Below are positions 1-25,387 of a stretch of DNA of 25,387 nucleotides, piece by piece. The position numbers and the translations under genes are program-made. The notes below the pieces were generated by a model. The model saw nothing but the letters and a program-made list of their open reading frames with translations. It had not been told where the DNA came from and ran no database searches. This DNA is from a virus, in IMG/VR virus record IMGVR_UViG_3300037961_002604, positions 1 through 25,387 of that record. The stretch is one strand, 5' to 3'. Positions within the stretch are counted from its first letter, which is position 1. Each line of letters opens with the position of its first letter.

Positions 1-1412
1 TTGGGATCTGGAGAGAAGATGACCTCTTTGTCCTTCTCCTTCCACATGAAGTTGCCCCTAACTACGGGGCTGGGATAAAGGTCGTTGTTGTGGTCGATCT
101 GCTGATAGATCTTACCCACGTTGAACAGACTTCCCTCGATGCTGTCCCTGAACGCCTCTTCTTCAGTGAAGGGGAACTGCCTGACAACCTCGTTTAGCTC
201 TGATGGGTCGCTTTTTAGGCTTTCCCTCTCATTCTTGAGATACGTCTTGGCCCCAATATCGATTTGTTCATCGTCGATACCAAGCACGGCACTTTCAGGG
301 TCTTCCATGACGGGGTTGCCATACTGATCGAAAAACCCCTCAAGGGCTTCGAAAGCTGGAATAAAAATGCGATAGAGGCCGCTTTTAGTCCTACCGTTTG
401 CGTTTCGTTCATTTGGATTTGAATCTTCCCATAGGGTTTTGTACTCCTCCCCACCTTTATCCATGGGGTTCACTGTACTACCTACAAGAGCCTTGCCAAC
501 TACCTTTCTACCGACAATAAGGCAGGTTCTTTCGATACGCCATGCCTCACGTATGTCAACGGGCTTCTCCCACTTGCCTGCCTCATCGAGGTACAGCATG
601 TGGAGCTTTTCACCATCGTATGCGTTGTTGGTGGTGTTCTTCCAGTTTATGATCGTATTAAGAGCATCCCCCTTCTGCGAAGTCTTATTCTTCTTCGTGA
701 TTCTCTTAGAGGGCTCGCGAAAAGCCAGCTCCATGCGCGGATTGGTCGTTCCATCTTGAATAGGTTTGAAGAAGAAGGGGTACGACCTGAAAATCGGAAC
801 CACCTTCTTCATGAATATATTCTCCTGGGAATCCTTACCCGTCTTTGACTGTATCCCTAGGAGCTTGTCTTTGACTTGCGTAGCCTCGTCCACAAGAACA
901 GAACTGCATACATTGGTATAGCCAGAACGACGACACTTAGTATAAAGCTGGCCGATACAACGGGGGTCAGCTTCGCACGCAGCCATGTGGAGAAAGATCT
1001 CACGCTGGAAGGCAAGATACGAAGGAAATCCGATATCGATTTTTGACCACTGGAGGAACATGTAGTGCCTGCCCGTGATGTACGTAGGGACGCCATGATT
1101 GTAAAACCAAACACCGTCACGCCTCCGCTCAAACTCCCTCTCGATGAAACCAGAAAATTTCCTGCGGAACTCCGAAGGCTTCTCGTGCCACTCATCCATA
1201 CTTCGTATCTTCTGCAACTCTTCGGGCATAGGAATGCGTCGCCACAGTTGCATAGACTTTGGTTGGTCATGGAAGAGTATTTCAGATCGCTTTGGCTTTT
1301 TCGGGAGGACAACAAGAAGCCCATGGAGTTCAATACTCTCACCCATTGGACCGTTAGGATCGATCCGAATGCCTTTATCTTCGTACCCATCGATGTCTAC
1401 GAGAACCGACAT
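1..1412 (-). CDS. terL: Terminase large subunit (TerL), 3' end beyond window
   Basis: This is the DNA-packaging motor ATPase and nuclease, which pumps phage DNA into the prohead. The visible 470 residues carry the ATPase half. A deviant Walker A-like segment KCRRSGYTN lies near residues 159-167, with Tyr where GKT/GKS motors have Lys. Walker B is MLYLDEAGK near 272-280, with the acidic pair DE. A coupling-type motif GSTVNPMDKGG lies near 311-321. The C-terminal RNase H-like nuclease is cut off by the left edge of the window. The ATG at 1412-1410 overlaps the TAA of the upstream zinc-binding gene (TAATG), which supports this start. The frame is open throughout, and other-frame ORFs over this stretch are shadows. 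The Walker B and coupling motifs make the family call firm. Confidence 0.93.
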   Translation of the reverse strand, partial: MSVLVDIDGYEDKGIRIDPNGPMGESIELHGLLVVLPKKPKRSEILFHDQPKSMQLWRRIPMPEELQKIRSMDEWHEKPSEFRRKFSGFIEREFERRRDGVWFYNHGVPTYITGRHYMFLQWSKIDIGFPSYLAFQREIFLHMAACEADPRCIGQLYTKCRRSGYTNVCSSVLVDEATQVKDKLLGIQSKTGKDSQENIFMKKVVPIFRSYPFFFKPIQDGTTNPRMELAFREPSKRITKKNKTSQKGDALNTIINWKNTTNNAYDGEKLHMLYLDEAGKWEKPVDIREAWRIERTCLIVGRKVVGKALVGSTVNPMDKGGEEYKTLWEDSNPNERNANGRTKSGLYRIFIPAFEALEGFFDQYGNPVMEDPESAVLGIDDEQIDIGAKTYLKNERESLKSDPSELNEVVRQFPFTEEEAFRDSIEGSLFNVGKIYQQIDHNNDLYPSPVVRGNFMWKEKDKEVIFSPDP

Positions 1413-1600
1413 TAGTAGCTTCTGCCAAGACCATCCATACGACCGAGATTAGCCACCCCAGTCTTGGGGTTCTTCACCTCCATGTATTTGCCACAGGGGC
1501 ACTTGATGTCGTGATACGCGCCGTCCTCACCAAATCGAATGGTGACTCCGCTCTTATTTTCTTCGTGCTTCTTTTCGCACTTACAAATATATTCAGCCAT
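1412..1600 (-). CDS. Small zinc-ribbon-like protein (62 aa)
   Basis: This 62-residue protein has two short cysteine knuckles, C-K-C at residues 6-8 and C-P-C at 34-36, separated by a loop of charged residues. That spacing suggests one structural zinc site. The family is not recognised. Its stop overlaps the TerL start (TAATG), so the two are probably translationally coupled and co-transcribed. Upstream, tRNA-Arg is the nearest feature. A packaging accessory role is a guess from position alone. It could equally be an unrelated ORFan. Confidence 0.75.
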   Translation of the reverse strand: MAEYICKCEKKHEENKSGVTIRFGEDGAYHDIKCPCGKYMEVKNPKTGVANLGRMDGLGRSY

Positions 1601-1616
1601 GTTGCAATTTAATTAG

Positions 1617-1690
1617 TACACCTGACAGGACTCGAACCTGTGACCGTCTGCTTAGAAGGCAGATGCTCTATCCAACTGAGCTACAGGTGC
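1617..1690 (-). tRNA. tRNA-Arg(UCU)
   Basis: A full cloverleaf can be folded on the minus strand. The acceptor GCACCTG/CAGGTGT has seven pairs, the first a G-U. The D arm is GCTC..GAGC with the AGTTGG loop. The anticodon arm is TCTGC-CTTCTAA-GCAGA with anticodon TCT. The T arm is ACAGG-TTCGAGT-CCTGT. The anticodon reads AGA (and AGG by wobble), so the tRNA is Arg. No 3' CCA is encoded: the bases after the discriminator A are CTA, so CCA must be added post-transcriptionally. The gene sits between two late genes and is presumably cut out of the late mRNA. Confidence 0.96.
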
Positions 1691-1696
1691 ATACGA

Positions 1697-1852
1697 TTAG
1701 CTTTCGTACTCCCCGTTCCACATATCCTCCCAGAACTTATACCTCTCTTTGTCTTTGTCGGTGATCGTCATGTTCTTCCACCAGTACTCTTTACTTTGAG
1801 AACCGTTCTGCGAATCCTCCTGAGTAGTCTTTGTCTTCTTCGATTTGTCCAT
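1697..1852 (-). CDS. Small hypothetical protein (51 aa)
   Basis: This short ORF encodes a hydrophilic, Lys-rich N-terminus and an aromatic, charged C-terminus (…RYKFWEDMWNGEYES). No family is recognised. It starts 62 nt inside the 3' end of the 98-residue gene upstream, in another frame, and ends 7 nt before the tRNA. The Trp/Tyr-rich C-terminal half looks protein-like rather than random, which is the main support. The long overlap makes the start uncertain. It could be an accessory packaging or head protein. Confidence 0.5.
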   Translation of the reverse strand: MDKSKKTKTTQEDSQNGSQSKEYWWKNMTITDKDKERYKFWEDMWNGEYES

Positions 1853-2087
1853 TGCTTTTCAATTCTTTGAGCATCTGTTCTAGCTTTTGACGCTCTATAA
1901 TTAACTCTTTGCAGTCTACTGCTGTTTGCTTGATCGATTGAAGCTCAGCCTTTCTAGCGGAGCCAGTGATCTCAGAATCAACTGGACGCTTGATCTCTTC
2001 TATCATGTTGTTTATGGCCACAGCCATAGAGTCCATGAGTCGTTCAGATGCGTCCGACGTTGTAAATTTAGGCGCCTTCCTCGACAT
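1791..2087 (-). CDS. Small helical protein, possible small terminase subunit (98 aa)
   Basis: This is a 98-residue, mostly helical protein. Residues about 10-35 (LMDSMAVAINNMIEEI) and 45-80 (ELIIERQKLEQMLKELK) have heptad-like spacing suited to a coiled coil. It lies just upstream of the tRNA, zinc-binding gene and TerL, where phages often place the small terminase subunit. No HTH is visible and sequence gives no direct support for TerS, so that identity is only positional. Its start overlaps the 3' end of the co-chaperonin gene by 20 nt, indicating one tightly packed operon. Confidence 0.72.
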   Translation of the reverse strand: MSRKAPKFTTSDASERLMDSMAVAINNMIEEIKRPVDSEITGSARKAELQSIKQTAVDCKELIIERQKLEQMLKELKSNGQIEEDKDYSGGFAERFSK

Positions 2088-2667
2088 ACATCAACTCATC
2101 TTGACGAATCCTGAAGTACAGCTTCTCGTCGATTTCGATTTCGTAGTCGCTACCTTCTTTGTAGACGACCACATCACCAGGATTGATGTTCATCCAATCA
2201 GTACGATCGTTGTGCTCAATGAAGCGTGCCTTTTTTGTAGGCACTTTCTTGAGCTTAACCACCTCAATACCGCTCACAACCTCATTCTCTTGACTCTCTT
2301 CGATTGGCTCTAGGAGCAGCCACCCACCAAGGGTCTTTAGCTCTCCTGTCTTCTTGGACCTGTAAGCGATGGCCTGGTTAGCCAGGGTCTGTTCGTGGTC
2401 GTAACGAACCACGTAAAGACCATCGTTCTCTTCTAGACCAAGATGCTGTCCTTTCTGGATTACAACGTGATGGTGGAAGTACAGGGTATCTCCCACCTCT
2501 ACACCCAGATCATAGCGAGCGGGTGTTGACACAACTTCACCACCAGTCACGCGGTGTTGGAACTCGTTGTACTTCGAGTCGAGGTAGAGTTCCGTTCCGT
2601 TTGCGAGCTTGAGGGTGTCTTTGCGTGTCTTATCTAGTTTTACAATGAATGATTCTAGCGTTCGCAT
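2068..2667 (-). CDS. Tandem GroES-like co-chaperonin (199 aa)
   Basis: The C-terminal half (about 111-197) reads as a GroES fold: GGWLLLEPIEE, then a mobile-loop-like stretch with GIEVV, then NPGDVVVYKEG and LYFRIRQDELMYVEE, matching the canonical GDRVLY and YLIMREDDILAVVE elements. The N-terminal half (about 5-98) repeats the same order in weaker form: FIVKLDKT, VEVGDTLYFHH and LYVVRYDHE. So the protein appears to carry two fused GroES-like domains. Phage co-chaperonins such as T4 gp31 cap host GroEL to fold the major capsid protein, and a place in the late operon fits that role. Typical GroES is about 95-110 residues, half this length. Confidence 0.75.
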   Translation of the reverse strand: MRTLESFIVKLDKTRKDTLKLANGTELYLDSKYNEFQHRVTGGEVVSTPARYDLGVEVGDTLYFHHHVVIQKGQHLGLEENDGLYVVRYDHEQTLANQAIAYRSKKTGELKTLGGWLLLEPIEESQENEVVSGIEVVKLKKVPTKKARFIEHNDRTDWMNINPGDVVVYKEGSDYEIEIDEKLYFRIRQDELMYVEEGA

Positions 2668-2668
2668 A

Positions 2669-2905
2669 TTAAAAATTTAAGTCAAATTCTATGATGCAGG
2701 GCATGCTATCGACTACTTTCCATAGCATCGTCTCTGTATCGTTCTCAATGTAGATCAGATATCTTTTGAATCCGTAGTTGTGCAGGTGTCTTTCGTCCTC
2801 TACAATCGCAGAGACTGTGCCTCTACCAGCTTTCATTCCTACGTAATAGGCCATCCCGTCCTTGGGATCGCGTCCAATTACAATCTTTCTTATTAGGCCT
2901 TCCAT
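2669..2905 (-). CDS. Hypothetical protein (78 aa)
   Basis: This 78-residue protein has a predicted beta-rich pattern (LIRKIVIG, MAYYVGMKAG, YLIYIEN, MLWKVVDSMPCIIEFDL). No family is recognised. It overlaps the stop of the upstream 98-residue gene and ends 2 nt before the co-chaperonin start, so it belongs to the same late transcript. The regular alternation of hydrophobic residues and the tight packing support a real gene. The role is unknown. Confidence 0.75.
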   Translation of the reverse strand: MEGLIRKIVIGRDPKDGMAYYVGMKAGRGTVSAIVEDERHLHNYGFKRYLIYIENDTETMLWKVVDSMPCIIEFDLNF

Positions 2906-3201
2906 TAGTTTAGAGATATGCCGAGATCGCCCAGCATATCCCTAAGTTCACCACCGTCCTCTTCGTATGTATTCTTCATGATGTCGATGATGATGTCTAG
3001 CTCATCCTGACCATCCAGGTTGTAGCTAAACAGAGATTTCATTTCCACTGATTCGTTCTCAGGATTTTCAATTTCCTCCATGAGTCCTACGACGATGGCA
3101 GACATCACTCTGTCTTCATAGCCGCGCTCCCTAACCAGCTCTTCAATTTCAAGAACCTTGGCGTAGAGCTCAGAGAGAAATTCTGTGTCTTCGTAGTTCA
3201 T
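2905..3201 (-). CDS. Acidic hypothetical protein (98 aa)
   Basis: This is a strongly acidic, helical protein of 98 residues (for example ELYAKVLEIEELVRERGYE and DELDIIIDIMKNTYEEDGGE). No family is recognised. It is the first gene of the left minus-strand block, diverging from the plus-strand gene at 3230 with only 28 nt between start codons. It must therefore have its own promoter or depend on read-through across an antisense gene. No clear minus-strand TAnnTTTG element is seen just upstream. Confidence 0.75.
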   Translation of the reverse strand: MNYEDTEFLSELYAKVLEIEELVRERGYEDRVMSAIVVGLMEEIENPENESVEMKSLFSYNLDGQDELDIIIDIMKNTYEEDGGELRDMLGDLGISLN

Positions 3202-3213
3202 GGCTTATTTTTG
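3182..3213 (+). promoter_or_regulatory. Candidate Bacteroidetes-type promoter for the lone plus-strand gene
   Basis: TATTTTTG at 3206-3213 matches the Bacteroidetes -7 element TAnnTTTG exactly. TCTG at 3182-3185, 20 nt upstream, matches the -33 TTTG at three of four positions. Transcription would start near 3220, about 10 nt before the ATG at 3230. The element lies partly inside the 5' end of the divergent acidic gene. Confidence 0.4.
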
Positions 3214-3229
3214 TCTAAGATACGACAAC

Positions 3230-3652
3230 ATGCCGAAATCCAAGGTCAAGAAGAAACGGCTCTTTCGTGAGGTCTCATACCTGCGAGAAGACTACATTAA
3301 CAAGAACTACCTCAAAGAACTGCGCTCTACGCGCATCATGTTTTGCGATGACAACGACATCTCGTTTAGTCACCTAGAGTTTCTGCTCTGGGCGTATGAC
3401 AAAGAGTTCTGGACCATCAACTATGCGGCTGACGAGTACGGGTTCAACAAAAAGAACTTCGGCAATCGAATCCTCTTCCCTTTGCAGCGTGCTGGTATGA
3501 TCTACAAACACTTCGATAAGCTCACCCCGTCAGACACCAGAGAAGATCATCTCTTCCGTGACGAGACCAAGATGAACTACCGCGTGAGATACGCTATAAC
3601 GCAAAAAGCCCGCATGGTGGTGCAGGCTTTTTACAGAAGGCTAGAGAGCTGA
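3230..3652 (+). CDS. Putative winged-helix-like protein, opposite to the late operon (140 aa)
   Basis: This 140-residue basic protein begins MPKSKVKKKRLFREV. The middle (SFSHLEFLLWAYDKEFWTI, then NRILFPLQRAGMIYKHF, then a beta-like hairpin and YAITQKARMVVQAFYRRL) resembles the helical core and wing of MarR-like winged-helix DNA-binding proteins, though no family signature is certain. The ATG at 3230 is preferred over an upstream ATG at 3200, which would overlap the divergent start and the promoter element. It is the only plus-strand gene in the left arm. Its stop abuts the stop of the convergent gene inside the palindrome TGATCA. A regulatory role is inferred from fold and orientation. Confidence 0.8.
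   Translation: MPKSKVKKKRLFREVSYLREDYINKNYLKELRSTRIMFCDDNDISFSHLEFLLWAYDKEFWTINYAADEYGFNKKNFGNRILFPLQRAGMIYKHFDKLTPSDTREDHLFRDETKMNYRVRYAITQKARMVVQAFYRRLES
3603..3632. terminator. Bidirectional intrinsic terminator-like hairpin inside a coding end
   Basis: AAAAAGCC (3603-3610) pairs perfectly with GGCTTTTT (3625-3632), and GCA/TGC extends the stem inside the loop. The A-run and T-run give a U-tract on either strand, so both the plus-strand gene and minus-strand late transcripts could stop here. It lies about 18 nt before the plus-strand stop codon, which is unusual because termination there would remove the stop. Confidence 0.4.
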
Positions 3653-4036
3653 TCAGGTCAGAGCGTCGATGTCGTCATAGCCCCCTTGCGAGTCTTGGAC
3701 GTTTCCGCCGTCAAGTACAACTCTACTTACAAAGGCATTCAGCAGGGCTTGATCTGTGCTGTAAGCCACATCGAGAGCAGCCACGTCCGTCTCCAAGCAA
3801 GAGACGTCTTCCACTCTTCCTCCGTTTTGCGCCACTCTTTTTTGAAGAGCAATAACAATGACTCTGTCATCAGGATGGGCTGCTGTCAGGTCTCTGATAT
3901 CTGTTGCCAGGCACGCACTGTTCTCTACAGTTCCCCCGCTCTGAACGACCCTCGCAGCAAACTTAGACCTGAGGGATTCAAAGCGAGAGATTACTGTCGC
4001 TGTTGAAGATGTGGTTAGACCTAGACCAAAGAACAT
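3653..4036 (-). CDS. Fibre-associated repeat protein (127 aa)
   Basis: This is a short protein made largely of three copies of a roughly 38-residue repeat. Each copy contains RV-x3-GG-x-V, and the first two continue into CL-x-TD. The RV pairs fall at residues 29-30, 67-68 and 105-106, an exact 38-residue period. Similar motifs occur in small proteins near tail-fibre genes of marine phages, so a virion role is likely but not shown. Its start overlaps the stop of the 123-residue gene (TAATG). Its own stop is directly apposed to the stop of the convergent plus-strand gene. Confidence 0.78.
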   Translation of the reverse strand: MFFGLGLTTSSTATVISRFESLRSKFAARVVQSGGTVENSACLATDIRDLTAAHPDDRVIVIALQKRVAQNGGRVEDVSCLETDVAALDVAYSTDQALLNAFVSRVVLDGGNVQDSQGGYDDIDALT

Positions 4037-4407
4037 TACTCTTCGTCTTCAGATGGTTCAGGGAAAAGCTCTGGGTGAAGCTCTTTGGCTTTGGCGATGT
4101 ACTCAGCGTTGGCAGATGAAGAACCGAAGGTGTGAACACCAAGGCCAGCAATCCACACCAACTGAGCATCCCAGCTCGCATCAGGTTCGCCATCCCACAT
4201 CACATCTACGTGGTAGTTGTCTGACAGCACAGCCGCATCCACTACATTGCCATCGTCGTCGTAAGTGGCAGGGGTTGTCACGATGTGCCCAAGCCGCACA
4301 ATACTGTGACTGTGGGCAGGAATGCCTTCTTCATCAAAGCCCAAAGCGTTGATCTTCGTTGTGGCAGCTGATTGGCTGCCAAACTCATATTTGCGGAAAT
4401 ATCTCAT
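4036..4407 (-). CDS. Hypothetical fibre-cluster protein (123 aa)
   Basis: This 123-residue protein has an acidic C-terminus (…PEPSEDEE) and a central segment VDVMWDGEPDASWDAQLVWIAGLGVHTFG. No family is recognised. It follows the 760-residue fibre protein by 12 nt and overlaps the next small gene, so it belongs to the fibre cluster. Possible roles are a small tail or fibre accessory protein. The sequence shows no enzyme motif, signal peptide or membrane segment. Confidence 0.78.
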   Translation of the reverse strand: MRYFRKYEFGSQSAATTKINALGFDEEGIPAHSHSIVRLGHIVTTPATYDDDGNVVDAAVLSDNYHVDVMWDGEPDASWDAQLVWIAGLGVHTFGSSSANAEYIAKAKELHPELFPEPSEDEE

Positions 4408-4419
4408 TGTGTTTCTTTA

Positions 4420-6702
4420 TTAGACAGTTGTGAGGGAGGTACACTCATCATCAGTGAGGGCTCTGTCAAAGATGATAATTGAGTTTATGTAGATGGGCTG
4501 ACCGTCAGCCTTCATTTGCAAATTCGAAAAATCACCATAGTCTGTATTAAACCTCTGGTGCTGTTGGGCTCCAGCATAAAATATAGTAAACTCCCCTGTG
4601 CTCTCTACCCTTCTCACAATTACTTTGACTCGTCCTGCGGTGGTAATTTGATGCGAGACTGGCACGGTATCATTGTCTCTGTCGGCAAAATAAACAGCTG
4701 TTCGTTTGTTATCACCTGGTCTGTAAAATCTAAATGCACTGAAGTTGTGGTTTCTCTGCCCAAATCGAATCCCCGTGGATGCAGAATCTCTGTTTAACAA
4801 GGGGTTTTTAGCCAGATCAACAAACATTGTGATATCCTTACCATCCATATAATCGCTCAAGTCAAGCGCATGGGTTTCATCTTGGTTTCTTGTTACACCA
4901 GATGAAGTGCCGTGGTTGGGGATGTAAGAAGTGCAGTAACGACCTTTTTCAATCTGAAGACCGTAAAACAAAAGACCTTTTGTTGTGTCTCCGTCATAAG
5001 TCGTAGTGGTTCCAGAAGCATCTTCAATAAAAAAGAAGTTTATGTTTCTCGTTGCATCGTCTGCCAACCCCTCTTTTCCGTTGATCTCGACTCTGTACCA
5101 CCCGTCTCCGTAATTGATGATTTCTTCTGATCCTGTATGTCCTGCTTTGTTATCAACGGCTGAAGGTGTTCCTGACAGATCTACCGTCACATTCATCTTC
5201 AAAACCGTATCCTCGCTGAACTGACAGAAAAACTTCTCTCTACCTTTGGCCTTTACAAAAAAGGAAAGAGAATAAAATTCATCGTCTTCAATGTCGAAGT
5301 CAATAAACTGAAATCCGTGAGTATTGTTGGTGTCTGAAGTCTCTTGAATAAACACAGCGTTTTCAACCCCTTCTGGTGATTTTGCATTGTTTTTCTCAAA
5401 CGTCGCACGGATGGGGTTAAATGAGCCTGTAAGATGTTCACTGTGCTGAAACAGGTTCTTCCTAGTCGGCTCCATCAACAAGTGAGGGCAAGTGACATTA
5501 TTGTAGTCGAAACGCGGTTCGTCTTCAAGAATACCACCCTTGCCTGTAAGACCACCAACTGACTCCATGACTGGAGTAGCAACAAGTCCATCTTCGAGCT
5601 GAGCATTTTGAATAAAGATGCTTCCATTAGAAACGACGCCTGTGCTGTAGATTGGGTTTGCATTAGCATCATGAGAAGCCAGGATGATTTTAACTTCATC
5701 AATAGGCTCATTAAAAGTAATCTGAGGTCTGTACCAACCGCCACCCACGGACTCAATCTTGTTAAAGATCTTAGGGGCGTTTTGGGCTCCAGCGGAGCCA
5801 GTCATAAAGCTACCATCGTTCAAGTTCACGTAGAACTCGATCTGAGCTGGGGCACCATCGGTAGGGTCCACCCTAATTACAACGCCATCAGTTGACCCTT
5901 TCTTTACGTAAAAAGAATAAGTCTTGACGCCACCAGTAGATGTAAAAGACTGGGTTAGGAGACCGCTTGTTGAATTTGACTGCATCTTCCACGCATTAGG
6001 GCTTCCGTCATACCCCGTTTGACCGCCAGTCATGGTGACATTAGACTTAGTCCAATCAGAGCTGCTAAACGTGTTGGAGTTAAGAAGAAGATTTTCTCTA
6101 CCCTTCTCGATCTTCCCGTCAGGACCAATTCGAGTGGCAGTGAGGTTACTGCCTCTAACAAAAGTAAAATCCTTAGGTGCTTGCTCGACTTCTTTGACAG
6201 ATACGTTGTCGATCTTGCAGCTTACAGTTTCTGTATTGCCTCCAACTACCTTAAAAACAAGCTCTGTATCCGCCAAGCCTGAACCATGATCGTAGCCTGC
6301 AGCAGTAAAGGTACCGCTGTACTGACCATTGCGATCGATTGTGATGAATCCTGGATTGTCATCTTCAAGAACAAAAACCTTTGCCGCAGTTCCGCTTCTA
6401 GAAAAATCGCTTACTTCGAAAGAAACCCTATAGGTTTTGCCGATCTCAAACAAAGCTGCGGCAGATTTAGCCCTGTGGTATTCATTAGCTACAGCATCTG
6501 TAATTACGAGCTTTCCACCAGTAATCGTGATGTGCGTTTCATCTGGCGTAATGTTCCAACTGTCACTGGTATCAAAACCTCCATTTGTTAAAAGCTCAGT
6601 AGCCTTGACCTTCTCTTCGGGTTTGATGTTGTACAGCACATCATCCTTGCCTGCGCCTCCTTCAGCGATAAGGGCTACTGCTGCGTCGTCATATAAGCTC
6701 AT
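4420..6702 (-). CDS. Tail-fibre/adhesin with carbohydrate-binding-like domains, copy 2 (760 aa)
   Basis: This is a large beta-rich virion protein, likely for host-surface binding. The order is: an N-terminal conserved segment (MSLYDDAAVAL, then YNIKPEEK) that may anchor it; a CBM-like jelly roll (about 35-172); the linker DFTFVRGSNLTATR, typical of phage LamG/CBM fibres; a second jelly roll (about 205-375) opening with RENLLLNSNTF; a third (about 410-595) opening with LLMEPTRKNLFQHSE; and a C-terminal LamG/ConA-like domain ending IIIFDRALTDDECTSLTT. It is a paralogue of the adjacent 750-residue protein, with conserved ends and diverged middles. Receptor specificity is inferred, not visible. 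Confidence 0.85.
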   Translation of the reverse strand: MSLYDDAAVALIAEGGAGKDDVLYNIKPEEKVKATELLTNGGFDTSDSWNITPDETHITITGGKLVITDAVANEYHRAKSAAALFEIGKTYRVSFEVSDFSRSGTAAKVFVLEDDNPGFITIDRNGQYSGTFTAAGYDHGSGLADTELVFKVVGGNTETVSCKIDNVSVKEVEQAPKDFTFVRGSNLTATRIGPDGKIEKGRENLLLNSNTFSSSDWTKSNVTMTGGQTGYDGSPNAWKMQSNSTSGLLTQSFTSTGGVKTYSFYVKKGSTDGVVIRVDPTDGAPAQIEFYVNLNDGSFMTGSAGAQNAPKIFNKIESVGGGWYRPQITFNEPIDEVKIILASHDANANPIYSTGVVSNGSIFIQNAQLEDGLVATPVMESVGGLTGKGGILEDEPRFDYNNVTCPHLLMEPTRKNLFQHSEHLTGSFNPIRATFEKNNAKSPEGVENAVFIQETSDTNNTHGFQFIDFDIEDDEFYSLSFFVKAKGREKFFCQFSEDTVLKMNVTVDLSGTPSAVDNKAGHTGSEEIINYGDGWYRVEINGKEGLADDATRNINFFFIEDASGTTTTYDGDTTKGLLFYGLQIEKGRYCTSYIPNHGTSSGVTRNQDETHALDLSDYMDGKDITMFVDLAKNPLLNRDSASTGIRFGQRNHNFSAFRFYRPGDNKRTAVYFADRDNDTVPVSHQITTAGRVKVIVRRVESTGEFTIFYAGAQQHQRFNTDYGDFSNLQMKADGQPIYINSIIIFDRALTDDECTSLTTV

Positions 6703-6716
6703 TCGTTGTTGTTTTC

Positions 6717-8969
6717 TTAGGTTGTCAAAGATACGACATCAGCATCTTCCAGGGCTTCAGGGAAATACATGATGCTTTTGATTCGGTCAGGGTTGCCGTC
6801 GCTGTTGCCTACTGAAAGGATCTTGGCATCTGCTCTTTCTGTGAGAGACATTGTTTCTCGAAGCGCCCCGTCGATGAACAGCTTCGCTTCCAAAGCGATG
6901 TTGTCAACCACGAAAGCGTACTTGGTGTCGTCACCAGCTTCGAATGATCCGAATGTTGCTTTTGATAGTGGTCGGTTTGATTCGTTGTCGTCAAAGAAAA
7001 ACTGTTTCTTGCCGTCGTTGTTGACAAAACACCCCATCAAAGTTGAGTTCCCATCACCTTTAAATCGAGGGGCTCTGTTGTCAGAAACCACCCTGTCGCT
7101 GTGAGAGTGAGCGAAGAACGTGTATTTGTCAAGGTTCGTCTTCGACGGGGTGTACTGAGGGATGGTGTCTCCCTTCCTTGTTGCTGCACTCCCGTAAGTA
7201 GGGATGTACGAAGTAACGCAGCTGCCTTTTTCTAGTTGCCAGCCCCACGTCTCTATAGATGTAGTGGCTGAACCGTTTACTCTGTCAATGTCTAGTTCAA
7301 AATTACCTGCAGTAGAGTTGGCTGTAAATGTAAAGCCTATACGCCACCAGTTATTGCCGTAACTCTCCACAAAAGCTTTAGTTCGAGTTCCACTTGCTCC
7401 AGTAGAGGTTAGTGCCAAAGATGCTCCAGTCCACTGAAAACCCTGACGAAACAGTTCATTAGACCCTGCATCTGTTCTGCACGCAAGGGTGGTAACACCA
7501 GTACAATCAATGTTTTTTACAAATGCTGATATCGAATAATTTACTGAATTTGTAAGGGTGACATTATCGGTTGTTATTGGTAGAATCCTCTCGTTGTGGC
7601 CGTTACTTCCATTCTTAGCAACCTTCAGAGATGACTTAGTGCCATCTGGAGCTGTACCATGATTTACAGTTAGAGTAACGCTATTGGTAGCCTCTACAAC
7701 GCCCTCACTATTTGGAACCTCATTTTTTCTCTCGGGCTCGTACAGAAGTGCTGGTGGGAGAGCGTTGTCAAGAGAGTAGTCGTACCTAGGCTCGTCTTCT
7801 TGGATGCCATCTGTGCTCTTAGAGTTAGAGTCTGTTCTGTCGATGTATGGGGTGGCGACCAGCCCTGGTTCAAGCTGAGAGTTTTGGATGAAGATGTAAG
7901 AGTTAGTTGCTGGGATCTCGTCTCCATCTGCTTCTGCAACTTGAATCCTAACCTCTGTAATCGAGGCTTCGCCCTTACTTGTTAGTGAGATCCTAAACCA
8001 GTTACTTCCAATCGATTCAATTTTTGACTCAACAACTGTGTTCGATGGACTGGCTCCAACGGCGCCGTTTCCACTGAGGTCGAAATAATTGTTTACGTTA
8101 GTTCCACTCGTCAGAGCGTTCAATCGAATCCAGTTTACATTACCTGCTTTTGCGTAAACGCTAAACGTAGAAACCCCAGATACAGAAAGGCTTGTTTGAT
8201 TTAGACGAGCCAAATGAGTTGATCCATTCCCAGTTGCTTTTAGTTCCCACGCATTGCTGCTTCCGTCGTAACCACCCTTACCACCAGTTAATGAAGCGCT
8301 ATTCAAAGTCCACGTAGTGTCAAACTGGTTGCTCTGCAACAACAAGTTTTGTCTCGTCTTCTTGATCAACCCGTCAGCTCCTTCATGCGTAGCTGTCAAG
8401 TCGCTTGCTCGCACAAAGCTGAAGTCGTTGGCTTTCTGCTCTACTTCTCTGACAGAGACGTTGTCGAGCTTGAAGCTTGTTTCGTTGCCTGATCCACCAG
8501 GTCCGCTGTTCTTAAACACCAGCTTTGAAGGGGTTCCGATTTGAACTCCATTGCTTTCATGACCCTTAGCCTCGTAAATGAACACGTACTTACCCGAAGT
8601 CTTGATCGATCCGATGTGCGGTTGTTGGTTGCTAGACTCCTGAATAATAAGCTGAGGGTTGTTGTTTCCTACGGATGTAAAGTCTGTAACTGTAAACGAA
8701 ACCTTGTAGGTCTTTCCTTTTTCAAAAACAGGTGTAGATGTTCTCAAGTAGTTATAACCATCCAACCCTGAAAAAACAGCCTTCCCGTCTGAAAACGTAA
8801 TGTCAGAACCAGTCTTCTCCCATCCGTCACCAGCATTTATAAAGTCTCCGTTTGTAACATACTCATCAACCTTCAACTTCTCTTCTGGCTTGATGTTGTA
8901 AGCTACCTCGTCGTTGCCAGCACCAGCTGCACCTGAGAAAATAAGTGATGCCTTGTCGTATAAGCTCAT
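6717..8969 (-). CDS. Tail-fibre/adhesin with carbohydrate-binding-like domains, copy 1 (750 aa)
   Basis: This is the tandem paralogue of the 760-residue fibre. It shares the N-terminal block (MSLYDKASLIF, then YNIKPEEKLK), the FSFVRASDLTATHEG linker, RQNLLLQSNQF at the start of domain two, EDEPRYDY and LLYEPERKNEVPNSE at the start of domain three, and a LamG-like C-terminal region ending in SLTT. Domain three and the C-terminal domain differ strongly from copy 2. The start lies 4 nt from the endolysin stop. A fibre or adhesin role rests on the domain style. An alternative is a minor head-decoration or head-fibre protein. Confidence 0.85.
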   Translation of the reverse strand: MSLYDKASLIFSGAAGAGNDEVAYNIKPEEKLKVDEYVTNGDFINAGDGWEKTGSDITFSDGKAVFSGLDGYNYLRTSTPVFEKGKTYKVSFTVTDFTSVGNNNPQLIIQESSNQQPHIGSIKTSGKYVFIYEAKGHESNGVQIGTPSKLVFKNSGPGGSGNETSFKLDNVSVREVEQKANDFSFVRASDLTATHEGADGLIKKTRQNLLLQSNQFDTTWTLNSASLTGGKGGYDGSSNAWELKATGNGSTHLARLNQTSLSVSGVSTFSVYAKAGNVNWIRLNALTSGTNVNNYFDLSGNGAVGASPSNTVVESKIESIGSNWFRISLTSKGEASITEVRIQVAEADGDEIPATNSYIFIQNSQLEPGLVATPYIDRTDSNSKSTDGIQEDEPRYDYSLDNALPPALLYEPERKNEVPNSEGVVEATNSVTLTVNHGTAPDGTKSSLKVAKNGSNGHNERILPITTDNVTLTNSVNYSISAFVKNIDCTGVTTLACRTDAGSNELFRQGFQWTGASLALTSTGASGTRTKAFVESYGNNWWRIGFTFTANSTAGNFELDIDRVNGSATTSIETWGWQLEKGSCVTSYIPTYGSAATRKGDTIPQYTPSKTNLDKYTFFAHSHSDRVVSDNRAPRFKGDGNSTLMGCFVNNDGKKQFFFDDNESNRPLSKATFGSFEAGDDTKYAFVVDNIALEAKLFIDGALRETMSLTERADAKILSVGNSDGNPDRIKSIMYFPEALEDADVVSLTT

Positions 8970-8972
8970 TTC

Positions 8973-9452
8973 TTAGAGGCCTTTCCCGAAAATCGGTTCG
9001 TAATACACTTTACCCTTTTCGTCTCGGCAAGCCTTGAGACACCTTCCACGATTAACACCATCCCGCACATAAGACACGTGAACCCAATCAGGATTGTCTT
9101 GATCACCAAACTCCCAAATGAGCTGATCAAACGTGAGATTGTTGAGAATGTATTGGAAGATCTGACCGTTTGTACAGCCTCCGAATACATCTGCGTCAAG
9201 ATCGAGTGCTCTACCTTGAATGTGCTGACTACGAATTGACCCGCCGATCGCAACATTGAGCTCTTCCGAGCGATAGCCGCTCGACACGTAGATAGGGCAT
9301 CCGAAAGCTTTGCGAACAGGTTGGAACACTTCTTCTGCAATGGCTTTAAGATTTTCGATAGTCCAGTCATCGGGTTCGTTGTTTATACCGCGACGCTTAG
9401 CCGTGGTGCTCTTAGTCACCTCGGCCAGCGTTAGGTTCTTTGATAGATTCAT
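8973..9452 (-). CDS. Peptidase M15A-like endolysin / virion peptidase (159 aa)
   Basis: This is a zinc D,D- or L,D-type peptidase acting on peptidoglycan peptides. The M15A motifs are complete. SSGYRS lies at 57-62. H77-x2-G-x-A-x-D84 (HIQGRALD) supplies the first two zinc ligands. The region LIWEFG contains E114, a candidate catalytic acid. W123-x-H125-x-S supplies the third ligand. There is no signal peptide or membrane helix, so it would need a holin or act from the virion. Length is normal for stand-alone phage M15A lysins. It overlaps the upstream coiled-coil gene by 4 nt. It could instead be a virion-borne entry peptidase, given the neighbouring fibre genes. Confidence 0.9.
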   Translation of the reverse strand: MNLSKNLTLAEVTKSTTAKRRGINNEPDDWTIENLKAIAEEVFQPVRKAFGCPIYVSSGYRSEELNVAIGGSIRSQHIQGRALDLDADVFGGCTNGQIFQYILNNLTFDQLIWEFGDQDNPDWVHVSYVRDGVNRGRCLKACRDEKGKVYYEPIFGKGL

Positions 9453-9724
9453 TTGTCTAGAAGTCTTTGTGTTTTAGCAGCTGATGCCAGATCCTTTTTA
9501 CTCAAGGTAGACATCCTCTTTCTAATACGCTCTAGTTGCTTGTTAACCTTTTCCAGCTGTGATTCAGCGGTGATCTGACCTGACTCGATCTTAGCTACAG
9601 TCTGTTGCTTGATGTCCTCGTGCTTCTGGTACATCTTCTGGTACCGCTTGTCACGACGAGCATGCTGCTTCATCTTGTTCTTGATCCGCAGGTCTTTGAT
9701 CAACCCCCTTTTGACAGCTTTCAT
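9449..9724 (-). CDS. Basic coiled-coil protein (91 aa)
   Basis: This 91-residue, Lys/Arg/Gln-rich helical protein has a very basic N-terminus (KNKMKQHARRDKRYQKMYQK) and a likely coiled coil (QLEKVNKQLERIRKRMSTL). No family is recognised and no membrane segment is present, so it is not an obvious holin or spanin despite its place beside the endolysin. It overlaps both neighbours by 4 nt, showing tight late-operon coupling. A DNA-binding or assembly role is possible. Confidence 0.75.
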   Translation of the reverse strand: MKAVKRGLIKDLRIKNKMKQHARRDKRYQKMYQKHEDIKQQTVAKIESGQITAESQLEKVNKQLERIRKRMSTLSKKDLASAAKTQRLLDK

Positions 9725-10848
9725 CGGCGACGTCTTACATCTCTGAGTCGCTCCAACAGGTCTTCAGTCTTAGAAGCGCCTTGGCCACCGTATCTACCAG
9801 AGAAAGGACCGCCCATTGGAACACCGCCAACACGCTGTCCTTCTTGTCTCCTGATGAGCATGTCGCTCTGATCGCCCATGGCTTGGATAAGCTCATCCCT
9901 TTGGAATCTCATATACTGACCGTTCGGAGTCTTCACGTAAGCGTCGTCACCATCGTCACCAATGAAGTAGGTAAACCCTTCACCGTCGACGCGGACATTG
10001 AAGAAGTCATCCTGTTCGATTCTTCGGCCCTCTCCAGCGCTAATGGTGCCCTGAGAAGCATCAAGCAAGCTATTCAGTCTACTGACTTTTCCTCCGTGCT
10101 CATATTTCATGGAGCCGCCCTTCCCGTACTTCTTGAGTTTATCCATAAGACCCCCATACGCGAACATATCTCCACGCTGTCCTCCTTTATCCTTGGGGCC
10201 GAAACGATCATCGTCTTTTGGTTTGACAGACACAGTCATCTGCACGTTATCCCACTCAAAGTCGTATGAGGAGCCAAGGCCGCTTTTTTCGATAGCGGCA
10301 TTGATCTCCTTATCAGAAGCACCGCCCTCAAGCATGCGAACAATGGCCTTCTTCATCTTGCTGATCTTGTCACCTGGAAGCTTGCCGCCTTCTTCAAAAC
10401 GACCTGGGAGGCGGCGTGGGCCACGATGATCTCTCAACTTCTCCAACAGATTCTCCATCTTAGATGCTCCTTGCGTGCTTTCCATCTCTGTTTCACGAGC
10501 CATACGCTCCACAGGCTCCCGCTCATAGTGCGTATCCATGTTCTCGTTGTGGCGCACCTCATCGAGGACATATTCACCCTCTTCATTCTGAATGATTGGG
10601 TAGTCCTCGTCAGCGATCAGGTCACGACCGTCTTCATCCTGGCCAGCAGCGTATTCATTCCAGTTGCCGTACACCTTGATCTGCTCACCGTTAGGCGATT
10701 CGTACATGACGTACTCTCTTGAGCCCATGGGGCCGTCTTCTCTTTCGACAGCGCCAGCGTACTGACCTGTCATCGTGAAGCTATTTTTGCCGCCCTGGCG
10801 CTTTTGCATGGCTGCGCGGAGCATGTCCGCCATTGATTCGCTGTTCAT
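9721..10848 (-). CDS. Hypothetical virion-associated protein (375 aa)
   Basis: This hydrophilic, Gly-, Asp- and Arg-rich protein has no recognised family. A motif occurs twice: GASKMENLLEKLRDHRGPRR in the first half and GASKTEDLLERLRDVRRRR at the C-terminus. Both look like a short amphipathic helix followed by a basic tail. Other segments read as PNGEQIKVYG and PNGQYMRFQRDEL, another weak repeat of a PNG turn and beta strand. Low-complexity KGG-type stretches lie between. It is the second gene of the late operon, 2 nt after the basic 85-residue gene. A head, scaffold or internal virion role is inferred only from position. Confidence 0.8.
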   Translation of the reverse strand: MNSESMADMLRAAMQKRQGGKNSFTMTGQYAGAVEREDGPMGSREYVMYESPNGEQIKVYGNWNEYAAGQDEDGRDLIADEDYPIIQNEEGEYVLDEVRHNENMDTHYEREPVERMARETEMESTQGASKMENLLEKLRDHRGPRRLPGRFEEGGKLPGDKISKMKKAIVRMLEGGASDKEINAAIEKSGLGSSYDFEWDNVQMTVSVKPKDDDRFGPKDKGGQRGDMFAYGGLMDKLKKYGKGGSMKYEHGGKVSRLNSLLDASQGTISAGEGRRIEQDDFFNVRVDGEGFTYFIGDDGDDAYVKTPNGQYMRFQRDELIQAMGDQSDMLIRRQEGQRVGGVPMGGPFSGRYGGQGASKTEDLLERLRDVRRRR

Positions 10849-10850
10849 GA

Positions 10851-11108
10851 TTATCCTCTATGTCTTTTGAGTTGCTTTTTGATTTCATAAGCCTTTGCCG
10901 CTGACTCTCCCTTATCTGCCTTCTGAGCAGCAACCTGCTTAGGTCTCAATAGAGGCTGAAATGTAGGGCGATCATCTAACCTGGCAGGAGCAGCCTTCTT
11001 GCCCGCTTTTGCAATCTTTTTAGCACTGGGCTCCTTACCCTTTTTGACGCGGTCCTGCGACTTGACCATCGCACCACCCTTCTTGTAGAGTTTTTTCTTG
11101 GCTTTCAT
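10851..11108 (-). CDS. Very basic Lys/Ala-rich protein (85 aa), first gene of the late arm
   Basis: This 85-residue protein is dominated by Lys, Ala and Arg (MKAKKKLYKKGG, KKIAKAGKKAAPARLDD, QLKRHRG), like small nucleic-acid-binding or virion-internal basic proteins. No family is recognised. It is the first gene leftward from the divergent control region. A TAnnTTTG-like element (TATATTTG on the minus strand, 11113-11120) sits so close to the ATG that the message would be nearly leaderless. TAACTTTG at 11245-11252 is an alternative -7 candidate, but neither has a clear -33 partner. Confidence 0.75.
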   Translation of the reverse strand: MKAKKKLYKKGGAMVKSQDRVKKGKEPSAKKIAKAGKKAAPARLDDRPTFQPLLRPKQVAAQKADKGESAAKAYEIKKQLKRHRG

Positions 11109-11166
11109 AGGGCAAATATAGCAAGATATTACTTGTGCCCTTCTCAGCGATAAAAGCTACAGCCTA

Positions 11167-11184
11167 GAGATGTACCTACATCTC
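11167..11184. repeat. Perfect inverted repeat, 8+2+8
   Basis: GAGATGTA-CC-TACATCTC. As RNA it would form a 7-bp stem with a four-base loop. As DNA it is an 18-bp dyad suited to a homodimeric regulator. It lies about 60 nt upstream of the first late gene. Confidence 0.6.
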
Positions 11185-11405
11185 CCAAAACCCTTTTGAG
11201 AAGCTTGATCTTTACGAGTGGCTTCCTTTTGACTGGCTTCGAGGCAAAGTTACAGCGGATTTCGGACATCTATTTTCGTTAGAGTGCTGCTTTAAGCAAA
11301 TATGCGTAACTAATTGTTTATGAACAGCCTAAAAGCTTTCACGCGAAGGAGTATCGATCACGCTTCTCGTAAAATTTGGGTGAGTAATGTAGATCCTGGG
11401 GATTA

Positions 11406-11417
11406 TACATATATGTA
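11406..11417. repeat. 12-bp perfect palindrome TACATATATGTA
   Basis: An AT-rich self-complementary 12-mer in the middle of the divergent region. It could be an operator or an easily melted site. No partner copy was found nearby. Confidence 0.45.
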
Positions 11418-11449
11418 CACGCACACGCACGCATACCGAAACCCGATTC

Positions 11450-11469
11450 TTGACCCCCGTGGGGGTCAA
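11450..11469. repeat. Perfect inverted repeat, 9+2+9, GC-rich core
   Basis: TTGACCCCC-GT-GGGGGTCAA, the longest perfect dyad in the region. No U-tract follows on either strand, so it is not a standard intrinsic terminator. It could be an operator or a stable RNA or ssDNA hairpin. Confidence 0.6.
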
Positions 11470-11482
11470 AACTGCCCTTTCG

Positions 11483-11503
11483 GCTAAAACTTTTTAGCTT
11501 TTT
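11483..11503 (+). terminator. Weak terminator-like hairpin with T-run
   Basis: GCTAAAA-CT-TTTTAGC is followed at once by TTTTT on the plus strand. The stem is short and AT-rich, so termination would be weak. It could equally be one more dyad of the set. Confidence 0.3.
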
Positions 11504-11563
11504 GCCTAACTGACTGCAAGTCAGAACGTTTGGTGACGTTGGTTCAAGCAGAACAGAAGGTAG

Positions 11564-11581
11564 TATCTCTCCTGAGAGATA
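11564..11581. repeat. Perfect inverted repeat, 8+2+8
   Basis: TATCTCTC-CT-GAGAGATA, with a second overlapping pairing choice (GAGAG-ATAA-CTCTC). Two mutually exclusive hairpins share the middle arm, which is the arrangement of a switchable RNA. That function is only a possibility. Confidence 0.55.
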
Positions 11582-11696
11582 ACTCTCGGCGGGTCAATCC
11601 CCACCCCATAGGGTGAACCTCGCATCACATCATCACACATGACGACACACTGCATGACGTCGAGCCTCACGTATGCACACGGTCTGATGGGCTTTT

Positions 11697-11712
11697 TTAC
11701 CCTAAAGGGTAA
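11697..11712. repeat. Perfect inverted repeat, 7+2+7, upstream of early promoter
   Basis: TTACCCT-AA-AGGGTAA, extendable by a G-T and three A-T pairs to 11693-11716. It ends about 18 nt before the -33 element of the early promoter. This is a reasonable site for an activator or repressor. Confidence 0.5.
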
Positions 11713-11734
11713 GAAACTTATCAGCAAAAAAAGA

Positions 11735-11767
11735 TTTGGAAGTTAAGGATTCCTGTCTTTACCTTTG
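11735..11767 (+). promoter_or_regulatory. Early promoter, Bacteroidetes sigma-ABfr type
   Basis: TTTG at 11735-11738 and TACCTTTG at 11760-11767, separated by 21 nt, match the Bacteroidetes consensus TTTG-N19..21-TAnnTTTG at every defined position. Transcription should begin around 11773, giving a leader of about 35 nt before the ATG at 11808. This promoter would drive the early gene chain with the host polymerase. Confidence 0.75.
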
Positions 11768-11772
11768 GCCTC

Positions 11773-11784
11773 GGCAATGTTGCC
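11773..11784. promoter_or_regulatory. Candidate operator at the predicted early start of transcription
   Basis: GGCAA-TG-TTGCC is a perfect 5+2+5 dyad that begins where transcription should start. It is nested within a wider TTGGC…GCCAA pairing. A dyad here could bind a repressor or form a 5' hairpin in the mRNA. Confidence 0.35.
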
Positions 11785-11807
11785 AATCAAACTTCAATTC
11801 ACTCATC

Positions 11808-12452
11808 ATGTCAGATGTACGTATCAACCTCCTCAAGGAGGTCAAGTCAGCGGTCAACGCCGCAACCTTCTCTCCCTCTGCCGACCGCATCGCTGATGCC
11901 AAGCGGATGGTGTCACACCTCATGTCATACGTTGAGAGCCTTGAGGCTCCGAAGCGCAAGACAACCCTTCGGGAGGCTGTCGAGATGGTCAACGGCACTG
12001 CCGCTCGCCACGAAATCTACGGGACCGACGAAACCAAAGCGGCCTTCGAGGCGGCCAAGGCCACGCTCCGTGACGTAGAGGCAGGCCTGGCCAAGCGCAG
12101 GGCTTCGAAGAAGCGGAAGCAGAAGTCAGGCAAGGCTACTGCGGCAACTCGGGTTGCTGACCGCATGGACCGAGCCGACCATGGTCGTCCTGACACACCT
12201 GTGACACCATCCAAGCGCAAGCCGAAGGCCGATGTCGAAGCGGCTCGCAAGTCAGCCGAGGCCGTGTCACATCACACAGGAGCCGCAGAGCGGGCCGAGC
12301 GGAAGGCTGAGGCGGCCCGAATCGCTGACCTCGAAGCCAAGGTGGAGGCCTTGCTTGCCCTGCAAGCCGTGGGTCGTGACATGGAGCATGACCTGTATCA
12401 CAACGAAGTTCTCTTCAGCGACCTTCCCTTCGACCCAACCACAACCCTGTGA
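11808..12452 (+). CDS. First early gene: charged, Ala/Lys-rich coiled-coil protein (214 aa)
   Basis: This is a highly charged protein. The N-terminal region (about 1-95) looks globular and helical, with KRKTTLREAVEMVNG and KAAFEAAKATLRDVEAGLAKR. A basic linker follows (KKRKQKSGKATAATR, residues about 100-150), then a predicted coiled coil (AERAERKAEAARIADLEAKVEALLALQ). No family is recognised. The ATG at 11808 is preferred over an upstream TTG inside the promoter, because the predicted transcript starts near 11773. As the first gene behind a strong host-type promoter, it is a candidate host-takeover or nucleic-acid-binding protein. That role is inferred. Confidence 0.8.
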   Translation: MSDVRINLLKEVKSAVNAATFSPSADRIADAKRMVSHLMSYVESLEAPKRKTTLREAVEMVNGTAARHEIYGTDETKAAFEAAKATLRDVEAGLAKRRASKKRKQKSGKATAATRVADRMDRADHGRPDTPVTPSKRKPKADVEAARKSAEAVSHHTGAAERAERKAEAARIADLEAKVEALLALQAVGRDMEHDLYHNEVLFSDLPFDPTTTL

Positions 12453-12455
12453 GGG

Positions 12456-12504
12456 GTGAGTATATACACCTTCTGAGTTTACGAAGAAGGTGATATACGA
12501 ACAC
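12456..12504 (+). repeat. Conserved long hairpin element, copy A
   Basis: A stem of 14 bp with a single bulged A. GTATAT (12460-12465) pairs with ATATAC (12493-12498), and CACCTTCT (12467-12474) pairs with AGAAGGTG (12485-12492), around the 10-nt loop GAGTTTACGA. A second copy at 14392-14444 has the same loop and inner stem, but an outer stem two pairs longer. Both follow a gene end and precede a TTCAAACTTCAA-type leader. No U-tract follows, so RNA processing, attenuation or protein binding is more likely than simple termination. Confidence 0.75.
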
Positions 12505-12536
12505 CTCCACCAATCGAAACTTCAAACTTCAACACC

Positions 12537-12770
12537 ATGCAAAACACATTCCCAACCATCGGAGCCGCAGTGCTCTACCTCAACGGATTCCACCACGGCA
12601 AGTACCTTGGCCGCCTGAACTACCTAGCAGCTATGACTCCATCATGGGTCATGTCTCTTGCAGAGAGTATGTGGGAGTCACGCAACGAGGACATTGCCAA
12701 GGACTACCCTGACCTGCTTGCCTTCAGCATCAATGAGACGTATGTCAAGCAATACAACGAGGTACACTGA
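12537..12770 (+). CDS. Small early protein (77 aa)
   Basis: This is a 77-residue soluble protein (AAVLYLNGFHHGKYLGRLNYLAAM, ending in YVKQYNEVH). No family is recognised. It stands alone between two hairpins, preceded by a duplicated leader motif (GAAACTTCAAACTTCAACACC) directly before the ATG. It is likely a host-modifying early protein by position only. Confidence 0.7.
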   Translation: MQNTFPTIGAAVLYLNGFHHGKYLGRLNYLAAMTPSWVMSLAESMWESRNEDIAKDYPDLLAFSINETYVKQYNEVH

Positions 12771-12789
12771 CGAGTCCTGAATGGACGAA

Positions 12790-12805
12790 ACACCCTTCGG
12801 GGTGT
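12790..12805 (+). terminator. UUCG-tetraloop hairpin between early genes
   Basis: ACACCC-TTCG-GGGTGT is a 6-bp stem closed by C-G over the very stable UUCG tetraloop, 20 nt after the preceding stop codon. Terminators often use this loop, but only CTGTATC follows, not a U-tract. It may stabilise or cap an mRNA 3' end. Confidence 0.4.
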
Positions 12806-12832
12806 CTGTATCAAACTTCAAATTCATTTACA

Positions 12833-12985
12833 ATGAACTCATCAAAATTTCAAGCCGTGCTCGATATGTTCGAAGCAGGCTTCCCAACTCACCTCCTGAC
12901 CTCATGCCAAGCGTGGGATGACCTGACCTGTGACGAGCAGATGTACATCGACGCTCACACCATCGAAATCTTCGTAGAGCAATGA
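12833..12985 (+). CDS. Small early protein (50 aa)
   Basis: This 50-residue acidic protein (MNSSKFQAVLDMFEAGFP, ending in TIEIFVEQ) has predicted helices and no recognised family. A leader TCAAACTTCAAATTCATTTACA precedes the ATG. The stop overlaps the next start as ATGA, indicating coupled translation. Support comes from the leader and the coupling, since length alone would not justify it. Confidence 0.6.
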   Translation: MNSSKFQAVLDMFEAGFPTHLLTSCQAWDDLTCDEQMYIDAHTIEIFVEQ

Positions 12986-13218
12986 ACATTTGGGAACGTT
13001 ATCCATCCAAGGGCACTCACTACGAGTGGATGAGAGCCAAGGCAAAGATGCACACCTTCGAGTACACCTGTTACAGGGGACGTGACCGCGACGATTGGGC
13101 CAAGGGCACCATCCAAGCACTCACGACCGAGGATGCGGTCATGATGCTTGAGCGTCGGATGCTCAACGAGGGCTTCACCCTCAAGCGTAGCAGTGTCAAA
13201 GTAGTTGCAAATCAGTAA
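12982..13218 (+). CDS. Small early protein (78 aa)
   Basis: This 78-residue mixed-charge protein (MNIWERYPSKGTHYEWMRAK, then TEDAVMMLERRMLNEGFTLKRSSVKVV) looks like an alpha/beta fold with a C-terminal strand. No family is recognised. It starts in an ATGA overlap with the preceding 50-residue gene and is followed by a 15-nt gap. Confidence 0.7.
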   Translation: MNIWERYPSKGTHYEWMRAKAKMHTFEYTCYRGRDRDDWAKGTIQALTTEDAVMMLERRMLNEGFTLKRSSVKVVANQ

Positions 13219-13233
13219 GTTAAATCACATCAC

Positions 13234-13317
13234 ATGAAGCGAAACTTCAACATCTTATTCATCGCCTTCCTCGCATGGATGGCGGCTTTACTCACCATCG
13301 TAGCCCTGAACTCATGA
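13234..13317 (+). CDS. Micro membrane peptide (27 aa)
   Basis: This 27-residue ORF reads as one membrane helix: a positive N-terminus MKRN, then about 20 hydrophobic residues (ILFIAFLAWMAALLTIVAL). The ATG follows the leader-like TAAATCACATCAC, and the stop overlaps the next start as ATGA. This would be an N-in, C-out single-span peptide, such as a superinfection-exclusion or host-envelope peptide. That function is a guess. Confidence 0.5.
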   Translation: MKRNFNILFIAFLAWMAALLTIVALNS

Positions 13318-13529
13318 CTATCGAATACAACACCGACCGCGACATCCTCGTCGAGGTATCAAACATCTTCAACGCCAAGGACAACTTGGCCAGTGCCTAC
13401 CGCAGGCTTGACACCTACCTCCGCCACGAGTGTGGCTTTGACTACCACGAAGTGGACGACGTCATCGACCGCCTCGAAGAACAGGTCACAGAACACATCA
13501 TTGAAATCATCGAATCCAAGAACGCATGA
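13314..13529 (+). CDS. Small early acidic helical protein (71 aa)
   Basis: A 71-residue acidic protein with helices such as AKDNLASAYRRLDTYLRHE and DDVIDRLEEQVTEHIIEIIES. No family is recognised. The ATG at 13314 overlaps the micro-membrane ORF stop (ATGA) and is chosen over an upstream in-frame ATG that lies inside that ORF. The gene ends in another ATGA overlap. Confidence 0.7.
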   Translation: MTIEYNTDRDILVEVSNIFNAKDNLASAYRRLDTYLRHECGFDYHEVDDVIDRLEEQVTEHIIEIIESKNA

Positions 13530-13705
13530 AAGACCCACTTTACAACTACGAAACCTGCCACAAGTGTGGCGGACAAGGCATCTTCCTCGGCTCTGACTTC
13601 GACGGCGAATCTTGGCACTACGACTACGAGTGTGAGGACTGCGAAGCCAACTGGAACGTGGAGTTCGAACTCAAGCCTGTTGAACGATACAACGACGTAG
13701 GATGA
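13526..13705 (+). CDS. Zinc-ribbon early protein (59 aa)
   Basis: Two CxxC knuckles, CHKC at residues 11-14 and CEDC at 36-39, are separated by a 21-residue loop (GGQGIFLGSDF…). This is a classic zinc ribbon in a 59-residue protein. Such ribbons bind nucleic acid or protein partners, and small phage ribbons sometimes modify host transcription or translation. Here the target is unknown. The gene is coupled at both ends by ATGA overlaps. Confidence 0.7.
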   Translation: MKDPLYNYETCHKCGGQGIFLGSDFDGESWHYDYECEDCEANWNVEFELKPVERYNDVG

Positions 13706-13854
13706 CACACCGAGTAATCAGCACATCCGACCAATCTCTTGCCGAGTACGTCACTTGGTACGTCGGCACGAAGAGGCAGTGCGAGAGCGTGCTCCCACGA
13801 ATCAGGCAGTGGGCTAACAAGACATCAGACAAATTCATAATCATCAAGGAATGA
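13702..13854 (+). CDS. Small basic early protein (50 aa)
   Basis: A 50-residue basic protein (SLAEYVTWYVGTKRQCESVL, then RQWANKTSDKFIIIKE) with no recognised family. It is coupled to both neighbours by ATGA overlaps, which is the main reason to accept so short a gene. Confidence 0.6.
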   Translation: MTHRVISTSDQSLAEYVTWYVGTKRQCESVLPRIRQWANKTSDKFIIIKE

Positions 13855-14093
13855 ACGACCGAATCCAAGGACTCTGCAACAAAGTTGCCGACATCAAGTA
13901 CGACCTCCAAATTGTACTGGACGAACTCTACTCCATTCAACACGAACTGGAGGAGCAGGAGGAGCAACCCTGCGACTATGCCGCGAACTTCATCCGCACC
14001 ATGAGCCTGTGGCTCGACCGACGGCCTGAAATTGCCAACGACGGCAAGACCATCGAGCAACTCATCAACGAATACAAAATCGCATCAGAATGA
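13851..14093 (+). CDS. Small early coiled-coil protein (80 aa)
   Basis: An 80-residue acidic protein. Residues about 3-38 (RIQGLCNKVADIKYDLQIVL, then LYSIQHELEEQEEQ) form a likely coiled coil. The rest is helical (ANFIRTMSLWLDRRPEI, TIEQLINEYKIASE). No family is recognised. ATGA overlaps occur at both ends. Confidence 0.7.
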   Translation: MNDRIQGLCNKVADIKYDLQIVLDELYSIQHELEEQEEQPCDYAANFIRTMSLWLDRRPEIANDGKTIEQLINEYKIASE

Positions 14094-14284
14094 ACATGTA
14101 CGACAAAGCAATCAAAGCCCTCGAACATGCGGGGTTCAGCCCCGAAAAGGTGGGTACATCAGACGACATCTGCATCTACGTCAACGTGTGGAATGACGCC
14201 ATGTCAGAAGCGCACGAGATGCGTCTGCACGACACCGAGATTGGTTGGTGGGCGGGCATCCACGATACAGAATTGGTTAGTTGA
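14090..14284 (+). CDS. Small early acidic protein (64 aa)
   Basis: A 64-residue acidic protein (YDKAIKALEHAGFSPEKVG, then EIGWWAGIHDTELVS). No family is recognised. It is the last gene of this coupled chain. A strong GC hairpin begins 12 nt after its stop, so the transcript may end or be cut there. Confidence 0.65.
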   Translation: MNMYDKAIKALEHAGFSPEKVGTSDDICIYVNVWNDAMSEAHEMRLHDTEIGWWAGIHDTELVS

Positions 14285-14295
14285 AGTTTGACCAA

Positions 14296-14327
14296 GGGGG
14301 TGCCGTGTGAAACGTCACACCACCCCC
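14296..14327 (+). terminator. Strong GC hairpin after an early gene chain
   Basis: GGGGGTG (14296-14302) pairs with CACCCCC (14321-14327), and GTGTG (14305-14309) pairs with CACAC (14316-14320), around loop AAACGT with a two-base CC bulge. This gives 12 GC-rich pairs right after a stop codon. There is no following U-tract, so it may act as a terminator without one or as a 3' end stabiliser. Confidence 0.45.
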
Positions 14328-14336
14328 ACCCCTTCC

Positions 14337-14385
14337 AAGGGAGCGCAGTCGGTGCGTTCGAGGTGTTCGAGTCCCCTCCTCCCTT
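14337..14385 (+). ncRNA. 49-nt tRNA-like element lacking an anticodon arm
   Basis: The ends AAGGGAG and CTCCCTT are fully complementary over seven pairs, like an acceptor stem. Inside are a D-arm look-alike GCGC-AGTCGGT-GCGT, with the typical A..GG loop, and a T-arm look-alike GAGGTG-TTCGAGT-CCCCTC, with a consensus T loop and one stem mismatch. The first G of the D-like stem is shared with the acceptor, and about 24 nt corresponding to the anticodon and variable arms are absent. It could be a deletion remnant of a tRNA gene or a functional tRNA mimic. The geometry is not canonical. Confidence 0.35.
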
Positions 14386-14391
14386 CTATGT

Positions 14392-14444
14392 GTGAGTGTA
14401 TATACACCTTCTGAGTTTACGAAGAAGGTGATATACACGAACAC
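14392..14444 (+). repeat. Conserved long hairpin element, copy B
   Basis: Same loop and inner stem as copy A at 12456-12504, but the outer stem is extended. GTGTATAT (14396-14403) pairs with ATATACAC (14431-14438), giving 16 bp with one bulged A (14404). The extra GT on one arm is matched by an extra AC on the other. It precedes the 200-residue early gene and its TTCAAACTTCAATTCA leader. Confidence 0.75.
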
Positions 14445-14476
14445 TTCAAAACATTCAAACTTCAATTCAATACACC

Positions 14477-15079
14477 ATGAAAATTTATGCAGTAATCCAC
14501 GGAGTATGCGGCCTGTACGAAGGCTACTCCGACACCACTTGCGAGTTCTTCCCCGACAAGGAGGCCGCTATCAAGCACATCGACCAATGCCTCGAAGCGT
14601 ACCGCGACGACGAGATGTGTGTCAACATCGACCATAGCGGAGACATGATGCACACCTTTGTCACCATGGACCGCGACCCTGACAACTACAAGGCTTGTGT
14701 CCCCGAGGACATGGACCACGACACCTACGTTTCAGAACACATGGACGACGTGAGTGTTGAGGTGTTCCGTCTTGTCGAGGTTGATGCCTCTCGTTACGAA
14801 GGCAGTGGCACCACCGAGCATATGTGGCTGACGTGGGACCAACAAGATGCCTGTGTGGCATGGGACTACTATCCCCTGTGTATGTCACTTGTGGCTCGTG
14901 TCACCTCTGACGTCATGGACAACGTAAACGACGACCACCCAACCCAAGCCCTGCACGACATGGCACAACTCGGTGAGTTCATCTCCTCTGTGTACTACCG
15001 CAACGACGCCTTCATCGACATCGACGACTACACCATGCACGCTTTCCGCATCCCCAAGAAACTCAAGACAGATGAATAA
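14477..15079 (+). CDS. Acidic early protein (200 aa)
   Basis: A 200-residue, strongly acidic protein rich in Asp, Met and His. The N-terminus MKIYAVIHGVCGLYEGYSDT reads as a small beta sheet that could begin an alpha/beta domain. Later segments (SVEVFRLVEVDASRYEG, ALHDMAQLGEFISSVYYRND) are mixed. No family is recognised. The ATG is preceded by a doubled leader motif and hairpin copy B, so it opens a new transcription or processing unit. The acidity could suit a DNA mimic, but nothing specific supports this. Confidence 0.8.
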   Translation: MKIYAVIHGVCGLYEGYSDTTCEFFPDKEAAIKHIDQCLEAYRDDEMCVNIDHSGDMMHTFVTMDRDPDNYKACVPEDMDHDTYVSEHMDDVSVEVFRLVEVDASRYEGSGTTEHMWLTWDQQDACVAWDYYPLCMSLVARVTSDVMDNVNDDHPTQALHDMAQLGEFISSVYYRNDAFIDIDDYTMHAFRIPKKLKTDE

Positions 15080-15242
15080 AACACGACACTTCAAACTGCC
15101 CGACGGAAAAACGTTTCAGATTGTATTTGGACACGAGGGGGTTGTGTATGACCTAATCGGGAAGGACGGAGAGGTAGAGGTTGAGTACGGCTACGACTTC
15201 CTCGATGACTTACTTATTAACGAAGAAGACCAAGACCAATGA
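15072..15242 (+). CDS. Small early acidic protein (56 aa)
   Basis: A 56-residue protein with a beta-rich core (KTFQIVFGHEGVVYDLIGK, EVEVEYGYDFLDDLLI) and an acidic tail. No family is recognised. The ATG overlaps the preceding gene by 8 nt, and its stop overlaps the next start. An upstream ATG in frame lies deep in the previous gene and is rejected. Confidence 0.68.
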   Translation: MNKTRHFKLPDGKTFQIVFGHEGVVYDLIGKDGEVEVEYGYDFLDDLLINEEDQDQ

Positions 15243-15397
15243 CGACGGTAACTAAAATCAAAATCGCAGAAGCCTTCATGGAGAGCATGAAGGACTACAT
15301 GGCACGTCAGGACGACTGGACCTTTGACGCAAACGAGGAGTTGTACAACCTGTACACAGACCTTTCAACCATTTACTACAACGCAATCAACGAATGA
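15239..15397 (+). CDS. Small early helical protein (52 aa)
   Basis: A 52-residue helical protein (IKIAEAFMESMKDYMARQDD, then ELYNLYTDLSTIYYNAINE). No family is recognised. ATGA overlaps at both ends place it firmly in the coupled chain. Confidence 0.62.
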   Translation: MTTVTKIKIAEAFMESMKDYMARQDDWTFDANEELYNLYTDLSTIYYNAINE

Positions 15398-15633
15398 CAT
15401 CACAAGACATCAAAAACTACGTCGAGGTGGACCTCGGTCAATCCCTGCGACACGACCCCGACATGCTGCTCGAAGCGACACAAGAAACCGCCGCCACCTT
15501 CGACCTTGGTGAGTGGAAGGTGTTGCGGTTCATGTTGGCCAACGAACCCGTCATGCACAGCCACAGCTATGGGTTCCATACCCGCTACGGCAGAGCAATC
15601 GCAGACCACTTCTCATTTATCTACAACGGATGA
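15394..15633 (+). CDS. Small early protein (79 aa)
   Basis: A 79-residue protein (MTSQDIKNYVEVDLGQSL, LLEATQETAATFDLGEWKVL, ending in IADHFSFIYNG). No family is recognised. It starts and ends in ATGA overlaps. Confidence 0.68.
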   Translation: MTSQDIKNYVEVDLGQSLRHDPDMLLEATQETAATFDLGEWKVLRFMLANEPVMHSHSYGFHTRYGRAIADHFSFIYNG

Positions 15634-15848
15634 AGAACCACATCTACATGTTCAACTGGAAACAAGGTGGGTGGAACTACGTCCACGCCACGAACGTACG
15701 ATCTGCTCGCAAGCAGGCGAGAGAGCAGTGGAACAACAGCCTGCGGAACTTCGATGGTGAACCTGTACTCACTATCAACGAGGACTCATTCAGACGGATA
15801 ACCTACGCAGAGTTTGAGCGCATCCTTGCAACAGACGGATTTAACTAA
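15630..15848 (+). CDS. Small early protein (72 aa)
   Basis: A 72-residue protein whose start, MKNHIYMFNWKQGGWNYVHA, followed by NVRSARKQAREQWN, gives a beta-beta-alpha look. The C-terminus is TYAEFERILATDGFN. No family is recognised. It overlaps the preceding stop (ATGA) and is followed by a 10-nt AC-rich leader for the next gene. An upstream in-frame ATG inside the previous gene is rejected. Confidence 0.66.
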   Translation: MKNHIYMFNWKQGGWNYVHATNVRSARKQAREQWNNSLRNFDGEPVLTINEDSFRRITYAEFERILATDGFN

Positions 15849-15858
15849 ACAACACAAC

Positions 15859-16350
15859 ATGAATTCAGTACAAGAGAACAAGAACGAACTCGAAGCCGCA
15901 GTGCGGTACTGCGAGTCAGCCATCAGCCGTGCCCAAGCCACCATCGAGTCGATGGAGTTCCGTCAGCAGGCAGCAACAAAGGAGTGGCACGAACGGACAG
16001 GACGTGAAGCCGCACTCGAACGTGAGGTTGCAGAGCTCAAACTCAAGGACGAAGAACGTAACACCAACATGGCCCTGATGACCGACGAGATTGAAGAACT
16101 CAAGAATCGCAACGACTCACTCAGGACTCAACTCGTCGAATGGAGAGACAGGAGCATGTGTTACACCAAGGAGATTGGTGAACTCAAGGTCGAACTTGGC
16201 GAGCGTGAAGACAAGTGGGACGACGCCATGAACGAGAACCGCGAACTGCACAAGAAGATTCAGACGATGGAGCAGACCATGCAGTTGCAGAAGGACCAAA
16301 TCGCCATGTTCCAACGCAAGATGTCACGCATGAACGAGATGGAGAAATGA
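15859..16350 (+). CDS. Long coiled-coil protein (163 aa)
   Basis: Nearly the whole 163-residue chain is a predicted coiled coil, with repeated heptads such as AALEREVAELKLKDEERN, MTDEIEELKNRNDSLRTQL and ELKVELGEREDKWDD. No enzyme motif or membrane segment is seen. The ATG after TTAACTAAACAACACAAC is chosen over an upstream TTG. The stop overlaps the next start (ATGA). It may be a scaffold, bridging or DNA-organising protein, but coiled coils alone do not tell. Confidence 0.78.
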   Translation: MNSVQENKNELEAAVRYCESAISRAQATIESMEFRQQAATKEWHERTGREAALEREVAELKLKDEERNTNMALMTDEIEELKNRNDSLRTQLVEWRDRSMCYTKEIGELKVELGEREDKWDDAMNENRELHKKIQTMEQTMQLQKDQIAMFQRKMSRMNEMEK

Positions 16351-16511
16351 CACAAGAGTACCTCGACAAGAAGTGGGCGGAGATAGAAGAACGCATGAGA
16401 CGCTTCGAAGAAACAGCCTCACCCCAAGACAAGATGATGCTCGACTGCATGGTCCGTGACTGGGAGGCCAAGATGAAACTCAAACTACAAGACGATGAAC
16501 TATATCGATGA
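16347..16511 (+). CDS. Small helical early protein (54 aa)
   Basis: A 54-residue charged helical protein (EYLDKKWAEIEERMRRFEE, DCMVRDWEAKMKLKLQDDELYR). No family is recognised. The start is coupled to the coiled-coil gene by ATGA, and the 3' end overlaps the next gene by 17 nt. It may be a partner of the coiled-coil protein. Confidence 0.6.
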   Translation: MTQEYLDKKWAEIEERMRRFEETASPQDKMMLDCMVRDWEAKMKLKLQDDELYR

Positions 16512-16683
16512 CAACACATACACGTCGGAGCACGTCGCTGAGGCTGTGCTCTCGACGTTCATGAAAGAGTACGACAACTGGGAGAGGAAGATGGAAAGGC
16601 GCAACATTGGGCCTCCCGACTACAAGAACCTCGCAGAGAGAATGTATAACGCATACAAAACAGCCAAGTGCTATGGATTTTGA
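16495..16683 (+). CDS. Small early protein (62 aa)
   Basis: A 62-residue helical protein (SEHVAEAVLSTFMKEYDNWE, RNIGPPDYKNLAERMYNAYKTAKCYGF). No family is recognised. It overlaps both neighbours (17 nt upstream, 11 nt downstream), as expected in this compressed early chain. Confidence 0.65.
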   Translation: MNYIDDNTYTSEHVAEAVLSTFMKEYDNWERKMERRNIGPPDYKNLAERMYNAYKTAKCYGF

Positions 16684-16804
16684 CACATCACCCATTTACG
16701 GCTACTTCCGCAACGGAGGTATCTATGTGACCCCATCCCTTGATATTGCATGGAAACGACACACACACGACGAACCCTTCATCATCCAAGACAATGACGA
16801 ATGA
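16673..16804 (+). CDS. Small early protein (43 aa)
   Basis: A 43-residue protein (MDFDTSPIYGYFRNGGIYVT, then LDIAWKRHTHDEPFIIQDNDE). It may be a single beta hairpin with an acidic tail. No family is recognised. Overlaps of 11 nt at each end and continuity of the chain support it. Its length makes it uncertain. Confidence 0.5.
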   Translation: MDFDTSPIYGYFRNGGIYVTPSLDIAWKRHTHDEPFIIQDNDE

Positions 16805-17147
16805 AGAAGCTATCAAGTTTATCATCCATGAGTATGACATGGATTCCAAGTCCGTGGTCCTGGCCCGCATGTTCGCCATGGAGGACATCATCGAGTTCGA
16901 CGTGCAAGAGTGGGTCAAGATGCCCATCAGCGCAGGACTGGCGGAGTTTGTTACACACTGCCGCCAGGCCAACGAGATGGTTATCCCACACTACACCGAC
17001 AGGCAGTCGTACACGGCTCTTGACGTAGAGGCCGCCCTGCAAGACGTGACACACAAAATCGATCAGGTCATGCTTGCAATGCAGGTATACTGCGACATAC
17101 AAGAAAAAATCAGAGAAAAATTTGCAGAAACCCAAACCCCATCGTAG
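16794..17147 (+). CDS. Early helical protein (117 aa)
   Basis: A 117-residue acidic helical protein (EEAIKFIIHEYDMDSKSVVL, FAMEDIIEFDVQEWVKM, then a C-terminal helix IDQVMLAMQVYCDIQEKIRE). No family is recognised. The ATG at 16794 overlaps the preceding stop and is chosen over an ATG at 16740 inside that gene. Two nucleotides separate its stop from the TTG start of the DnaA-like gene. Confidence 0.75.
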   Translation: MTNEEAIKFIIHEYDMDSKSVVLARMFAMEDIIEFDVQEWVKMPISAGLAEFVTHCRQANEMVIPHYTDRQSYTALDVEAALQDVTHKIDQVMLAMQVYCDIQEKIREKFAETQTPS

Positions 17148-17149
17148 TT

Positions 17150-17542
17150 TTGCAGAACACTAATAATTTAATCGAGCAGTCAGAGGACTGCGTCCGAATG
17201 TTCTACGAGTCAATCGGACAACAACCTGAATACCAAAGCAGGGATTTTGAGCACGCCATGCCCCGTATAGCTATCGGGGTAGCAATCGCAAAACGTGTCG
17301 GCAAAACCATCGCCGCCAAGGTTATGCGAAAGCACAGAACCACCATCCATCATCACGTCATGGAGCACCCAGTCAACATGTCCTCATGGGATGGGTACGC
17401 TCTGTTCTTTGAAACCGCAGAGTACACCGTGAACTCGTACATGGAGAACATATCACATGTCAATCGAATGAAATACCTGGACACAATGATTCAACAATTC
17501 ACCAAAGAGAAAACCAAAATTCAATCCACTATCAATGTCTAA
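17150..17542 (+). CDS. DnaA domain-IV-like DNA-binding protein (130 aa)
   Basis: The first 80 residues follow the C-terminal DNA-binding domain of the replication initiator DnaA. An N-terminal helix (LIEQSEDCVRMFYESIG) comes first, then helix PRIAIGVAIAKRVG (38-51), then an HTH ending in HRTTIHHHV (62-70), which aligns with the DnaA signature DHTTVLHA. There is no AAA+ ATPase domain, so this is a stand-alone DNA-binding module. The start is TTG at 17150. The first in-frame ATG (17198) would remove a conserved-looking helix. It heads the replication cluster and overlaps the annealing gene by 8 nt. Roles could be origin recognition, repression or hijacking host DnaA boxes. Confidence 0.6.
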   Translation: MQNTNNLIEQSEDCVRMFYESIGQQPEYQSRDFEHAMPRIAIGVAIAKRVGKTIAAKVMRKHRTTIHHHVMEHPVNMSSWDGYALFFETAEYTVNSYMENISHVNRMKYLDTMIQQFTKEKTKIQSTINV

Positions 17543-18065
17543 TTACAAGTTCAAGACCACGAACATCCGTGGCAAGAAGTACGTCGAAGTCAACGAGCGT
17601 ATCAAGTACCTCCGCCAGGAGGCAGCCCTGAAGAACTACAGCATCATGACTGAGTTCCCCGCACTCGACAGCGACATGTGTGTGTGCAAATGCACGATCG
17701 CCACAGAACAGGGCAAGATTGTAGCTACAGGTCACGCTCACGAGGAGCGTGGTTCATCCAACATCAACAAGACAAGCTATGTCGAAAACTGCGAAACCTC
17801 AGCCGTCGGACGCGCGTTGGCATTCCTCGGAATCGGAATCGACACGTCTATTGCGTCAGCTAATGAAGTCCAAGATGCTATTGCAAAGCAAGAGCAACCC
17901 GCCTCGACCAAGGCGGACGCCCCTGTGGAGAACATCATGGACAAAGCTGTGAACTACATCAAGTCACAGACCGACAAGCAGAAGGCGTTTGACTCCATCT
18001 ACAGCAAGTACAAGGACCAACTGACCGACAAGCAAGTTGCTGGTCTTAAAAAGTTCGTGCGATGA
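17535..18065 (+). CDS. Single-strand DNA annealing protein, Rad52/ERF-like (176 aa)
   Basis: A likely recombination mediator that pairs complementary single strands. The core carries KTTNIRGKKYVEVNERIKYL near the N-terminus, the strand-rich CKCTIATEQGKIVATGHAHE (51-70) and the diagnostic NKTSYVENCETSAVGRALAF segment followed by LGIGIDTS (78-104). This segment resembles that of Sak/ERF/DUF1071-type phage annealing proteins. The C-terminus (120-176) is a charged linker and a helical bundle. It is followed by a coupled HTH gene and then a RecE-like exonuclease, the usual exonuclease plus annealase pairing. The exact family needs a profile search. Confidence 0.68.
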   Translation: MSNYKFKTTNIRGKKYVEVNERIKYLRQEAALKNYSIMTEFPALDSDMCVCKCTIATEQGKIVATGHAHEERGSSNINKTSYVENCETSAVGRALAFLGIGIDTSIASANEVQDAIAKQEQPASTKADAPVENIMDKAVNYIKSQTDKQKAFDSIYSKYKDQLTDKQVAGLKKFVR

Positions 18066-18289
18066 ACATGTTTATCTTCGGATTCTTAGTCGGTTGTATC
18101 GCCACGCTCGCAGTCTCAGGCATCGTGCTTGAGCTGCGGCAGCGGCAACGCGACACAAACAATCGTTACAAGTATCAGCATCGCATCCCACAGGTTCGAA
18201 GCCTTCGTATGACTGGCTTGTCTGTGCGCGAAATTTCAAAACGCACAGGAATCCCCAAGTCAACCGTTCACAACTACTTGAATGATTAA
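18062..18289 (+). CDS. Membrane-anchored HTH protein (75 aa)
   Basis: Residues about 3-25 (MFIFGFLVGCIATLAVSGIV) form one clear transmembrane helix. A basic linker follows (RQRQRDTNNRYKYQHR). Residues about 45-73 then form a resolvase/Hin-type HTH (LRMTGLSVREISKRTGIPKS, then TVHNYL). The ATG overlaps the annealing protein's stop (ATGA), so the membrane segment is truly encoded and not a wrong start. It lies between annealase and exonuclease and overlaps the latter by 8 nt. It might tether phage DNA, an origin or a transcription site to the inner membrane. No known family is recognised for the fusion. Confidence 0.75.
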   Translation: MNMFIFGFLVGCIATLAVSGIVLELRQRQRDTNNRYKYQHRIPQVRSLRMTGLSVREISKRTGIPKSTVHNYLND

Positions 18290-19070
18290 CATTCCTGACG
18301 CTCTACAAGAGCGATACAACAAACCACACTTGTCGTACTCATCCCTGAAGGTGGCACTCACCGACATGGCCAAGTTCGACCAGTACATGAAGGGCGAGCT
18401 GAAGTTTGAGTCACCTGCACTCACCTTCGGCACCCTCTACGACATGCTTCTCTTTGAGCGTGACAAGGCATTCGACACCTACTCGGTAGTATCGGATGAG
18501 GCTGTGCTCGACAACTGCTCTGACAAGACCCGTTCTTCCAAGCGACCTAAGCTCACGAAGGAGTACAAGGAGATGCAGAAGTACTTGATCGACGTAGCTG
18601 CAGAGCAAGGCAAGACCCTCTGTTCTCCTGCTGACTGGAAGATGGCCAACCAGATGATTGACCGCCTCGAACGTTGTGGGCTTGTTGACAAATACCTGTC
18701 CTCTAAGAAGTACCAAGTTGAGTTCAACGAACAGCTTGGGCCAATCAGAGTGAAGGGGTTCCTTGACTGCCTCGGTGACGGGTTCATCGTAGATAGCAAG
18801 TCCACCAAGGCTGTAGACAAGTTTCGCTACAGCGTCCGTGACTTCTGCTACGACATCCAAGCCTACATCTACTGCAAGGTGTTTGGTGTCAAGAAGTTCT
18901 ACTGGCTAGTCCAAGAGAAGACCTATCCGTATCTACCTGCAGTGGTAGAGTGTTCAGATGAAACCTTGTTCACTGGTGAGATGAAATTCAACGATGCCAT
19001 CGAGCGCATCACAGGGTTCCTCGAAGGTGGCAAACAACCTGACCAAGACTATGTCGAATTCAAAGTTTGA
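18282..19070 (+). CDS. RecE/YqaJ-like PD-(D/E)XK exonuclease (262 aa)
   Basis: A probable 5'-3' double-strand exonuclease that makes single strands for the annealing protein. Features in order: HLSYSSLK (16-23) near the N-terminus; ALTFGTLYDMLLFE (46-59), typical of RecE and PDDEXK_1 nucleases; E149 in VEFNE; GFLD with D162; the D171-S-K173 catalytic pair (FIVDSKST); and the Q-motif DIQAYIY (191-197). So the E…D…DxK…Q set is complete. It overlaps the membrane HTH gene upstream and a micro membrane ORF downstream. The class is firm, while RecE against a Cas4-like branch is less certain. Confidence 0.82.
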   Translation: MINIPDALQERYNKPHLSYSSLKVALTDMAKFDQYMKGELKFESPALTFGTLYDMLLFERDKAFDTYSVVSDEAVLDNCSDKTRSSKRPKLTKEYKEMQKYLIDVAAEQGKTLCSPADWKMANQMIDRLERCGLVDKYLSSKKYQVEFNEQLGPIRVKGFLDCLGDGFIVDSKSTKAVDKFRYSVRDFCYDIQAYIYCKVFGVKKFYWLVQEKTYPYLPAVVECSDETLFTGEMKFNDAIERITGFLEGGKQPDQDYVEFKV

Positions 19071-19170
19071 CGGGCTTATCAAAGCCGCACTCCCAGGAAC
19101 AGTGCTGTTCCTACTCTACACATTTTCAATAACTATTTTTTCTTACATCCTAAATTTTATTACATCATGA
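19051..19170 (+). CDS. Micro membrane protein (39 aa)
   Basis: A 39-residue ORF: a short polar start (MSNSKFDGLIKAALPG), then a hydrophobic span of about 20 residues (TVLFLLYTFSITIFSYILNF). It begins 20 nt inside the exonuclease gene and ends in an ATGA overlap with the SSB-like gene. Without it there would be a 96-nt gap in an otherwise gapless chain. It may be a single-span peptide that keeps replication proteins at the membrane together with the HTH protein, but this is conjecture. Confidence 0.5.
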   Translation: MSNSKFDGLIKAALPGTVLFLLYTFSITIFSYILNFITS

Positions 19171-19475
19171 GCGATCAGAAGTATGATTCCGTTCTCGTCG
19201 GTTGGGCCGACGACCCCAAGTTGAATGACAACGGCGAAGTGCAGTCTTGGACTGTGCGTCTCAAAGACCACGAGTTGAAAGACATGCTCGATCAGTATGT
19301 CACATCTCGTAACGAGCAAGGTCACGGCGGCAACGTCTACGTAACTTTGTTCATGTCCAAGAACGGCAAGGCATGTGCTCGCGTCTTCAATCCTAACAGC
19401 GAAGCTGCCAAGGAGAAGCGTGCGGCTAAGGCAAACAGCAATGCAGAGCAAGAGTCTGCAGACCTGCCCTTCTAA
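19167..19475 (+). CDS. Putative single-stranded DNA-binding protein (102 aa)
   Basis: The protein ends in SADLPF, very like the acidic C-terminal tip (DDDIPF) by which bacterial SSB recruits partners. Before it lies a charged flexible linker (SEAAKEKRAAKANSNAEQE). The N-terminal 75 residues have the strand-rich pattern expected of a small OB-like fold (SVLVGWADDPKLNDNGEVQS, VYVTLFMSKNGKACARVF), but no certain family signature. Position between the exonuclease and primase-helicase fits a phage SSB coating replication and recombination intermediates. The tip could also be used to recruit host SSB-binding proteins. Confidence 0.6.
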   Translation: MSDQKYDSVLVGWADDPKLNDNGEVQSWTVRLKDHELKDMLDQYVTSRNEQGHGGNVYVTLFMSKNGKACARVFNPNSEAAKEKRAAKANSNAEQESADLPF

Positions 19476-19497
19476 AGTGGGAGGGCTGTACGCAGCC

Positions 19498-19803
19498 ATG
19501 GAGTGGGGGCTGAGGAACATCGCGTTCCTCGGTCCCTATTCTTTCTGCGGGAGCAAAGACAATGTAAACCTCACATTCCACTGCAACATGCAAGACTACG
19601 ACGAAGACTTCGACGTTTACATTCCAGAGTTTACAGAGAAGTACATCATGCTCATCATCCCCAACAAGGATGGTGACAACAGCGTGCTCTTGACCAAAGA
19701 TGATTGCGCTGACGTCATGGGTAGCAAGGTGTCTCTCAAGTGGATCTCCAACAAACTCAGACGTAAATGGGAAATGAAGATCTCCCGAACATCTACTACA
19801 TGA
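19498..19803 (+). CDS. Hypothetical protein (101 aa)
   Basis: A 101-residue protein with aromatic and acidic stretches (NVNLTFHCNMQDYDEDFDVY, EKYIMLIIPNKDGDNSVLLT) and a basic C-terminal helix (KWISNKLRRKWEMKIS). No family is recognised. The ATG at 19498 is taken. An in-frame GTG at 19477, just after the SSB-like stop, would add seven residues and is a real alternative. It overlaps the next gene by 37 nt. Confidence 0.65.
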   Translation: MEWGLRNIAFLGPYSFCGSKDNVNLTFHCNMQDYDEDFDVYIPEFTEKYIMLIIPNKDGDNSVLLTKDDCADVMGSKVSLKWISNKLRRKWEMKISRTSTT

Positions 19804-20027
19804 CCGCACAGGTTGCCTACAAGAAGGGTAAAACCATACATAGGCGATCTGTTTGGGTGGTAAGCAGGTACACAACACCTGCTGACATCATGGCTCATGA
19901 CAGCAAGACGATGAGCAGGCTCGATCAAGAACTGTACGGTAAAGCATACAAAGGCAAACGTCAAGTAATTTTGCGCGACGTGAGTGATGTAAAACCAGTA
20001 GGAAAAGTAAACCGAAACGCAGTATGA
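19767..20027 (+). CDS. Hypothetical basic protein (86 aa)
   Basis: An 86-residue basic protein (YKKGKTIHRRSVWVVSRYTT, GKAYKGKRQVILRDVSDVKP) with a beta-rich look. No family is recognised. It overlaps the preceding gene by 37 nt and couples to the DUF3310 gene by ATGA. Confidence 0.7.
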   Translation: MGNEDLPNIYYMTAQVAYKKGKTIHRRSVWVVSRYTTPADIMAHDSKTMSRLDQELYGKAYKGKRQVILRDVSDVKPVGKVNRNAV

Positions 20028-20332
20028 ATCCATCAGACAGACAAGAGGGCGGAGAACATTACAACATGCCCATCCAGCCCACCGAGTTCATCTTCAAGAA
20101 CGGCATCCCGTTTATTGAGGGCAACATCATCAAGTACGTTACACGACACCGCCAGAAGAATGGGGCGGAGGACATCCTGAAAGCCATTCACTACTTAGAA
20201 CTCATCCTTGAATACGACTACAATGAAAGTGACATTCTTCAAAAACGTCTTCGACAAGAACGCCCCGCACCATGTCAGCGTTTCGACTGCCCTCGACAGG
20301 ATCAAGAAGGGCCAATCGAAAACCACGATTGA
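20024..20332 (+). CDS. DUF3310 family protein with out-of-frame tail (102 aa)
   Basis: Residues about 8-66 match DUF3310, a small helical phage protein often found among nucleotide-metabolism genes: GGEHYNMPIQPTEFIFKNGI, then GNIIKYVTRHRQKNGAEDIL and KAIHYLELILEY. The function is not established, though relation to MazG-like helices has been suggested for similar proteins. The domain is complete by about residue 68. The remaining 34 residues (NESDILQKRLRQERPAPCQR…) overlap the primase gene in another frame and look like out-of-frame translation of it. The 110-nt overlap is unusual here. Confidence 0.78.
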   Translation: MNPSDRQEGGEHYNMPIQPTEFIFKNGIPFIEGNIIKYVTRHRQKNGAEDILKAIHYLELILEYDYNESDILQKRLRQERPAPCQRFDCPRQDQEGPIENHD

Positions 20333-22076
20333 TGCGGTACGCTCTGGCAACAAAGACGCCAAGAAGAAACTTCCTGTCGTATGCTTTAGCGGTGAGTTTG
20401 CATCGCGTGCAGACGATGCTCTATTCGAGCACAGCAGTCTCCTTGTTCTGGACTTCGATCACATTGATGTTGCTCAGGCCAAAGGCGCGTTGGCTACGGA
20501 TGATTACGTCTATAGCTGCTGGGTTTCACCGAGTGGTGATGGCCTCAAGGCTCTGGTAAAAGTCACGAACCCTGAGCGTCATCGCGATCACTTCCGTGCC
20601 CTCCGTACCTACTTCCACAAGCAATACGACCTGGAGGTTGACGAGTCAGGTGTCAATGAGTCACGGGCTTGCTTTGAGTCCTACGACCCAGACCTGATCC
20701 TGAACCCCGAGTCTAAAGCGTTCGGTGCCTTCGCCTCTGAGAAGAGCGAGAAGCCACAGGAAGCCAAGGTAGGAGAGTTCACGGACTATATGAAGCTGAA
20801 CCTCGCTTGCCGTATGGTGCGGCAAGCTGAGGAAGGAGAGAAGCACGCTGCCCTGTTGAAAGCGTCTAAGCTCGTCGGTGGTTACATCTCTGCAGGACGT
20901 CTCGAAGAAGAGGAGGCTGTTCGTGTTCTCTTCCGTGAGATCTGCAAGCGTGACATCGATAGTGAGGACGCCGCCATGACCACGATCCGTCAGGCCATCG
21001 AGGTGGGCAAGCGACTACCAATCCGTGCGGTCATCGACAACGAGCAAGAAGCACAGCGTGAACTGCTCATCAACGACGGTGACATGTCCTTCATCTCTTC
21101 GGACGACGAGGACTTCAGGTGGATTGACGACTACGCCAACGGCAAGATCCCTGTGGGATTGAGTACTGGCGATGACAGACTGGACGACTTCTTCCGTTAC
21201 AAGAAGGAGTTCCTAATTATGAACGGCCATTCCAATGTAGGTAAGACTACGTTTGCACTCTACATGATGGTGAACTCAGCCGTGCGTCACGGGTGGAAGT
21301 GGGTTGTGTACTCCTCGGAGAACCGAACCGCATCCTTGAAGATGTCGCTCATGCAGTTCGCTGTCAACCGTAGGATCGCAGACATGAACTACGATCAACG
21401 GAAGGCCGCTTACAAGTGGGTCAACGAGCACTTCACGGTCATTAGCAACAACCAGGTGTACTCGTACTCAGACATCATTGTCTTCCTTGAGAAGATCGTG
21501 CGTCAGCAGGACTGCGATGCTGTGTTTGTCGATCCATACAACAGTCTGAAGATTGAGCTTACAGGTAATGGGAGTTCCCACGACTACCATTACCAAGCGG
21601 CTTCAGAGTTCTTGACGTTCTCTACAACCAACGACGTAGCGGTGTGGCTCAACATGCACGCTGTGACTGAGGCACAGAGACGTAAGGGTGATGATGGCTT
21701 GCCCGTGGCACCATTCGCAGAGGACACCGAAGGTGGTGGTAAGTTCGTCAATCGAGCTGACTGCTTCATCACAGTCCACCGCAAGGTGCAGGCGCCAGAC
21801 CACAACATCAAGAAGACAACGGAGTTGCATATTCGTAAGGTCCGAGAGACAGAGACAGGAGGACAGCCTACCTCGTTTGACGACCCAATCACCTTCACAA
21901 TGAACACAGCACACACAGCCTTCCGTATCAACACGACGGGCAAAGAGCTGTTCCAAAGCATTGACAAGGAGTTTGATAACTACGAAAAGTTCAACATGCC
22001 CACTAACATTGACTTCTTTGGAAAATCCGCTGTAACTTCACATAGTGAAGCGACAAACGAAGAGATCTTCTCGTAA
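20223..22076 (+). CDS. Bifunctional primase-helicase: VirE-N/BT4734-type primase + DnaB-like helicase (617 aa)
   Basis: This is the replicative primase joined to its helicase. The N-terminal part (about 1-165) is a BT4734/VirE-N archaeo-eukaryotic-type primase. It has VVCFSGEF, then the metal pair D77-F-D79 in LLVLDFDHI, SPSGDGLKALV (102-112) and NESRACFESYDPDLILNP (145-162). A helical linker (180-270) leads to a RecA/DnaB-like ATPase. Walker A is GHSNVGKT (335-342), Walker B is VFVDPYN (D437), with the LNMHAVTEAQRRKG loop and RADCFITVHR beyond. The ATG at 20223 is preferred over an upstream TTG. The fusion is frequent in Bacteroidetes elements. It is coupled to nuclease genes downstream. Confidence 0.88.
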   Translation: MKVTFFKNVFDKNAPHHVSVSTALDRIKKGQSKTTIDAVRSGNKDAKKKLPVVCFSGEFASRADDALFEHSSLLVLDFDHIDVAQAKGALATDDYVYSCWVSPSGDGLKALVKVTNPERHRDHFRALRTYFHKQYDLEVDESGVNESRACFESYDPDLILNPESKAFGAFASEKSEKPQEAKVGEFTDYMKLNLACRMVRQAEEGEKHAALLKASKLVGGYISAGRLEEEEAVRVLFREICKRDIDSEDAAMTTIRQAIEVGKRLPIRAVIDNEQEAQRELLINDGDMSFISSDDEDFRWIDDYANGKIPVGLSTGDDRLDDFFRYKKEFLIMNGHSNVGKTTFALYMMVNSAVRHGWKWVVYSSENRTASLKMSLMQFAVNRRIADMNYDQRKAAYKWVNEHFTVISNNQVYSYSDIIVFLEKIVRQQDCDAVFVDPYNSLKIELTGNGSSHDYHYQAASEFLTFSTTNDVAVWLNMHAVTEAQRRKGDDGLPVAPFAEDTEGGGKFVNRADCFITVHRKVQAPDHNIKKTTELHIRKVRETETGGQPTSFDDPITFTMNTAHTAFRINTTGKELFQSIDKEFDNYEKFNMPTNIDFFGKSAVTSHSEATNEEIFS

Positions 22077-22584
22077 GGGGAGTTCGAAGAAGAAGGAGTT
22101 AGGGAAGTACAAGAGTGGTTTAGAGAAGACTTGCGGTAGCTTACTCGCTGAATCGGGCCTAGATTTTGCCTATGAGGAACACGAGTATGAGATCATGCCC
22201 AAGTTTTGGTACCCGCAGACGTATTGGAAGATGACCCCTAAATCAAAGGGGCTCATCGACAAAACAAACAAAGTGGTGCTACCGATCAAATACACTCCTG
22301 ACTTCGTAGCTAAAGACGGAAGCTGGATTATCGAGACGAAAGGGTACATCCATTCGCACCATGATTTCCCCATGAGGTGGAAGCTGTTCATGGACTACCT
22401 GATGAAACTTGGCGAACCACTTCCGATGCTTTTCATCTGTCGCAACAAACGACAAATTGAACAAGCTATCTATATTATCAAACAAACTAAGAAGGATGAA
22501 GAAGCCAATTCCTATCGAAGAGCTAGGCAGACTGTACGGCGTCGCGCAAGAAAGAATGCAGGAGACCATCACGAACTACTGTGA
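22045..22584 (+). CDS. T7 endonuclease I-like Holliday junction resolvase (179 aa)
   Basis: This is a PD-(D/E)XK resolvase that cuts branched DNA before packaging. The catalytic set of T7 endonuclease I is present: E27 in SGLEKTCGSLLAESGLDFAY, D86 in YTPDFVAK, and E97-T-K99 in SWIIETKGY. A very basic N-terminus (MKRQTKRSSRKGSSKKK) may bind DNA. The start is GTG at 22045, inside the end of the primase-helicase gene. The next in-frame ATG would remove the catalytic E27. The last 29 residues overlap the following gene out of frame and look non-native. Confidence 0.85.
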   Translation: MKRQTKRSSRKGSSKKKELGKYKSGLEKTCGSLLAESGLDFAYEEHEYEIMPKFWYPQTYWKMTPKSKGLIDKTNKVVLPIKYTPDFVAKDGSWIIETKGYIHSHHDFPMRWKLFMDYLMKLGEPLPMLFICRNKRQIEQAIYIIKQTKKDEEANSYRRARQTVRRRARKNAGDHHELL

Positions 22585-22750
22585 GGATCTCTACACGCAT
22601 GATGGCGCACCTCGTACAGACCCAGGCGAGATCTCACGAGCAATAGACTCGTTGATCTCCAAGCTCCGACACGAGGCCAGCTTGATCAAGGACGCATCCT
22701 ACGAATACTTTGAAGCCAATGCAGACAAAAGCCAGGAGGAGTTATTCTAA
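22496..22750 (+). CDS. Small helical protein in the nuclease cluster (84 aa)
   Basis: An 84-residue acidic helical protein (MKKPIPIEELGRLYGVAQER, ISRAIDSLISKLRHEASLIK). No family is recognised. The segment IEELGRLYGVAQERMQETI could form a short HTH-like unit, but this is weak. It starts 89 nt inside the resolvase gene and overlaps the next nuclease-like gene by 32 nt. Confidence 0.7.
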   Translation: MKKPIPIEELGRLYGVAQERMQETITNYCEDLYTHDGAPRTDPGEISRAIDSLISKLRHEASLIKDASYEYFEANADKSQEELF

Positions 22751-23213
22751 CTCGACTGGTAGGATGGCAGAGGTGAGGTTCAAGAGAGCCGCTGAGAAGT
22801 TAGGATTCAAGGTCATGAGGGCCAAACCAAAAGAGGATATGCACCAGCATATCGACTACTGGCTACTGTATTCAGACAGGAAGCACGCAGTTGATGTGAA
22901 GGGGAACAACCTGCCAGATGAGATCTGGTGTGAGTTCAAGAATGTTAGGGGAAACCCAGGATGGATGTATGGCAACGCGCACATCATCGCATTCGATATG
23001 CCCGAAGAGGGTGGGTTTGTCATTGTCGATAGACAGGAGCTTGCCTTCTGGTGTGAGAAGCACGTGAAGGACGAAGTCGTCACCGATAAACGCGATGCGT
23101 ACCTGAAAAAGTACACACGCCGAGACCGTCAGGACGTCATCACCAAGCTCAACTTGCGGGATCTCAATCTGTTACAATCGTATCGCGTCTGGCCATACGA
23201 AACAGATTATTGA
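22719..23213 (+). CDS. PD-(D/E)XK nuclease-like protein (164 aa)
   Basis: A probable nuclease. E18 lies in RMAEVRFKRAAEKLGFKVMR, D46 in HIDYWLL and D59-V-K61 in HAVDVKGN, followed by IWCEFKNVRGNPGWMYGNAH (69-88). That order fits the restriction-endonuclease-like fold found in many phage proteins of unknown substrate. The ATG at 22719 keeps SNSTGR upstream of the first catalytic residue. A later ATG at 22764 is also possible. It is downstream of the resolvase and primase-helicase genes, so a role in host-DNA breakdown or recombination is likely. No known specificity can be read from the sequence. Confidence 0.7.
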   Translation: MQTKARRSYSNSTGRMAEVRFKRAAEKLGFKVMRAKPKEDMHQHIDYWLLYSDRKHAVDVKGNNLPDEIWCEFKNVRGNPGWMYGNAHIIAFDMPEEGGFVIVDRQELAFWCEKHVKDEVVTDKRDAYLKKYTRRDRQDVITKLNLRDLNLLQSYRVWPYETDY

Positions 23214-23252
23214 GTATCTTGCTCGTCCTTTCACCATTATTTACAGCAACCC

Positions 23253-24236
23253 ATGACTACCTCAATCTTTGAGAAGAGGCTGAGCTACAAGCCCTTTGAC
23301 TATTCTGAAATCACTGACCCACTCATCAATGCGATGTGGGCAAGCCACTGGACTCACAATGAATTTAACTTCAAGGCTGATGTTCAGGACTATCACACTA
23401 GCCTGAATGAACAGGAGCGCGATGTGATCAAACGCGCCATCCTTCTCATCTCGCAGGTTGAGGTGGCAGTGAAGTCATACTGGTCAAACATTGGAAAGCA
23501 TCTGCCAAAGCCAGAGATTGCGGACATGGGCGCTGTATTTGGTGGCGTTGAAGTGATCCACTCCCGCGCTTACTCTGAGATTCTGAGTAAGCTTGGATTG
23601 GAAGAAGAGTTCACCACTCTCCTAGAGAATGAGCCTGTACTGAACCGCGTTACTTATCTGAACAAATACGTTGATCGCGTATTCGAAGACGACAAGAAGC
23701 AGTTCCTCTACAGTCTCATCCTCTTCACGCTATTCACCGAGAACGTCTCTCTGTTCAGCCAGTTCTACACTGTGCTCGGATTCAACCGCTTCAAGGCTGT
23801 GCTCAAGGACACCGCAAACGTGGTGCAGTACACCTCGAAGGAAGAGAACCTGCACGCTGAGGGTGGGATGGCACTGATCAACCAGATCCGTGCTGAGCAC
23901 CCAGAGCTGTTTGACGTGGACTTGGAGACACGCATCTGGGAAGAGGCTCAGGTTGCACTGGACGCAGAGAAAGACTTGATTAAGTGGATTCTGCAAGGAT
24001 TTGAGAATGAGTTCCTTAGCGAGCCTATCTTAAACAACTACCTCAAGAACAGAGTGAACGAGAGCATGCGTCGTATCGGCTTCGCCTTCGAGTTCCCTGT
24101 CAATGAGGAGAAGTTGGAAGTCACCGCATGGATGGACGAAGAGGTGTACGCCTCAGCCCTGTCTGACTTCTTCCACAAGAAGCCTATCGACTACGCAAAG
24201 AGCACTAAGAGTTTCACAGCAGACGACTTATTTTAA
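23253..24236 (+). CDS. nrdB: Ribonucleotide reductase class I, beta subunit NrdB (327 aa)
   Basis: This subunit houses the dimetal cofactor that starts radical chemistry for reducing NDPs to dNDPs. Metal ligands by alignment are E70 (Asp84 in E. coli), E100, H103, E163, E198 and H201. The expected radical Tyr is Y107 in EVIHSRAY. The C-terminal tail FTADDLF is the kind that docks to the alpha subunit. Length is normal for class I NrdB. It precedes NrdA, the reverse of the common nrdAB order, and its stop overlaps the NrdA start (TAATG). It raises dNTP supply for phage replication. The first ligand being Glu is noteworthy. Confidence 0.93.
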   Translation: MTTSIFEKRLSYKPFDYSEITDPLINAMWASHWTHNEFNFKADVQDYHTSLNEQERDVIKRAILLISQVEVAVKSYWSNIGKHLPKPEIADMGAVFGGVEVIHSRAYSEILSKLGLEEEFTTLLENEPVLNRVTYLNKYVDRVFEDDKKQFLYSLILFTLFTENVSLFSQFYTVLGFNRFKAVLKDTANVVQYTSKEENLHAEGGMALINQIRAEHPELFDVDLETRIWEEAQVALDAEKDLIKWILQGFENEFLSEPILNNYLKNRVNESMRRIGFAFEFPVNEEKLEVTAWMDEEVYASALSDFFHKKPIDYAKSTKSFTADDLF

Positions 24237-25387
24237 TGAATGATTTCTACTGGGTCACAGAAGAGACCCGTCAATTTATGGAGAAGGGCTACCTCGACCC
24301 TGGACAAACCGTCGAAGAGAGGGCGCGAGAGATCGCAGACCACGCAGGCATGATCCTCGGGGACAAGCAGTTTGCAGACAAGTTCTACCAGAACCTAGCC
24401 CTCGGCTGGTATAGCCTGAGCACTCCAGTGTGGGTGAACTTTGGAAAGAACAAAGGCTTGCCTATCTCATGCTTCGGAACCACGGTGCAGGACGACACGT
24501 TCGACATCCTGCGTGGAGCCGCAGAGGTCGGAGCCATGAGCAAGGTGGGTGGCGGCACGGCTACGTACTTCGGGAATCTGCGTCCTCGTGGAGCCAAGAT
24601 CAGCAGCGGTGGTGAGACCAACGGTTCCGTCTCTATGATGGAGCTGTACAACACCACAACCAATGTCATCTCGCAGGGAAAGGTGCGACGTGGCAGCTGG
24701 GCTGCGTACTTGGACGTCGAGCACCCAGACATCGAGGAGTTCCTCCGCATTCGTAGCGAGGGCCACCCGATCCAGGATGTGTCGTTTGCCGTGTGTATCG
24801 GCAACGACTGGATGCAGTCAATGATCGACGGCGACCAGGAGAAGCGTGCCATCATGGCCAAGATCCACAAGAAGCGTAGCGAGACTGGCTACCCCTACAT
24901 CTTCTTCACGGACAACGTGAACGATCAGGCGCCTCAGTGGTACAAGGACAAGGGCATGAAGATCAAGCACTCACAGTTGTGCGCTGAGATCATGGAGTAC
25001 ACGGACGATGAGAAGTCATTCGTATGCTGCCTCTCGTCTATGAACGCCTTGCACTACTTTGAATGGGTAGGCACGGATGCTGTAGAGATGCTCGCCAAGT
25101 TCCTTGATGCGGTGTACTCTGAGTTTATCGAGAAGGCCAAGGACATCCCGTTCATGGAGAAGGCTGTGAAGTTTGCTCGTGAGCACCGCTCGATCGGCAT
25201 CGGGGTTCTCGGATACCACTCATACCTTCAGAGCCAGCGCATCCCGTTCGAGAGTCTTCATGCTCGGTTCATGAACAGGCAGATCTTTGAGGAGATCCAG
25301 AGGCAGTGTGATATCGTCAGCGAGGAGCTTGCGAGCAAGAAGGGAAGCCCAGGCGTTTTGGAGGGATACAACCGACGATTTAGCACC
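24236..25387 (+). CDS. nrdA: Ribonucleotide reductase class I, alpha subunit NrdA, 3' end beyond window
   Basis: This is the catalytic subunit. 384 residues are visible and the frame is open to the right edge. Conserved sites are redox C79 (SCFGTT, E. coli C225), the specificity-site region SKVGGGTATYFGNLRPRGAK (102-121), thiyl C249 in SQLCAEI, E251, and the second redox Cys in CCLSSMN (C264/C265). Only about 60 residues precede the catalytic domain, so there is no N-terminal ATP-cone and no allosteric activity site of that kind. Where E. coli has Asn437 two residues before the thiyl Cys, this protein has Gln247. The start overlaps the NrdB stop. Confidence 0.93.
   Translation, partial: MNDFYWVTEETRQFMEKGYLDPGQTVEERAREIADHAGMILGDKQFADKFYQNLALGWYSLSTPVWVNFGKNKGLPISCFGTTVQDDTFDILRGAAEVGAMSKVGGGTATYFGNLRPRGAKISSGGETNGSVSMMELYNTTTNVISQGKVRRGSWAAYLDVEHPDIEEFLRIRSEGHPIQDVSFAVCIGNDWMQSMIDGDQEKRAIMAKIHKKRSETGYPYIFFTDNVNDQAPQWYKDKGMKIKHSQLCAEIMEYTDDEKSFVCCLSSMNALHYFEWVGTDAVEMLAKFLDAVYSEFIEKAKDIPFMEKAVKFAREHRSIGIGVLGYHSYLQSQRIPFESLHARFMNRQIFEEIQRQCDIVSEELASKKGSPGVLEGYNRRFST

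What the first reader, a model, noticed from the sequence alone, without database searches (positions are those of the whole stretch)
12456..14444. Two copies of a long hairpin with compensatory stem change in the early arm
Copies at 12456-12504 and 14392-14444 share the 10-nt loop GAGTTTACGA, an 8-bp inner stem and a single bulged A. Copy B has GT inserted on the 5' arm and AC on the 3' arm, which extends the outer stem from 6 to 8 pairs without breaking it. Paired insertions that preserve pairing imply selection for structure. Both lie after a gene end and before a TTCAAACTTCAA leader. No U-tract follows, so this may be a phage RNA-processing, attenuation or anti-termination element rather than a terminator.
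Basis: partly seen in the sequence, partly recalled or inferred. Interest (0 to 1): 0.72.

Follow-up and report, generated by a model that had tools for sequence, protein, structure and literature searches.

The report
Phage mRNA-punctuating hairpins beside hammerhead ribozymes
A phage that probably infects a marine flavobacterium separates its early genes with long RNA hairpins that occupy the same kind of slot as self-cutting hammerhead ribozymes, which suggests that the hairpins are cut sites dividing one long message into gene-sized mRNAs.

Summary
Both hairpins (12453-12507 and 14390-14444) fold far better than shuffles. They recur in 14 other IMG/VR phage contigs with clear covariation: 8 base pairs are kept through changes on both sides. 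The '10-nt loop' is really a tandem G.A motif plus a closing pair; in the second copy the same G.A motif recurs lower in the stem, with further outer pairs. The key context was missed: an unannotated hammerhead ribozyme (12761-12812) lies between the copies, also just after a gene end and before the same leader. Across related contigs, 142 of 178 such leader slots carry a hammerhead (54) or one of four hairpin families (88). Homologous genes have a ribozyme in some phages and a hairpin in others. Sequence identity between swapped slots begins at the leader, and the element usually goes with the upstream gene. None of 120 distinct element slots has a Bacteroidota promoter; one lies only before the first early gene. 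Best explanation: the hairpins are transcript-cleavage sites, probably for host RNase III as in T7 early RNA, equivalent to the ribozymes. Cleavage itself is inferred, not shown. Hammerhead punctuation of phage transcripts was proposed in 2011 (PMC3088659); the interchangeable ribozyme/hairpin cassette is the new part.

The parts
12453..12507 (+). Hairpin copy A (class HP1): outer stem, bulged A at 12466, inner stem 12467-12474/12485-12492, apical GA-G-UUUA-C-GA at 12475-12484
14390..14444 (+). Hairpin copy B (HP1): GTGT-GA-GTGTATAT / ATATACAC-GA-ACAC outer stem, bulged A at 14404, inner stem 14405-14412/14423-14430, same apex at 14413-14422
12761..12812 (+). Hammerhead ribozyme, stem I open (GGUACA/UGUAUC), core CUGACGA..GAAA, stem II GUCC/GGAC, stem III CACCC-UUCG-GGGUG; predicted cleavage after C12806, 26 nt before ATG 12833
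12521..12536 (+). G-poor leader TTCAAACTTCAACACC before ATG 12537
12810..12832 (+). G-poor leader ATCAAACTTCAAATTCATTTACA before ATG 12833
14454..14476 (+). G-poor leader TTCAAACTTCAATTCAATACACC before ATG 14477
11735..11767 (+). Bacteroidota-type promoter TTTG-N21-TACCTTTG before the first early gene (ATG 11808); no HP1-HP4 or hammerhead in that slot in this clade
   Evidence: consensus TTTG/TANNTTTG from PMC6847099
14337..14385 (+). Truncated tRNA-like stretch (acceptor-, D-arm- and T-arm-like sequences, no anticodon arm) just upstream of copy B

Best explanation
The two hairpins are transcript-processing sites in the early operon. A long early RNA starts at a host-type promoter (11735-11767) and reads through the whole arm. 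At intergenic slots it is cut either by a hammerhead ribozyme (12761-12812) or at a long hairpin of roughly 20-28 bp, the latter most likely by the host's RNase III. Each cut would leave the upstream mRNA with a structured 3' part and the downstream mRNA with a short, unstructured, nearly G-free leader (TTCAAACTTCAA) suited to initiation without a Shine-Dalgarno sequence. Leader, gene and terminal element form a cassette that recombines at the leader. Shown by sequence: RNA-level structural conservation, shared slots with hammerheads, lack of the host-type promoter in those slots, swapping. Inferred: that cleavage occurs, the enzyme, and the effect on mRNA.
For: Structure selected as + strand RNA: 9 distinct HP1 copies, 8 pairs changed on both sides (shuffled mean 3.3, 1/500), covariation 0.202 vs 0.094. 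In 28 HP1+HP2 hairpins, 9 of 12 consensus pairs show double changes, and G-U pairs occur that would be A.C on the other strand. The G.A motifs would be C.U mismatches on the - strand. Same slots as hammerheads: 178 leader slots = 54 hammerhead + 124 others, of which 88 carry hairpin classes HP1-HP4 (142 in all); hammerhead stem II comes in seven different complementary sequences. Homologous genes with different elements: window gene 12833 family, HHR 9/HP1 2/HP2 11/HP3 7 at E 1e-5, and HHR 8/HP1 2 at 50% identity; MTIESLYF family HHR 23/HP1 3/HP3 1; 98%-identical proteins with HP2 vs HP3; 91%-identical proteins with HHR vs HP1. Similar geometry: hammerhead cut site to ATG 19-29 nt (54/54), hairpin base to ATG mostly 21-40 nt, helices of about 20-28 bp in HP1-HP4. 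No TTG/TAnnTTTG promoter in 120 distinct HP/HHR slots, against 10 of 32 other slots. Host-type evidence: primase relatives mostly in Flavobacterium and Cellulophaga phages. [quoted passage not shown]
Against: No transcript ends or cleavage data. The RNase III step rests on helix length, sequence turnover between classes and the T7 analogy. The phages encode no RNase III found with PF14622 (13 records), so a host enzyme is required and the host is unidentified. Within HP1/HP2 the apex CUGA..GAA is invariant, more conservation than a generic dsRNA substrate needs. Hammerhead and hairpin exchange is rarer than hairpin-to-hairpin exchange. Hairpin energy alone does not discriminate: many other stretches of the window fold to -22 kcal/mol or better. 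Slot pairs are not independent because contigs are related.
Confidence: 0.62

Rival explanations
1. The hairpins are 3'-end protectors or 3'-UTR elements of the upstream gene: they block exonucleases after cleavage elsewhere or mark mRNA 3' ends, without being cut themselves.
For: Element class follows the upstream gene (88/94 pairs same class with the upstream gene shared and the downstream gene different, vs 114/207 for the reverse). A cut hammerhead also leaves structure at the upstream 3' end.
Against: Without a cut or terminator the hairpin would sit inside a continuous mRNA; no host-type promoter lies downstream and no U-tract follows. Association with the upstream gene also follows simply from recombination at the leader.
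Confidence: 0.17
2. The hairpin binds a phage or host protein (translational repressor, RNase other than RNase III, or anti-terminator) through the invariant CUGA..GAA apex.
For: Apex UGA..GAA invariant in 28 HP1/HP2 hairpins; bulged A conserved within HP1.
Against: HP3 and HP4 at the same kind of slot lack this apex; interchange with hammerheads, which act by cleavage, does not fit repression.
Confidence: 0.11
3. The hairpin is an unrecognised self-cleaving ribozyme.
For: Same slots as hammerheads; known self-cleaving classes are enriched near one another in bacteria and Mu-like phages (PMC10085705); invariant nucleotides in the apex.
Against: A simple rod with few conserved unpaired nucleotides; HP3 and HP4 share no core with HP1; no Rfam match.
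Confidence: 0.06
4. DNA-level recombination or replication hairpins.
For: Sequence identity between phages begins at the leader next to the element.
Against: G.A motifs and G-U pairs favour the + strand RNA; elements co-oriented with early genes.
Confidence: 0.04

Closest known systems
T7 early-region RNase III processing sites (R1.1 and others)
   Same: Hairpins between early genes of one long host-transcribed RNA; processing yields mono- and dicistronic mRNAs (PMC4858673)
   Different: Cleavage not shown here; probable host is Bacteroidota; slots shared with hammerhead ribozymes; several unrelated hairpin families fill the slots
Clustered hammerhead ribozymes in prophages (Perreault et al. 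2011, PMC3088659)
   Same: Several hammerheads flank single phage genes; authors proposed that long phage transcripts are processed to single-gene mRNAs; HF1/HF2 example 13 nt upstream of an early gene with a mapped 5' end nearby
   Different: Passages read mention no hairpin replacing the ribozyme; here both alternate in one operon with a shared leader
PeSLs of T4-like phages (Arbiol 2010; Comeau 2014, seen only through PMC4503421)
   Same: Stem-loop-bearing intergenic cassettes associated with gene shuffling between related phages
   Different: PeSLs carry an early promoter; here no host-type promoter was found, only a leader, and some elements are ribozymes
Theta ribozymes of gut phages (PMC10879173)
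   Same: Small self-cleaving ribozymes next to phage tRNAs
   Different: HDV-like fold and tRNA 3' maturation, not mRNA punctuation; only the tRNA-like stretches next to copy B recall it

Membership tests
T7-type RNase III processing site | Intergenic position in a co-transcribed early region without internal promoters | tested here: met
   0 of 120 distinct HP/HHR slots with TTG/TAnnTTTG; promoter before the first early gene. Only this promoter type was tested across slots
T7-type RNase III processing site | Double helix of about 20 bp or more interrupted by a bulge or internal loop | tested here: met
   HP1 20-24, HP2 22-28, HP3 22-28, HP4 22-25 pairs, most with bulge or internal loop
T7-type RNase III processing site | Cleavage by RNase III in vitro and in vivo | not testable with these tools
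   No RNA data; phages lack PF14622; PF14622 is found in the Bacteroides control genome
Hammerhead ribozyme (hairpins 12453-12507, 14390-14444) | Core CUGANGA..GAAA and NUH cleavage site | tested here: not met
   Hairpins read CUGAG..CGAAG, lacking the core; no Rfam hit
Hammerhead ribozyme (12761-12812) | Core, three stems, NUH cleavage site | tested here: met
   Type I Rfam hit, 23.3 bits, E 0.015, below the gathering score of 34; core complete, stems I-III fold; stem I and stem II pair across relatives
Intrinsic terminator | Stem followed by U-tract, and a promoter for downstream genes | tested here: not met
   No U-tract, no terminator-like site at the hairpins; no host-type promoter downstream
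PeSL | Early promoter combined with stem-loop | tested here: not met
   No TTG/TAnnTTTG promoter in HP/HHR slots
PeSL | Modular gene shuffling at the element | tested here: met
   Identity starts at or within a few nt of the leader in four compared slot pairs; class tracks the upstream gene
Any Rfam 15 family (hairpins) | Match at gathering score | tested here: not met

The most novel reading that the evidence does not exclude
The tandem-G.A hairpin is a new self-cleaving ribozyme class that phages interchange with hammerheads as mRNA punctuation.
Probability: 0.06. Interest if true: 0.9.

Novelty: new variant of a known kind. Interest (0 to 1): 0.62.

Why it matters
Hammerheads in phages have long lacked an assigned role. 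Here sequence comparison alone places them in the same slots, at similar distances from the start codon and in front of homologous genes, as a second kind of element. This makes the transcript-punctuation idea directly testable: swap one for the other and read the mRNA ends. It would also give a rule for reading such phage early regions (element, G-poor leader, ATG) and a candidate parallel, in phages of Bacteroidota, to T7 RNase III processing and T4 PeSL cassettes.

Tried and rejected
Intrinsic terminator or attenuator: no U-tract, no terminator-like site. Known RNA family: no Rfam match for any hairpin class. Hairpin as a hammerhead variant: tandem G.A resembles the stem II junction, but the CUGANGA core is absent. 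Host-genome element: no exact match to CCTTCTGARTTTAYGAAGAAGG in 84,980 prokaryote genomes (does not exclude divergent forms). Phage-encoded RNase III: not found with PF14622. Cultured relative: Maribacter phage Panino, first 40 kb, has no hammerhead by the same pattern. Energy cut-off as evidence: rejected, because many other stretches of this window fold equally well; the report relies on motif classes, shuffles and covariation. The first MAFFT alignment (A1) places the GT/AC insertion without gaps, so copy B's G.A motif lies two columns outside that of copy A; the pair counts use it as it stands.

Full report
CHECK OF THE OBSERVATION. The two copies, the shared loop, the bulged A and the paired GT/AC insertion are all present. 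Both fold far better than shuffles (-26.7 and -28.2 kcal/mol, z -5.3 and -6.7), and the 39-nt core is an exact repeat. The stems are longer than stated. Copy B continues outward through a tandem G.A (UGAG/CGAA) into four more pairs. The 'loop' GAGUUUACGA is better read as a second tandem G.A closing a G-C pair and a UUUA tetraloop, because a relative has GAAUUUAUGA, which keeps that pair as A-U.

CONSERVATION. The exact 26-nt core occurs in 14 IMG/VR contigs. Looser patterns added copies within the same contigs. In 9 distinct sequences, 92% of cells pair, 8 pairs are changed on both sides (shuffled mean 3.3; 1 of 500 shuffles as high) and the covariation score is 0.202 against 0.094; slid controls are far lower. 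A covariance model found divergent hairpins in related contigs. They group into HP1 (the window type), HP2 (apex GA-AC-NNN-GU-GA), HP3 (UUCA-UUUA-UGAA apex) and HP4 (GAGUCUAYGACU apex). HP1 and HP2 share an invariant CUGA..GAA apex over 28 sequences, with double changes at 9 of 12 consensus pairs. G-U pairs and the G.A motifs point to the + strand RNA, and the model scores about 80-88 bits on that strand against about 25-36 on the other for window-type copies.

THE MISSED NEIGHBOUR. A permissive Rfam search gave a hammerhead at 12762-12811 (23.3 bits, E 0.015, below the gathering score). Its core is complete and its stems fold. Relatives carry hammerheads at comparable places, with seven different complementary stem II sequences. 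A hammerhead pattern scan of IMG/VR returned 114 stretches in diverse phages, often many per contig and close to start codons.

SHARED SLOTS. Of 178 slots defined by the leader motif plus an ORF, 54 have a hammerhead and 88 a hairpin of class HP1-HP4 (142 together). The remaining 36 include the first early gene of the window's clade, where a TTTG/TAnnTTTG promoter is found instead. Over the 108 distinct non-hammerhead upstreams the best 75-nt energy averages -28.9 against -17.8 for shuffles. Energy alone is not diagnostic, since many unrelated stretches of this window fold to -22 kcal/mol or better. Homologous genes carry different elements: the family of window gene 12833 has HHR 9, HP1 2, HP2 11 and HP3 7 at E 1e-5. 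At 50% identity that family splits into one group with HHR 8 and HP1 2 and another with HP2 11 and HP3 7. The family of window gene 12537 has HP1 7, HP2 11 and HHR 2; that of 14477 has HP1 8, HP3 2 and HP2 1. Near-identical proteins differ in element: L047:9661 HP2 against L130:13583 HP3 at 98%, and L029:18856 HHR against L034:15793 HP1 at 91%. In the second pair the change looks like loss of a gene together with its hammerhead, so this is cassette exchange rather than point replacement.

GEOMETRY AND CASSETTES. Hammerhead cut sites lie 19-29 nt before the ATG (54 of 54 with stem I). Hairpin bases lie mostly 21-40 nt before it: HP1 22-40, HP2 21-38, HP3 28-59, HP4 38-56. The leader is almost G-free from -4 to -21, with A at -3 in 58% and at -12 in 87%; adenines at -3, -6, -12 and -13 favour initiation in Flavobacterium johnsoniae (PMC6847099). 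In four compared slot pairs sequence identity starts at or within a few nucleotides of the leader. Element class follows the upstream gene (88 of 94) more than the downstream gene (114 of 207), background about 24%. These pairs are not independent.

HOST. The primase-helicase has a BT4734-like N-terminal domain, and its matches are mostly Flavobacterium and Cellulophaga phages. With the promoter type this points to a Bacteroidota, probably flavobacterial, host. No isolate in the phage collection matches the region itself.

MECHANISM. Shown by sequence: conserved RNA structure, slots shared with hammerheads, no host-type promoter in the slots, cassette exchange. Inferred: the hairpins are cut, most likely by host RNase III as in T7 (PMC4858673), giving mRNAs with a short open leader. 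The phages lack their own RNase III by PF14622. Main rivals are a 3'-end protecting element without cleavage and a specific protein-binding hairpin; a new ribozyme is possible but unlikely because HP3 and HP4 share no core with HP1.

NOVELTY. Perreault et al. 2011 (PMC3088659) already proposed that clustered hammerheads process long phage transcripts into operon- or gene-length mRNAs, and T7 shows hairpin processing of early RNA. What the literature searched here did not show is one operon in which ribozymes and hairpins alternate and replace one another in cassettes with a common leader. The paper library holds open-licence papers only, so prior description elsewhere is not excluded.

Noticed in passing
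L072, L062, L077, L108, L063, L110: Arrays of hammerhead-like sequences (12 matches in L072) shortly upstream of start codons, some with Shine-Dalgarno-like sequence, in phages without the TTCAAACTTCAA leader; hammerhead punctuation looks much wider than this group.
   Followed up: partly
window 14337-14385; L017 18268-18350; L027 4520-4610: tRNA-like stretches with T-arm and acceptor-like pairing but a missing, odd or heavily altered anticodon region, directly upstream of hairpin copy B; the window copy lacks the anticodon arm.
   Followed up: partly
L020 15900-16023 (- strand): A hairpin directly followed by a hammerhead ahead of a region with a tRNA-like sequence (tRNA hit at 38.8 bits, L003 7528-7596).
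   Followed up: no
window 19500-19535: A strong stem (GGGGCUGAGGAAC..GUUCCUCGGUCCC; -41 kcal/mol for the 64-nt stretch at 19489) near a gene boundary, possibly coding; not of the HP classes.
   Followed up: no
window 4420-6702 and 6717-8969 (- strand): Two tandem paralogous proteins of 760 and 750 aa with no Pfam match for the first, sharing a 71%-identical 91-nt region near their starts; probably structural.
   Followed up: no

Follow-up and report, generated by a model that had tools for sequence, protein, structure and literature searches.

A gene in a marine phage, for a protein of 75 aa, joins a hydrophobic N-terminal helix, through a basic linker, to a small helix-turn-helix (HTH) domain, and it lies in a recombination/replication operon, where it overlaps the gene of a predicted single-strand-annealing protein on one side and that of a predicted exonuclease on the other. 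The gene is real, purifying selection acts on both of its modules, and in related phages the same place in the operon (hereafter the slot) has repeatedly come to hold DNA-binding domains joined to putative membrane helices. The window, that is, the whole stretch of DNA analysed, comprises 25,387 bases of virus record IMGVR_UViG_3300037961_002604 with a G+C content of 49%, and its source is a marine phage.

The reading that we put first, at slightly under an even chance, is that the protein keeps phage DNA, together with recombination proteins, attached to the inner membrane in a manner resembling p16.7 of phage phi29. Wider and more doubtful is the possibility that marine tailed phages have repeatedly fused DNA-binding domains (HTH, alpha-CTD and possibly winged HTH) to membrane helices beside a Rad52-type annealing gene, and have kept a micro membrane protein beside the exonuclease, the whole forming a so far unrecognised platform at the membrane on which Red-type recombination and recombination-dependent replication would take place. 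New here is the anchoring of DNA-binding domains in this slot more than once, from exchangeable parts and next to a near-universal micro membrane gene. To our knowledge, little has been established about where in the cell phage DNA replicates and recombines, except for phi29 and a few other models. A small tether between annealing and exonuclease genes, in what appear to be at least three architectures, would offer a simple system in which to test directly whether phages recombine their DNA at the membrane. The micro membrane gene would provide a second and broader handle on this question, and natural single-helix tethers for DNA-binding domains are on offer.

Operon context of the predicted tether gene

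Fold and profile evidence makes the assignment of the operon to recombination and replication well founded (Table 1). The tether gene shares the ATGA at 18062-18065 with the annealing gene, whose TGA stop occupies 18063-18065, and its 3′ end overlaps the exonuclease gene (start 18282) by 8 nt. Promoter-like sequences are not in excess in this region (8 found versus 6.7 in shuffles).

Table 1. Genes of the operon and parts of the tether protein, with positions in the window
Feature	Position	Strand	Evidence or remark
Annealing-protein gene (predicted), 176 aa	17535-18065	+	Adjoins tether gene on upstream side
Membrane-tethered HTH gene (predicted), 75 aa, ATG start	18062-18289	+	ORF, profiles, conservation, selection, AlphaFold2
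Hydrophobic helix, about residues 3-23	18068-18130	+	Hydropathy, conservation, selection, flank charge, model
Basic, fast-changing linker, about residues 24-37	18131-18172	+	Codon differences versus L001
Three-helix HTH without wing	18173-18286	+	Pfam HTH_IclR, selection, model helices 39-50, 55-62, 66-74
Putative PDDEXK exonuclease gene (DUF3799; exonuclease VIII-like)	18282-19070	+	Pfam, PHROG
Micro membrane protein gene (predicted), 39 aa	19051-19170	+	Conserved position in relatives
Putative ssDNA-binding protein gene, 102 aa, ends ...ADLPF	19167-19475	+	Position, C-terminal tip
Primase-helicase-like gene, further downstream	20208-22076	+	Pfam BT4734-like_N 5.2e-21, DnaB_C 1.2e-9

The protein encoded upstream gave no Pfam match of note and matched phrog_11717, a family without annotated function, at 4.5e-37. 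Its AlphaFold2 model, built from 39 sequences, reached a mean pLDDT of 81; Foldseek alone returned no significant match for this model, and structural alignment to human RAD52 (8rjw_G) gave a Z of 8.9 with an rmsd of 3.9 over 101 residues. Since the 14 best rows of the structural alignment were all RAD52, yeast Mgm101 or phage Sak, and since a far homologue in MW202512 had been labelled ‘mgM101-like’ by its depositor, the protein is assigned to the Rad52 family as a predicted single-strand-annealing protein of the Rad52/Mgm101/Sak fold, the model showing a Rad52-type fold at a modest Z. The downstream product, with matches to Pfam DUF3799 (4.9e-19) and to phrog_412, exonuclease VIII (4.1e-40), is a PDDEXK nuclease of exonuclease VIII-like type. 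The putative ssDNA-binding protein owes its name to its position and C-terminal end, with no credible match to it in Pfam, PHROG or NCBIfam.

Architecture and selection of the predicted tether protein

The sequence-only reading had described 75 residues in which an N-terminal transmembrane helix is followed by a basic linker and then by an HTH, and hydropathy, conservation, Pfam and AlphaFold2 all bear this out. The best 19-residue Kyte-Doolittle mean is 2.45, at residue 5, a value attained by 6 of 20,000 shuffles of the protein's own residues. A hydropathy of at least 2.12 occurs in 11 of the 122 window ORFs of at least 60 aa (the tether ORF counted), mostly antisense, and because the antisense ORFs of the window are often as hydrophobic, hydropathy alone is little proof of a membrane part. 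The membrane segment is judged real because it is conserved among relatives: seven distinct proteins, the window's included, combine one transmembrane helix with the HTH (1TM-HTH), and all of them keep the segment, with G7, G11, A17, I21 and E24 invariant and the first two of these in GxxxG spacing within the helix. The ATGA-coupled start, on which the earlier reading had relied for the membrane start, is likewise conserved in 7/7. The charge flanking the helix is 0 before and +3 after, from which the positive-inside rule would predict an N-out, C-in topology. In the AlphaFold2 model (mean pLDDT 78.9) a helix spans residues 2-36 and is followed by three others at 39-50, 55-62 and 66-74.

Pfam HTH_IclR matched the protein with E=1.4e-7 (31.6 bits against a cut-off of 22) over residues 50-74 only, and the resolvase family HTH_7 matched it at 8.4e-4, under the cut-off, and its relative L092 at 3.4e-7, over it. 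A profile match above the curated cut-off, together with a helix-turn-helix in the model (55-62, 66-74), places the domain in the HTH superfamily. Serine recombinases of the gamma-delta resolvase/Hin type have a similarly small three-helix HTH, but they carry a catalytic domain where the tether protein has its membrane helix, and Pfam found no serine recombinase catalytic domain in the 75 residues.

Codon differences from L001, an 85%-identical relative of the window, are distributed unevenly over the gene. The helix has 4 synonymous and 3 non-synonymous differences, each of the latter replacing one hydrophobic residue with another; the linker has 3 synonymous and 8 non-synonymous differences in 15 codons; and the HTH, the most conserved region of the protein, has 10 synonymous and 0 non-synonymous. 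In a second pair, L010/L030, dN is 0.12 and dS 0.61. Purifying selection on both ends with a free linker points to two selected modules joined together, and a membrane anchor with a cytoplasmic nucleic-acid-binding domain is what sequence and model predict.

Close to where the helix ends, 5/7 of the one-helix members have in-frame ATG or GTG codons (GTG codon 22 in the window, ATG codon 21 in L001), and in L010 and L030 the first internal start past the helix is ATG codon 34. The positions of these internal starts are not conserved, and an additional soluble HTH product could arise from them.

Matches beyond the related loci were confined to the HTH or were weak. In tblastn against 50,697 phage records, the 75-aa protein matched 25 records, mostly over HTH-sized stretches and with E of 0.04 to 0.9, among them rIIB proteins of Aeromonas phages (weak, E 0.2-0.7). 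In bacterial and archaeal genomes 16 loci matched the HTH piece (in L175 residues 26-73, weakly), all of them without this tether. The fold search of viral and PDB libraries gave no significant match; the top Foldseek rows were resolvase chains, non-significant at E 0.33 and 0.50, and resolvase chains also came up in the profile search, at 0.15. Phage HK578 gp45, taken from its length to be the fold match K7P814, was set aside, as it has no membrane segment. The p16.7 protein of phi29 has a homeodomain-like fold and a coiled coil. Its structures 1zae, 2bnk and 2c5r are not among the 27 PDB sequences found at E ≤1 with a seven-sequence profile, and its family is absent from the 25 best of the 30 Pfam rows for the tether protein. 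A search confined to open-access literature yielded no description of the tether protein.

The slot between annealing and exonuclease genes in related phages

Two scans of IMG/VR, one with the annealing protein and one with the exonuclease, gave 80 loci each; both genes were present in 147 sources, of which 114 had unique intervals, and 106 distinct exonucleases were placed on a tree and serve as slot rows. All fractions below refer to loci picked for similarity to the genes of the window and are not representative of phages at large.

The contents of the slot vary widely, with many unrelated small proteins. It is empty in 25/106 rows and holds soluble or unrecognised proteins in 62/106, ‘soluble’ being assigned by hand from hydropathy to slots of at least 60 nt without a recognised membrane protein (L045, without an ORF of 45 aa, is counted here), and profiles being run on only 13 of the slot proteins that belong neither to the tethered set nor to a two-helix class. 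A membrane protein of any kind occurs in 19/106 rows: a one-helix HTH protein in six, a two-helix protein together with a one-helix HTH protein in one, a two-helix protein alone in four or with a soluble protein in four, another two-helix protein in one, a two-helix part fused to the HTH in two and a one-helix alpha-CTD protein in one. DNA-binding domains are thus tethered in 10/106, and the slot is a variable accessory place in which most non-empty rows hold apparently soluble proteins.

Homologues beginning after the hydrophobic segment had been named as evidence that would count against a membrane fusion, and none was seen. When all ORFs of 181 loci were searched, 9/9 distinct proteins with strong matches to the HTH profile (E <1e-17) had an N-terminal hydrophobic segment, although the profile was made from the same nine proteins and their strong scores follow by construction; the next matches, at E 1e-12 and weaker, were other proteins without this tether. 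Nor did the HTH prove poorly conserved, as the codon differences above make plain.

The one-helix HTH rows fall in one subclade of the exonuclease tree, which also contains L007 and L098 with empty slots. The one-helix family profile found no copy in the 59.7-kb contig of L007 and one weak, HTH-only match in the 5-kb contig of L098. In the other main clade, L002 and L027 carry the same HTH on an unrelated two-helix membrane part, which also exists alone in other phages; a profile made from 1TM-HTH proteins only found L002 at 9.1e-12 and L027 at 1.2e-9, in both through positions 35-73 alone. A stand-alone two-helix protein lies beside the one-helix HTH protein in the slots of L004 (3457-3842) and L005. 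At a third place in the tree, L068, a single contig, has a hydrophobic helix followed by RNA_pol_A_CTD (PF03118, 2.6e-12), that is, the same slot and the same plan of tether and DNA-binder with a different DNA-binding fold. The slot protein of L061 has the RNA polymerase alpha-CTD domain without a membrane helix, and that of L019 is a soluble winged HTH. L061 (2460-2879) and L068 (2429-2749) thus provide phage-encoded proteins with an RNA polymerase alpha-CTD domain in the same slot.

The tethered state requires at least five changes on the exonuclease tree, with three architectures in different parts of it, and tethered DNA-binding domains appear to have arisen in the slot in at least three architectures, namely 1TM-HTH, 2TM-HTH and 1TM with alpha-CTD. 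By the positive-inside rule, the DNA-binding domain would be cytoplasmic in every tethered case. All nine tethered genes that directly follow the annealing gene (those of the window, L001, L010, L030, L088, L092, L002, L027 and L068) overlap it through ATGA; the tenth, that of L004, is preceded by another membrane gene. Common ancestry of the L068 helix and the window-type helices is not supported, the tether profile giving L068 an E of 2, like unrelated sequences, and because of this score a swap of domains on one tether is not claimed.

A possible fourth architecture comes from the cultured Bacillus phage vB_BhaS-171, in which BhaS171_00045 (85 aa) lies directly after the annealing-protein homologue. 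Like the window protein it combines an HTH with one hydrophobic helix, but in reversed order, with the HTH, of winged type by a weak profile, first and the helix last, and both parts are weak (HTH_24 at 0.0019, under the cut-off, with a depositor's note of HTH_ARSR; Kyte-Doolittle 1.75).

A micro membrane gene beside the exonuclease gene

The second micro membrane ORF, which the earlier reading had pointed out one gene further on, is also confirmed: its protein is identical in L001, and the gene differs there by 2 synonymous codon changes. An ORF spans the interval from the exonuclease to the next gene in 112/114 cases and is hydrophobic in 101/114, against 315 of 2280 shuffles (14%), and when the exonucleases were clustered at 85% identity, a hydrophobic spanning ORF remained in 37/44 compared with 119/880 shuffled. 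The 13 intervals that failed comprise nine with a less hydrophobic ORF, two with a hydrophilic one (L137, L142) and two with none (L095, L096), and L095 has a shorter hydrophobic ORF despite failing the spanning test. In relatives the micro protein is 24-50 aa long, its gene usually overlaps one or both of the adjoining genes, and in each of three groups that were compared the third codon positions of the gene change most often. A micro membrane gene is near-universal in the operon among these relatives, and it is possibly of wider importance than the tether gene.

Pelagibacter phage HTVC028P and its relatives have a similar gene, which overlaps the annealing gene from upstream, and the corresponding 73-aa gene of MW202512 is not hydrophobic. 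Cyanophages KBS-S-2A and MED4-184, far relatives by their exonucleases, have no micro membrane gene beside the exonuclease and no tethered HTH nearby. A set of 80 far annealing-protein loci, of which 67 had a usable gene, included 25 with a small hydrophobic ORF no more than three genes away. Many of these ORFs are unconvincing, and no tethered HTH was seen by eye among those listed.

Possible function and alternative explanations

In the mechanism that we propose, the N-terminal helix would lie in the inner membrane with its N terminus out and its C terminus in, perhaps dimerising through the GxxxG motif, and the cytoplasmic HTH would bind phage DNA. Phage DNA and the annealing/exonuclease machinery, encoded on the same mRNA, would be kept at the membrane during recombination-linked replication, and the near-universal micro membrane protein would probably serve the same membrane-associated machinery. 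Architecture, selection, ATGA overlaps, neighbouring genes, repeated architectures and the micro membrane protein are the evidence counted for tethering, and the repeated combination of anchor and DNA-binder in the slot suggests that holding DNA at the membrane is useful to these phages. Against it, the slot is accessory, L007 lacks the gene, the slot proteins of L061 and L019 are soluble, the cyanophage relatives have neither the micro gene nor a tethered HTH, and internal starts could yield a soluble HTH. Because the alpha-CTD of L061 has no helix and the winged HTH of L019 is soluble, tethering would not be required of every slot protein. The sequence-only reading had suggested that replication or recombination complexes are anchored to the inner membrane. 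This suggestion is supported in part: a real, conserved fusion in a recombination/replication operon speaks for it and the accessory state of the gene against it, and the data are compatible with such anchoring.

A precedent for the principle is p16.7, which phi29 itself encodes and which is described as small, integral to the membrane, able to bind nucleic acid through one of its parts and tied to phi29 DNA replication (PMC4974454, PMC11476376). The tether protein is predicted to share this plan but has no detectable sequence relation to p16.7, and whereas p16.7 works with protein-primed replication and a terminal protein, the flanking genes in the window encode an exonuclease and an annealing protein with a predicted Rad52 fold.

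The strongest rival, absent from the earlier reading and in our view unlikely though well worth weighing, is an exclusion factor resembling AbiP and PdpSau, an anchored nucleic-acid binder carried as accessory cargo that would stop replication of a competing phage or alter membrane permeability. AbiP of Lactococcus is credited in the PdpSau paper with a transmembrane domain and one that binds DNA, and PdpSau of S. aureus prophages, which halts the DNA replication of other phages, has an N-terminal membrane helix and a predicted OB fold. Such a role fits well with an accessory, variable slot and with the plan of N-terminal tether and nucleic-acid-binding domain that these proteins share with ours. 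PdpSau, however, is a larger protein of 278 aa whose OB fold contrasts with the HTH of about 40 residues found here, and the gene context is also different, the tether gene overlapping a recombination gene at either end and not standing apart as a separately expressed moron. In PADLOC, a collection expected to include an AbiP model, 0/8 proteins, the window's included, matched an Abi model at E ≤0.1, and the weak PADLOC matches of these eight were HTH-only or alpha-CTD-like stretches.

Somewhat less probable is the third reading, a membrane-bound regulator of the one-component type that would control transcription of genes of the phage or its host, and whose tether would restrict it to DNA near the membrane or sense a signal. 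The small HTH is most like those of regulators and the DNA-binding domains of recombinases, and a soluble form could come from an internal start, but the protein has no sensor domain, promoter-like sequences show no excess, and in L068 the same slot holds an RNA-polymerase alpha-CTD and not a repressor HTH. Sequence alone cannot separate the tether, exclusion and regulator readings.

Less probable still is an accessory role in counter-defence or host takeover, with DNA or a membrane complex of the host as the target: the fast-changing slot with its many unrelated small proteins would suit it, yet the HTH is strongly conserved and not fast-evolving, and PADLOC and Pfam give no lead to a target. 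We give very little credence to the idea that the hydrophobic N terminus results from misannotation and that a soluble HTH begun at an internal codon does the work. The in-frame starts near the helix end speak for it, but they are not conserved in position, all seven distinct members keep both the ATGA start and a hydrophobic segment with its invariant residues, and L002 and L027 carry an unrelated two-helix membrane part instead.

Other genes of the window and related loci

A tRNA-Arg gene (anticodon tct) lies at 1616-1690 (-) of the window, and the gene after the primase-helicase-like gene (22045-22584) is endonuclease I-like, with a Pfam match to Phage_endo_I at 6.3e-7. The gene before the annealing gene (window 17150-17542) has an RTTIHHH-like stretch reminiscent of the DNA-binding domain of DnaA, and its homologue in L002 (4759-5247) matches Bac_DnaA_C only at 0.049. 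The slots of L041, L052-L054, L057 and L074 hold a protein of 192-195 aa with conserved GELALEKLL...GVKTV stretches, nuclease-like by eye and with no credible Pfam match in L054 and L041. In L127 (2483-2890), L149 (54-461) and L151 (3035-3436), the products of the upstream genes contain two stretches resembling an HTH and share a conserved C terminus, FSLFWGA/FKLFWGA.
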